Assembly (NCBI RefSeq): GCF_002162835.1 | Contig: NZ_MAAX01000076.1 | Span: forward strand, 1 to 47,730 | Length of the DNA stretch: 47,730 bases | Direction: 5' to 3' | Source of the DNA: Nonlabens dokdonensis | GTDB taxonomy: Bacteria > Bacteroidota > Bacteroidia > Flavobacteriales > Flavobacteriaceae | Shown here: positions 1 to 47,730 of the stretch, in pieces | Layout: each line of letters begins with the position of its first letter | How positions within the stretch are numbered: position 1 is the stretch's first letter | Notes under the pieces: model-generated | What the model saw: only the letters and a program-made list of their open reading frames with translations | Database searches by the model: none | What the model was told of the DNA's origin: nothing | Position numbers and translations under genes: made by a program

Positions 1-69
1 GACTGCAAACTGCGACTGCAAACTGCGACTGCAAACTGCGACTGCAAACTGCGACTGCAAACTGCGACT
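1..69. repeat. 13-bp direct tandem repeat, 5 copies plus partial
   Basis: The unit GACTGCAAACTGC is repeated head to tail five times without a mismatch, followed by a partial GACT. It runs off the left edge of the window, so the true copy number is unknown. It stops 2 bases before the stop codon of the adjacent minus-strand lipoprotein gene, i.e. it lies directly in that gene's 3' flank. It also contains an internal near-repeat (ACTGC twice). No protein-coding role is seen. Confidence 0.95.
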
Positions 70-71
70 TT

Positions 72-506
72 TTAGTTAGAAACTCTAACAATAGCGCCTA
101 CACGTTCTGCTCGATAGGCTTTTAAGCCGTACTGCCCATTACCTGAAATAGGCTGGCCTGTGATGATATTATATTTATTATTATCATCAGTGCAGGGACA
201 TGTAGCCTCTATACCGCTTATGGTCATTCTAGAACACGAATTAGGCGAGTGGTTAGGGTCGCTCAATTCATAGGCAAAATATTGTGAATTGTCTAAATTA
301 TAGATCACAAAACCTCTTAAGCCTTGATTAGGAACCACAAGAGAGTTTCCTGGGAAATTCAGATTTCCATATTGTGGTAGATTTGTGTTAAGGTCTATTT
401 GAAAACCTATATCCACTAGAAATGGGTTATTGTTACGACCGTCATCACTAGAACATGCAAAAATCACGAATATTAATGACAGTAGATAAGCTTTTCTAAT
501 TTTCAT
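72..506 (-). CDS. Rieske-like small lipoprotein
   Basis: A 144-residue predicted lipoprotein. The N-terminus has a basic start, a hydrophobic run and a lipobox ending at Cys18 (IFAC-SSDD), so it should be acylated and membrane-anchored. The ATG at 506 is chosen over an in-frame TTG three codons upstream because it gives a normal signal peptide. The C-terminal half (about residues 75-144) resembles the Rieske-like lipoproteins of Bacteroidota: a DPNH...C stretch, then TCPC...YNIITGQPISG, then LKAYRAE..G..VRVSN. The canonical C-x-H and C-x-x-H cluster ligands are not intact (Cys91, Cys103 and Cys105 remain, His pairs do not), so it probably keeps the fold but may not bind a [2Fe-2S] cluster. 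Function is not known. Its 3' end abuts the tandem repeat. Confidence 0.6.
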   Translation of the reverse strand: MKIRKAYLLSLIFVIFACSSDDGRNNNPFLVDIGFQIDLNTNLPQYGNLNFPGNSLVVPNQGLRGFVIYNLDNSQYFAYELSDPNHSPNSCSRMTISGIEATCPCTDDNNKYNIITGQPISGNGQYGLKAYRAERVGAIVRVSN

Positions 507-552
507 AATAATCAATTGATTGTAAAAGTATAACGAACTAAGCGATATTTAT

Positions 553-560
553 TATATTTG
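553..560 (+). promoter_or_regulatory. -7 promoter box (TATATTTG) upstream of greA
   Basis: An exact match to the Bacteroidota housekeeping -7 element TANNTTTG. No convincing TTG/TTTG at the -33 position is seen at normal spacing. It would give a leader of about 135 bases that contains the palindrome at 655-676. Confidence 0.45.
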
Positions 561-654
561 TTTGATAATCCCGCAGCAATGATGGGATTTTGTTTTTTGT
601 AGTAGCCAGCGTGATGTAAGTAGAGAAGCTGGTACTTTTATAGTGCTATTTCTG

Positions 655-676
655 TCTCGCTTTCGCGAAAGCGAGA
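655..676. repeat. Iterated palindrome, copy 1 (22-bp form)
   Basis: The core GCTTTCGCGAAAGC is extended here by symmetric flanks (TCTC on the left, GAGA on the right), making the longest perfectly palindromic copy in the window. It lies in the 5' leader of greA, 26 bases before the chosen start. Confidence 0.95.
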
Positions 677-702
677 GTAAAACAATCAAAAAAAAGAAAC
701 CT

Positions 703-1179
703 ATGAGTAACGTATCATATTATACTGAAGAAGGATTAAAGAAATTAAAAGAAGAGCTTAAACAACTTAAAGATGTAGAGCGTCCGGCGGCTTCTCAGGC
801 GATTGCAGAGGCTCGCGACAAAGGTGATTTAAGTGAAAATGCAGAGTACGACGCTGCCAAGGAAGCGCAAGGAATGCTAGAAATGCGCATTTCAAAGCTA
901 GAAGCAATTGTTTCTAATGCGCGTATCATTGATGAAAATACACTTGATTTATCTAAAGTATTAATTCATAGTACGGTAAAGATCAAAAATCTTAACAACA
1001 AGATGACTATGAATTACAAGCTTGTTGCTCAAAGTGAAGCAGATCTTTCTAAAGGACACATTTCTGTAGAGTCACCTATAGGAAAAGCGCTTTTAGGTAA
1101 AGAAGTAGGTGAGGTGGCAGAGGCTGTTGTCCCAGTAGGAACTATAAAGCTTGAGATTCTAGAAATTACAAGATCATAA
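703..1179 (+). CDS. greA: Transcript cleavage factor GreA
   Basis: A 158-residue GreA, the same length as the E. coli protein. It rescues backtracked RNA polymerase by stimulating cleavage of the nascent RNA 3' end through the secondary channel. The N-terminal coiled-coil (about 1-75) carries the family signature YTEEGLKKLKEEL and GDLSENAEYDAAKEAQ, with the acidic tip residues. The C-terminal FKBP-like domain ends with S.ESPIGKALLGKEVGE. The frame is open upstream to a TTG-type start at 643, which would add 20 residues translated from the palindrome plus a lysine run. I reject this because family members start at the MSxVxYYTEEG position. It is followed after 3 bases by a HIT-family gene, so the two are surely cotranscribed. 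Confidence 0.97.
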   Translation: MSNVSYYTEEGLKKLKEELKQLKDVERPAASQAIAEARDKGDLSENAEYDAAKEAQGMLEMRISKLEAIVSNARIIDENTLDLSKVLIHSTVKIKNLNNKMTMNYKLVAQSEADLSKGHISVESPIGKALLGKEVGEVAEAVVPVGTIKLEILEITRS

Positions 1180-1182
1180 CTT

Positions 1183-1575
1183 ATGAGCGTTTTTACTAAA
1201 ATTATATCTGGCGAGATTCCATCTTATAAAGTTGCTGAAGACGAAGATTTTATTGCCTTTCTAGATATCAATCCTAATGCTCCTGGCCACACGCTTTGTG
1301 TTCCTAAGAAGGAAGTGAACAAGATTTTTGATCTAGATAGTGAGACTTATTCTAATTTGATGGATTTCTCACGTAAAGTAGCACTTGCTTTAAGAGAAGA
1401 GGTTTCTTGTTTGCGAATAGGAATGTCAGTAATAGGACTTGAGGTACCTCACGTTCACGTACATTTGATTCCGTTGAGAGATATGGAAGATATGCGCTTT
1501 ATCAACAAAGTAAGTTTAAGTAAAGAAGAAATGCAAGATATCGCCTCTCGTGTAAAAGCACGATTTGATTCTTAG
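1183..1575 (+). CDS. HIT family nucleotide-binding protein
   Basis: A 130-residue histidine triad protein. The triad H90-V-H92-V-H94-LIP is intact; the central region FLDINPNAPGHTLCVPKKEV is typical of the bacterial HIT branch. Such proteins hydrolyse nucleoside phosphoramidates or dinucleotide polyphosphates through a covalent nucleotidyl-His intermediate; the physiological substrate is unknown for this branch. It starts 3 bases after greA, a pairing that is common in Flavobacteriaceae as far as I recall. It ends 53 bases before the convergent tadA stop. Confidence 0.93.
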   Translation: MSVFTKIISGEIPSYKVAEDEDFIAFLDINPNAPGHTLCVPKKEVNKIFDLDSETYSNLMDFSRKVALALREEVSCLRIGMSVIGLEVPHVHVHLIPLRDMEDMRFINKVSLSKEEMQDIASRVKARFDS

Positions 1576-1628
1576 ATTAAAGGTTTATCAAAGGACATAG
1601 GAATTCTGCCTTTTGGTAAGTTTAATAA

Positions 1629-2084
1629 TTAGGAATAGTTCAAACCTCTTTTCCTAATAAAAAATTCTTTTATCAATTGAGCACAAGGCTCTTCAAGTAT
1701 TCCCGAAATAACATTAGTCTTGGGATGTAATTGTGTTCCCATAGTTTGATAGCCGCGTTGAGCGTCATTTGCAGCAAAAACTATAGTTCCTATTTGAGAC
1801 CAGTATAGAGCGCCTGCGCACATCTGGCAAGGTTCTAAAGTCACGTAAAGAGTACAATCTTTTAAATATTTCCCGCCTATAAAACTGGATGCCGCAGTGA
1901 TAGCTTGCATCTCAGCATGTGCAGTGACATCAGTTAAAGTTTCTGTGAGATTATGTCCTTTTGCAATAATTCTATTTTGGGCTACGATAACTGCACCTAC
2001 AGGAATCTCATCACGATCAAAAGCTGCCTGCGCTTCTTGCAGTGCTTTTCTCATGAAATACTCGTGGTCAAATGGTTCTATCAT
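1629..2084 (-). CDS. tadA: tRNA-specific adenosine deaminase
   Basis: A 151-residue zinc-dependent deaminase of the CDA fold. Ligands and catalytic Glu are visible as H56-A-E58 and P85-C-x-x-C89. Surrounding residues (GAVIVAQNRIIAKGHN, EPCQMCAGALYWSQIG) and the C-terminal LIKEFFIRKR helix favour TadA, which converts A34 to inosine in the tRNA-Arg anticodon. Guanine or cytosine deaminases share the fold and are the main alternative. Single-gene unit on the minus strand, convergent with greA-HIT. Confidence 0.92.
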   Translation of the reverse strand: MIEPFDHEYFMRKALQEAQAAFDRDEIPVGAVIVAQNRIIAKGHNLTETLTDVTAHAEMQAITAASSFIGGKYLKDCTLYVTLEPCQMCAGALYWSQIGTIVFAANDAQRGYQTMGTQLHPKTNVISGILEEPCAQLIKEFFIRKRGLNYS

Positions 2085-2414
2085 TGGGTAAAAATAAAGC
2101 TAAAAATAAAAGGAAAAATAACAGATTAAGCTATTATCACAAGAAGATGTGTTTAGAATTAAATCATGTTCAACTAACTATCCACAAAATAGCCTGTAAG
2201 ATTTGACATGCCAACTTATTGTGTTGGCATTGTCTAAATCAGTTCTAGGTGTAAGACTTCATATCAATATCCAGTTTTAGCAATTTTAAGCAAGCATGCT
2301 AAGCAAACACTTTGCATGTTAGTTCCAACGGTTTTTAAATTACAATCAATAGTAAAACTAAAAATTAGAGGCAAGACTTTTGATAAGGTTAGTTTCTAAT
2401 TTAAAACACTAACC
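2085..2414. other. 330-bp intergenic region between divergent tadA and TonB-like gene
   Basis: No ORF of note and no exact TANNTTTG box. It contains an inverted repeat with 8-bp arms, ATGCCAAC at 2208-2215 and GTTGGCAT at 2223-2230 (7-base loop), not followed by a T run, and the short palindrome AGCATGCT at 2293-2300. It must hold the divergent promoters for the two flanking genes, but I cannot place them. Confidence 0.6.
2208..2230. repeat. Inverted repeat ATGCCAAC/GTTGGCAT
   Basis: Perfect 8-bp arms with a 7-base loop in a divergent intergenic region. Without a T tract on either side it looks more like a protein-binding site or RNA hairpin than a terminator. Confidence 0.5.
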
Positions 2415-3374
2415 ATGAAAGAATTCTATTCCTTCAAAATTCCAGAGCCTTGTCACGAGGACTGGAGTCAAATGACGCCTTCTGCAAAAGGCCGATTTTG
2501 TTCTTCTTGCGAGAAGACTGTCATTGATTTCACAAAAATGAGCTCTTTTGAGATCAGCAATTATCTTAAAGAAAATATACACAACGGAGTTTGTGGGCGT
2601 ATTTACAAATCCCAACTTGATCGTGTTGTGGTACAAATACCTGCAAAAATGATGTTAGATCCACGACTAGCACATCGTTTCTTTGCAATGGCGCTATTAA
2701 TTGTTATGGGTACAACTTTATTTAGTTGTGTGAATGATAGTGGCAATAAACAAAAAATTGACGCCGTAGAAGTGATTGAACTAGAAGATGCCGACTCTTT
2801 AATGTTAGGAGTGGTTCCACCACCTAAAGCAATCACAGACTCCACGAAAGTCGAATGCGATAAACATTTACAACCTGATTCAAGTGATGAGGTTATTCCT
2901 ATAGCTGGAGGTTTTGTAGCTGCGCCACCTCCAATAACAGTAACTGTAGGAATGGTTGAGCCACCACCAATGCCGCCTCCAGTAGGAATAATTGTTATTG
3001 AAGATGAGTATAACAAAAGTGTTCCATTTGCTATCGTTACAAATCCTCCTGAGTTTCCTAATACTCCTAGTGGTATGAATAATGCAGAACGCAGAAAGTA
3101 CTTCAGTGACCTTATGCAGCAGCATATTAAAACTCATTTCAATGAAAAGATATTGGATACAACGATTTTAGGTAGGCATAGAATTTCAACTCAATTTAAA
3201 ATTGATGTAACAGGAAAGGTTACTGATGTAAAAGTAAAATCTGAGTATGAAGTTTTAGAAAAGAAAGCTCGAAGAGTTCTGGAATTACTTCCTTTATTTA
3301 AGCCTAGTAAAAATAATAAAGGTGAAAAAGTGGCTGTTACATATGCATTACCTATCATCCTTGAGAATGATTAA
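2415..3374 (+). CDS. TonB C-terminal-domain protein with N-terminal Cys motif
   Basis: A 319-residue, single-pass membrane protein. The N-terminal cytoplasmic part carries a motif common in Bacteroidota, P-C13-x3-W-x2-M-TPSAKGRF-C29-xx-C32-x-K-x-V-x-DFT, with a further Cys60; the three or four Cys suggest a metal or redox site. One transmembrane helix (about 88-104) is followed by a proline-rich periplasmic spacer (about 134-195, PPP and EPPPMPPP) and a TonB-type C-terminal domain (about 225-316; VTGKVTDVKVKSEYE, ending VAVTYALPI). The usual role is to transmit proton-motive-force energy to outer-membrane receptors. No exbB/exbD is next to it. Whether it works as TonB or as a dedicated sensor is open. 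Confidence 0.75.
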   Translation: MKEFYSFKIPEPCHEDWSQMTPSAKGRFCSSCEKTVIDFTKMSSFEISNYLKENIHNGVCGRIYKSQLDRVVVQIPAKMMLDPRLAHRFFAMALLIVMGTTLFSCVNDSGNKQKIDAVEVIELEDADSLMLGVVPPPKAITDSTKVECDKHLQPDSSDEVIPIAGGFVAAPPPITVTVGMVEPPPMPPPVGIIVIEDEYNKSVPFAIVTNPPEFPNTPSGMNNAERRKYFSDLMQQHIKTHFNEKILDTTILGRHRISTQFKIDVTGKVTDVKVKSEYEVLEKKARRVLELLPLFKPSKNNKGEKVAVTYALPIILEND

Positions 3375-3435
3375 TAATATGTTGAGTAAACAACAAATTA
3401 CCAAATCCTTAAATCTTCTAATTAGTTTTTCGGCT

Positions 3436-3443
3436 TACCTTTG
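3436..3443 (+). promoter_or_regulatory. -7 promoter box (TACCTTTG) at the dxs start
   Basis: Exact TANNTTTG only 4 bases before the dxs ATG. If used, the transcript would start at or next to the ATG, i.e. be leaderless. No clear -33 box. Confidence 0.45.
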
Positions 3444-3447
3444 ACTT

Positions 3448-5211
3448 ATGTCTGAGACCTTGCTAGAAACCATACATAATCCTGATGATTTGAAACGCTT
3501 TCGCGAAAGCGAGCTAGAACAAATCGCTCAAGAATTAAGAGCTTTTATTATAGAAATAGTGGCTGCAAAAGAAGGCCATTTAGGTGCTAGTCTTGGTGTG
3601 GTAGAGCTAACGATTGCGTTACATTATGTATTTAATACGCCTTATGATCAATTGGTTTGGGATGTTGGGCATCAAGCTTATGGTCATAAGATACTTACCG
3701 GTAGGCGTGATGCTTTTCATACCAACCGTGATTTAGGTGGGATTTCTGGTTTTCCTAAGCGATCAGAAAGTGAGTACGATACTTTTGGAACTGGTCATAG
3801 TTCTACTTCTATAAGTGCTGCACTAGGAATGGCGATGGCAAGTGCTTTAAAAAAGGAGGACAGAAAACATATTGCCGTAGTAGGTGATGCAAGTATTGCC
3901 AGCGGTATGGCGTTTGAAGCATTGAATCACGCTGGTGTAAGCGGTGCAGATTTATTAGTAATTCTCAACGATAATGCGATAGGAATAGACCCAAGTGTAG
4001 GCGCTTTAAAATATTACCTCACTAAAACCAAATCTGGTAAGGAAACCGGCAACGACAATATTTTTGAATCGCTTAATTTTGATTATTCTGGCCCTATTGA
4101 TGGTCATGATTTACCTCTTTTATTGAGCGAACTTAAAAAACAAAAAGATTTAAAAGGACCAAGACTTTTACACGTAAGAACAGTAAAAGGAAAAGGCCTT
4201 AAACAAGCCGAGATCGATCAAGTGCGTTACCACGCCCCAGGAAAATTTGATAAAATTACAGGTGAGATTCCAGCGAGTGATAGTAGCAAGTTACCACCTA
4301 AATTTCAAGACATTTTCGGGCATACTATTGTAGAACTAGCTCAAGAAAACGAAAAAATCGTAGGGATTACTCCAGCGATGCCTACCGGTAGTTCTATGAA
4401 AATAATGATGGAGGCGTTCCCTTATCGTGCTTTTGACGTAGGGATTGCAGAGCAACATGCGGTAACGCTTGCCGCAGGAATGGCAACTCAAGGATTAGTG
4501 CCTTTTTGTAATGTGTATTCTACTTTTTTACAACGGGCTTATGATCAAATTATTCATGATGTGGCATTGCAACAATTGCCTGTAATATTTTGTCTTGATC
4601 GTGCTGGTCTAGTAGGTAAAGATGGCGCTACACATCATGGGGTTTTTGATTTGGCTTATTTGAATTGTATTCCAGATATGATCATTGCTGCACCAATGGA
4701 TGCTATAGAAATGAGGAATATGATGTTTACCGCTTCACAAGGATTAGAATTGCCTATGGCGATTAGGTATCCGCGAGGTCGTGGTAAAATCGTGCAATGG
4801 AAACAGCCTTTTAAACAGGTAGAAATAGGTTCTTCTAGATGGTTAAAAAAGGGTAAAAATATAGCAATCGTGAGCATAGGCCCGATAGGGACAATGATTA
4901 AGGAATTGCTGGATCAAGAGAATCTTAACTGCACTCATATAGATATGCGTTTTTTAAAACCTATCGATGATAAGGCTTTGGAAGACTTATTTGACACGCA
5001 TAAGTATATCATTACCATCGAGGATGGAACTGTGGTAGGAGGATTAGGAAGTGCTGTTTGTGATCTCGCTTTCGCGAAAGCGTACCAAGGAAAAATACAT
5101 AAACTAGGTATTCCTGATGAGTTTATGGAACATGGTCCTACTGCAGATTTGCATAAAATCGCTGGTATAGATTGCTCTAGTACGCTGGAACTAATTAAAA
5201 GATTAAAGTAG
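3448..5211 (+). CDS. dxs: 1-deoxy-D-xylulose-5-phosphate synthase
   Basis: A 587-residue thiamine-diphosphate enzyme that condenses pyruvate and glyceraldehyde 3-phosphate, the first step of the MEP isoprenoid pathway and a source for thiamine and pyridoxal. Seen: AAKEGHLGASLGVVELTIAL and VWDVGHQAYGHKILTGR near the N-terminus, the ThDP/Mg2+ motif GDASIASGMAFEALNHAG...NDNAIGI, the transketolase pyrimidine domain with AEQHAVTLAAGMA, and the C-terminal domain TIEDGTVVGGLGSAV. Two copies of the iterated palindrome lie inside it in two different frames (RFRES near residue 17, AFAKA near residue 541). By comparison with the remembered E. coli protein, neither changes alignment length. The stop codon directly abuts the stop of the convergent BNR-repeat gene. 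Confidence 0.97.
   Translation: MSETLLETIHNPDDLKRFRESELEQIAQELRAFIIEIVAAKEGHLGASLGVVELTIALHYVFNTPYDQLVWDVGHQAYGHKILTGRRDAFHTNRDLGGISGFPKRSESEYDTFGTGHSSTSISAALGMAMASALKKEDRKHIAVVGDASIASGMAFEALNHAGVSGADLLVILNDNAIGIDPSVGALKYYLTKTKSGKETGNDNIFESLNFDYSGPIDGHDLPLLLSELKKQKDLKGPRLLHVRTVKGKGLKQAEIDQVRYHAPGKFDKITGEIPASDSSKLPPKFQDIFGHTIVELAQENEKIVGITPAMPTGSSMKIMMEAFPYRAFDVGIAEQHAVTLAAGMATQGLVPFCNVYSTFLQRAYDQIIHDVALQQLPVIFCLDRAGLVGKDGATHHGVFDLAYLNCIPDMIIAAPMDAIEMRNMMFTASQGLELPMAIRYPRGRGKIVQWKQPFKQVEIGSSRWLKKGKNIAIVSIGPIGTMIKELLDQENLNCTHIDMRFLKPIDDKALEDLFDTHKYIITIEDGTVVGGLGSAVCDLAFAKAYQGKIHKLGIPDEFMEHGPTADLHKIAGIDCSSTLELIKRLK
3496..3511. repeat. Iterated palindrome, copy 2 (in dxs, frame RFRES)
   Basis: CGCTTTCGCGAAAGCG, perfect 16-bp palindrome, read as Arg-Phe-Arg-Glu-Ser in dxs. 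Confidence 0.95.
5067..5082. repeat. Iterated palindrome, copy 3 (in dxs, frame AFAKA)
   Basis: CGCTTTCGCGAAAGCG, perfect 16-bp palindrome, read as Ala-Phe-Ala-Lys-Ala in dxs, 1.57 kb from copy 2. Confidence 0.95.
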
Positions 5212-8022
5212 TTACTTTATAATTATTTTTTCAGTTTTACTCTGACCATTTACAGACAATTGAATTAAGTAAAATCCACTTTTTAAATCGAGTTCTAATC
5301 TTGATTCTGATACACCTAAGTCTTCTATGGTATTGAATACTTGTTGACCGCTTAAATTAAAAACCTTAATCTCTGTTTCTGGAAGTTCAAGTGCAGAAGA
5401 AATAGTAATGTTTCCATTAGAAATTGTAGGATAGATCTGAATATTTAGATTTTCTGACTCAAATTGAGAGATACTTAAAGTGTCAAAAGTACCAGTAAAC
5501 ATCCCGCGGCCATGAGTAGTAGCAAGAATAGTATTGTCTACCGTTCTTAAGTCAAGGTCTACCACTCTCACGTTAGTCATGCCGTTTCTAAGAGGTTGCC
5601 ATGTCGGATTTGCACTATTAAAATCACTTGTAGCAAAAACTCCTAATTCTGTACCTATAATTACTTCGCCCGGTAATAATGGATTAGGTAATATGGCTTT
5701 AATAGGAATGTCAGGAAGGTTCCTTTCTTTTGCGCTCCAAGTGTTACCACCATCATTGGTATACCAGATATTTTCTACTCCATAGTTGTGCATGGTCACA
5801 TAGATTTCTTGTTCAGATAAACCAAACTCTACGTCAGAAACACTTCCTAAGAAATTAGAGCCGCTTATGTTAGTGAAGGTAGGGCTACTTGTATTTGCAT
5901 TGGTCACTACTAAAACGGTAGAAAATTCTGTACCTACTAGCAAAGTAGTACTAGTTAGTGTAAATGGAGACACCTTATACGAGGTAGGTCTATTCCCAGA
6001 AATTAAATTGCTAGAAAGGTTATTGCATATAGCAGCAGATGCAAATAATTCGCAAGCTTCGATGGCATTAGTTCCGTTAAAATTTCTAGTGTTAGAGTAT
6101 AAAAAATTCAAGTTGCGATCTAGCTCAGCTACATTTATAAAATCACCATCTGCATTAGGTGGTCTATCGCTACAATTTACTGTAGACGCACAATATCTAA
6201 AATCGTATTGTGGATAACCTACAATTCTATGGTTATTATATTGAGAAGTGATTACAGCATAGCCGTCTATCGCATCTATTTCTGTATGGCCGCCATCACC
6301 ACCTAGAACAGCTGTAAATGCATTTTCTCCTACTGCTGCGTTATTAAGAGCTTGTGTTCCGTTATCTTGAGTTCCACCGCTGAGGTTATCACCTCTACCA
6401 AAGTTAGAAGCAATACTGCCGTAATAAAACTGAGTAACATTATAGCCATTAATTCTTGTGCTTATCGCGTTTGATGAGATGTTTGCGTTACTTAATGAAT
6501 TTGCCCAAGAAACACCACCATCACTACCTATCACTGCCTGATTAGTATTAGTAGGGTGAAAAGTTAGAGCATGAATATCTGCATGAATAAAAGGTGCATT
6601 AATGTTTTGAAGTCCATTAACATCAGTCCATTTAGAAATTTGACTCCAAGAGTTACCAGCATTTGTTGATCTAAAAGTGTCTATTCCACCAGCATAGATT
6701 ATTTGATCATTTGTAGGATCTACTTCTATCACTAAATCGTAAAAAGCTTGACCACGAGTAAAATCATTTGCAGGAATAGAGGTGTCAGCATCATCTGGTT
6801 CATTAATGGCAGTTGTGGAAAGCAACGCATCATTACTTACAAATAAATCTCCTTGATTAAGGACTTGTGCTGCGATATAAAATAAATTAGGATTTGTTGC
6901 AGAACATGCTAACTCTATACGATCTGCTCCTGAGATCGTGCTTTGTAGTGTCCAGTTCAAACCATCTGTAGATCGATACAGGCGTCCGCCTCCAAAACCA
7001 GTTCCAGGAACCGCGATTGATCCCATGTATAAAATATTATCTGCACTTATTTCAAAATCATTTGGGGCGATATAAAAAGTCTGACCGCCAAAGTTGTATT
7101 GCATTGAAGTATTTTCAATTCTATTCCAGCTGGCGCCGCTATCTATACTGCGATACAGACCAGCATTTTGTGCTCCGAGAATATTATTAGGATTAGAAAT
7201 ATTAAAATTAGGAGTCGCATAATTTGTGGAGCCTATACCTACATAAACTTCACTATTCCCATTACTGTTGCGTACAATGATATCGTTTATGAAAAAGATT
7301 CCGGCAGTAAATAAATCAGAAGTTGTATTTAAGGTTCCAGGTCCAGCAGGTGTAATAGGTACTGCTGTCCAGGTAGAACCACCATCTGTTGTTTTGTACA
7401 ACCCATTTCCTACGGCAGCTCCTGCGGCATATTGCTCACCTGTTCCTATATAAATAGTCATCGAGTCATTAGGGTCTATAGCATAAGCACTTACATTAAG
7501 GTTAGAAGCTAATCCTGGAATGATATTCCATGAAGAATTTACATCGGTGATATCATTATTTACCCATAATCCACCGCTTACTCCACCAGCAAATATTCTA
7601 TTGTAATCTATTCCATCACCATTATTTGCGCCTACATCATTAGGGTCGTAAAAGACGACTCTTGTTCTACCACCTACATTTGATGGACCTCTTTCTTCCC
7701 AAGGTCTAGTAGTGGAGCCAGGTGCGCTTTTTAAGGTATTTGTATCAATTAATGCTACCTCATAAGGCGTAGGAAATCCTAATCGTGGATTCATAGTTAA
7801 TTCCCACATACGCTCATTATAGGAATTAGGAGGTAAAGAAAGCTCTTTACGTTCTTTGCGTGATAAGTTTTTAGTTTCTTTAAAAGGACTATTTTCTACA
7901 AAAGCTTGATGCATTTCTCGAGCTTCTTTTGTCGATAATTCTTTTTCTCTGGAAATCTCGTTACAACCTGCTATTGCAGCTGTAATAAGAGCCAGACCAG
8001 CATAAACAAACCTTTTTTTCAT
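5212..8022 (-). CDS. BNR/sortilin-repeat lipoprotein with T9SS C-terminal sorting domain
   Basis: A 936-residue exported protein. The N-terminus has a lipobox ending at Cys20 (AAIAGC-NE). The body contains at least five BNR/sortilin-type repeats, recognisable by the Asp-box pattern S/T-x-D-x-G-x-x-W (KTTDGGSTW, RSIDSGASW, RSTDGLNW, RSTNAGNSW, YTNDGGNTW), which predict a beta-propeller. The last 75 or so residues (IQIYPTISNGNITI...TEIKVFNLSGQQVF...GFYLIQLSVNG...KIIIK) are a type A T9SS C-terminal domain, so the protein should cross the outer membrane by type IX secretion. A lipobox together with a T9SS domain is unusual but not unheard of. No catalytic motif was recognised. The gene ends tail-to-tail against dxs with no spacer. 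Confidence 0.85.
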   Translation of the reverse strand: MKKRFVYAGLALITAAIAGCNEISREKELSTKEAREMHQAFVENSPFKETKNLSRKERKELSLPPNSYNERMWELTMNPRLGFPTPYEVALIDTNTLKSAPGSTTRPWEERGPSNVGGRTRVVFYDPNDVGANNGDGIDYNRIFAGGVSGGLWVNNDITDVNSSWNIIPGLASNLNVSAYAIDPNDSMTIYIGTGEQYAAGAAVGNGLYKTTDGGSTWTAVPITPAGPGTLNTTSDLFTAGIFFINDIIVRNSNGNSEVYVGIGSTNYATPNFNISNPNNILGAQNAGLYRSIDSGASWNRIENTSMQYNFGGQTFYIAPNDFEISADNILYMGSIAVPGTGFGGGRLYRSTDGLNWTLQSTISGADRIELACSATNPNLFYIAAQVLNQGDLFVSNDALLSTTAINEPDDADTSIPANDFTRGQAFYDLVIEVDPTNDQIIYAGGIDTFRSTNAGNSWSQISKWTDVNGLQNINAPFIHADIHALTFHPTNTNQAVIGSDGGVSWANSLSNANISSNAISTRINGYNVTQFYYGSIASNFGRGDNLSGGTQDNGTQALNNAAVGENAFTAVLGGDGGHTEIDAIDGYAVITSQYNNHRIVGYPQYDFRYCASTVNCSDRPPNADGDFINVAELDRNLNFLYSNTRNFNGTNAIEACELFASAAICNNLSSNLISGNRPTSYKVSPFTLTSTTLLVGTEFSTVLVVTNANTSSPTFTNISGSNFLGSVSDVEFGLSEQEIYVTMHNYGVENIWYTNDGGNTWSAKERNLPDIPIKAILPNPLLPGEVIIGTELGVFATSDFNSANPTWQPLRNGMTNVRVVDLDLRTVDNTILATTHGRGMFTGTFDTLSISQFESENLNIQIYPTISNGNITISSALELPETEIKVFNLSGQQVFNTIEDLGVSESRLELDLKSGFYLIQLSVNGQSKTEKIIIK

Positions 8023-8075
8023 AACATCATTTTTCTTCTCTAAAGATATTGATTTTATTAAACGATTCTAAGTAT

Positions 8076-9407
8076 TTAAATCTTACCGTTAATCACTTGA
8101 AACAATGCGATGGACTTGCTGTCTGTCAAAGAAGCTACATAACCACAAACGTCTAGAATACGCTCATAAGTATTTGTTCCATTTAATTTCAATTCTTTAC
8201 AGGATCTTAATATCAACTGATCGTAAGAAGTAGCGCAATCATTAAGTTCATTAATACTTGCGGTTACTGCAGCGGCTAGGATATCTTGCAAGATTTTATA
8301 ACCAGCGATCTCTTTTTGAATCACTTCTTCATTTTGATATACCTTATTAACGGTAAGTTTTAAGATATCATCTATTTGAGCTTTATATTTAGACTTGTCT
8401 GTTAGCGCATGTTTGAAATTTCCAGCTAGTATCTCAGCTTCATGTTTCATAAATAGCTCCACACAGTCTGTGATGAGGTTGTTAATAGCTAATGATCTTA
8501 GATAAGAAAGTCGTTCTTGAGTGGTAGAAAGTTGGGTGTAAACTTCTGTCCTTATGGTATCTCTTACTAGATTAATTAATTGTTCTAACGCATGATCTTC
8601 ACTTATCCAGCCTAAATTGATACCGTCTTCAAAGTCAATGATGGTATAACAAATATCATCTGCAGCTTCTACAAGATAAGTAAGTGGATGACGGTAATGG
8701 GATTCTGGCGCATCGGTTTCATTTTCTAATCCTAATTCCTTTACGACGTCACTGAAGTGATCAAGGTCAGCTTGAAAAATTCCGTATTTCTTCTGTGAAA
8801 TATGTTTGGATGGTCTATACGGTAGCGACTCTTTAGGATATTTTATAAATGCGCCTAGAGTAGCATAAGACAGTCTTAATCCGCCAGATGTTCCAGGAGT
8901 ATCGAGATTTAATAATCGATATCCATTTGCATTTCCTTCGTAAGAAAGTAGGTCCTGTTGTTGCTTTCGCGAAAGCGTACTTATCATCTCAGCTCCTCGA
9001 TCAGTTTTAAAAAAACTACCTATAGCTTTTTCCCCACTATGACCGAAAGGTGGATTACCTATGTCGTGTGCTAATGCTGCCGCAGCAACTATAGCTCCAA
9101 AATCTTGCTGTTTGTAACCAGAGTCCACAAGCTCTGGATGCTTTTCTAATATCAGTTTACCGGCCATTCTTCCTAAAGAACGCCCTACAACGCTCACTTC
9201 AAGACTATGTGTGAGTCTTGTGTGTACAAATCCAGTCTGACTTAAAGGAATTACTTGAGTTTTATCTTGTAGTGATCTAAAATGTTGTGAAAAAATAACG
9301 CGATCATAATCTACTTCAAAGCCTAAACGCAACTCATCTTGCAACGCACGAGGTCTAGGCTTTGTGTCTCCATATCTTTTAAGTGAAAGTAGTTGCTGCC
9401 AGTTCAT
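8076..9407 (-). CDS. dgt: Deoxyguanosinetriphosphate triphosphohydrolase (HD domain)
   Basis: A 443-residue HD-superfamily dNTP triphosphohydrolase, cleaving dGTP (or other dNTPs) to the nucleoside and triphosphate. Metal ligands are visible: H67 (RLTHSLEV), H114-D115 (AALAHDIGNPPFGH) with H123 nearby, and the later AADDICYTIIDFEDG. The N-terminal DELRLGFEVDYDRVIFS.HFRSLQDKTQV is typical of the family. A palindrome copy inside gives TLSRKQQ, the third possible frame, just before the conserved YEGNANGYRLLN segment. It lies 53 bases upstream of the T9SS lipoprotein gene on the same strand; a functional link is not obvious. Confidence 0.92.
   Translation of the reverse strand: MNWQQLLSLKRYGDTKPRPRALQDELRLGFEVDYDRVIFSQHFRSLQDKTQVIPLSQTGFVHTRLTHSLEVSVVGRSLGRMAGKLILEKHPELVDSGYKQQDFGAIVAAAALAHDIGNPPFGHSGEKAIGSFFKTDRGAEMISTLSRKQQQDLLSYEGNANGYRLLNLDTPGTSGGLRLSYATLGAFIKYPKESLPYRPSKHISQKKYGIFQADLDHFSDVVKELGLENETDAPESHYRHPLTYLVEAADDICYTIIDFEDGINLGWISEDHALEQLINLVRDTIRTEVYTQLSTTQERLSYLRSLAINNLITDCVELFMKHEAEILAGNFKHALTDKSKYKAQIDDILKLTVNKVYQNEEVIQKEIAGYKILQDILAAAVTASINELNDCATSYDQLILRSCKELKLNGTNTYERILDVCGYVASLTDSKSIALFQVINGKI
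8963..8976. repeat. Iterated palindrome, copy 4 (in dgt, frame LSRK)
   Basis: GCTTTCGCGAAAGC, perfect 14-bp core. On the minus strand it is read as Leu-Ser-Arg-Lys, the only copy in the window in this frame. Confidence 0.95.
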
Positions 9408-9566
9408 TAAATATCAATTTTTGGTGCAAGATAAGAAGTAAAGTAAGGTTAAGACTAATGCTTTTTACTTTACTGTTTCTTAACAAAAGCTCTTTATTAG
9501 TTAATACTTGCATAACCTATGCAGGAGCGATTAGGTTGTTCTTTTGCAAAATATAATTTACATATA

Positions 9567-12299
9567 ATGAAAAAGTTCTTTTTTATTTTATTTTCTATCG
9601 TTTCCAGCTTTGCCATTGCTCAAAATGGTATTGTATCTGGTTTAATTGTAGACAAAGATTTTGATGATGAACCAGTTGCATTTGCCTCTGTCCAATTGAA
9701 GGGAACGACTCTTGGAGCGCAGTCTGATATGGATGGTAAGTTTTCAATAGTTGCACCAGTAGGTACTTACACATTAGTGGTGACTTTTGTAGGTATGCAA
9801 AAAGTAGAAGTTCCTAACGTTGAGGTTAAGCAAGGATTTACAACTACTATAAATGTTTCCATGACTGCCGAAGCTGCTGCCTTGACTGCAGTGGAAATTG
9901 TAGTAACTAAAAGTCGTGAGAGTGAAGAAGCTTTATTGCAAGAAAAAAAGAATGCAGTAACAATCAAGCAATCTATAGGTGCACAAGAACTTTCTAAAAA
10001 AGGAGTGAGTGATGCAGAAGGTGCTGTTACTAAAGTAAGTGGTGTTTCAAAACAAGCTGGTGTTAAAAATGTCTTTGTACGTGGATTAGGTGATCGCTAC
10101 AACTCTACATCTTTAAACGGCTTACCATTACCGTCTGATGATCCTGAATATAAAAATATCTCTCTAGATTTTTTTAGTAGCGATTTGATTGAGAGTGTGG
10201 ATATCAATAAGGTGTTTGTTTCAGAAATAACTGGTGATAATGCTGGAGCAAATATCAATATAGACTTAAAAGGATTATCTGGAAGAGAAGAGTTAGGTGT
10301 AGGTATTTCTACAGGCGCTAACTTACAAACGCTTAATTCTGAATTTAAAGGTATAGCAGGTGAAGGTTTTTTTGGTTTCAGTGATTCAGAGTTGCCTGTA
10401 AGTAACTTAAATGTTTACAGTTTTGATAATCAACTAGCACCTAGTTCAGAAAATAATCTTGTCAATCTAGGTCTTTCCATTAATGGAGGTAAGCGCATTG
10501 ATATAGGAGATAATTATTTAAATGTTTACGGTCTTCTGACATTTGATAATGGATACCGTTTTATTGAGGGGAACGTAAAAAACACTAACAGTGCAGGAAA
10601 TATATTTTTAGACCAGGACTTTGAAAAGTATAATTATGAAACTTCTCAAATAGGTCAGTTCAATTTAGATTACCGTTTTGGCAAAAATAATATTGAGTTG
10701 TTGACTATGTATATTCATAAGAATACACAAAGTTTTCAAGAGTACGATGGTATTGATAATCCTGAGCAGGAAGGAGATCAAGTATTTGTAAGAAGACAAC
10801 AAACTAATGACAACAACCTTTTTGTAACTCAGTTATTGACGCATTTTGAGATCAATGAGAAGATAGATCTTGACGTTAAAGGGTCCTTTAATGCTTTGAG
10901 AGGTAGTGAACCAGACCGTAGAAATTTTGAATACTTATTTAGAGATGGATTTTACTCTCCTAACATAGATTCTGGTGGTAATAACCAAAGATTCTTTAGT
11001 AAAGTTCAAGAGAATGACTACAATGCAAATGCGACATTAAAGTACAACTTGAATACAGATGAAGAAGATGAAAGACCTAATTACTTTACAGTAGGTGGCG
11101 ACTTAAGGTGGACGCACCACGTTTTTCAAGCGACCGTATTTAACCACACATTTGATACTCGTATAGCGGTAGATATTAATAATGTAGATGAATTATACAA
11201 TCAGCCATCATTAACGGCTGGAAACTTCAGACTAGAAACAGGTAGAGGTGCTGCCATAAATCCGCAAGCGTTCAATCCATTTTATTATATAGGTGATAAA
11301 GTAATATTTGCTGGACAAGGTAATTATGTAAAAGGATTTAATGACAAATTGTTACTTAACGTAGGAGTACGTTTTGAAAACGTAAGTCAAGATGTAGAGT
11401 ATGATACTAACATTGCAAATAGTGCTACAAATGGTCCTTCAGAGATTAATGAAAGTCTGTTTTTACCTAGTCTAGGATTAAAGTACTCTTTAAATGATGA
11501 TAATATCGTAAGAGTAGGAGCGAGTAAGACGTATATCATGCCTAGGTTTAAAGAAATAGCTCCATTTAGATATGCAAATCCTGGAGGAACAGCAACCCAA
11601 GGTAATCCTAATTTACAAATTTCAAATGTGATTAACTTAGATGTAGCTTACGAGTATTATCCAAGTAAAGGAGAGATCATTTCTTTATCTGGTTTTTATA
11701 AAAACATTCAAGACCCAATTGCACGAACTGAAATTCCTAGTGGAGGAAATACGCTCACGTACCTTAATGTAGGAGATCAAGCAACAGTTTTAGGAGCAGA
11801 GTTTGAGTTGAGAAAGGATTTATTCAGTTCAGAATTACCTGAAGCAGGTTTTGATATGAATCGTGAAACAGTATTTGGTTTAGGTTTTAACGCCTCTTAC
11901 ATCTATAGTAAGCAAGAACTTAATGATCCTCTCGCACAGTTTACAGAAGAAAGTACACAACTTCAAGGAGCTGCGCCACTTTTAGTAAATTTTGATTTGA
12001 ACTTAAATACGTTTATAAACAAGAGTAATATCAATACGGCAGTCGTTTTTAACTACTTCACTGAGCGTGTATTCTCTGTAGGAACTAGAGGATTTGAAAA
12101 TATTAAAGAAATAGGAGTTCCTACTCTAGACCTAGTAAGTTCTGTAGGAATAGGAGAAAATGGTAAACTATCACTTAAAGCTAGAAACTTATTGAATCCT
12201 GAATACAGATTAGAACGAGAAGGAGATTCTGGTAACATTGAGTTAAGTAATTATAAACGTGGACTTGATGTAAGCTTAGGATACAGTTACAAGTTTTAA
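9567..12299 (+). CDS. TonB-dependent outer-membrane receptor
   Basis: A 910-residue receptor. The ATG at 9567 is chosen because it gives a clean signal peptide (MKKFFFILFSIVSSFAIAQ, cleavage after IAQ); an in-frame ATG 48 bases upstream would bury it. After cleavage come a carboxypeptidase-regulatory-like beta-sandwich (about 20-105, SGLIVDKDFDDEPVAFASVQLKG), a plug domain (about 125-235, with VFVRGLGDRYNSTSLNGLPLPSDDP), then a 22-strand-type barrel ending in LKARNLLNPEYR...LGYSYKF with the terminal Phe typical of outer-membrane proteins. It is not a SusC (no SusD partner, shorter). The RGLGDRY plug type is, as I recall, found next to beta-helix lipoproteins, as here. The ligand is unknown; the phosphate transporter two genes downstream suggests, weakly, a phosphorus compound. 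Confidence 0.92.
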   Translation: MKKFFFILFSIVSSFAIAQNGIVSGLIVDKDFDDEPVAFASVQLKGTTLGAQSDMDGKFSIVAPVGTYTLVVTFVGMQKVEVPNVEVKQGFTTTINVSMTAEAAALTAVEIVVTKSRESEEALLQEKKNAVTIKQSIGAQELSKKGVSDAEGAVTKVSGVSKQAGVKNVFVRGLGDRYNSTSLNGLPLPSDDPEYKNISLDFFSSDLIESVDINKVFVSEITGDNAGANINIDLKGLSGREELGVGISTGANLQTLNSEFKGIAGEGFFGFSDSELPVSNLNVYSFDNQLAPSSENNLVNLGLSINGGKRIDIGDNYLNVYGLLTFDNGYRFIEGNVKNTNSAGNIFLDQDFEKYNYETSQIGQFNLDYRFGKNNIELLTMYIHKNTQSFQEYDGIDNPEQEGDQVFVRRQQTNDNNLFVTQLLTHFEINEKIDLDVKGSFNALRGSEPDRRNFEYLFRDGFYSPNIDSGGNNQRFFSKVQENDYNANATLKYNLNTDEEDERPNYFTVGGDLRWTHHVFQATVFNHTFDTRIAVDINNVDELYNQPSLTAGNFRLETGRGAAINPQAFNPFYYIGDKVIFAGQGNYVKGFNDKLLLNVGVRFENVSQDVEYDTNIANSATNGPSEINESLFLPSLGLKYSLNDDNIVRVGASKTYIMPRFKEIAPFRYANPGGTATQGNPNLQISNVINLDVAYEYYPSKGEIISLSGFYKNIQDPIARTEIPSGGNTLTYLNVGDQATVLGAEFELRKDLFSSELPEAGFDMNRETVFGLGFNASYIYSKQELNDPLAQFTEESTQLQGAAPLLVNFDLNLNTFINKSNINTAVVFNYFTERVFSVGTRGFENIKEIGVPTLDLVSSVGIGENGKLSLKARNLLNPEYRLEREGDSGNIELSNYKRGLDVSLGYSYKF

Positions 12300-12326
12300 A
12301 GGTTTCGTAATGATTACATAACCTTA

Positions 12327-12342
12327 ATCGTAAAATTACGAT
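12327..12342. repeat. Inverted repeat between receptor and beta-helix lipoprotein genes
   Basis: ATCGTAA-AA-TTACGAT, 7-bp perfect arms with a 2-base centre, 28 bases after the receptor stop. No T tract follows, so it is more likely an operator or an mRNA-processing/stabilising hairpin than a terminator. Located 45 bases before the next start. Confidence 0.45.
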
Positions 12343-12386
12343 GTTAATTTGCAGTGTCAACATAAAACTAAAAAAGACTTTCTAAA

Positions 12387-13532
12387 ATGAAAAAATCAAT
12401 CTTAACTTTTATTGCAGCAGTAGCAATTGCAATCACATCTTGTGAAACAGATGATATCACTATAGTAGGTGGTGGAACTGACGATTCTTTAAATCTAGCT
12501 GGTAACATCACAGCAAATAGAACTCTTACAGCAGGTAATGCTTATGTTCTTAATGGTCCTATGTTTATTAAAGATGGTGTTACATTAACCATTGAAGCTG
12601 GAACCACTATCACAGCACAAGCCGGAGGAACTGATGTGTACCTTCTTGTAGAGCGCGGTGGACGCATTATTGCAGATGGTACTGCTACAGCGCCTATACG
12701 TTTCACAAGTTCTTCTCGAGTACCAGCTGCTTGGGGTGGAGTGATCATTAACGGTAATGCTTTTATTTCTGGACAAAATCCACAAGGTCAAAATGAGGCA
12801 GGAACCGAAGTTAATGCTGGGATTTTATTTGGAGGTAACAACGATACTGAAGATTCAGGAATCTTAGATCACGTAATTATTGAATATACAGGAGCACGTA
12901 TCGATGGTAGTGCAGAGCATAATGGGCTTACCTTAAACGGTGTAGGTTCTGGAACTACACTTTCTAACATCTGGATTGCAAATGGCGACGATGATGCGAT
13001 TGAATTCTTCGGTGGATCAGTAAACGCAACAAACATCTTTGTTTTAAATGCAAAAGATGATATGTTTGATTTCACTCAAGGTTACAGAGGTACTTGTACA
13101 AATTTATATGGTGTACGTGAACCAGGTTATACAGCTGTAACTTCTGACCCAAGAGGTATTGAAGCAGACGGTAACTTAGATGGAAACTCTCCTTCAGATA
13201 ACACTCAGTCAGATTTTACTGTTAATGATTTAACTATCGTTAATTCTGGAAATAACGTTGAATTCTCTGATCTTATCAAAGTGCGTCGTGGTGCAACAGC
13301 TACAATTAACAATGCTCTAGCAGGAACTTTTGGAACTGCAACAGCATTAGACTTCATTGATCTTGAAGATTCAAGAGGTAATGCTACTGCAGCTACAGTT
13401 GTAAACGCTACGGCAAACGGTACTGCAGATGGTGCTGACGTTAAAAATGGACCTAATGCTACTGTTAGTGTTACTACAGCAAACACTGGTGCAGATGCTT
13501 CTGCATTCAATTGGACTGGTTATAGTTTCTAG
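12387..13532 (+). CDS. Right-handed beta-helix surface lipoprotein
   Basis: A 381-residue predicted lipoprotein (lipobox at Cys19, IAITSC-ETDD). The mature part is a parallel beta-helix: repeated GTTI/GGRIIADGT/GVIINGNAFI turns, HVIIEYTGARIDGSAEHNGLTLNGVG and WIANGDDDAIEFFGGSVNATNIFV ladders. The Asn-rich, Ala/Thr-rich C-terminus lacks a T9SS domain. No enzyme signature was seen. It follows the TonB-dependent receptor by 87 bases and is closed by a strong terminator, so the two make a receptor/lipoprotein unit reminiscent of SusC/SusD in layout but with unrelated folds in the second partner. A surface ligand-capture role is an inference. It might be annotated elsewhere as a multidrug transporter, which its sequence does not support. 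Confidence 0.82.
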   Translation: MKKSILTFIAAVAIAITSCETDDITIVGGGTDDSLNLAGNITANRTLTAGNAYVLNGPMFIKDGVTLTIEAGTTITAQAGGTDVYLLVERGGRIIADGTATAPIRFTSSSRVPAAWGGVIINGNAFISGQNPQGQNEAGTEVNAGILFGGNNDTEDSGILDHVIIEYTGARIDGSAEHNGLTLNGVGSGTTLSNIWIANGDDDAIEFFGGSVNATNIFVLNAKDDMFDFTQGYRGTCTNLYGVREPGYTAVTSDPRGIEADGNLDGNSPSDNTQSDFTVNDLTIVNSGNNVEFSDLIKVRRGATATINNALAGTFGTATALDFIDLEDSRGNATAATVVNATANGTADGADVKNGPNATVSVTTANTGADASAFNWTGYSF

Positions 13533-13553
13533 TATTTATAAACTCAATATTCT

Positions 13554-13583
13554 AAAAAGACCACTCGCACGAGTGGTCTTTTT
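13554..13583 (+). terminator. Strong intrinsic terminator after the receptor/lipoprotein pair
   Basis: Stem AAAAAGACCACTCG / CGAGTGGTCTTTTT, 14-bp perfect arms around a CA centre, followed by further T residues. It starts 21 bases after the lipoprotein stop. Confidence 0.95.
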
Positions 13584-13607
13584 TTGTTTAAAAGGGTTGT
13601 AATTATT

Positions 13608-13625
13608 CCGCTTTCGCGAAAGCGG
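13608..13625. repeat. Iterated palindrome, copy 5 (18-bp form, intergenic)
   Basis: CCGCTTTCGCGAAAGCGG, perfect over 18 bp, in the spacer between the terminator and the PiT gene. Confidence 0.95.
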
Positions 13626-13704
13626 TAACCTCATTCATAACAGTAGCGTAACATTTAATCTATCGATATAGCCGATTTTTGCAGACTGAATAAAAACTAA
13701 GTAA

Positions 13705-15963
13705 ATGTCTGATATTTATATATACATGCTTATTATTCTTGCTGGTCTAGCCATTACGGACTTAGTAGTAGGAGTGAGCAATGATGCAGTGAATTTCTTA
13801 AATAGTGCTATAGGTTCTAAAGCGATAAGTTTTAAGACTATTATGATTATTGCGAGTATAGGTATTGCCTTTGGAGCAATATCTTCCAGCGGTATGATGG
13901 AAGTCGCGCGTAAAGGGATTTTCAATCCTGGGGAATTTTTCTTTGATGAGGTCATGATCATCTTTATGGCGGTAATGATTACTGATATTTTACTACTAGA
14001 TTTCTTTAATAGCTTAGGTTTACCTACTTCTACAACGGTTTCTATAGTCTTTGAGTTGTTAGGTGCAGCGGTATGTATGTCTGTTATCAAGATCAATCAA
14101 AATGACGGTGACACCATTTTAAATTTAGGTAAATACATCGCAACAGACACTGCGATTGATATCATACTAGGTATTTTACTCTCAGTCGTCGTGGCATTTA
14201 TTATAGGTGGACTAGTGCAGTTCTTCTCGAGGTTGTTATTAACGTTTGACTTTAGAAATAGGCCTAATTATCTCGCTGCCTTATTCGGCGGTTTTTCTTT
14301 AACTAGTTTGTTCTACTTTATCATTTTTAAAGGTCTTAAAGGAGCTGATCTAGGTTTTGTGACAGAGTTTCTTACTTCAACTGATGTCTATACATTTATA
14401 GGTGTTTCTTTTATCTTCTGGAGTATCATCAGTTTTATATATGTTTTTGCTTTAAAGCTAGATATTTATAAGCTCATTATTATTTTAGGAACTTTCGGTC
14501 TAGCAATGGCTTTTGCAGGAAATGATCTAGTGAATTTTATAGGAGTTCCTATAGGTGCTTATCAAGCATGGGAATTTGCAGAAGGTACAGGTCTTAAAGC
14601 TAGTGAGATTAACATGTCATTTTTAGGAGAGAAATTACCTTCTAATAAATGGTTGCTCGTTGCTGCAGGATTGATCATGGTGGCAACCTTATGGTTTTCT
14701 TCTAAAGCACAAGCTGTTGTAAAAACCTCTGTAGATCTTGCAAGACAAGACTCAGGAACAGAGCGTTTTCAATCTAATTTTCTTTCTAGATTATTAGTAC
14801 GTTATTCTTTACTAGCTGCAGAAGGAATAGAGCGTATTGTACCGGAAAGAACGGCAAATTACATAAGCTCTAGATTTGAAAAAGCACCAGCTCCAGCAAT
14901 AGTACCTAAGCATGCAGATAAGCCTGCATTTGATTACGTAAGAGCATCAGTAAATCTTATGGTTGCCAGTATATTAATTTCTGTAGCTACTTCTTACAAG
15001 CTGCCACTTTCTACGACTTACGTTACTTTCATGGTAGCAATGGGAACCTCGTTAGCAGATAAGGCTTGGGGAACAGAAAGTGCCGTTTATAGAATTGCAG
15101 GTGTATTAAATGTAATAGGCGGATGGTTCTTCACGGCTTTCAGTGCTTTTACTGCGGCAGCCTTATTTGCTTACATCATTTACATAGGTGGTATGTATGC
15201 TGTTGTAGGTCTAGTAGTACTAGCTGTGCTATTATTGATACGTAGTTTTATAGGCCATAAAAAATCTCAGAAAAAACAAGAAGAGACAGAAGAACTTAAA
15301 AAAGCAGAAAGTAAAACCATACAAGGAATCATTAATGAAAGCTCTGATAATGTGGCGACTGTTTTTAAACGTTCTAAGCGCATCTATAAAAACACTTTAG
15401 ACGGTTTAATTGCGCAAGATCTTACCATATTAAAAACGTCAAAACGAGAAAGTAAAAAGTTATCTAGTGAGATAGATGTTCTAAGGGACAACATTTACTT
15501 CTTCATTAAAAATTTAGACGAGAAAAACCTAGGAGCTAGTAAGTTTTATATCGAGGTGCTAGGAAATCTTCAGGACATATCTCAATCGCTAGATTATATT
15601 TCAAAGTCGAGCAATAAACACATCAGCAATAACCATAAGAGTTTGAAGTTTACTCAAATCAAGGATTTGAAGGAGATCATCTTACGTATTCATGAGATAT
15701 TTGATGATGCGCAGGAAATTTTTACTACCAAAGATTTTTCTAGTTTAGAGACTATAATTTTAGAAAAAAGAGAATTGATAACTCTAGTGAACGAGAAGAT
15801 TGATAAGCAAGTGAAACGTACTAAAGACGATGAAGAATCGCCTAAAAATACAACTCTTTACTTCAGTCTATTATTAGAAACTAGAGATTTAATGAATCAA
15901 ACTATTCAGATAGTGGAGCAGTATTATCGTGAGTTTGATGCTTCTGATAGAAATTTGATGTAA
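13705..15963 (+). CDS. PiT-family inorganic phosphate transporter with PhoU-like tail
   Basis: A 752-residue inner-membrane low-affinity phosphate symporter. The two inverted PiT repeats are visible: first GVSNDAVNFLNSAIGSKA and GLPTSTTVSIVFELLGA, second GNDLVNFIGVPIGAYQAW and LPLSTTYVTFMVAMGTSLADKAWG. About 10-12 membrane segments cover residues 1-510. A cytoplasmic helical extension (about 515-752, KKSQKKQEETEELKKAES then amphipathic helices) looks like a fused PhoU-like regulatory domain, common in Bacteroidota PiT proteins; ordinary PiT proteins lack it and have a separate pit accessory gene. It starts 80 bases after a palindrome copy and is transcribed apart from the upstream pair, given the strong terminator. 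Confidence 0.9.
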   Translation: MSDIYIYMLIILAGLAITDLVVGVSNDAVNFLNSAIGSKAISFKTIMIIASIGIAFGAISSSGMMEVARKGIFNPGEFFFDEVMIIFMAVMITDILLLDFFNSLGLPTSTTVSIVFELLGAAVCMSVIKINQNDGDTILNLGKYIATDTAIDIILGILLSVVVAFIIGGLVQFFSRLLLTFDFRNRPNYLAALFGGFSLTSLFYFIIFKGLKGADLGFVTEFLTSTDVYTFIGVSFIFWSIISFIYVFALKLDIYKLIIILGTFGLAMAFAGNDLVNFIGVPIGAYQAWEFAEGTGLKASEINMSFLGEKLPSNKWLLVAAGLIMVATLWFSSKAQAVVKTSVDLARQDSGTERFQSNFLSRLLVRYSLLAAEGIERIVPERTANYISSRFEKAPAPAIVPKHADKPAFDYVRASVNLMVASILISVATSYKLPLSTTYVTFMVAMGTSLADKAWGTESAVYRIAGVLNVIGGWFFTAFSAFTAAALFAYIIYIGGMYAVVGLVVLAVLLLIRSFIGHKKSQKKQEETEELKKAESKTIQGIINESSDNVATVFKRSKRIYKNTLDGLIAQDLTILKTSKRESKKLSSEIDVLRDNIYFFIKNLDEKNLGASKFYIEVLGNLQDISQSLDYISKSSNKHISNNHKSLKFTQIKDLKEIILRIHEIFDDAQEIFTTKDFSSLETIILEKRELITLVNEKIDKQVKRTKDDEESPKNTTLYFSLLLETRDLMNQTIQIVEQYYREFDASDRNLM

Positions 15964-15984
15964 TAAAAAGTTGGTGTTGATCTT

Positions 15985-15998
15985 GCTTTCGCGAAAGC
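15985..15998. repeat. Iterated palindrome, copy 6 (intergenic)
   Basis: GCTTTCGCGAAAGC, perfect 14-bp core, 22 bases after the PiT stop codon. Confidence 0.95.
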
Positions 15999-16110
15999 GG
16001 AACTTGCATTCAAAATGCTGAAAATAGTTTTATTATTGAGTTCACCTACTATAATGAATCATTCTATCGTAACTAGAATGCTTTAAAGCTATTTAGTGAT
16101 CATGACATAA

Positions 16111-16145
16111 AAAAACCTTGAACAAGTCGCTTGATCAAGGTTTTT
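16111..16145. terminator. Bidirectional terminator between PiT and aceA
   Basis: Arms AAAAACCTTGAACAAG and CTTGATCAAGGTTTTT pair with one mismatch around a TCG loop, with A and T tracts on both sides, so it can serve the convergent PiT (plus) and aceA (minus) transcripts. Confidence 0.9.
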
Positions 16146-16204
16146 AGATTTACCACAATTAATTATTTAATTATAGAACCGTACAGAGTTTGTAAAAACT
16201 TCAT

Positions 16205-17833
16205 TTAAGCAACTACAACTAATTTTTTAGTAGGTTTTACCGTTGTTTTTAATTCAAACTGATTTGAAGTGTTTTTCTCACCACCAGCTTTTAAGGCTTT
16301 TTCACCAGCAAAGAATGATTTATGATCGTCTCCTAAATCAGATCCAGCCATACGCTGATGCTTAACACAAGAAACGCTTTTTCTGATTTCTTGACGTTGT
16401 ACTCCTTTCACATAGGCTAACATTCCAGATTCACCGAAATAGCCCTCGGTTAAGTCATTCATGTTCAGTGCTGTAGTGTGATAAGTAGGTAACGTGATTA
16501 AATGGTGAAATATTCCTGCCTCACGTGCGCTATCCATTTGAAAAGTTCTTATACGTTCATCTGCTATTTTACATAAGGTTGTACCATCGTACAGAGCATT
16601 CATCAAGTCTGCAGGATCATAGAGACTCACATCTTGATCGCTTGCTAGCATTTCTTGGTAAGCTTGCTTACGGAAATTAAGTGTCCAGTTAAATGATGGA
16701 GAATTATTATATACAAGCTTTGCATTAGGGACTACTTTCTTAATGCGATTAACCATGTGTGCTATTTGTTTTACATCTGGAGTAGGTGTCTCAATCCATA
16801 ACAAATCAGCACCGTTTTGTAAACTGGTGATACAGTCTAGAACTACTCTATCAATGTTGGAATTTTTCTTGAATCTATAAAGACCATTAGGTAGTCGGAT
16901 AGGTCTTACTAATTTCCCATTTCTTTTTAACAAAATGTCGTCTTCGCGTACGTCTTCAATGGCAATTTCTTCTGCATCAACAAAAGCTAAATATTGAGAA
17001 GCCAGATCTCCAGGCTCTTGTGATACAGGAAGCTTTTGTGTTAATCCAGCACCTTCACTATCCGTACGAGCAACGATAACACCATTATCTACACCTAATT
17101 CTAAAAAGGCATAACGAATGGCATTAATTTTTGCAATAAAGTCTTCGTGCGGTACGGTAACTTTACCATCTTGATGGCCACATTGCTTTGCATCGCTTAC
17201 TTGATTTTCTATCTGGATGGCACAAGCTCCTGCTTGTATCATTTTTTTTGCTAATAAATAAGTAGCCTCTTCATTTCCAAAACCAGCATCAATATCTGCT
17301 ATTATAGGTACAACATGTGTTTCAAAATTATCTATTTGCGATTGCACATCTTCACCATTTTCAAGACGTCTAAATAGGTCATTTAACTCAATTGCATCTG
17401 CCTGTCGTAGAAAGTCATAAATTTCAACAATTAAGTTTGCTACAGCTGTTTTTTCATGCATAGACTGATCAGGTAATGGACCAAACTCAGAACGTAATGC
17501 AGCTACCATCCATCCAGAAAGGTAAAGGTATTTTTTGCTCGTAGTACCGTGATGCTTCTTTACAGAAATCATTTTTTGTTGCGCTACAAAACCGTGCCAG
17601 CAACCCAAAGATTGTGTGTAATTAGAAGCGTCTGCATCATAAGCAGCCATATCTTCACGCATGATTCCAGCGGTATATTTTGCAATTTCAAGTCCCGTTT
17701 TAAAACGATTTTGTGCCATCATGCGCGCAGCATTTTGTGGGTTGATAGCGTTCCAGGTCGTACCATATTTTTCTTTTAGGTCTTTTACCGTTTGTAGTGC
17801 TGAATAGTAGTTAGATTGTGTTATAGTTTCCAT
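16205..17833 (-). CDS. aceA: Isocitrate lyase
   Basis: A 542-residue isocitrate lyase, splitting isocitrate to glyoxylate and succinate, the first glyoxylate-shunt step, needed for growth on acetate or fatty acids. The catalytic segment is K216-Q-C218-G-H (QVSDAKQCGHQDGKVTVPHE), the variant of the KKCGH signature used by the longer isocitrate lyase subfamily of about 530 residues (Pseudomonas aeruginosa type). Other family marks: PIIADIDAGFGN, VIVARTDSEGAG, ADLLWIETPTP, YNNSPSFNW and the C-terminal KHQRMAGSDLGDDH. It lies 76 bases downstream of aceB on the same strand, so the pair is very probably one operon. Confidence 0.96.
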   Translation of the reverse strand: METITQSNYYSALQTVKDLKEKYGTTWNAINPQNAARMMAQNRFKTGLEIAKYTAGIMREDMAAYDADASNYTQSLGCWHGFVAQQKMISVKKHHGTTSKKYLYLSGWMVAALRSEFGPLPDQSMHEKTAVANLIVEIYDFLRQADAIELNDLFRRLENGEDVQSQIDNFETHVVPIIADIDAGFGNEEATYLLAKKMIQAGACAIQIENQVSDAKQCGHQDGKVTVPHEDFIAKINAIRYAFLELGVDNGVIVARTDSEGAGLTQKLPVSQEPGDLASQYLAFVDAEEIAIEDVREDDILLKRNGKLVRPIRLPNGLYRFKKNSNIDRVVLDCITSLQNGADLLWIETPTPDVKQIAHMVNRIKKVVPNAKLVYNNSPSFNWTLNFRKQAYQEMLASDQDVSLYDPADLMNALYDGTTLCKIADERIRTFQMDSAREAGIFHHLITLPTYHTTALNMNDLTEGYFGESGMLAYVKGVQRQEIRKSVSCVKHQRMAGSDLGDDHKSFFAGEKALKAGGEKNTSNQFELKTTVKPTKKLVVVA

Positions 17834-17878
17834 GATTAGTAATTGATTATTAAGATTATTTATTTTTATAGTTATTTC

Positions 17879-17908
17879 AAAACCAATATTGATTTAGAAG
17901 TTGGTTTT
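17879..17908. repeat. Inverted repeat in the aceB-aceA spacer
   Basis: AAAACCAA (17879-17886) and TTGGTTTT (17901-17908), 8-bp arms with a 14-base loop, beginning 1 base after the aceB stop on the minus strand. No T tract follows in the direction of transcription; it could be an mRNA-stability or weak attenuating hairpin. Confidence 0.45.
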
Positions 17909-17909
17909 A

Positions 17910-19508
17910 TTAAATGTATTGGTATGCAGGTAAGGTTAAGAACTCTTCAAATTTGTCTTCTTTGATAAGCTGATAAAACAAATCAAATGCTAGCTTAAAT
18001 TTTGTTTTAGGAATATTTACCTCATCCACCTCAAGTATGATTTTTTCTATTTCTTCATCAAATATGGTATCGAATAATTCATTGTTAAAAATGCGCCCAT
18101 CTTCAAGCACCGCTTTGTTTTTAAGCCATTGCCATACTTGTGTTCTTGAAATCTCGGCTGTGGCTGCATCTTCCATTAAATCGTATAAAGCAACAGCGCC
18201 ATAACCACGTAGCCAGGCTTCTAGGTAAAGAATCCCTACGTTAATATTTTTACGCACACCAGCTTCTGTGATGGTACCTTTAGGTAGCTCTATTAAGTCT
18301 TTTTCGGTAACTACAAGATTTGTTAGTTTTTTATCAATTTGATTTGGACCAGACATATGCTTGTTAAATTCGCTCATAGCAACATCAACTAAGGCTGGAT
18401 GCGCCACCCAAGTACCGTCATGTCCATTTTTCACTTCACGTTCCTTATCTAGACGTACCTTTTCTAGTGCAGTTTCATTTGCCATACGATTATTTTTTAT
18501 GGGAATTTGAGCTGCCATACCACCCATAGCGTGAATTCCACGTTTGTGGCATCGCTGTATAACTAAACGAGAGTAAGCAGCCATAAAAGGAGTCGTCATG
18601 GACACCTGATCACGATTAGGAACTATAAAATTAGCATGGTTACTGAATTTTTTGATGTAAGAAAAAATGTAATCCCAGCGACCACAATTAAGACCTACAA
18701 TATGATCTTTCAATTCGTAGATGATCTCATCCAGTTGAAAGCTTGCCGTTATTGTTTCTACTAGTACTGTTGCTTTAAATGTACCTACAGGAACATCTAG
18801 ATACTCTTGAGAAAACTTAAATACATCGTTCCACCATCTTGCCTCGAGATAATGTTCTAATTTAGGTAAGTAGAAGTACGGTGCCGTATTCGAATCTAGT
18901 AAAACACGAGTATTATGAAACACGTATAATCCAAAGTCAAGTAAACTACCTGAAATAGGTTCCCCATTAATCATAATATGACGTTCCTCTAAATGTAAGC
19001 CGCGAGGACGCACTAGTAATACAGCAGTGTTAGCATTAAGTTTATAGTGTTTATTTTTTAATTTGTTAAACAATGAAATGGTGCCAAGATTTGCATCCCT
19101 TAAATTTTGCTGGCCTTCCATGATGTTTTTCCAAGTAGGAGCTGTGCTGTCTTCAAAGTCTGCCATAAAGGTTTTTGCTCCAGAATTAAGAGCGTTAATA
19201 ACCATTTTTCTATCTACAGGACCTGTGATTTCTACACGGCGGTCTTGTAGATCTTGCGGAATTGATCCCGCTACCCAATCACTATCTCTTATGGATGTAG
19301 TTTCTTTAGGAAACTCAGGAAAGTTGCCTTGATCAAAAATTACTTGTTGTTCTTGTCTTTTTTCAAGCAATGCAACTCGCGCATCATTAAACTTACCATG
19401 CAATGCAAGTAGAAATGTTTTTGCGTCCTCAGTTAAAATGTCTTTGTATTCCTGAGTTACATCTTCAGAATACTCTAATTTTTTTTGAATAATAGTGTTG
19501 ATTTCCAT
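17910..19508 (-). CDS. aceB: Malate synthase A
   Basis: A 532-residue malate synthase of the A (aceB) type, joining glyoxylate and acetyl-CoA to malate. Seen: GPVDRKMVINALNSGAKTFMADFEDSTAPTW near the N-terminus, VRPRGLHLEERH with the catalytic region, LVETITASFQLDEIIYELKDHIVGLNCGRWDYIFSYIKKF with the Mg2+-binding acidic residues, HAMGGMAAQIPIKN and NGHDGTWVAHPALV. I start it at the ATG at 19508; the frame extends 12 codons to a TTG, but that extension is not family-like. It is the first gene of the aceB-aceA unit and is divergent from a ScfR/RamB-like regulator, with a 14-bp palindrome between them. Confidence 0.96.
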   Translation of the reverse strand: MEINTIIQKKLEYSEDVTQEYKDILTEDAKTFLLALHGKFNDARVALLEKRQEQQVIFDQGNFPEFPKETTSIRDSDWVAGSIPQDLQDRRVEITGPVDRKMVINALNSGAKTFMADFEDSTAPTWKNIMEGQQNLRDANLGTISLFNKLKNKHYKLNANTAVLLVRPRGLHLEERHIMINGEPISGSLLDFGLYVFHNTRVLLDSNTAPYFYLPKLEHYLEARWWNDVFKFSQEYLDVPVGTFKATVLVETITASFQLDEIIYELKDHIVGLNCGRWDYIFSYIKKFSNHANFIVPNRDQVSMTTPFMAAYSRLVIQRCHKRGIHAMGGMAAQIPIKNNRMANETALEKVRLDKEREVKNGHDGTWVAHPALVDVAMSEFNKHMSGPNQIDKKLTNLVVTEKDLIELPKGTITEAGVRKNINVGILYLEAWLRGYGAVALYDLMEDAATAEISRTQVWQWLKNKAVLEDGRIFNNELFDTIFDEEIEKIILEVDEVNIPKTKFKLAFDLFYQLIKEDKFEEFLTLPAYQYI

Positions 19509-19560
19509 GATCTTATCTTTTTGTACGAGACAATGATAAAACAAAAAACATTATTAAACA

Positions 19561-19574
19561 AGCGAACGTTCGCT
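19561..19574. promoter_or_regulatory. Candidate operator, perfect 14-bp palindrome
   Basis: AGCGAACGTTCGCT, different from the iterated palindrome. It sits between aceB (start 19508, minus) and the regulator (start 19632, plus), 52 bases from aceB and just upstream of the regulator's promoter. It is a good candidate binding site for that regulator, controlling aceBA and itself; this is inferred from position and symmetry. Confidence 0.6.
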
Positions 19575-19592
19575 ATTTATGTAAAATAGATA

Positions 19593-19625
19593 TTTGAAAT
19601 TCATACGCAAATTGTGTTATATTTG
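19593..19625 (+). promoter_or_regulatory. Promoter of the ScfR-like regulator
   Basis: TTTG at 19593-19596 and TATATTTG at 19618-19625, spacing 21 bases, matching the Bacteroidota -33/-7 pattern. Only 6 bases separate the -7 box from the ATG at 19632, so the message would be leaderless or nearly so. Confidence 0.65.
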
Positions 19626-19631
19626 ATTATT

Positions 19632-21116
19632 ATGGTAGTAGAAGAAGATTATATAAAGCTCATTTTTGGTCTTAAACTCAAGCAAATACGTACGGATAAG
19701 GATTTGTCTCTTTTTGGGCTTTCAAAGCTTACTGGCCTTTCTAAATCATATCTCAACGAGATTGAAAAAGGTAAAAAATATCCTAAGCCAGATAAAATTG
19801 CCATTTTATCAGAAAAGTTAGAAACTCCTTATGACCAGATCGTATCACTAAAACTGGATAAGAATCTTGCTCCTATAGGTGAGTTGTTGCGCTCTAAAGT
19901 TTTTAAAGAAATCCCTCTTGAGCTTTTTGGGATTAAAGAAAGCCAGTTAATTGACATGGTTTCCAACGCGCCTGCAAAAGTGAACGCATTTATAAGTACC
20001 ATTATTGAGATAGCTCAAAATTACAATTTTAGCAAGGAGAATTTCCATCTTGCTGCGGTACGCTCCTTTCAGCAAGCAAATAATAATTATTTTGAAAATT
20101 TGGAAGTTGATGTTCTTGCTTTCGCGAAAGCGTACCAAATCAATTTATCTCTACCGATTAAATCCAAAGAATTAGAAGAAATATTAATTGAAGAATACGG
20201 CTATACAATCAACAATCAAGAACTAGACACTCACGATGAGCTGGATAATTTAAGGTCTGTTTTTATACCAAAAAATAAGATATTACTTGTTGCAAATCGC
20301 ATAGATGACGCACAACGAGCTTTTATTTATGCTAAAGAAATTGCTTATAATTACCTGAAAATTGAAGAGCGGCTTAATACGTTTCCCTGGATTAAGTTTG
20401 AAAAATTTGATCAAGTAATAAATAATTTTTACGCTTCTTATTTTGCTGGAGCACTAATTATTTCTAGGAAGAAGATCACCGAACAACTGTCCCAGTTATT
20501 TGCAAAGGAGAAGTTTGATAAAGACTTTTTTTTGAATATGATTTCCTCTTATAATGCATCCCCAGAATCTTTTTACCAGCGGCTTACAAATGTACTACCA
20601 AAGGATTTTACGATCCAAAATCTATTTTTCTTACGTTTCACACATCGCTTGGGCTCTAAACAGTTTTATCTTAAAAAAGAATTGCACCTCGCGCACCAGC
20701 AGTCTCCACGTGCGAATGAGCTCAACGCACATTATTGCCGTAGATGGATTTCTTTAAAGGTATTAAATGTTATAAGTGAAGGTAAAATGGATCATGTCTT
20801 TGATTTACAAATCTCTAATTTTACGGATGATGATCAGCAGTATCTGGTTTTATCATCTGCAACTCGAGACCCTTTTAGAAGCAATCACTATCGTAGTATC
20901 GCAATAGGTATATTGATAAATCGTCAACTTAAAAATAAAGTTCAATTCTTACAAGACGATGCTATTAAAACGATCGATGTAGGCGTTACTTGTGAGCGAT
21001 GTGCCATTAAAAATTGTGAAGTAAGACAAGTGCCTGCGCATACTTTAAATAGAGAAATAAAAAACTTAAAAACAGAGTCTGTAGTTAAGGATATAGTAGC
21101 CAAGTTTTCCAGCTAA
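19632..21116 (+). CDS. ScfR/RamB-like acetate/short-chain-fatty-acid metabolism regulator
   Basis: A 494-residue XRE-family regulator. HTH at about 15-70 (LKLKQIRTDKDLSLFGLSKLTGLSKSYLNEIEKG). The middle has an ImmA/IrrE-like fold in which the HExxH metal site is degenerate (FIYA-K235-E-I-A-Y239 in its place, followed by FYASYFAGALIISRK), as in ScfR/RamB regulators. The C-terminal domain ends with the family Cys motif C454-ER-C457-AIKN-C462-EVRQ, comparable to CRxCER.dC..RA.P of RamB. RamB-type proteins control aceA/aceB and related acetate or propionate genes in actinobacteria; the divergent placement from aceBA fits exactly. The ATG at 19632 is preferred over an upstream TTG in frame. A palindrome copy encodes AFAKA at 163-167. 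It ends before a strong bidirectional terminator. Confidence 0.85.
   Translation: MVVEEDYIKLIFGLKLKQIRTDKDLSLFGLSKLTGLSKSYLNEIEKGKKYPKPDKIAILSEKLETPYDQIVSLKLDKNLAPIGELLRSKVFKEIPLELFGIKESQLIDMVSNAPAKVNAFISTIIEIAQNYNFSKENFHLAAVRSFQQANNNYFENLEVDVLAFAKAYQINLSLPIKSKELEEILIEEYGYTINNQELDTHDELDNLRSVFIPKNKILLVANRIDDAQRAFIYAKEIAYNYLKIEERLNTFPWIKFEKFDQVINNFYASYFAGALIISRKKITEQLSQLFAKEKFDKDFFLNMISSYNASPESFYQRLTNVLPKDFTIQNLFFLRFTHRLGSKQFYLKKELHLAHQQSPRANELNAHYCRRWISLKVLNVISEGKMDHVFDLQISNFTDDDQQYLVLSSATRDPFRSNHYRSIAIGILINRQLKNKVQFLQDDAIKTIDVGVTCERCAIKNCEVRQVPAHTLNREIKNLKTESVVKDIVAKFSS
20118..20131. repeat. Iterated palindrome, copy 7 (in regulator gene, frame AFAKA)
   Basis: GCTTTCGCGAAAGC, perfect core. 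The following bases (GTACCAA) are the same as after copy 3 in dxs, so both proteins carry LAFAKAYQ. Confidence 0.95.
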
Positions 21117-21262
21117 AGCAACAATTGGATATGTAGGTTTATTCAGGTATTGATGAGTTAAAATTTTGAGTGTCGTTATATATCAACATTAAATTAGCTT
21201 TTTGATAGTTGGAAACTTTTGATGATTTATTTATTTCGTTACCAATTCATAAAAGAACAATA

Positions 21263-21297
21263 AAAAAGGCATTTACCATAAGGGTAAATGCCTTTTT
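21263..21297. terminator. Bidirectional terminator between regulator and RND pump gene
   Basis: AAAAAGGCATTTACC / GGTAAATGCCTTTTT, 15-bp perfect arms with a 5-base loop and A/T tracts at both sides; serves both convergent transcripts. The 146 bases between the regulator stop and this hairpin show no other signal. Confidence 0.95.
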
Positions 21298-21318
21298 AGC
21301 GTAAATAAAAGAATGTCT

Positions 21319-24300
21319 TTATGCTACTTGTTGATCTTCTTCAAAATCGTCTGTAATTCTTTGAGTTTCTTCTACTCTTTCAGGATTTTTAAATCGCTGA
21401 AACCTCAACTTTGCTCTGTGTACTAGATATAGTAAAATAGGTACTATGATAAGCGTTAAGAACGTAGCAAATAATAAACCGAAGATTACTGTCCATGCTA
21501 GTGGTCCCCAAAAGATCACGTTATCTCCACCCATATAAATCTTAGGGTCAAACTCACTGAATAGGCTAAAGAAGTCAATATTAAACCCTATCGCCAGAGG
21601 AATTAATCCTAGAACTGTTGTGATGGCGGTAAGAAGTACTGGTCTTAAACGGGCTTTACCGGCTTGTACAATAGCTGCAAATGAATCTTCCTTACTGATC
21701 AAATGCTTGTCATCATCGATACCTAGCTGTTCTCTCCTACGTAGTTTTAATATATCTACATAATCAATAAGAACCACACTATTGTTTACCACAATTCCTG
21801 CAAGGGAAATAATTCCCATCATAGTCATCATAATAACAAAAGGCCATCCTGTTACCATTAAACCTAAGAATACACCTATAAAACTTAAGAATATGGATAT
21901 CATGATTATAGTAGGTTTTGAAATACCTCCAAACTGGAAGATTAAAATAAAGAAAATCAATAATAACCCAACCATTAAAGCGGTCATAAGAAAAGCTTGT
22001 TGCTTGTTTTGCTCTTCTAGTTGCCCTGTATAGTCAATTTGTATACCTTCTGGCAACCCTTCAAAGTCTAGCATCTCGTTTTGGATCTGAGCCACTGCAG
22101 CTCCTGCATCACTATAACCAGGTTTTAAGGCACTATAAACAGTTACTACTCGCTGATTATCCTTATGCTTAATCGCACTAAAACCAGAAACGTTCTCTTG
22201 AGTAGTTACAGCACTTACAGGAATTTCTAATACCTGACCAGATGCCATATCTCTATAAGTAATACGCTGGTTGAACAATGAGCTACGATCGTATCTATTC
22301 TCCTCATTGAATCTTACGTAAATGTCATAATCTTCACCATCTTTCTTATAAATACCAGCTTTCTCTCCGAAGATAGATCTACGCAATTGCATTCCTACTT
22401 GACTGGCACTTATTCCTAATTCACCTGCTTTCTCCCGATCTACCTTTACCTGTAGTGCAGGCTTACTTTTATTAACGTCTATTTTAAGTTCATCTACGGG
22501 AGCAATATTTTTCTCATTGAGAAATTTTACCATACGCTCTGCAGTAACAATTAACTCTTCATAATCATCACCTTGAAGCTCTACGTTAATAGGATAACCG
22601 GCTGGTGGACCAGCAGCGTCTTTTTCTACACTTATAGCTATACCAGGAAATTTACCTTGTACAGCCTCCTGAACTTTTTTACGTAAGATCTCACTATCTG
22701 CTCCATTACGGTATTTATATTCTCGCATAGAAGCAGTGATTTTACCTTTGTTAGGCATCTCTGCAGAGCTTCCTCCATCAGTTTGAGGATTACCAGCACC
22801 TTCACCTACTTGAGACACGGTGCTTTCTACTAGGAAGTTTCTTCCATCTTCCATGTACATGTCTTGATTGATAACATCATAGACGATGTTCTCTATCTCT
22901 TTAGTAGTCTGATTTGTTTTATTAATAGAAGTCCCTTGTGGATACTCGATATAAACAATAATCTGGTTGGGTTTGTTTTCTGGGAAAAACTCCACTTTAG
23001 TACGACCAGTTCCTACAGACCATCCAAAATATAGTGCTAATACTCCAAAAAACATGATAGCCATTCCAGCTGTAAAGAAGTATGGTTTTTTGCCTCTTAA
23101 TGCAAATCTTAAAAAACGCTCGTATGCGTTATCTAACCATTTTAAAATCCTGCGTTGAAAATATAGAGTAGCCCCTTTCACTACGTATTTATATAGCCAC
23201 AATAAAATTACAGTTACTACCATTACAGATCCTATACCTCTAATAGCGCCACCAAAAAGTAAGATAAGAACTCCTATTCCACCCATTACGGCAGTGATAA
23301 GTAATAACTTTTTAACAGGAATATTTTTTTCATCGATGCTCATATATTTTGAAACTAGCATAGAGTTAAAGAAAATAGCGACTACAAGTGAACTACCTAA
23401 AACTACCGATAGCGTTATCGGGAAGTATTTCATAAATTCTCCCATAACTCCTGGCCATAAACCTATAGGTACGAAAGCCGCAACCGTAGTTAAGGTAGAT
23501 ATGATAATAGGAACAGCTATTTCACCTATCCCTATTTTTGCGGCTTTAATACGAGACATACCTTCTTCATCCATTAAACGATAAACGTTTTCTACTACCA
23601 CAATACCGTTGTCAACGAGCATTCCTAATCCCATAATCATGGCAAAAAGTATCATCGTGTTTAATGTGTAACCCAAGAAGTTGAGAATGATAAAACTCAT
23701 TAACATAGACATAGGAATCGCAAATCCTACAAAGAGTGCATTTCTAAATCCTAGGAAAAACATCAATACGGTTACTACGAGTATAACCCCAAATATGATA
23801 TTGTTTACTAAGTCATCCACTTGATTAAGTGTTCTACTAGAGCCATCGTTTGTAATAGTAACCTCGATGTTATCTGGTATTTTACCACTTTCCTTAGCGT
23901 TTGCGATAATTTCTCTGATACTTTCTGAAGCAGTAATCATGTTTTTACCAGATTGCTTCTTTACATCTATCATTACAACAGCGTCACCAGACTCTCTTGC
24001 ATAGGTGGTTTTATCTTCTTCTTTAAAGTTTACCTCAGCAATATCCTTAAGATATATCGCTCCATTTTCATTTTTTACAACAAATCGGTCTAGCTGGCTA
24101 GGTGATGTAATTTCACCTAAAATTCTAATAGTACGACGCTGGTTTTCTGTTTTAATATTTCCAGCACTCATGGTGGCATTACCACCACGTACAGCATTGA
24201 TAACATTGTCAAAGCTAACTGCTGCAGCGGTCATCTTATAAATGTCTACCGCGATTTCTACCTCAAGTTCTTGAGCACCACGTATACTAGCTTCTTTAAT

Positions 24301-24867
24301 TTCTTGAAGTCCTTCAATTTCATCTTGTAAAAACTCTGCGTACTCCTTGAGTTTGCGTACTGTATAAGCTTCACCTCTCAAGTTGATGTTCATGATAGGC
24401 ACTTCTTCACTCATTTTAAGATCAAACACATTAGGTTCAATCTTTGCATCGTTAAAGGTAGGCCAGTCTTCGTTTGATGTTTCTACATCTACCTCATCCT
24501 TTACTTTTTGTTTTGCTTCTTCAACAGTAATGCTAGAACCTAGTATAGAACCTTCTTCAAACTCTACTGTTATAATAGAGTAATCTTCTTGAGAGGTAGA
24601 AACTACCTCTGCTACACCAGAGATGTTTTTTAAACGGTCTTCTAATGGGTCAGTTATAAGGCGTTCTATATCTTCAGCAGTATTTCCAGGATAAACACTA
24701 GAGATGTAGATTTTAGTTTCTTTTACTTCAGGAAAATCTTCACGAGGCATCGCAAAATATCCTTGGACTCCTAGAATAAGAACTAGTCCTATTAAGATCC
24801 ATATTACAGTCGAGTTATTGATCGCCCAAGAGGAAAATCCGAACTCTTTTTCACTTTTTTTACCCAT
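21319..24867 (-). CDS. RND-family efflux transporter, inner-membrane pump
   Basis: A 1182-residue AcrB/MexB-like proton-driven pump. First helix about 20-38 then AMPREDFPEVKE; porter domain; TM4 with the proton-relay Asp as LVD419-N420-GIVVVENVYR (second Asp is Asn, as in many relatives); second half ends with the GIVVNNSVVLIDY helix and RLRPVLLTAITTVLGLIP. It is some 140 residues longer than usual. Much of the excess is around 510-575, where two extra hydrophobic helices (about 520-540 and 545-562) follow TM6, so 14 rather than 12 membrane segments are predicted. Last gene of tetR-tolC-MFP-RND, 3 bases after the adaptor gene. Substrates unknown. Confidence 0.93.
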   Translation of the reverse strand: MGKKSEKEFGFSSWAINNSTVIWILIGLVLILGVQGYFAMPREDFPEVKETKIYISSVYPGNTAEDIERLITDPLEDRLKNISGVAEVVSTSQEDYSIITVEFEEGSILGSSITVEEAKQKVKDEVDVETSNEDWPTFNDAKIEPNVFDLKMSEEVPIMNINLRGEAYTVRKLKEYAEFLQDEIEGLQEIKEASIRGAQELEVEIAVDIYKMTAAAVSFDNVINAVRGGNATMSAGNIKTENQRRTIRILGEITSPSQLDRFVVKNENGAIYLKDIAEVNFKEEDKTTYARESGDAVVMIDVKKQSGKNMITASESIREIIANAKESGKIPDNIEVTITNDGSSRTLNQVDDLVNNIIFGVILVVTVLMFFLGFRNALFVGFAIPMSMLMSFIILNFLGYTLNTMILFAMIMGLGMLVDNGIVVVENVYRLMDEEGMSRIKAAKIGIGEIAVPIIISTLTTVAAFVPIGLWPGVMGEFMKYFPITLSVVLGSSLVVAIFFNSMLVSKYMSIDEKNIPVKKLLLITAVMGGIGVLILLFGGAIRGIGSVMVVTVILLWLYKYVVKGATLYFQRRILKWLDNAYERFLRFALRGKKPYFFTAGMAIMFFGVLALYFGWSVGTGRTKVEFFPENKPNQIIVYIEYPQGTSINKTNQTTKEIENIVYDVINQDMYMEDGRNFLVESTVSQVGEGAGNPQTDGGSSAEMPNKGKITASMREYKYRNGADSEILRKKVQEAVQGKFPGIAISVEKDAAGPPAGYPINVELQGDDYEELIVTAERMVKFLNEKNIAPVDELKIDVNKSKPALQVKVDREKAGELGISASQVGMQLRRSIFGEKAGIYKKDGEDYDIYVRFNEENRYDRSSLFNQRITYRDMASGQVLEIPVSAVTTQENVSGFSAIKHKDNQRVVTVYSALKPGYSDAGAAVAQIQNEMLDFEGLPEGIQIDYTGQLEEQNKQQAFLMTALMVGLLLIFFILIFQFGGISKPTIIMISIFLSFIGVFLGLMVTGWPFVIMMTMMGIISLAGIVVNNSVVLIDYVDILKLRRREQLGIDDDKHLISKEDSFAAIVQAGKARLRPVLLTAITTVLGLIPLAIGFNIDFFSLFSEFDPKIYMGGDNVIFWGPLAWTVIFGLLFATFLTLIIVPILLYLVHRAKLRFQRFKNPERVEETQRITDDFEEDQQVA

Positions 24868-24870
24868 TGT

Positions 24871-26046
24871 TTAAGCTTTTTTAATTCTGATTTGTTGATC
24901 CTCTTTTACACTACGAGCACCTTCTACTATAATATGATCTCCTTTTTCAAGCCCTTCGGTAATTTCAATCATATTGTTACTGGTTTTACCAGTTTGAATC
25001 ACTCTCCTTTTTGCGATAGCGGTATCAAATGAATCACCAGATTTTAAGTCACTAGCGATCATAACATATTGATCTCCATTTTGATTCTCACTAATTACAG
25101 CTAGTGGGACTAAGATGGCTTCCTTATTAGAATAATCATTAATTTTAAGTCGGGCTGTAAGGTTAGGTTTAATTTTACCTTCTTTGTTTTCAACTGGAAT
25201 TTCTACTCTAAAAGATCTATTTGAAGGATTGATATAAGAGCTAGTCTGCCTTATAGTACTTTCTACCGTGTTACCTAGAACAGGAAATTCTACTTTCACA
25301 TCAGTTCCCTCATTTACTGAAGAAATGTACGTTTCTGGCACCTCAACCTCTATATACATATTATTAAGGTTTACAATTCTTAAGATTTGCGTCATTCCAG
25401 GACTTACAGTATTACCTTGTTCAGTAATAACGTCATCTATAACACCAGAAAATGGTGCGGTGATAATAGTTTTGGCTAGTTGCTGCTGCATCGATTTAAT
25501 CGCGTTTTCTTGAGCCTCATAATTAGCCTTAGCTTGTAAATATTGAATTTCTGAGCCTATTTTTTGATTCCATAAACGTTCTTGACGCTCAAATGTAGTT
25601 TTAGCAAGCTGAGCTTGGACTTTCATTTGCTCAATGCTTTGAGACATACCGCCGTCATCGATCTTTGCAAGTCGCTGCCCTTTTGATACTCTTTGACCTT
25701 CTTTAACATATACGTTTGTTAATATACCAGCCGTTTCTGGCATCAAGGTTATGTTTTGCTTAGTATCTACGCTACCTTGAAGTTCGATAAAATGATTAAA
25801 TAAGGTATCTTGAATAGTAGTTATACTTACAAGAGCTCCGTCCTTTTTAACGCTATTCTTATCTAAGTAATTTTCAATAGACTTGATTTGATTTTCTAAT
25901 TCCTTTTTTTGATTAAGTAACTCTGTTTTCTTTTGAGCTATCACCTGGGCATCGCCAGCAGTAATTAGTTCATCAATAGTAGGCTCTTTGTCACCACATG
26001 AGGTGAGTATAAAAAGACTTATAAATAGTATGCTTAATTTTTTCAT
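24871..26046 (-). CDS. RND efflux periplasmic adaptor (membrane fusion protein)
   Basis: A 391-residue HlyD/AcrA-type lipoprotein (lipobox at Cys17, ILTSC-GDKE). An N-terminal Gln/Lys-rich coiled segment (30-65) precedes the usual order: lipoyl half (LMPETAGILTNVYVKEGQRVSKGQRLAKID), alpha-hairpin (SQSIEQMKVQAQLAKTTFERQERLW...), second lipoyl half (ITAPFSGVIDDVITEQGNTVSPG), beta-barrel and membrane-proximal domain (GLEKGDHIIVEGARSVKEDQQIRI). It bridges the pump to the outer-membrane channel. It is 22 bases after the channel gene and 3 bases before the pump gene. Confidence 0.95.
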   Translation of the reverse strand: MKKLSILFISLFILTSCGDKEPTIDELITAGDAQVIAQKKTELLNQKKELENQIKSIENYLDKNSVKKDGALVSITTIQDTLFNHFIELQGSVDTKQNITLMPETAGILTNVYVKEGQRVSKGQRLAKIDDGGMSQSIEQMKVQAQLAKTTFERQERLWNQKIGSEIQYLQAKANYEAQENAIKSMQQQLAKTIITAPFSGVIDDVITEQGNTVSPGMTQILRIVNLNNMYIEVEVPETYISSVNEGTDVKVEFPVLGNTVESTIRQTSSYINPSNRSFRVEIPVENKEGKIKPNLTARLKINDYSNKEAILVPLAVISENQNGDQYVMIASDLKSGDSFDTAIAKRRVIQTGKTSNNMIEITEGLEKGDHIIVEGARSVKEDQQIRIKKA

Positions 26047-26068
26047 GATATAAAATTCAGTGGTGGGA

Positions 26069-27448
26069 TTACTTTTGATTGATAAATTCTGGAGTGTTGA
26101 GAATAGTTTCTAGGTTTGCTTTTTCACTTATTACTTGAAACATACTTTGTAGGTAACTAGATTGTGTACTGTAAAGTTGAGTTTGTGCCTGTCTTAGATC
26201 AAAGCTGGTAGCAATACCTTCTTTAAATTTGATGTTATTTTTATTCTCTATACGTTCTGCTAGAGTAAGGTTTTCTTTATTAGTAGTGTAATTATCTATT
26301 GCAATTTGATAGTTGTTTAATGCCGTTTGATAATTGAGCTGGATTTCTTGCGTGGTGCGATCTAAGTCTGTTTTAGCTTGATCCCAAGCTATCTTTGCGC
26401 GATCAGTACGAGCCTGTCTTCCTAAGGAACTAAAAATAGGAATGGATAAACTTACTCCTGCCACACTCTGGCCGAACCATTGATTATCTGAATCAAAAAA
26501 GACAAAATCTTCACCAAACGATTGTATTCCATAATTCAAAAATCCTGATAGAGTAGGTAATGCTTTTGCACGTTCTAATTTGTATTCTAGTCTACGTTGC
26601 TCTGTGAAGTTACTAGCAATCTGAAAATCTGTATTGTTCTCAATATTTAAAGTACTTTGATTTAAACTAGGATCCATATTTTGAATAGCTAGAGCAGCTA
26701 GATCTTCTTCTAGAAAGATCTCTTGATCTAAATTGATTCCTAAAGCAAGTTTTAACATATCAAGAGCAATATCTTCTTGTCTCTTTGCACTGTTTAATTG
26801 ATTTTCTAGTTGCGCTTTAGTGATTCTAAGCTGTTCTACATCCTCTTCTTCGGCAAGACCGTTTTCATAAATCTTAGTGGTTTCTTCTAGATTTTTATTT
26901 AATGTAGTTAGGTTGCGTTCTACGATAGAAATGTTCTCTTGTGTAAGAAGTACGCCACCGTAAGCATTGATGATTCCTTTTCTTACCTCAAGTTTAGCCT
27001 TGTTATTTGCGTTTTCAGAAAAATCAAGAAAAGTTTCTGAAGCTTCTAGTGCGACAATGTAGGAGCCGTCAAAAATTAGCTGGCTTAATGTCGCGTTAAG
27101 ATTTGCCGTCTGTCGTGGAGCACCAGGGATGGCTGTAAAACTTCCTGGAGCGGCATTTTCATCAAAAAACACACCTGGCAATACAATCACAGGCGTTTTC
27201 ACGTTGTAGTTGTAATCAATACCAGCATTAATCTGCGGTAATCCAGTAGATGTGGTTTCCCATTTCTGTTTCAATGCTTTTGCGATGTCTCTTTTGGCAT
27301 TGATGGCTTGGTAATTATTCTCGAGTCCATAGTTAATGGCTTCTTCTAGCGTAAAGCTGTAGGAATCTTGAGTAGAGGTTTGTTGTGAGTGCGCTTTCGC
27401 GAAAGCGAGAACACTAAAAACCCATACATATAAAAATTTATAGTTCAT
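26069..27448 (-). CDS. TolC-family outer-membrane efflux channel
   Basis: A 459-residue OEP-family protein with signal peptide ending FAKA-HSQQ; the AKA signal-peptidase site is encoded by a copy of the iterated palindrome. The first OEP repeat begins YSFTLEEAINYGLENNYQAINAKRDI and the second has SNFTEQRRLEYKLERAKALPTLSGFLNYG and VSLSIPIFSSLGRQARTDRAK, the classic TolC repeat landmarks. It starts immediately after the tetR stop with no spacer (TAA then ATG), so its translation is likely coupled to the regulator. Confidence 0.94.
   Translation of the reverse strand: MNYKFLYVWVFSVLAFAKAHSQQTSTQDSYSFTLEEAINYGLENNYQAINAKRDIAKALKQKWETTSTGLPQINAGIDYNYNVKTPVIVLPGVFFDENAAPGSFTAIPGAPRQTANLNATLSQLIFDGSYIVALEASETFLDFSENANNKAKLEVRKGIINAYGGVLLTQENISIVERNLTTLNKNLEETTKIYENGLAEEEDVEQLRITKAQLENQLNSAKRQEDIALDMLKLALGINLDQEIFLEEDLAALAIQNMDPSLNQSTLNIENNTDFQIASNFTEQRRLEYKLERAKALPTLSGFLNYGIQSFGEDFVFFDSDNQWFGQSVAGVSLSIPIFSSLGRQARTDRAKIAWDQAKTDLDRTTQEIQLNYQTALNNYQIAIDNYTTNKENLTLAERIENKNNIKFKEGIATSFDLRQAQTQLYSTQSSYLQSMFQVISEKANLETILNTPEFINQK
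27392..27407. repeat. Iterated palindrome, copy 8 (in the tolC signal peptide)
   Basis: CGCTTTCGCGAAAGCG, perfect 16 bp. On the minus strand it is read AFAKA and supplies the Ala-x-Ala cleavage site of the signal peptide. Confidence 0.95.
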
Positions 27449-28066
27449 TTAATCGTGGTTTGAATTGGTGATTTTGTTTAAAATTTTACGTCCTTGAGGA
27501 GTTACAATTCCTCTTATATGGTAGTCTAAGTATTTGTCGTACAGTTCATTTACTGGGTATTTACTAGCAGGAAATATATTCAAGTTTTTAATGCCTTGCA
27601 TACCTATGAAATACATACGAGCGATAAAATCTGCATCAATATTATCGCGGTAATAACCTTCTTCTATACCTCTATTTACATTTTTCTTGATGCAATTCTC
27701 CATGTGTGTATATTGCATGTCTGTTATTTTCTTATGCGTCTCAGGATAATATTTTTGCAATTGATAGATAGGTGATGCGTCGTCACTTTTAAGTTGTTGC
27801 ATCACAAACTTCTTTACCGTGTAAAGTTCTTCAATAGCGTTTTCATTTTTAGCATCTACTATTTCATCAACACCATTACAAACATGGTTGCACAATTCTA
27901 CTGAAGAAACATCTACTAGCTGATTTTTATTTTTAAAATGATTGTACAAGGTTTTCTTGCTCATTCCTAGCTTAGTAGCAATCTCATCCATCGTCACACT
28001 CTTAAATCCAAGGGTTAAAAAAAGATCTAACGACGTTTTTATTATATGTTCTTTTATACAGGTCAT
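27449..28066 (-). CDS. TetR-family regulator of the RND efflux operon
   Basis: A 205-residue TetR/AcrR protein. HTH at about 24-43 (SVTMDEIATKLGMSKKTLYNHFKNK). The ligand-binding C-terminal part (50-205) is helical and not recognisable beyond the family. It is the first gene of the efflux operon. A 12+12 bp inverted repeat 29 bases upstream of its start is its likely operator, which would make it autoregulatory and a repressor of the pump genes. Confidence 0.92.
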   Translation of the reverse strand: MTCIKEHIIKTSLDLFLTLGFKSVTMDEIATKLGMSKKTLYNHFKNKNQLVDVSSVELCNHVCNGVDEIVDAKNENAIEELYTVKKFVMQQLKSDDASPIYQLQKYYPETHKKITDMQYTHMENCIKKNVNRGIEEGYYRDNIDADFIARMYFIGMQGIKNLNIFPASKYPVNELYDKYLDYHIRGIVTPQGRKILNKITNSNHD

Positions 28067-28082
28067 AGTTTTATTAAGGGCG

Positions 28083-28090
28083 CAAAGATA
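28083..28090 (-). promoter_or_regulatory. -7 promoter box of the efflux operon (TATCTTTG on the minus strand)
   Basis: Exact TANNTTTG on the minus strand, 16 bases before the tetR start. The inverted repeat at 28095-28126 covers the region where RNA polymerase would contact the -33 element. Confidence 0.55.
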
Positions 28091-28094
28091 AGAC

Positions 28095-28126
28095 TAGGAA
28101 ACTTTAGAAACTTGTAAAGTTTCCTA
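28095..28126. promoter_or_regulatory. Candidate TetR operator, 12-bp inverted repeat
   Basis: TAGGAAACTTTA (28095-28106), 8-base spacer, TAAAGTTTCCTA (28115-28126): perfect arms. The size and symmetry suit a TetR dimer. It lies between tetR (minus) and the prenyl synthase (plus), overlapping the -33 region of the efflux promoter. Confidence 0.8.
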
Positions 28127-28199
28127 AGTTTTACAATTATTTAACAAGACAATTTAGAATTCCTACAAAAGACAAGCTTGCAACTGTTATTTTTACCAC

Positions 28200-29183
28200 A
28201 TGAATACATTGAATTCCCTAAGAACTATATTTCTAGAAGAGCTTAAATCAAAAATTACAGCTACAGAGCCAGCTGGATTGTATGATCCAGTCCATTACAT
28301 ACTTGATTTAGGCGGTAAACGTCTACGACCTTTACTAACTCTAATGAGTGCCGAAATGTATGGAGCAACCATTAAGGATGCTATGAATGCAGCTATAGCG
28401 GTTGAAGTTTTTCATAATTTTACCTTATTACATGATGATATCATGGATGCTGCAAATTTGCGCCGCGGTCAGGAAACTGTTCATGTAAAGTGGGACATAA
28501 ACACAGGAATTCTATCTGGCGATGCCATGCTTATAATGGCTTACCGTCTTTTTGAAGATTATGATAAAGATAAATTCTTTTATCTCAACAAGGTCTTTTC
28601 AAGAACGGCACTTGAGGTGTGTGAAGGCCAGCAACATGATGTAGATTTTGAAACAAGAGATGATGTAAGTATTGCAGAATATCTAAATATGATTAAGCTT
28701 AAAACATCTGTTCTAGTGGGATGTGCATTACAAATGGGTGCTATTATCGCCGGTGCAGACCAGAAAGAGCAGGAACTTATCTATGATTATGGTATTAACC
28801 TAGGACTTGCATTTCAATTAATGGATGATTACCTAGATGCCTTTGGTAATCCAGAAACTTTTGGGAAAGAAGTAGGTGGAGATATAAGAGAAAATAAAAA
28901 AACGTACTTGTATTTAAAAAGCATAGAAAATGAAGACTGTGCTGTCGAGTTAAAGGAATGGTTTGCGCTTGATTATAATGATATGACTGATGAGCAAATT
29001 GATGAAAAGAAAGAAACGGTAAAAGTCTTTTTTGAGCAAAGTGGCGGAGCGCAAGCGACACTAGATGCTATTGAGTCTTACACGCAAAAAGCCTTGAAAA
29101 ATATTGAAGAGTTATCTATTGCTCCTGAAAGTAAAATGCAACTAACTGATTTTTCATTACAATTAATGGGACGTAACAGTTAG
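28200..29183 (+). CDS. trans-Prenyl diphosphate synthase (probably GGPP synthase)
   Basis: A 327-residue all-trans polyprenyl synthase. First aspartate-rich motif D79-D-I-M-D83 followed by AANLRRG; second D209-D-Y-L-D213; GGKRLRP at 38-44. There is no two-residue insertion in the first motif and the residue at -5 is Phe74; in the known chain-length rules this pattern goes with C20 (geranylgeranyl) product. In flavobacteria such an enzyme would feed carotenoids; farnesyl or longer-chain synthases are alternatives. It uses products of the MEP pathway begun by dxs in this window. Convergent with the DNA ligase gene 26 bases away. Confidence 0.88.
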   Translation: MNTLNSLRTIFLEELKSKITATEPAGLYDPVHYILDLGGKRLRPLLTLMSAEMYGATIKDAMNAAIAVEVFHNFTLLHDDIMDAANLRRGQETVHVKWDINTGILSGDAMLIMAYRLFEDYDKDKFFYLNKVFSRTALEVCEGQQHDVDFETRDDVSIAEYLNMIKLKTSVLVGCALQMGAIIAGADQKEQELIYDYGINLGLAFQLMDDYLDAFGNPETFGKEVGGDIRENKKTYLYLKSIENEDCAVELKEWFALDYNDMTDEQIDEKKETVKVFFEQSGGAQATLDAIESYTQKALKNIEELSIAPESKMQLTDFSLQLMGRNS

Positions 29184-29209
29184 GTGCAAACCTTAACAGC
29201 CAGTTATAA

Positions 29210-30820
29210 CTAAGGAATAAGCGCTTTTAAATCATCAAGTGTATTTGCCTCTTCCATAGGTTTATCTTTTCTCCAGCGTACAATACGTGGAAAACGTGTA
29301 GCAACACCAGATTTATGACGTTTGCTAGGCGCAATTCCTTCAAAAGCAATTTCAAAAACATGGTGAGGTGTTACAGATCGAACTGGTCCAAAACGCTCTA
29401 ATGTATTTTTTTTAATCCACGCATCGACTTTACGAAATTCGGCATCTGTGAGTCCAGAATAAGCTTTTGCAAAAGTTACTAGCTCTCCATCCTGCCATAA
29501 ACCAAAAGTATAATCTGTAAAAAGATTTGCTCTTCTTCCATGACCACGCATCGCATAAGTAAGAACTGCGTCTACTGAAAAAGGATCGGTTTTCCATTTC
29601 CACCAGTCGCCTTTTTTGCGACCTACAAGGTAAGGACTGTCCTTACGTTTAATCATTAATCCTTCAGATCGTTTTTCTCTTGCCAGGTCTCGTTCCTTAG
29701 ACATGTCCTGCCATGAATTAAAACTCATGGTTTCTGATAGAAGTAAAGGTGTTTTTTCTTCTTGAGATAACCTTTCTTCCTTTTTATTTAAGTCCAGTAC
29801 AAGTTGATCTAGGATGGCTCTGCGTTTCTCAAATGGCTGATCTCTTAAATCTTCTCCTTTCCATTCTAGCAAATCATACGCGACTATTACGACAGGAACA
29901 TCCTTAAGCAGTTTTTTACCGACAGTTTTGCGACCTATTCTGGTTTGAAGGTCGTTAAAGTTCATAATTAATCCGTCTTTGAACGGCAAGATCTCACCAT
30001 CGATAACAGTCCCATCTGGGATTACATCTATAAACTTTTGAAACTCTGGATATTTGTCTGTAACCAGTTCTTCACCTCTAGACCATACAAACAATTCACC
30101 ACTACGTATTATGGTTTGTGATCTTATTCCATCCCATTTATGTTCTGCACTCCATTGAGATACATCTCCTAATTCGTTTACCTCTCCTTCAATAGCATAA
30201 GCCAGATAAAAAGGGTAAGGTTTACCACGCATTGCCACCTCATTATCTTCATAAACTAATTCTTGAAAAGTTGTATTTTCACCAGTCCAGCTACCCATCA
30301 ATTTGTGGGCAAGAATATCTTTATCTATTCCTGTTGCATTTGCTAATGCTCTGGTCATTAATTTTTGAGAAACTCCTATTCTAAAACCACCTGTAAGAAT
30401 CTTATTAAATACAAACCGCTCGTAATAATTTAATTGCAACCAGTTAGTTTGTAAGTAATCTCGTTTATCAGATTCATCTTTTGATCTTAATTCAATTATT
30501 TCTTTAATAATTTGAGAAAGACTTTTGTCACTGGATTCATTTGAAGTAGGTAAAATTAAAGCTATAGTTTCTGCCAGATCACCTACGATATGGTAGCTTT
30601 CCTCAAATAGCCACATAGGCACGCCACTTATTTGTGTAGCCCATTCTCGCATGAGTGTTGTATTAACAGGTCTTTTAGGTCTTCTGTGAGAAAGAATAGC
30701 TATAGTCCACAACTTATCGTCATCGCTAGCCACTTTAAAGTAAGAAGTTAAAGCTGCGACTTTAAGATTAGTCTTGTTAGTTCCGTCTATCGTTCTTATG
30801 AGCTCTGCAAACTGTTTCAT
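29210..30820 (-). CDS. ATP-dependent DNA ligase (damage-response type)
   Basis: A 536-residue ATP-dependent ligase. N-terminal helical domain (1-200), adenylation motif E-H-K228-W-D-G-I-R with the nucleotidyl-accepting Lys, later motifs VIDGEILPF, EGLMIKRKDSPY and DWWKWKTDP, and an OB domain with TFAKAYSGLTDAEF and FPRIVRWRKDKP. It matches the bacterial ligase group encoded beside an MBL-fold exonuclease, an Lhr-type helicase and a metallophosphoesterase and tied to DNA cross-link (cisplatin) damage response. Here the start codon overlaps the exonuclease stop by 4 bases, so the two are translationally coupled. The helicase and phosphoesterase are not in this window. Confidence 0.93.
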   Translation of the reverse strand: MKQFAELIRTIDGTNKTNLKVAALTSYFKVASDDDKLWTIAILSHRRPKRPVNTTLMREWATQISGVPMWLFEESYHIVGDLAETIALILPTSNESSDKSLSQIIKEIIELRSKDESDKRDYLQTNWLQLNYYERFVFNKILTGGFRIGVSQKLMTRALANATGIDKDILAHKLMGSWTGENTTFQELVYEDNEVAMRGKPYPFYLAYAIEGEVNELGDVSQWSAEHKWDGIRSQTIIRSGELFVWSRGEELVTDKYPEFQKFIDVIPDGTVIDGEILPFKDGLIMNFNDLQTRIGRKTVGKKLLKDVPVVIVAYDLLEWKGEDLRDQPFEKRRAILDQLVLDLNKKEERLSQEEKTPLLLSETMSFNSWQDMSKERDLAREKRSEGLMIKRKDSPYLVGRKKGDWWKWKTDPFSVDAVLTYAMRGHGRRANLFTDYTFGLWQDGELVTFAKAYSGLTDAEFRKVDAWIKKNTLERFGPVRSVTPHHVFEIAFEGIAPSKRHKSGVATRFPRIVRWRKDKPMEEANTLDDLKALIP

Positions 30821-31887
30821 GGCGCTACACTTGAATTTGAAATAGTTTCTGTTACTGCTTTGTCATTTTTTAAAGACTCCTCAGACTCTTTCTCTTCAAG
30901 GTTTTCTCCTTCATATTGTGTTTTTTCACTGATAGCATTAAGACCTTTTTCTTCTCTTAAAAATCGAGCAAAAATTTCTTGATAACCGTGAGTAGTTATC
31001 ACGTTTTCACAGCCAGTTGCGTCTATACTTTGTAAGAGTCCATCCCAGTCACAATGATCTGAAAGAACAAAACCTTTATCAATAGCTCTTCTACGTCGCG
31101 CACCTCTAAAGGTCATCCAGCCACTCGCACTTGCCGTTACATAAGGTACCATTTTACGCATCCACGCACTTCCATGAGCACTAGGTGGCGCAATGACTAT
31201 ATTACCTGTAATTTCTTCTTTAGTAGTTTCTCTCGTGATGAGATGAAAAGGAGGAAAGTCTATTTGATCTTTTAACACTTCTGTCATTTTAAAAACTGCT
31301 CCATGACAATAGATTTTCATTTGAGAAGTGTCTAAATGCTTTATGATGCGCTGTGCTTTACCTAGTGAGTAGGCAAAAAGTATAGAAGTCTTTTTTTCTT
31401 GATGGTTTTGGGCACACCACAAATTGATATCTTCCATTACTTTGCTTTGTGCTCTCCATTTAAATGCTGGTAAACCAAAGGTGCACTCAGTAATAAAAGT
31501 GTCACAGGTAATAGGTTCATATACCGTAGAAATACCATCGTCTTCTGTTTTATAATCACCAGTAAAAACCCAGACTTCACCTTTATGTTCTACACGTATT
31601 TGAGAAGAGCCAGGAATATGCCCTGCAGGATGAAATGAGAATTTTACATTATTAATGGAAAAAGTTTCATCATATTTAACACCGCTTACATTTATATCTC
31701 CTAACCGGTGACTTATTATAGGCACGTTGTCTTCATGGGTGATATATTTTTTATGACCCCATCTAGAGTGGTCTGCATGACCATGGGTGATCAATGCCTT
31801 ATTAACAGGTTGCCATGGATCTAGATAAATTCCTGCTGGTTTACAGTAAATACCTTTTTTAGTAAATTGTAGTAGTGCGTCACTCAT
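30817..31887 (-). CDS. Ligase-associated MBL-fold DNA exonuclease
   Basis: A 356-residue metallo-beta-lactamase fold nuclease related to SNM1/CPSF-type proteins. The metal motif T34-H35-G-H37-A-D39-H40 is intact; further ligands probably lie in FHPAGHIPGSSQ (about 86-98), FTGDYKTED and the late SDHCDWDGL. It differs from CPSF73-like RNases by lacking an obvious long beta-CASP insertion. The Glu/Lys/Ser-rich last 30 residues look disordered. Pairs by 4-base overlap with the ATP-dependent ligase gene; expected to process DNA ends before ligation. Confidence 0.9.
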   Translation of the reverse strand: MSDALLQFTKKGIYCKPAGIYLDPWQPVNKALITHGHADHSRWGHKKYITHEDNVPIISHRLGDINVSGVKYDETFSINNVKFSFHPAGHIPGSSQIRVEHKGEVWVFTGDYKTEDDGISTVYEPITCDTFITECTFGLPAFKWRAQSKVMEDINLWCAQNHQEKKTSILFAYSLGKAQRIIKHLDTSQMKIYCHGAVFKMTEVLKDQIDFPPFHLITRETTKEEITGNIVIAPPSAHGSAWMRKMVPYVTASASGWMTFRGARRRRAIDKGFVLSDHCDWDGLLQSIDATGCENVITTHGYQEIFARFLREEKGLNAISEKTQYEGENLEEKESEESLKNDKAVTETISNSSVAP

Positions 31888-31967
31888 GTCCTAAAATTAA
31901 TGGACAGGTAATTAAAACTCTCTTAGATTAAGAGAAGTTTACCATAATTCACATCAGGAAATGGTTA

Positions 31968-32492
31968 TCAGTCGCTAGATAAACTGTCTTCTTTTTTTGC
32001 TTCGCGATCTGCCTTTAAAATGTCTAAAAGAGCTTTATTAGGGCGATTAAATTCATTGATTTTCCAGTTCATTTGCAATACTAACTCATCTAGTGCTTGT
32101 ATAATATCGTTGTACTTTCTCTCTATTTCGGTCGGTTCTTTAATGCGGTAACTTAAGTACGACTTGTAAATGTGCAATCTAGTCTTTAGGACTACTATTC
32201 TTGATATTATGGGTTGATCATTAAAGTCGTCAACTGGGTTTTCCAGCATGTCGTTTAAATGTTCAATAAGCTTTAAGGTTGATGCTGTAGAATGGTCGTA
32301 GTTTTCTATGCCGGTAAGCAAATTTTGAAAAGAATTCCACTCTAGCGCTTTTTTTTGTGCTTCACCTATGAGTGTCATGTTAGTCGATTTTAAACCCAAA
32401 GTTGTGAAATCTAACTGGTCTTGACTAGATTCTTCAACCGGAGCTGGTTTACAGGCTATAAGAAGTAAAAAAAATAGAAGTGTAACGCGCAT
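31968..32492 (-). CDS. Small helical lipoprotein of unknown function
   Basis: A 174-residue predicted lipoprotein: short signal (MRVTLLFFLLLIAC) with lipobox Cys14 followed by KPAP. The mature part is largely alpha-helical, with heptad-like patterns (LKLIEHLNDMLE, VLKTRLHIYKSYLSYRIKEP, IIQALDELVLQMNWKINEF), and a charged C-terminus (KADREAKKEDSLSSD). No family recognised. It lies 80 bases upstream of the exonuclease gene on the same strand and could belong to that unit. Confidence 0.7.
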   Translation of the reverse strand: MRVTLLFFLLLIACKPAPVEESSQDQLDFTTLGLKSTNMTLIGEAQKKALEWNSFQNLLTGIENYDHSTASTLKLIEHLNDMLENPVDDFNDQPIISRIVVLKTRLHIYKSYLSYRIKEPTEIERKYNDIIQALDELVLQMNWKINEFNRPNKALLDILKADREAKKEDSLSSD

Positions 32493-32616
32493 AATATCCT
32501 AACGATGAAATGCAAATATGATTATAATTAATGCAATAAAAAAGCTGCTTTATAATGATTTAAAACTAGTAAGGTTTTATAGATCTTGTAGTTATATAAG
32601 GTGTTTTTTGAGATTC

Positions 32617-32632
32617 CGCTTTCGCGAAAGCG
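32617..32632. repeat. Iterated palindrome, copy 9 (intergenic)
   Basis: CGCTTTCGCGAAAGCG, perfect 16 bp, in the divergent spacer between the small lipoprotein gene and the threonine dehydrogenase gene, 53 bases upstream of the latter's -7 box. Confidence 0.95.
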
Positions 32633-32684
32633 AGATAATTATTAAAACTGTAATAAACTGATAGCTGTGGTTACATGGTGTTAT

Positions 32685-32692
32685 TATATTTG
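32685..32692 (+). promoter_or_regulatory. -7 promoter box (TATATTTG) of the threonine dehydrogenase gene
   Basis: Exact TANNTTTG, 16 bases before the ATG at 32709. Confidence 0.55.
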
Positions 32693-32708
32693 CTGTAAAT
32701 TATTAAAA

Positions 32709-33647
32709 ATGCCAACAAAGATATTAGTGATAGGTGCTTGCGGCCAGATAGGGACAGAGCTTACTATGAGATTAAGACAAATTTATGGTGGAAATCATGT
32801 AGTGGCCAGTGATATACGTGATGGTAATGAGGAGATTATGGCCTCGGGACCATTTGAAAAACTAGACGCAATGAACAAAAGCCAGATCGAGGACATTTGT
32901 TTGCACTATGAAATTGATGAAGTATATCTTATGGCGGCGATGCTTAGTGCTACTGGAGAAAAGTTTCCTAAGAAGGCCTGGAGTCTTAATATGGATTCTC
33001 TAATGCACGTATTAGATATTGCAAAAGAAGGTAAAATTAGCAAGGTGTTTTGGCCGTCTAGTATTGCAGTTTTTGGACCTACTACTCCTAGGGATCAGAC
33101 TCCTCAACATACTATTATGGAACCTACTACCGTTTATGGTATTAGTAAACAAACTGGAGAAAGATGGTGTGAGTATTATCATCAAAAATATGGTGTAGAC
33201 GTACGATCTATACGCTATCCAGGACTTATTTCATGGAAAACTTTACCTGGTGGAGGAACGACAGATTATGCAGTAGATATCTTTCATAAAGCTATAGAAG
33301 ATGGTCACTATACATGCTTTCTAAATGAAGATACCTCGTTGCCTATGATGTATATGGAAGATGCTGTGAGGGCAACAACTGAGATTATGAGAGCGCCAGA
33401 AAGAGAAATTAAACAACGTTCTTCTTATAATCTTTCTGGTATGAGCTTTACTCCACAAGAAATAGCTGCAGAAATACAAAAACATCTACCAGATTTTACC
33501 ATTAATTATGAGCCGGACTTCAGACAGAAAATTGCCGATAGCTGGCCTAGTTCTATAGACGATAGTCGAGCGCGAGAGGACTGGAGCTGGAAGAATGAAT
33601 ATGAAATAGGTAATATGGTTACTGAGATGTTAAGTCACCTTAAATAA
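32709..33647 (+). CDS. L-threonine 3-dehydrogenase, SDR type
   Basis: A 312-residue extended short-chain dehydrogenase/epimerase-fold enzyme. Rossmann motif GACGQIGTEL (8-17), catalytic Tyr in VYGISKQTGERWCEYY, and the specific stretch RYPGLISWKTLPGGGTTDYAVD with LPMMYMEDAVRAT. These match the NAD-dependent threonine dehydrogenase first described in the cold-adapted Flavobacterium frigidimaris, of the same length, which is unrelated to the zinc-dependent Tdh of E. coli. It oxidises threonine to 2-amino-3-oxobutyrate for breakdown to glycine and acetyl-CoA. The ATG at 32709 is chosen over an upstream in-frame start because of the MPTKILVIGACG beginning and the -7 box just before it. Confidence 0.9.
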   Translation: MPTKILVIGACGQIGTELTMRLRQIYGGNHVVASDIRDGNEEIMASGPFEKLDAMNKSQIEDICLHYEIDEVYLMAAMLSATGEKFPKKAWSLNMDSLMHVLDIAKEGKISKVFWPSSIAVFGPTTPRDQTPQHTIMEPTTVYGISKQTGERWCEYYHQKYGVDVRSIRYPGLISWKTLPGGGTTDYAVDIFHKAIEDGHYTCFLNEDTSLPMMYMEDAVRATTEIMRAPEREIKQRSSYNLSGMSFTPQEIAAEIQKHLPDFTINYEPDFRQKIADSWPSSIDDSRAREDWSWKNEYEIGNMVTEMLSHLK

Positions 33648-33673
33648 TGAGCTATTGCTATAATAGCTATTCT

Positions 33674-33681
33674 TATATTTG
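33674..33681 (+). promoter_or_regulatory. -7 promoter box (TATATTTG) of the TerB-like gene
   Basis: Exact TANNTTTG, 19 bases before the ATG at 33701. Confidence 0.5.
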
Positions 33682-33700
33682 CACTAATTAAAATAAGATT

Positions 33701-34126
33701 ATGTCATTTTCAAGTTTATTTGAGTCTGGAGCTAGTGCCAGAAATAAAAGTCATTTTGCAACATTAGTAGCTCTTGCACAGGTTTCTGGGATGCAGGAAG
33801 AAGAAGAGGTAGTACTTAAAAGGTTTAAGTCTGTACTAGATATATCAGACTCTGATTATACTGCTATTCTTAAAAACCCTAAGGTTTATCCGGTGACACC
33901 ACCCAATACTAGTGATGAGCGTATCCAGTGGTTACATGACTTATTTAAAATAGTATTTGCAGATCATCATATGGATGAGAACGAGTATAAGCTTTTGAAA
34001 AAATATGCCACTGCAATAGGTTACAATGAGGAGGATGCAGAATATTTAGTAAAGCGTTCTATCGAGATTTTTAGCGGGCATTTAAATCTGGAAGATTACA
34101 GGTACTTGCTTAACAAAAACAGATAA
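33701..34126 (+). CDS. TerB-like helical protein
   Basis: A 141-residue, all-helical protein with the features of the TerB (tellurite-resistance-like) domain: an N-terminal ALAQVSGMQEEEEVVLKRF helix pair, then FADHHMDENEYKLLKKYATAIGY with acidic residues at the positions that bind divalent metal in TerB proteins. It has its own promoter box. No other ter genes are nearby, so a stress or signalling role cannot be assigned. It ends 2 bases before the stop of the convergent pseudo-kinase gene. Confidence 0.75.
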   Translation: MSFSSLFESGASARNKSHFATLVALAQVSGMQEEEEVVLKRFKSVLDISDSDYTAILKNPKVYPVTPPNTSDERIQWLHDLFKIVFADHHMDENEYKLLKKYATAIGYNEEDAEYLVKRSIEIFSGHLNLEDYRYLLNKNR

Positions 34127-34128
34127 AA

Positions 34129-35628
34129 TTATAAGAATTTTTTGATTTTGAGCCTTTTATAGATGGTGTTTAGTAATTCATCATCTGTATAAGGCTTTTT
34201 TATTACATCTTTAAACCCTGCGGCTTTGTAGGCTGCCATACTTTCTTTACTCGTATGAACCGTCAGCGCGATTATAGGAATCTTCTTATTTGAATTATTT
34301 GCAAATTGTTTAATGATGCTTATCAACTCGATAGAATCTATTTGTGAAATGCTTGAGGACATGAGTATTAAATCAAATTCTCGTTTCTCTACTGCCTCTA
34401 GGAGCTCTCTTGGGTCGGTATAAACTTCTGTATCAAAATTTCCTGTACTCACTAATACTTTTAGAGCGGTAAGTTGTGTGGTCGTATTTTGGTCTGCAAT
34501 GAGGACTTTAACTTTTTCAGAAAATTTATATTGTTCTACAGTTGATTTTTTCTTTGGAGGAAGTTTTACTTCATGTAATGGGTAAGCTACTTTAAGGTTT
34601 ACAATTTGTTGTGTGTGATTTGTATCAACTTCATTGAATTTTAAAGTTCCATCAAGAAGTTCTACTAATTCTCTGACTATTGAAAAGTTTAACCCTTCTG
34701 GATTTACTTTTTCTAAGTCCTCTAAGTCATACTTGTCTCCTAATCCTTTAGGTACAGTACCTTTATGGTGCACCTGAAATCTCAAACTGGTTTTTCCAGC
34801 TCTTCTATGATTTTCAGTTACCTCAAATTTAATATGCTTACCATCGTTAAAGATAAGGGCGTTTTCTATTAAATTTTTTATTACTTGTGCTATGCGTCTT
34901 TCATCACCTTGTAAGAATTCAGGAACGTCCTTAGAGACATTCATTTCAAAGGTGTTATTAGTTAACGATACCTTTGCATTGTAATTCATATAAATACTTG
35001 ATAATAAGTCTTTAAATGAAAATACTTCTTCGGCTAATTTTGAGTCTCCTTTTTTAAGTTTTGAAAGTTCTATGATATCATCTAGTAATTTTCTTATGGA
35101 ATCACTTTGTTCTTTTAAGGCTTCTACAAGTTTTGTTTGCTCTAGATCTAGATCTCCTTTGAGTAAAAGAGATGAAAAAGCACTTATTAAGGTTAAAGGA
35201 CTACGCAATTCTTCAGAAAAGTTTTTAATAAACTTTGTCTTAAAGGCTTCTTTTTCCTTAAGGACGTCATTTTTTAATTCTAGAAGTTCATTTAAGATAA
35301 GTGACTGATTGCGTTGTTGGGCTACTTTTTGAATGCGTTTATAAAAATCAGACCTATCTCTTAATATAATGACTCCCGAGTTATCTTTATGTGTGATTAC
35401 CTCAACATCAAATGTACAATCCAGCATATTTACACAATCTAACTTAAGATGTGTAGCTCTTGATTCAAACATTGAGATCACCGATTCAAAAAATGGATGT
35501 GCATCTTTAATAGGTGCGCCTTTCTCTAAATTCAAGATTTTTTGATCTGAACTTTTAATTTTTCCATCTGTATCGATAGATATAAATTGAATAGGTACTA
35601 TAAACTCATTGCTTGAACTGGTGCTCAT
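34129..35628 (-). CDS. Degenerate hybrid histidine kinase (no acceptor His, no receiver Asp)
   Basis: A 499-residue protein with the layout of a hybrid kinase: PAS-like N-terminus (about 10-95), coiled linker (97-135), HisKA-type dimerisation helices (about 132-192), HATPase-like domain (about 205-350) and receiver domain (about 372-496). Key residues are gone. The H-box reads F-S-E139-E-L-R-S-P-L where a His is required at 139. The receiver reads LILM-S424-SS where the phospho-acceptor Asp should be, though T456 and K478 remain. The N-box Asn is present (NLIENA), but the G1 box (VHHKGTVPKGLG) is altered. It has no membrane segment. It therefore probably acts as a scaffold or sensor without phosphotransfer. 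Its ATG overlaps the stop of the small GTPase gene by one base, so it is likely a partner or effector of that GTPase. Confidence 0.85.
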   Translation of the reverse strand: MSTSSSNEFIVPIQFISIDTDGKIKSSDQKILNLEKGAPIKDAHPFFESVISMFESRATHLKLDCVNMLDCTFDVEVITHKDNSGVIILRDRSDFYKRIQKVAQQRNQSLILNELLELKNDVLKEKEAFKTKFIKNFSEELRSPLTLISAFSSLLLKGDLDLEQTKLVEALKEQSDSIRKLLDDIIELSKLKKGDSKLAEEVFSFKDLLSSIYMNYNAKVSLTNNTFEMNVSKDVPEFLQGDERRIAQVIKNLIENALIFNDGKHIKFEVTENHRRAGKTSLRFQVHHKGTVPKGLGDKYDLEDLEKVNPEGLNFSIVRELVELLDGTLKFNEVDTNHTQQIVNLKVAYPLHEVKLPPKKKSTVEQYKFSEKVKVLIADQNTTTQLTALKVLVSTGNFDTEVYTDPRELLEAVEKREFDLILMSSSISQIDSIELISIIKQFANNSNKKIPIIALTVHTSKESMAAYKAAGFKDVIKKPYTDDELLNTIYKRLKIKKFL

Positions 35629-36110
35629 TATGAAATAAGAATTTTTGCTATTTTTTCAAATAAGCGTTGAACATTGTTGCCTTCTTTTGCGCTCACTAAA
35701 ATATCAAGAAAATCTAATTCTTCTTTTTTCTGAGAAATAGACCCTTTAGGCAATAAATCACTTTTATTACCTACTGTGAAAATAGGTACGTTGCCAAAGT
35801 TTTTACTCAAGTATTGCTTATGTTCATCGATCTTCTCATAAGTTTTAGGTCTAGTAACATCACTTACATAAATAAAGCCATGTGTGCCTAAAAGATAGGA
35901 AGTCCTGATTTCTTCAATCTCATCGGTACCTTCTGTATCCCAAATGATAAGGTTAATATCGTGGTCTTGAAGTTGAACTGTTTTTTTTAATATGTGAACG
36001 CCTATTGTAACTTTGTAATCTTCAGAAAAGGTGTCGTCTACAAAACGACGTATAAGAGAGGTTTTACCGACTCCAAAGCTTCCAACTATGACTATTTTTT
36101 TAGAGGACAT
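35628..36110 (-). CDS. Ras-like small GTPase
   Basis: A 160-residue prokaryotic Ras/Rab-superfamily GTPase. G1 G10-SFGVGKT17, switch I Thr35 (KVTIGVHI), G3 WD58-TEG61-T62-DE, G4 N115-KSD118, G5 S140-AK. Position 62, equivalent to the catalytic Gln61 of Ras, is Thr, as in eukaryotic Rap proteins, so intrinsic hydrolysis is predicted to be low and a partner may be needed. No lipidation motif at the C-terminus. Closest named bacterial comparisons are MglA and the uncharacterised prokaryotic Ras-superfamily groups; it lacks the MglA hallmark PTxxxD. It starts 2 bases after the longin-like gene and overlaps the pseudo-kinase gene by one base. Confidence 0.92.
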   Translation of the reverse strand: MSSKKIVIVGSFGVGKTSLIRRFVDDTFSEDYKVTIGVHILKKTVQLQDHDINLIIWDTEGTDEIEEIRTSYLLGTHGFIYVSDVTRPKTYEKIDEHKQYLSKNFGNVPIFTVGNKSDLLPKGSISQKKEELDFLDILVSAKEGNNVQRLFEKIAKILIS

Positions 36111-36112
36111 TG

Positions 36113-36943
36113 TTATTCTTCTGTAAATTTGTATGATTTGAATTTATCTAATAATAAATTCTCTAATTTAGTACGGTCGTAAATAATATTACGTTTACTG
36201 ATTTCTTGACTGATTTCTAAATTAAAATCTTCTAACTCATTTTCTAGTCTTTCTGTAAAAGTACCACTTACCGCACTAGCAATATAATATTTATGGAAGC
36301 TATGCAAGTGTATTTCATAAAGGTCGTATTCTATAGACTGAAGGTCGTGTTGTGTTTCTTTAAAAGCGTCTTCAACAAATGCTTTAATTGCTGTAAGCAT
36401 ACCGCTTATCATATCTTCATCAACGGTTTCTTTAGTCTGGTAACTACCTAATAGTATTCCAGAACCTTTTTCAATCACAAATATTTGTTCTACCTCAGCT
36501 TTTGCAAGATTGCTTAAAATAATTTCATTTTCTTTTACACCACTAAAAAGCGCTTTAAGTTTGCGTTTTATGGCTCTTCCAGAAAACACATCTTTTGTAG
36601 CATTATCTACATTTTCTGATAGCAGCTTTATCTCGTTTGAGATGTATTTTTTAATCATTTTACCTAGAATAGGGTATAAAGCTTCTACCACTTGGTCTTT
36701 GGACTCTTCGATTTGTTTTTTAAGTGTTTGAGTAATTACAGGACCTAATTGATCAGGAATATTAAGGGCAAAGGTTTCCAGCTCCTCCTTAATGATAGGA
36801 GAAACCTTTGCAGAAAGTTTTTCTCGCTCTCTAATAGTTTCTTCTAGAAGAGAAATCTTTTTAGAGATACTTTCAGTTAATTGTCTATCATCAGTAAGTA
36901 AAAGAGTACGCAGTAAATCCAGCTTATCATCCTGGTTAATCAT
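36113..36943 (-). CDS. Longin/roadblock-like domain protein of the GTPase cluster
   Basis: A 276-residue soluble protein. The N-terminal 60 residues are helical/coiled; 65-135 (QVVEALYPILGKMIKKYI ... SGRAIKRKLKALFSG) and 140-240 (VEQIFVIEKGSGILLGSY, DEDMISGMLTAIKAFVEDAF, YYIASAVSGTF) resemble, from memory, the N-terminal region of large OmpA-family proteins of cyanobacteria and proteobacteria, where a roadblock/longin-like sensor segment precedes a membrane helix and an OmpA peptidoglycan-binding domain. Here both the membrane helix and the OmpA domain are missing. Roadblock/longin folds are the usual partners and regulators of Ras-like GTPases (MglB for MglA), so a GAP or GEF role for the GTPase 2 bases downstream is a reasonable inference. 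Confidence 0.7.
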   Translation of the reverse strand: MINQDDKLDLLRTLLLTDDRQLTESISKKISLLEETIREREKLSAKVSPIIKEELETFALNIPDQLGPVITQTLKKQIEESKDQVVEALYPILGKMIKKYISNEIKLLSENVDNATKDVFSGRAIKRKLKALFSGVKENEIILSNLAKAEVEQIFVIEKGSGILLGSYQTKETVDEDMISGMLTAIKAFVEDAFKETQHDLQSIEYDLYEIHLHSFHKYYIASAVSGTFTERLENELEDFNLEISQEISKRNIIYDRTKLENLLLDKFKSYKFTEE

Positions 36944-36951
36944 ACTTTGCT

Positions 36952-37305
36952 TTAGGCCTTTATTTTTTCACCTAATTCTATTAACGCATTACCAAGCATA
37001 GAGCGACTTGTTTTGTCATCTTCCATTTGCTCTATTCTGTCATCCATTTTAGACTCCAGATCTGTTATACGTATATTTAAATCTGTAGAAAGGCTGTCGA
37101 TACTTTTGTGAAGCTCGTCTCTTGTCTCTTCTATCATATCATGCAGCTCTTGTCTCTTTGCAATGATATCTTTCTTTAAAAGATCAAATTCAGAATCGTA
37201 TTGCTGAATATTTTCACCAAAAATAAGATTCTTTATAGCCTCTAATTTTGAGTTACTATCGATAGATAAGGAAGCATCCTCTAGTTGCTTGTTGTCTTTT
37301 GCCAT
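36952..37305 (-). CDS. Coiled-coil protein of the GTPase cluster
   Basis: A 117-residue, highly charged protein, starting at the ATG at 37305 (MAKDNKQLED; an in-frame alternative start lies 7 codons upstream). Residues 20-35 (SKLEAIKNLIFGENIQ) look like a short conserved module also seen at the start of OmpA-type homologues of the next gene, followed by a long coiled coil (about 38-95, repeated DELHKSIDSLSTDLNIRITDLE pattern) and a short C-terminal helix (SMLGNALIELGEKIK). No membrane segment. 8 bases separate it from the longin-like gene and 33 bases from fbp upstream. Probably a structural or oligomerisation subunit. Confidence 0.65.
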   Translation of the reverse strand: MAKDNKQLEDASLSIDSNSKLEAIKNLIFGENIQQYDSEFDLLKKDIIAKRQELHDMIEETRDELHKSIDSLSTDLNIRITDLESKMDDRIEQMEDDKTSRSMLGNALIELGEKIKA

Positions 37306-37338
37306 TTTGGTTAGATTAAACGTCAAATTTAAGTAAAA

Positions 37339-38349
37339 TTATCGAGGATATTTACTCATGAACTCTTCTGCTTTATCAACCATATTTTTACTACCGCAGA
37401 AGAATGGGACACGTTGATGCAGTTCATTAGGTTTTAGATCCATAATACGTTGATAACCATCACTTGCTTTTCCTCCAGCTTGCTCTGCAATAAACGCCAT
37501 TGGGTTACATTCATATAACAATCTTAATTTACCATCAACTGCCTTAGAACTTTTAGGATACATGTAGATACCGCCTTTTATCATATTACGATGTATGTCG
37601 CTTACTAGACTACCTATATAGCGACTTGTATAAGGCCTATCGCTTTCCTCTTGCTGGCAGTACTTAATGTAATCTTTTACTCCTTGTGGGAAGTGAACGT
37701 AATTACCTTCATTCACGCTATAGATGGTACCATTTTCTGGAAATGTCATATTAGGATGAGATAGGTAGTATGTTCCTAATGAAGGGTTAAGTGTAAATCC
37801 ATTAACTCCATTACCAGTTGTGTAAACTAGCATCGTAGAGGTTCCGTAAATGATGTAGCCTGCAGCTACTTGCATATTTCCTGGTTGTAGAAAATCTTCT
37901 AGTTGTACTGGTGTTCCTACTGGAGTGACACGACGATAAATAGAAAATATAGTCCCTACAGATACGTTTACATCTATGTTTGAGCTACCGTCAAGTGGGT
38001 CCATAGCTACTACATATTTATTGCCATGATCCTTACGTTCTCCTTCTATAGTTATAAAATCATCATTTTCTTCACTTGCAATTCCACAAACGATCTGTCT
38101 GTTTGTTAGTGTTCTAATAAAGGTGTCGTTTGCAAAAACGTCCAGTTTCTGTTGATCTTCTCCTTGAGTGTTGATCTCGCCTGCGCTTCCAGTAATATCT
38201 ACAAGACCAGCTTTATTCACTTCGTGATTTACCATCTTTGCAGCCAGACGTATAGAGTTAATAAGTCTCGATAATTCACCGCTGCTATATTGAAAGTCAG
38301 ACTGATTTTCAATAATAAATTCCCCTAATGATTGATTTTTTGTAGCCAT
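37339..38349 (-). CDS. fbp: Fructose-1,6-bisphosphatase, class I
   Basis: A 336-residue class I FBPase, the gluconeogenic enzyme. Metal site [24 protein letters not shown], active-site Lys in [21 protein letters not shown], and the GIASEEND acidic segment. It fits functionally with the glyoxylate shunt in this window, since growth on acetate needs both. The start at 38349 gives [11 protein letters not shown]. It is the first gene of a run of five same-strand genes; the 33-base spacer to the coiled-coil gene shows no terminator, so fbp and the GTPase cluster may share a transcript. Confidence 0.96.
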
Positions 38350-38463
38350 AATATGATTAGTTACGCAAATATCTTAATAAAATACTGCTCACTACAACGT
38401 TGTATTAGATACTTTTCACATTTTTTTACATGTCGTCATTTATATTTACCTAAAATTTATTCC

Positions 38464-38940
38464 ATGATTCAGGTAAGAGAAGCGGTAAAAGAGGATTTTC
38501 CTAGAGTTTTAGAACTTATAAATGAACTGGCGATTTTTGAAAAAGAACCAGATGCAGTAGAAGTTACTGTTGAGGAGCTAGAGCAAAATGGTTTAGGAAA
38601 TGATCCTTTATTTAAATGTTTTGTGGGACTTTATAATAATCGTATAGAAGGTATAAGCTTATGCTACCCTCGATTTTCTACATGGAAAGGTAAGACCATC
38701 CATCTCGAAGATCTTATAGTTACTGAAAAAATGAGAGGAAAAGGCTTAGGTAAGGCGTTATATGATAGTGTGTTACAATATGCTTATGATCAAAAAGTTA
38801 GAAGAGTAGAATGGGTGGTGCTGGACTGGAATTCTAACGCTATAAAATTTTATGAGAACACCGGAGCCACTATGATAAAAGACTGGTATCTTGTCCAGAT
38901 GGATCAAGAATCGTTAAAGAATTACATTACAACACAATGA
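38464..38940 (+). CDS. GNAT-family N-acetyltransferase (diamine-acetyltransferase-like)
   Basis: A 158-residue GNAT. Acetyl-CoA loop RGKGLGKALYD follows HLEDLIVTEKM, and the C-terminal WVVLDWNSNAIKFYENTGA is typical of the SSAT (spermidine/diamine) branch, though the substrate cannot be settled by eye. The ATG at 38464 is used (MIQVREAVKED); the longer open frame overlaps fbp and is not family-like. Its stop overlaps the aspartokinase start (ATGA), so the two are coupled. Confidence 0.85.
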   Translation: MIQVREAVKEDFPRVLELINELAIFEKEPDAVEVTVEELEQNGLGNDPLFKCFVGLYNNRIEGISLCYPRFSTWKGKTIHLEDLIVTEKMRGKGLGKALYDSVLQYAYDQKVRRVEWVVLDWNSNAIKFYENTGATMIKDWYLVQMDQESLKNYITTQ

Positions 38941-40223
38941 GGATATTCAAATTTGGTGGCGCCTCAGTAAAAGACGCTAGTGGTGTGCGCAATGTGTGCC
39001 GCGTATTGCAAACCGTAGGATATGATGATACGGGAATTGTAGTTTCTGCCATGGGTAAAACGACTAACGCTCTTGAAGAGATTATTAAAAAATACTTGGC
39101 TCAAGATCATCGCTATATAGATCTGATTGATAAATTAGAAAGTGAGCATGTATCAATAATTGAAGAACTAGAAAATGCTTGTGATGGTGAAGATGTGGAT
39201 AGGGTAGCACGCTTTCGCGAAAGCGGAATAAAAAAAGAAATTAGTACTATTTTTAAATCACTTACCGAAGAATTACTACGCAACAAAAGCAAAAGTTATA
39301 GTTTTTTATACGATCAAGTGGTAAGTCACGGCGAATTAATGTCTACTAAAATAGTAGCTGCCTATTTAAATTCTTGTGGTATAGGCTTGCAATGGAAAGA
39401 TGCTAGAGAACTGATTAAAACAGATCAGAAATATCGTGATGCCGCTGTGGACTGGGAGAAAAGTGAAAGGTTAGTACAGCAACATTGCAGTGATGGATTA
39501 TTTATAACACAAGGATTTATAGCTTCAGACGTGAATGGTTTTACGACTACTTTAGGTAGAGAAGGAAGTGATTATACTGCTGCTATTCTGGCTTACTGTC
39601 TTAAAGCACAAAGTGTAACTATCTGGAAAGATGTTCCAGGAGTATTAAATGCAGATCCGCGTGTTTTTGAAAATACAGTGCTATTGAACCAGATTCCTTA
39701 TAATGAAGCTATCGAGCTAGCTTTTTATGGAGCGTCTGTAATTCATCCTAAAACTTTACAACCACTTCAAGGCAAGAAAATCCCGCTGTATGTCAAGTCA
39801 TTTATATCGCCAGAGGACCCAGGAACTGTTATCACTGACACGGCAACTATAGAACCTTATATACCTTGCTATATCGTAAGAAAGGATATGGTATTTTTAA
39901 AAATATCTTCTAGAGATTTTAGTTTTATAGGAGAAAATAATATTTCAGATATTTTTCAGGAGTTGAGCGAGCATAAAATGCAGGTAGGATTACTGCAAAA
40001 TAGTGCCATTAGTTTTTCTATTTGCATAGAAGATAAATATGCTAAACTTAATGAATTACTTAATGACCTTAAAACACGTTACCAAATAAGTCATGTCACA
40101 GGAGTATCTCTTTACACAGTAAGACATTATGATGAAACAGCTTTAGAATTTATTGAAGAAGGAAAAGAAGTGTTGTTAAAGCAAAGAGCGCAAGAAACAT
40201 TGCAATTGATCGTTATGGAATAG
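38937..40223 (+). CDS. Aspartokinase (monofunctional)
   Basis: A 428-residue aspartate kinase, first step of lysine, threonine and methionine synthesis. N-terminal KFGGASVKDA (family KFGGxSV), FITQGFIASDVNGFTTTLGREGSDYTAA for substrate and nucleotide, VWKDVPGVLNADPR-type motif (IWKDVPGVLNADPR), then C-terminal ACT domains (about 310-425). It is not fused to homoserine dehydrogenase. The iterated palindrome encodes R92-FRES96 in the variable helical insert. Overlaps the GNAT gene by 4 bases. Confidence 0.94.
   Translation: MRIFKFGGASVKDASGVRNVCRVLQTVGYDDTGIVVSAMGKTTNALEEIIKKYLAQDHRYIDLIDKLESEHVSIIEELENACDGEDVDRVARFRESGIKKEISTIFKSLTEELLRNKSKSYSFLYDQVVSHGELMSTKIVAAYLNSCGIGLQWKDARELIKTDQKYRDAAVDWEKSERLVQQHCSDGLFITQGFIASDVNGFTTTLGREGSDYTAAILAYCLKAQSVTIWKDVPGVLNADPRVFENTVLLNQIPYNEAIELAFYGASVIHPKTLQPLQGKKIPLYVKSFISPEDPGTVITDTATIEPYIPCYIVRKDMVFLKISSRDFSFIGENNISDIFQELSEHKMQVGLLQNSAISFSICIEDKYAKLNELLNDLKTRYQISHVTGVSLYTVRHYDETALEFIEEGKEVLLKQRAQETLQLIVME
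39210..39225. repeat. Iterated palindrome, copy 10 (in aspartokinase, frame RFRES)
   Basis: CGCTTTCGCGAAAGCG, perfect 16 bp, read RFRES. Confidence 0.95.
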
Positions 40224-40240
40224 TCAGGTTACAATTATCT

Positions 40241-40248
40241 TATATTTG
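40241..40248 (+). promoter_or_regulatory. -7 promoter box (TATATTTG) of the OlsF-like gene
   Basis: Exact TANNTTTG, 24 bases before the ATG at 40273 and just after the aspartokinase stop. Confidence 0.5.
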
Positions 40249-40272
40249 TAACTTGATAACCAACCAATTTTT

Positions 40273-42096
40273 ATGGGTTTAGTAAATGCAAAAGAGGTAG
40301 CAAAGGCTATTAATATAGATAAATACGGTTTCCTAGGTACTCTAGGTGGATGGTCCCTAATGAAACTTTTGCGTATTTCTACACTCAATAAATTATATAA
40401 TAGACATAAGCACAAACAAACTGGAGATTTTTTAAATGGTCTGTTAGAAGATTTACAAATCGAGTTTGAGATTCCTGAAGAAGACCTGAGGCGCATTCCT
40501 AAGAATAATGCATTTATAACTATTTCAAATCATCCTTTAGGAGGAATTGATGGTATCTTATTATTAAAACTGCTTCTTGAACGTCGTCCAGACTATAAAA
40601 TAATAGCAAACTTTTTATTGCACCGCATCGAGCCATTGAAGCCGTTTATCATGCCGGTAAACCCATTTGAGGATCGCAAGGATGTAAAGTCTAGTACTGC
40701 TGGCTTTATGCAGGCGATAAGGCATTTAAAAAACGATTTTCCTTTAGGAGTATTTCCTGCCGGAGAAGTCTCTACTTATAGAGATGGAAAGCTAGTCGTA
40801 GATAAAAAATGGGAAGAAAGTGCTATGAAACTCATCCAAAGAGCTGAGGTTCCTGTCATCCCTATTTATTTCCATGCAAAGAACAGTCGCATGTTTTATA
40901 GACTGGCAAAGATTAATGATGTTTTTAGAACTGCCAAATTACCATCTGAGCTGCTTTCTCAGAAAAACCGTGTTATTAAGGTGAGAATAGGTAATCCTAT
41001 ATCAGTTAAAGCTCAAAAAGAATATGAGTCGCTTAACGACTTCACTGACTTTTTACGTAAAAAAACATATATGCTTTCTAAGCCGTATGACAAAGAAGTT
41101 AAAAAACTTAGTGATCTTCCTAAAACAATTAAAATACCTAAAGCACCTAAAAAAATAGCAGCTACCACAGATAAGAACTCGCTTATAAAAGAGGTAGATG
41201 CATTAAGAGAAATGGGTGACAAGCGTTTACTAGAATCTAAGAATTATGAAGTTTTTCTTTCTCAAAAAGAACACATTCCTAATGTCTTAACTGAGTTAGG
41301 AAGATTAAGGGAAATTACCTTCCGCGCTATAGGTGAAGGTACAAATCAATCTACAGATTTAGATAAGTACGATAACTATTACCATCAAATGTTTCTTTGG
41401 GATCGCGACGCAAATTGCATCGCAGGTGCCTACCGTATGGGAATGGGAAGTCAGATCAGTAAAGCCTATGGTCTTGAAGGTTTTTATTTGAATGAGTTGT
41501 TCAAATTTGAACCAGAACTTCATAAAATGATGAGTCAGTCCATTGAAATGGGCCGGGCTTTTATCATAAAAGAATACCAGCAAAAACCTATGCCGCTATT
41601 CTTATTATGGAAAGGTATCGTGCATTGTACACTTAGGTTTCCAGAGCATAAATACTTAATAGGCGGCGTAAGCATTAGTAATAAGTTTTCTAACTTTTCT
41701 AAGTCCTTGATGATTGAATTTATGAAAAGTAATTATTACGATCCATATATAGCTCAATACATTACACCAAAGAAAGATTTTAAGGTTAAACTAGAAGATG
41801 CAGATAAGGACTTTATTTTTGATGAAAGTGCTGCAGACCTCAATAAGTTTGATAAAATTATTGATGAACTAGAGCCTAATGAATTACGTCTTCCAGTACT
41901 CATAAAGAAGTACGTTAAGCAAAATGCAAAAGTCGTTGCCTTTAATGTAGATCCATTATTTAATAACGCTGTAGATGGTTTAATGTATATACGTATTGCA
42001 GACCTTCCTGAAAGTACCGTAAAACCTGTGATGGAAGAATTTCAGGCAGAAATGGAGTCTAAATACTTCTCGCAACAAGACGGTAGTGAACAGTAA
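40273..42096 (+). CDS. olsF: OlsF-like bifunctional acyltransferase (ornithine/amino-acid lipid synthesis)
   Basis: A 607-residue two-domain protein. The N-terminal half (about 1-270) is a PlsC/OlsA-like O-acyltransferase: S-N86-H87-PLGGI-D93 in place of NHxxxxD (one residue longer) and F161-PAGE for the FPEG block. The C-terminal half (about 310-540) is an OlsB-like N-acyltransferase of the GNAT/hemolysin group (LRE.TFRAIGEGTNQSTDLDKYD.YY.Q.FLWD, AGAYRMGMG). This fusion is the layout of OlsF, reported from Serratia and Flavobacterium johnsoniae to make ornithine lipids alone. The acyl acceptor could also be glycine or another amino acid. It is a membrane-lipid gene transcribed from its own promoter box. 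The rest of the C-terminus (540-607) is not assigned. Confidence 0.8.
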   Translation: MGLVNAKEVAKAINIDKYGFLGTLGGWSLMKLLRISTLNKLYNRHKHKQTGDFLNGLLEDLQIEFEIPEEDLRRIPKNNAFITISNHPLGGIDGILLLKLLLERRPDYKIIANFLLHRIEPLKPFIMPVNPFEDRKDVKSSTAGFMQAIRHLKNDFPLGVFPAGEVSTYRDGKLVVDKKWEESAMKLIQRAEVPVIPIYFHAKNSRMFYRLAKINDVFRTAKLPSELLSQKNRVIKVRIGNPISVKAQKEYESLNDFTDFLRKKTYMLSKPYDKEVKKLSDLPKTIKIPKAPKKIAATTDKNSLIKEVDALREMGDKRLLESKNYEVFLSQKEHIPNVLTELGRLREITFRAIGEGTNQSTDLDKYDNYYHQMFLWDRDANCIAGAYRMGMGSQISKAYGLEGFYLNELFKFEPELHKMMSQSIEMGRAFIIKEYQQKPMPLFLLWKGIVHCTLRFPEHKYLIGGVSISNKFSNFSKSLMIEFMKSNYYDPYIAQYITPKKDFKVKLEDADKDFIFDESAADLNKFDKIIDELEPNELRLPVLIKKYVKQNAKVVAFNVDPLFNNAVDGLMYIRIADLPESTVKPVMEEFQAEMESKYFSQQDGSEQ

Positions 42097-42218
42097 ATGG
42101 TGGTGCTGAAATCTGCACTATCAATTGTGAGACACTTAACTCAAAAATCGATCTAAAATCTCACGGTTTCTGGAATTGCTACCTTTAAACTATAAATTTG
42201 AAGAGTAATAGATTAGAC

Positions 42219-42644
42219 CTATTTCTTTTTTTGTAAGTATTTCTCTGCAAAATCCATACAATAATCCTGTAGCTCTTGGCGACTAGATTTAAATGCCTTT
42301 TTTATTTCTTTATCGGTTCCAGACGTTTCATCCAGACTATTCATATCTAGATGAAAAATCTGTGCTTTTTTAGCTTTTGACACGGCTATCTCATTTGCCT
42401 TTTTAGAAAAGGTGATGATGTAGTCAAAAGAGATATCCTCAATTTCATTAAAATTCATGCGAGACCTCTCAACAGGAATACCTAGTGAATCCATAACCTT
42501 TACCGCCATTTGATGCGTAGGTTCAGGTGCTAGCCCAGCGCTTATGACCTGGGTTTTCTTAGAACTGTAGTAATCTAGAAAGCCTTGAGCCATAGGGCCC
42601 AAAGTAGAGTTAGTAGTACTTAAAACTAAAATTTTCAATGCCAT
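42219..42644 (-). CDS. ArsC/LMW-phosphatase-fold protein lacking all catalytic residues
   Basis: A 141-residue protein that aligns along its length with thioredoxin-type ArsC (ISAGLAPEPTHQMAVKVMDSLGIPVERSRMN, FDYIITF, LDETSGTDKEIKKAF, RQELQDYCMDFAEKYL). The P-loop CxxNxxRSxMAE is S9-TTN12-ST-L15-GPMAQ: the nucleophilic Cys is Ser and the Arg is Leu. The two other redox Cys of ArsC are Ser and Ala in FSKKANEIA. So it cannot act as an arsenate reductase or a tyrosine phosphatase by the known mechanism; perhaps it binds a phosphate-like ligand or a protein. It is not a frameshifted remnant: length and the rest of the fold are intact. Confidence 0.8.
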   Translation of the reverse strand: MALKILVLSTTNSTLGPMAQGFLDYYSSKKTQVISAGLAPEPTHQMAVKVMDSLGIPVERSRMNFNEIEDISFDYIITFSKKANEIAVSKAKKAQIFHLDMNSLDETSGTDKEIKKAFKSSRQELQDYCMDFAEKYLQKKK

Positions 42645-42718
42645 GTGTAACTAAAAACAACAATTGCTAAGTGCAATGTTAACGCAAAGTTAAGACCATT
42701 AAAACTGGTTCACAAAAA

Positions 42719-42747
42719 AAGACCTTAAACTTAACATTTAAGGTCTT
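42719..42747 (-). terminator. Intrinsic terminator of the TM2 gene
   Basis: AAGACCTTAAA / TTTAAGGTCTT, 11-bp perfect arms with a 7-base loop; on the minus strand it is followed by a run of seven T. Located 21 bases after the TM2 gene stop and before the ArsC-like gene. Confidence 0.9.
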
Positions 42748-42768
42748 AATATTTTGTTTTTCAGATGT

Positions 42769-43179
42769 TTAAAACCAAGCTTTTTTATTTAATTGATAAG
42801 TATGATAAAACTCTTCATCAGACTTTGTGAGGTATATAATTCCCTCTATAAGTCCTATAAGAATAGGTATGTACATAGTAAACACACCTATGATAATACA
42901 CATTAATGGAAAAGAAATTAGGAAGATTCCTAGCAATATAAAACCTTCTGTATTGTAACCCAATATAAATTTATGAACTCCTATTCCTCCAAAGAATATT
43001 CCTAGGATTCCTGCTAGCACCTTTTTGTTATCTTGGTTATTTACAGTTTGATTAAAATTTTGTTTGAATTCATTGGCGCTGTTCTGAGCGCTATTTGCTG
43101 CGTCGTTAAAAGTTTCTTTAGCAGCCTCTTTAGCACTGTCAAAACTATCTTTGGCACTGTCGTATCCTTCTGTACTCAT
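42769..43179 (-). CDS. TM2-domain membrane protein
   Basis: A 136-residue protein. Residues 1-50 are a polar, Ala/Asp/Asn-rich amphipathic helix with an 11-residue-like rhythm (SAKDSFDSAKEAAKETFNDAANSAQNSANEF), then the TM2 domain from about 52: KKVLAGILGIFFGGIGVHKFILGY (first helix with the G-x-H-KF-LG signature) and two or so further hydrophobic helices to about 117. TM2 proteins are common in Bacteroidota and their role is unknown. Transcribed alone, with its own terminator. Confidence 0.85.
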   Translation of the reverse strand: MSTEGYDSAKDSFDSAKEAAKETFNDAANSAQNSANEFKQNFNQTVNNQDNKKVLAGILGIFFGGIGVHKFILGYNTEGFILLGIFLISFPLMCIIIGVFTMYIPILIGLIEGIIYLTKSDEEFYHTYQLNKKAWF

Positions 43180-43215
43180 TTTGTGTAATTTATGATTAGT
43201 TGTTGTAAATGTATA

Positions 43216-43611
43216 TTATTTTTCAAAAAGGTGCTCATTTGCTGGTTCCCATAATTCTACTTTACGGTCATCACAATCTATAATCCAGCCAAATTTCCCA
43301 TAATCATACTCCTCTATCTTACCGACTGTTTTAACTCCATTTTGTTTCAGTTCTTCCATTAAACTTTTCAAATCTGCAACGCGGTAATTAATCATAAACT
43401 CTTGTTCTCCTGGCTCAAAATAAGTAGACTCTGCTTTAAACGGACTCCATTGCTGGCTTGCTTTTTCATCCAGCTTCACACTATCTGCTTGCCAGAAGGT
43501 GCAGCCGTATTCATCTACCGGTAAGCCCAGATGTTTTTCATACCATTTCTTAGTGGCAGCAACGTCTTTACATTTAAAAAATATGCCGCCTATTCCTGTT
43601 ACTTTTTTCAT
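43216..43611 (-). CDS. VOC (glyoxalase/bleomycin-resistance fold) protein
   Basis: A 131-residue vicinal-oxygen-chelate protein: GIGGIFFKCKDVAATKKWYEKHLGLPV at the start, then FMINYRVADLKSLMEELKQNGVK and GKFGWIIDCDDRKVELWEP with the final metal-ligand Glu of the fold. The reaction is not predictable. Starts within the 4-base overlap (ATGA) with the end of the 2-hydroxyacid dehydrogenase gene, so the two are coupled and probably functionally related. Confidence 0.85.
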   Translation of the reverse strand: MKKVTGIGGIFFKCKDVAATKKWYEKHLGLPVDEYGCTFWQADSVKLDEKASQQWSPFKAESTYFEPGEQEFMINYRVADLKSLMEELKQNGVKTVGKIEEYDYGKFGWIIDCDDRKVELWEPANEHLFEK

Positions 43612-44552
43612 GATGGTTGATGGTTTGAGATAATTTTATTTGCAATAACTTCAGCAAGTTTATATTTAGATTCTACCGTCCAGCCTGCTACATGTGGGCT
43701 TAGTATAACATTGTCCATAGAAAGTAGCTCTTTAAATGCCGTTGGAATCTCGCTTGCGCGAAAAAGAGATTCAAAAGAACCTTTTTCATATTCTAACACA
43801 TCGAGACCAGCACCTAATACTTTGCCATTCTTAAGTGCTTCGACAAGATCAATAGTTACTACAGACTTGCCTCTTGCAGTATTAACAAGGTAAAATGGTT
43901 TTCTAAAAGCACCGATAAAAGCTTGATCTATCATCTTTATAGTATCAGGAGTTTGCGGTATGTGAAGTGATACAACATCAGCTTGCTTTTGTAGTTCTTC
44001 AAGACTTACTTGACCGCAATACATATCACCTACTGCTTTTTTAATATCATAACAAATGACCTTGCAGTCAAATCCTGAAAGCTTTTTAGCAAAAGCCTTA
44101 CCCATGTTTCCATAACCTATTAATCCTACCGTTTTACCTTCCAGTTCTACGCCACGATTTTCTTCTCTTTGCCACAATCCAGACCGTACTTCTTGATCTG
44201 CTCGATTCAAATGATTAAATAGCGATAGCAACATTCCTAATGCGTGCTCACCTACAGCATTTCTGTTTCCTTCAGGAGCGTTGTAACAAACGATCCTTTG
44301 ATCTTTTGCTGTTTCTAGATCAATGTTTTCAAGTCCAGCGCCTACACGACCTATAAACTTTAAATTGCTGGCAGCTCGCAAAAACTCTTGATCAATGGGG
44401 AATCTACTTCTTACTATCAGGCCTTCATAGTTATCAATAACTTTCATGATATCCTCTTTAGAAGAAGTGTAGTCATAATGATTTTCAAAACCAGCTTGTT
44501 CCAGTTTTTCTGCAAGAATATCGTGGTTACTATCTAGGTGAAGTACTTTCAT
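43608..44552 (-). CDS. D-2-hydroxyacid dehydrogenase (SerA-like)
   Basis: A 314-residue NAD-dependent D-isomer-specific 2-hydroxyacid dehydrogenase. NAD motif GLIGYGNMGKAFAKKL; catalytic Arg, Glu and His in NTARGKSVV, GLDVLEYEK and SPHVAGWTVESK. The N-terminal GRVGAGLENID is also typical. It has no ACT domain, so it resembles the short phosphoglycerate/hydroxypyruvate-type enzymes rather than full-length SerA. A decayed copy of the iterated palindrome lies inside (LFRASE at 43749-43768). Followed by the VOC gene with a 4-base overlap. Confidence 0.88.
   Translation of the reverse strand: MKVLHLDSNHDILAEKLEQAGFENHYDYTSSKEDIMKVIDNYEGLIVRSRFPIDQEFLRAASNLKFIGRVGAGLENIDLETAKDQRIVCYNAPEGNRNAVGEHALGMLLSLFNHLNRADQEVRSGLWQREENRGVELEGKTVGLIGYGNMGKAFAKKLSGFDCKVICYDIKKAVGDMYCGQVSLEELQKQADVVSLHIPQTPDTIKMIDQAFIGAFRKPFYLVNTARGKSVVTIDLVEALKNGKVLGAGLDVLEYEKGSFESLFRASEIPTAFKELLSMDNVILSPHVAGWTVESKYKLAEVIANKIISNHQPS
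43749..43768. repeat. Decayed copy of the iterated palindrome
   Basis: CTCGCTTGCGCGAAAAAGAG differs at three positions from the 20-bp extended palindrome seen at 656-675. Read on the minus strand in the gene's frame it gives L-F-R-A-S-E, compared with RFRESE in the intact copies, in the same frame. Confidence 0.55.
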
Positions 44553-44578
44553 CTGGTAAAAATAAGATAATTAAAAAC

Positions 44579-45055
44579 CTAAATCTCAATCATATTAAGC
44601 TCTTGCTCAAAATCATATTGTAGGTCTTCATGTAAAGTCGAGATACGCGTTTTTATTAGCACAATTTGTCTTGCCATTAAGTCGCGCATAGTTTTACTGC
44701 GCAATACTTGTGGATGCGTTTCTCTCATTAGTCTACAAAAGTGTATAAGAAGCGCCACCTCGGTTTCCTTGTTGCCAGAGTAACGAGCATATTTTTTGGT
44801 TTCCCTAAGCACTTTGCGCACACCTTTTTGTAAGCGGTAATTATTTGCCGTATTCAGCGCTAGAAATAGGTTGTCCATAAGCGCTTTAACCTTCTCGATA
44901 TAATCATCTTCATCGGTAGATTCAAAAAGTAAATAGGTGAGTAGTTCCTTATTTTCTTTTTTAAATCGCGACAGTCGCAATACGATCTTAATCAAATCTT
45001 CGTCAGACCTGAATTTAAGCTCTTCTTTTAATTCTTTTACCGAAGCCGTTTTCAT
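44579..45055 (-). CDS. Conserved helical protein of unknown function
   Basis: A 158-residue basic/acidic mixed, all-helical protein with no signal peptide or membrane segment. Begins VKELKEELKFRSDEDLIKIVLRLSRFKKENKELLTYLLFES, and later NNYRLQKGVRKVLRETKKYARYSGNKETEVALLIHFCRLMRE. I do not recognise a characterised family; it looks like a flavobacterial conserved protein. It is 26 bases upstream of the dehydrogenase gene on the same strand and could be its operon partner. Confidence 0.7.
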   Translation of the reverse strand: MKTASVKELKEELKFRSDEDLIKIVLRLSRFKKENKELLTYLLFESTDEDDYIEKVKALMDNLFLALNTANNYRLQKGVRKVLRETKKYARYSGNKETEVALLIHFCRLMRETHPQVLRSKTMRDLMARQIVLIKTRISTLHEDLQYDFEQELNMIEI

Positions 45056-45131
45056 AGGGGAAAGATAAGCAATGGACCAGATTTAATTCTAATAGAAAAG
45101 TTAGAATAAAGTTAGGACTTGTTATGAGGTC

Positions 45132-45147
45132 CGCTTTCGCGAAAGCG
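45132..45147. repeat. Iterated palindrome, copy 11 (intergenic)
   Basis: CGCTTTCGCGAAAGCG, perfect 16 bp, in the spacer between mgtE and the helical hypothetical gene. Confidence 0.95.
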
Positions 45148-45208
45148 TGATTATCAAAAAACTTCAAGACTGGAGCTATGATGGTACCATAGTATAAATG
45201 GTGCTTTT

Positions 45209-46558
45209 TTAAATCCCTATAATCGCTTTGGCAATCATAAAGTAGATTAGAATTCCGAAGATATCGTTACTCGTAGTTATAAAAGGACCGGTTGCCAGTG
45301 CTGGGTCGATACCTCTTTTATGCAAGGCAAGCGGCACAAAAGTACCTACAAGACCTGCTACAATAATAACTGCAAAAAGGGACGTGGAGATAGCAAGGGA
45401 AGTGAGCAACTCACCTTTAGTAGCAAATGTGTAAGCAAATAAAAGAATGGCGAGAATTACACCGTTGAGCATAGCAAGCAAAATCTCTTTTACGAGTCTG
45501 TTTCCTATACTTCCTTTAAGATCATCATTTGCAATACCTTGCACGATAATTGCGCTAGATTGAACACCTACATTACCAGCCATTGCGGCAATAAGTGGCG
45601 TGAAGAAAAATAACACAGCATGCTTTTCAAAAATTTCTTCAAAACCACCCATTATAGCTGCGGCTCCTATTCCTCCTAAAAGTCCTAAAACTAGCCAAGG
45701 AAGACGTGCTTTAGTGAGGTCCCAAATACTATCGTTTGCTTCAACATCTTGGGAAATACCACTGGCAAGTTGGTAATCTTTCTCAGCTTCTTCTGTAATA
45801 AAATCTACAATATCATCAATGGTAATGCGTCCTACAAGTCGTTCTAGTTCATCAATTACAGGAATGGCTTCTAGATCGTATTTACGCATGATGCGTGCTA
45901 CTTCTTCTCCAGAGGTGTTTACTGTTACAAAATCAACTTTGGGAATATACACATCCTTAATAGGCGTGGTTTCTTTACTGGTGAGCAGGTCTTTGAGCGA
46001 GAGTCTTCCTTTGAGTTTATTGTTGTTATCGACTACATAAATGGAGTGAACACGAGTAACATTTTCTGCCTGAGCACGCATTTCACTTACACAGCCAGTT
46101 ACTGTCCAGTTTTCGTTTACTCGCACCAGCTCTTTTGCCATTAATCCACCAGCGCTATTTTCTTCATAACGTAGCAGGTCTACGATATCTTCAGCATGTT
46201 GCTCGTCTTCTATCTCATTGATAACTTCTTGAGCAATATTTTCTGGTAAATCGTTCAGAATATCAGCAGCATCATCGGTATCCATTTCTTCGAGTTCCTC
46301 TGCAATCTCTCGAGGTGATAGCGCATTTAATACGCGATCTCTTTGCGCCTCGTCCAGCTCCATTAAAGCTTCAGACGTTTTTTCTGAATCTAAGAGCTTA
46401 ACGATAAATACGGCTTGCTCTAGATTAAGCTCATCGATGATCTCTGCAATGTCTGCAAAGTGAAGTTCATCTAGAATACGTTCCAGCTGTTCGCTATCAT
46501 TAACTTCAATTAATGACTGTATTTCTTCTAGGAAGTCTTTTGTTATATTGAACTGCAT
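45209..46558 (-). CDS. mgtE: Magnesium transporter MgtE
   Basis: A 449-residue MgtE. Cytoplasmic superhelical N domain (about 20-130, acidic repeats such as LNALSPREIAEELEEMDTDDAADILNDLP), two CBS domains (about 135-255, ending LVGRITIDDIVDFITEEAEKDYQ) that sense Mg2+, a plug helix, then five membrane helices (about 285-449) with PLIAAMAGNVGVQSSAIIVQG and GIDPALATGPFITTSNDIFGILIYF forming the pore. Length and order are standard. A -7 promoter box lies 20 bases upstream. Confidence 0.96.
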   Translation of the reverse strand: MQFNITKDFLEEIQSLIEVNDSEQLERILDELHFADIAEIIDELNLEQAVFIVKLLDSEKTSEALMELDEAQRDRVLNALSPREIAEELEEMDTDDAADILNDLPENIAQEVINEIEDEQHAEDIVDLLRYEENSAGGLMAKELVRVNENWTVTGCVSEMRAQAENVTRVHSIYVVDNNNKLKGRLSLKDLLTSKETTPIKDVYIPKVDFVTVNTSGEEVARIMRKYDLEAIPVIDELERLVGRITIDDIVDFITEEAEKDYQLASGISQDVEANDSIWDLTKARLPWLVLGLLGGIGAAAIMGGFEEIFEKHAVLFFFTPLIAAMAGNVGVQSSAIIVQGIANDDLKGSIGNRLVKEILLAMLNGVILAILLFAYTFATKGELLTSLAISTSLFAVIIVAGLVGTFVPLALHKRGIDPALATGPFITTSNDIFGILIYFMIAKAIIGI

Positions 46559-46577
46559 AAACGCTGGATTATTCTCG

Positions 46578-46585
46578 CAAATATA
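46578..46585 (-). promoter_or_regulatory. -7 promoter box (TATATTTG on the minus strand) of mgtE
   Basis: Exact TANNTTTG on the minus strand, 19 bases before the mgtE start at 46558. No clear -33 box. Confidence 0.5.
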
Positions 46586-46621
46586 ATTTTTTGAGTTTAA
46601 GAACTCAGAGTTTTATTTATG

Positions 46622-46657
46622 TTTCCTAAAGGTAGCGGTAATTCTACCTTTAGGAAA
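46622..46657. terminator. Large hairpin downstream of dnaE
   Basis: TTTCCTAAAGGTAG / CTACCTTTAGGAAA, 14-bp perfect arms with an 8-base loop, beginning 17 bases after the dnaE stop (minus strand) and upstream of the mgtE promoter box. There is no real T tract on either side, so it is a factor-independent terminator only in a weak sense; an mRNA 3'-end stabiliser is possible. Confidence 0.65.
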
Positions 46658-46673
46658 TATATAGCTGGAGTAT

Positions 46674-47730
46674 TTACCCAACTCCATACGTAATTTCATT
46701 TTGATCCAATACCTCTAACAACTCTGCAGTAACATTTACTTTTTGTAATCTAGCCGACATGTCTAAAGAAATTTTTTCTTCGTGATCCTTCAGATTAAAA
46801 TACAAACGGTGATCTCCTTGATGCTTGTCCAGAGTCTCCTTTAATAATTCTATGCGCTCTTCTAAAACCTCGCTTACATGTAATTCAATCGTCAGTTTTT
46901 TGGCAGCTTGCGACATCACATCTTGTAATTGTGACATGGCGGTAAATAGAATTCTAGGATCTCGAGGTTTGCCTGTATTTTTATCAATCCAGCCTTGCTG
47001 AATTTTCACTTTGGCGTGTAAAAAAGTATTTGGTATTAAAAAGTGTCTAAATTTTAAATAATCCTCACCGAACATTCTAAACTCATAAGTTTCCTCATAG
47101 TCCTCCATAGTAAACATTCCCCAAGGCTTGTTTGCCTTACTCATCATATGACGTGCTTCTGTAATAACACCACAAAAAGTCAATTCTCTATTTACTAAAG
47201 GAGTGAGATCTTTCATAGCCGCTAGATTTGCATTACAGAAAAATTTCATCTCTTTTTTATAGTCGTCCAGTGGATGTCCAGAAATATAGATTCCTACGAC
47301 TTCTTTTTCTCTTTTTAATTTCTCCATCGTTCCCCAATCTTCGCAAATCGGCAATTGAGGTTCTGGTATTTGTACGTCACTAGCTTCTCCAAAAAGACTT
47401 ACTTGAGCACTGTTTTCATTCTCTTGAAATTTTTGCGCGTATTTCACAACTTGTTCTAGAAAGATCTGACCGTTTTCAAATTCATAGAAAAACTGAGCTC
47501 TATTTTCTCCTCCTAAACCGTCAAAACCACCACTTAAGGCTAGTGCTTCAAAGGACTTTTTATTTGCTGCACGCAAGTCTATGCGCTTTGCCATATCAAA
47601 AATGGATTTATATGGACCATCTTTTCGGTTCTCTATAATAGTCATTACTGCGCCATGGCCTAGACCTTTCACAGCTCCCATCCCAAAACGAATAGCTCCC
47701 TTAGGGTTTACGGTAAATTTATAATTAGAT
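46674..47730 (-). CDS. dnaE: DNA polymerase III alpha subunit, C-terminal part (5' end outside the window)
   Basis: The last 352 residues of DnaE, open through the right edge (the frame continues as VNPKGAIRFG before MGAVKGLG). Visible parts: the helix-hairpin-helix region (IRFGMGAVKGLGHGAV, ALALSGGFDGLG), the linker with LFGEA and LKREKEVVGIYISGHPLDDY, the OB fold (LTFCGVITEARHMMSKANKPWGMFTMEDYEETYEFRMFG) and a C-terminal domain ending LLEVLDQNEITYGVG. It is the catalytic subunit of the replicative polymerase; the polymerase active site is outside this window. Confidence 0.96.
   Translation of the reverse strand, partial: SNYKFTVNPKGAIRFGMGAVKGLGHGAVMTIIENRKDGPYKSIFDMAKRIDLRAANKKSFEALALSGGFDGLGGENRAQFFYEFENGQIFLEQVVKYAQKFQENENSAQVSLFGEASDVQIPEPQLPICEDWGTMEKLKREKEVVGIYISGHPLDDYKKEMKFFCNANLAAMKDLTPLVNRELTFCGVITEARHMMSKANKPWGMFTMEDYEETYEFRMFGEDYLKFRHFLIPNTFLHAKVKIQQGWIDKNTGKPRDPRILFTAMSQLQDVMSQAAKKLTIELHVSEVLEERIELLKETLDKHQGDHRLYFNLKDHEEKISLDMSARLQKVNVTAELLEVLDQNEITYGVG

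Follow-up and report, generated by a model that had tools for sequence, protein, structure and literature searches.

In the flavobacterium Nonlabens dokdonensis, an ScfR-type regulator is encoded divergently from the glyoxylate shunt genes aceB and aceA, and the spacer between them carries a 14-bp palindrome, AGCGAACGTTCGCT (19561–19574; general form AGCGAA-NN-TTCGCT), a putative operator core and DNA docking site that almost certainly belongs to this regulator. The site is kept nearly unchanged across the order Flavobacteriales and is looser in much of the wider phylum. We estimate at about 75% the probability that the regulator, acting from the palindrome, activates aceBA in a ligand-dependent manner and represses its own gene, and that this explains the site as a whole. 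Positions refer to the window, i.e. the entire 47,730-nt stretch that was analysed (contig NZ_MAAX01000076.1).

The locus consists of aceB (17910–19508, minus strand), coding for malate synthase A (TIGR01344, 772.8 bits against a cut-off of 594.5); aceA (16205–17833, minus strand), which lies downstream of aceB after a gap of 76 bp and codes for an isocitrate lyase of the PRK06498 type (NF005074, 980 bits against a cut-off of 446); and the regulator gene (19632–21116, plus strand; 494 aa). The two shunt genes probably form one operon. Recomputed coordinates bore out the arrangement given in an earlier sequence-only reading of this DNA, with the regulator divergent from aceB-aceA across a 123-bp spacer (starts at 19508 on the minus and 19632 on the plus strand). 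The list of open reading frames also offers a GTG start for the regulator at 19614; we adopted the ATG at 19632 because relatives start at the corresponding place.

The three ScfR hallmarks that had been ascribed to the regulator are all present: an XRE helix–turn–helix (HTH) domain (residues ~12–72; HTH_3, 32.9 bits, cut-off 23), an IrrE/GAF-like core devoid of HExxH (residues ~137–446) and a C-X2-C-X4-C motif (residues 454–462), accompanied by Cys369. At E ≤ 0.001, the HTH was detected in all 41 members of set A2, Peptidase_M78 in 33 of them and the Pfam ScfRs C-terminal model (PF09856) in 23; the window's own regulator gave no Peptidase_M78 match at this threshold and scored 23.6 bits with PF09856, narrowly below the cut-off of 24. 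Its predicted fold is shared with Mycobacterium tuberculosis PrpR (MtPrpR; PDB 6CYY, 6CYJ, 6CZ6, 6D2S; PMC6765138, consulted in part), with a Z score of 24.4 (rmsd 3.9, 299 residues aligned, 17% identity), the next-best matches being to IrrE/PprI (Z 13.3–14.2). Cysteines 369, 454, 457 and 462 are found in 81 of the 81 near rows of the alignment; among the far rows, Cys369 occurs in 48 of 48 and each of the other three in 47. In the accessible portions of PMC6765138 and PMC3420887, a C-X2-C-X4-C motif and a fourth cysteine with nearly the same spacing hold the [4Fe4S] cluster of MtPrpR, and the four cysteines of the regulator would likewise be cluster-type, putative [4Fe4S] ligands. Of the proposed assignment to an 'ScfR/RamB group', the first half stands: by its fold and four cysteines the regulator is an ScfR member. 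It is not a RamB equivalog, as it scores 50 bits with the model NF038139 against a cut-off of 700, and the name RamB was dropped on account of that score.

By itself, the palindrome is weak evidence, being only modestly unlikely by chance: 6,642 of 200,000 shuffled spacers (3.3%) yielded a perfect 14-bp palindrome, and the window contains another, unrelated iterated palindrome. Both facts would suit a chance or structural element (a hairpin or repeat) with no regulator attached, an explanation that we find hardly credible given that the 14-mer is exact in 79 of 80 named loci and, in 76 of 80 spacers, lies exactly 22 nt from the −7 element of aceB. The palindrome is significant because it is conserved, not because it is palindromic. 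The sole exception among the 80 loci, L057, belongs to a genome that yielded no malate synthase A.

At the level of genomes (all genome and locus counts are uncorrected for phylogeny), the regulator and malate synthase A occur in an identical set of 91 of the 395 members of the order. The two genes are divergent in all 90 pairs that share a contig; in the 91st genome (G117), they are on separate contigs and the 14-mer is with aceB. The exact 14-mer stands beside aceB in 74 of these 91 genomes and has one to three mismatches in the remaining 17; in the genomes without the regulator it was seen in 1 of 304, there within a coding frame. Exact sites in the order come one to a genome. The suggestion that the palindrome is an operator was thereby put to a comparison of spacers among relatives sharing this gene arrangement, in which this predicted operator proved strikingly conserved. 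Among the named loci, aceB is divergent in 78 of 80 and the order aceA-aceB-regulator is found in 72 of 80. In G306, the matches to the regulator and aceB are 1,124 nt apart, with the 14-mer on the aceB side; in G017, malate synthase is split over two frames.

The sequence-only reading was right in placing AGCGAACGTTCGCT as a perfect 14-bp palindrome in the 123-bp spacer and mistaken in putting it next to the regulator's promoter. It lies 43 nt from the predicted −7 element of the regulator, TATATTTG (19618–19625, plus strand), and 22 nt from that of aceB, TATCATTG (19531–19538, minus strand), which is off the consensus TAnnTTTG (numbered from T−12 to G−5, following the available text of PMC6847099). 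What adjoins the −7 element of the regulator is a separate half-site, TACGCAAA (box 3, the third half-site; 19604–19611, plus strand), 35 nt from where TTCGCT begins in the palindrome and 14 nt ahead of the start of that element. Transcription of the regulator is predicted to start at ~19630 and its mRNA would therefore be nearly leaderless. In relatives, box 3 often reads TTCGCAAA, the reverse complement of TTTGCGAA, and in 59 of the 62 spacers where the regulator −7 element was found, this last half-site precedes it by exactly 14 nt. Further direct TTCGC half-sites are present on the regulator side in 66 of 80 spacers, the other 14 having no more exact TTCGC; in the window's spacer, box 3 carries a single mismatch and no box 2 can be recognised.

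A dimer of the regulator would bind AGCGAA-NN-TTCGCT via its HTH domains. The palindrome would then span ~−48 to −35 of the aceB promoter, as expected of a class II activator site, with its centre at ~−41.5, an activator position; this location and the off-consensus −7 element are the reasons for expecting activation of aceB-aceA, most likely through recruitment of RNA polymerase by the acyl-CoA- (or CoA-) loaded regulator. Toward its own gene, a tetramer or second dimer would occupy the direct half-sites at steps of 17–18 bp, the last of them at ~−26 to −19 of the regulator promoter, and most likely repress the regulator gene; the centre of the palindrome is ~62 bp from the predicted regulator start, from where activation of the regulator might be possible too. 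The sign of control is thus read from position, and the opposite sign deserves consideration at aceBA: the regulator might mainly repress these genes, blocking the −33 region from the palindrome and leaving upon binding of acyl-CoA. The palindrome does abut the aceB −33 region, and RamB of both Corynebacterium glutamicum and M. tuberculosis is a repressor. RamB has also been reported to autoregulate negatively, and Paracoccus denitrificans RamB was concluded, in the sections consulted, to be activator and repressor (PMC10370305). Nevertheless, we regard predominant repression as rather unlikely, as the position of the centre, the fixed 22-nt distance and the off-consensus −7 element fit activation better and Paracoccus RamB, functionally the nearest parallel, is described in the same sections as needed for ms-icl expression.

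The nearest characterised parallels are the RamB proteins of Paracoccus and C. glutamicum and MtPrpR. According to the accessible text of PMC10370305, Paracoccus RamB, a class 2 ScfR, likewise adjoins malate synthase and isocitrate lyase genes (a class 2 neighbourhood trait that the regulator shares), has its site upstream of the malate synthase gene, alters its oligomeric state with CoA esters and contains a reported Fe-S cluster. It belongs to a different phylum, its sensing is linked to the ethylmalonyl-CoA pathway and its site comprises two near-identical boxes separated by 18 bp; AGCGAA-NN-TTCGCT is absent from the 80-bp oligonucleotide given there. MtPrpR controls the methylcitrate genes and icl1, and its footprint contains two boxes, TTTGCAAA and TTTGCgAA, that are similar to box 3 and lie 1 bp apart; the parts of PMC6765138 and PMC3420887 consulted do not describe AGCGAA-NN-TTCGCT for it, and TTTGCAAA is absent from the window's spacer, where TACGCAAA comes nearest. 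The class 1 RamB of C. glutamicum (PMC4448153, in excerpt) shares acetate metabolism and the ScfR family with the regulator; it has many targets and the site AA/GAACTTTGCAAA, which was not found in the spacer, whereas the genome of the regulator holds one site.

A global acetate regulon, for which the sequence-only reading had suggested searching the genome for further palindromes, left no sign. With up to one mismatch, GCGAACGTTCGC occurs once in the N. dokdonensis genome and AGCGAANNTTCGCT in two places, the second of which (L261) is in a coding frame; with two mismatches, AGCGAANNTTCGCT occurs 24 times, below the reversed control (66). The single site and the two-mismatch count below the control led us to reject a global RamB-like regulon in this genome, and the single site implies a local switch.

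Outside the order, the site loosens to AGCGAA-NN-TTCGCT, and AGCGAANNTTCGCT lies no more than 350 bp from the regulator in 32 of 47 loci; 9,600 shuffles produced no such case. There is no exact site within this distance in 15 of the 47; G586, G460, G597, G647 and G513 have the motif elsewhere in the genome and not exact at the regulator, and L218, its regulator facing away from aconitase, lacks an exact site. TetR-type operators are commonly perfect palindromes with a short centre, so that the palindrome might be the site of another aceB regulator (e.g. of the TetR type), with the ScfR-type gene a mere neighbour. We consider this very improbable: the site accompanies the ScfR-type gene also where this gene diverges from pckA or from one for an acyl-CoA ligase, a canonical isocitrate lyase or adenylate kinase, the order has a single exact site per genome, and in genomes devoid of the regulator the motif is no more frequent than its reversed control. 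Specifically, 38 genomes with the regulator have 57 sites versus 7 control sites and 150 genomes without it, i.e. not among the positives of the phylum draw, have 43 versus 43 (Fisher value 8.6e-12, indicative only, phylogeny being uncorrected). The neighbouring acyl-CoA ligases (seven like loci, four of them scanned) score below each of the NCBIfam cut-offs shown, and their naming goes no further than the superfamily.

Extra sites outside the order lie in at least 40 regions (not counting at least G724:C47, G513:C93 and the second site of G544), 6 inside frames of at least 90 codons and 34 intergenic. They precede FadE, FadB and aconitase genes, among others, and 14 of the 34 intergenic sites have putative targets in acyl-CoA, acetyl-CoA or gluconeogenic metabolism (L302, L304–L311, L325, L328, L332, L336 and L337; those of L311 and L328 known by their N-termini only). 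In L310 and L311, the site is between pckA and an oppositely transcribed second gene, in L310 that of a POT-type transporter, which makes the target uncertain. Neighbours that do not fit or are unexplained include a DEAD helicase, IlvD (twice), nitronate monooxygenase, a LOG-type protein, an iron-sulfur protein and a biopterin hydroxylase.

Among the best-ranked matches from the open-access literature, with subscription papers mostly outside its scope, we found no Bacteroidota regulator or site of this kind; a text search for three 14-mers returned no match, and papers with the 12-mer GCGAACGTTCGC deal, by their titles and the starts of their abstracts, with CpG oligonucleotides, immunity or vaccines. 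With the site, its spacing rules and the predicted targets, it becomes possible to test how Bacteroidota control the assimilation of acetate and fatty acids. Work on Dokdonia is said to have linked the glyoxylate shunt of marine flavobacteria to light-driven growth with proteorhodopsin, where a shunt regulator would fill a missing piece. Genomes with a single site offer a clean setting for studying the co-evolution of a metabolic regulator with its single operator.

A broader reading, on which we are evenly divided, joins these data into a phylum-wide ScfR acyl-CoA system: Bacteroidota ScfR-type proteins would read AGCGAA-NN-TTCGCT at targets that vary by lineage (the glyoxylate shunt, fatty-acid activation, beta-oxidation [FadE, FadB, enoyl-CoA hydratase, ETF], aconitase and PEP carboxykinase), the flavobacterial regulon would have shrunk to one operator, with the half-site array setting the dose of aceBA and regulator, and HTH residue 38 (Lys versus Val/Ile/Ala) would determine whether the central dinucleotide is CG or another. 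This last link is kept as a lead because Lys largely marks one clade, and it is not strict (L175 and L224 being exceptions). Leaving aside 13 regulator places that lack an operator match, a CG centre goes with 123 of 124 Lys38 proteins (the forms AGCGAACGTACGCT taken as CG), and 42 of 43 proteins with another residue go with a centre other than CG.

The window encodes, on its minus strand, a PRK06498-type isocitrate lyase (aceA, 16205–17833; 980 bits, cut-off 446) and malate synthase A (aceB, 17910–19508; 772.8 bits, cut-off 594.5) and, on the plus strand, the 494-residue ScfR-type regulator (19632–21116), which bears out the divergent arrangement proposed in the sequence-only reading. The perfect 14-bp palindrome claimed for the 123-bp aceB/regulator spacer is present at 19561–19574 (AGCGAACGTTCGCT). 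Because perfect 14-bp palindromes are not rare in the shuffled spacer (one or more in 6,642 of 200,000 shuffles), the palindrome alone is insufficient for the claim. In the proposed genome-wide search, with up to one mismatch allowed for each, the 12-mer core occurs once in the N. dokdonensis genome and the relaxed operator form AGCGAANNTTCGCT twice, the second time within a coding frame. An additional site might be absent from the data, as the assembly is 93% complete and in 214 contigs.

Analysis of the Flavobacteriales showed that the regulator, malate synthase A and the palindrome occur together. A set of 59 genomes that includes N. dokdonensis has malate synthase A in eight, each time together with the regulator. 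Seven of the eight carry the 14-mer with no more than one mismatch, and in the most distant the site reads AGCGAATTTTCGCT. Of 395 genomes drawn from the order, 91 have the regulator (profile A1, E ≤ 1e-20). Precisely these 91 also have malate synthase A, there being no discordant genome, and the two genes are divergent in 90/90 same-contig pairs. The exact 14-mer occurs in 75 of the 395 genomes, in a single copy each, and a reversed control pattern in two. The site is thereby conserved in relatives with the same gene order, the exact 14-mer lying within the spacer in 73 of these 75 genomes. In G117 (L178, L179) the 14-mer adjoins aceB in mid-contig and the regulator is on a different contig, which may be a case of operator and regulator having come apart in nature; G414, which has no regulator, carries the 14-mer inside a coding frame. 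By eye, we take this frame to be uvrB. In the remaining 17 regulator-bearing genomes the exact 14-mer is replaced, upstream of the regulator, by a near match with one (n = 11), two (n = 4) or three (n = 2) mismatches.

Among named relatives (profile search, one genome per species; best 80 of 527 loci), the exact 14-mer was found in 79 loci and divergent aceB in 78, the exceptions being L096, which ends at a contig edge, and L057 (Xanthomarina spongicola), which has no aceB and whose genome yielded no malate synthase A. L057 keeps an intact regulator frame. Its site, 35 nt from the regulator start, is altered, as though the array had been lost through a deletion between TTCGC repeats. In a second loss (G034; L009, 1489–2601), a truncated regulator adjoins a C-terminal remnant of aceA, and malate synthase A was not found in the genome. 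In both cases the operator is altered or lost along with its target. The altered L057 palindrome, AACGAACGTTCGCA (4466–4501), now lies near the -7 element of the orphan regulator itself. Maribacter litoralis has two malate synthase A genes and two regulator loci (L079 and L110), each with an exact palindrome of its own.

Aligning the spacers by their palindromes brings out another conserved block, CAATATTA, at a fixed position. On the aceB strand it reads TAATATTG, a predicted -7 element; in 76 of 80 spacers (the window and 79 others) the distance between the palindrome and its start is exactly 22 nt. In the F. johnsoniae numbering given in excerpts of PMC6847099, where the -7 element runs from T-12 to G-5 and the -33 motif is described as weak, the palindrome would span -48 to -35 of the predicted aceB promoter, centred at -41.5. 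On the regulator side, direct TTCGC half-sites follow the TTCGCT of the palindrome at 16–19 nt in 53/80 spacers and at 32–37 nt in 63/80 (both in 50, neither in 14); either placement arises in ∼ 0.1% of shuffles. The regulator's TAnnTTTG was found in 62 spacers, and in 59 of these the last half-site precedes it by exactly 14 nt, at about -26 to -19 of the predicted regulator promoter. In the window, this last half-site is TACGCAAA and the middle one is not recognisable. Within 19618–19632, the predicted transcription start of the regulator is ∼ 2 nt 5' of the ATG, and its mRNA may therefore be leaderless or nearly so; such short distances are predicted in many relatives too.

The regulator was found in 70 of 395 genomes drawn from the phylum Bacteroidota. 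Outside the order, 47 matched regulator loci from 46 genomes were scanned, and 32 have an exact AGCGAANNTTCGCT in the 350 bp preceding the regulator (0/9,600 shuffles); a 48th scanned locus, L257, which belongs to the order, has no site within that distance. In a good part of the loci outside the order the divergent gene is other than aceB, so the site tracks the regulator and not the aceB promoter alone. The loci scanned include divergent genes for acyl-CoA ligase superfamily members (L220, L226, L229, L238), PEP carboxykinase (L224, with the exact flavobacterial 14-mer), canonical isocitrate lyase (L241) and adenylate kinase (L246, L250).

The motif was found in 40 of these 46 genomes, once in 22 and up to nine times in the remainder, which points to candidate wider regulons. 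In a control count covering 188 genomes, the 38 with the regulator had 57 motif occurrences vs 7 for the reversed control, and the 150 without it had 43 vs 43. Of the 34 extra intergenic sites, 14 are upstream of acyl-CoA, aconitase or PEP carboxykinase-type genes, encoding FadE acyl-CoA dehydrogenases (L307, L308; over the NCBIfam cut-off), other acyl-CoA dehydrogenases (L306, L336), FadB-like proteins (L302, L309), an enoyl-CoA hydratase (L304), an ETF-domain protein (L305), PEP carboxykinase (L310, L311), aconitase (L325, L328, L332) and a MeaB/methylmalonyl-CoA-mutase-type protein (L337). The targets of the other 20 are unexplained or do not fit. In G751 and G647, AGCGAAATTTCGCT stands 8 and 2 nt, respectively, before an ilvD-type dihydroxy-acid dehydratase gene (L312 and L314, around base 2501), no obvious acyl-CoA target.

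An AlphaFold2 model of the regulator (41 sequences; mean pLDDT 78.4, pTM 0.67) gave chains of Mycobacterium tuberculosis PrpR (MtPrpR) as its top six Foldseek matches (best E 1.8e-11), followed by IrrE/PprI. VIA-align superposed the model on 6CYY with Z 24.4 (rmsd 3.9, 299 residues, 17% identity) and on IrrE/PprI and CapP with Z 13–14. Sequence profiles barely reached MtPrpR (E 0.03–0.06 in one search, 0.08–0.2 in another). The C-terminal Cys motif held up: Cys454, 457 and 462, and with them Cys369, are conserved in 81/81 near and at least 47/48 far sequences. They have the same order and nearly the same spacing as the MtPrpR cysteines reported in excerpts of PMC6765138, Cys363 and 447-C-X2-C-X4-C-455.

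By analogy with MtPrpR and Paracoccus RamB, the regulator core most likely binds CoA or acyl-CoA, which would alter the oligomer. Judging from the site anatomy, from which we infer the sign of control, a dimer on the palindrome would occupy a class II activator position at aceBA, with further subunits on the direct half-sites covering the regulator's own promoter. The protein family itself is not new; the operator is, together with its half-site array and its spread across the phylum.

The window also contains an iterated palindrome unrelated to the 14-mer, GCTTTCGCGAAAGC, in 11 exact copies (659, 3497, 5068, 8963, 13610, 15985, 20118, 27393, 32618, 39211 and 45133) vs 0 in 100 shuffles. This string, not found in the papers searched, recurs in two loci of the same genus (L004, L007) and in L097 and L103 from Dokdonia; the other 78 named loci lack it. 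It is a genus-level highly iterated palindrome, and one copy lies inside the regulator gene.
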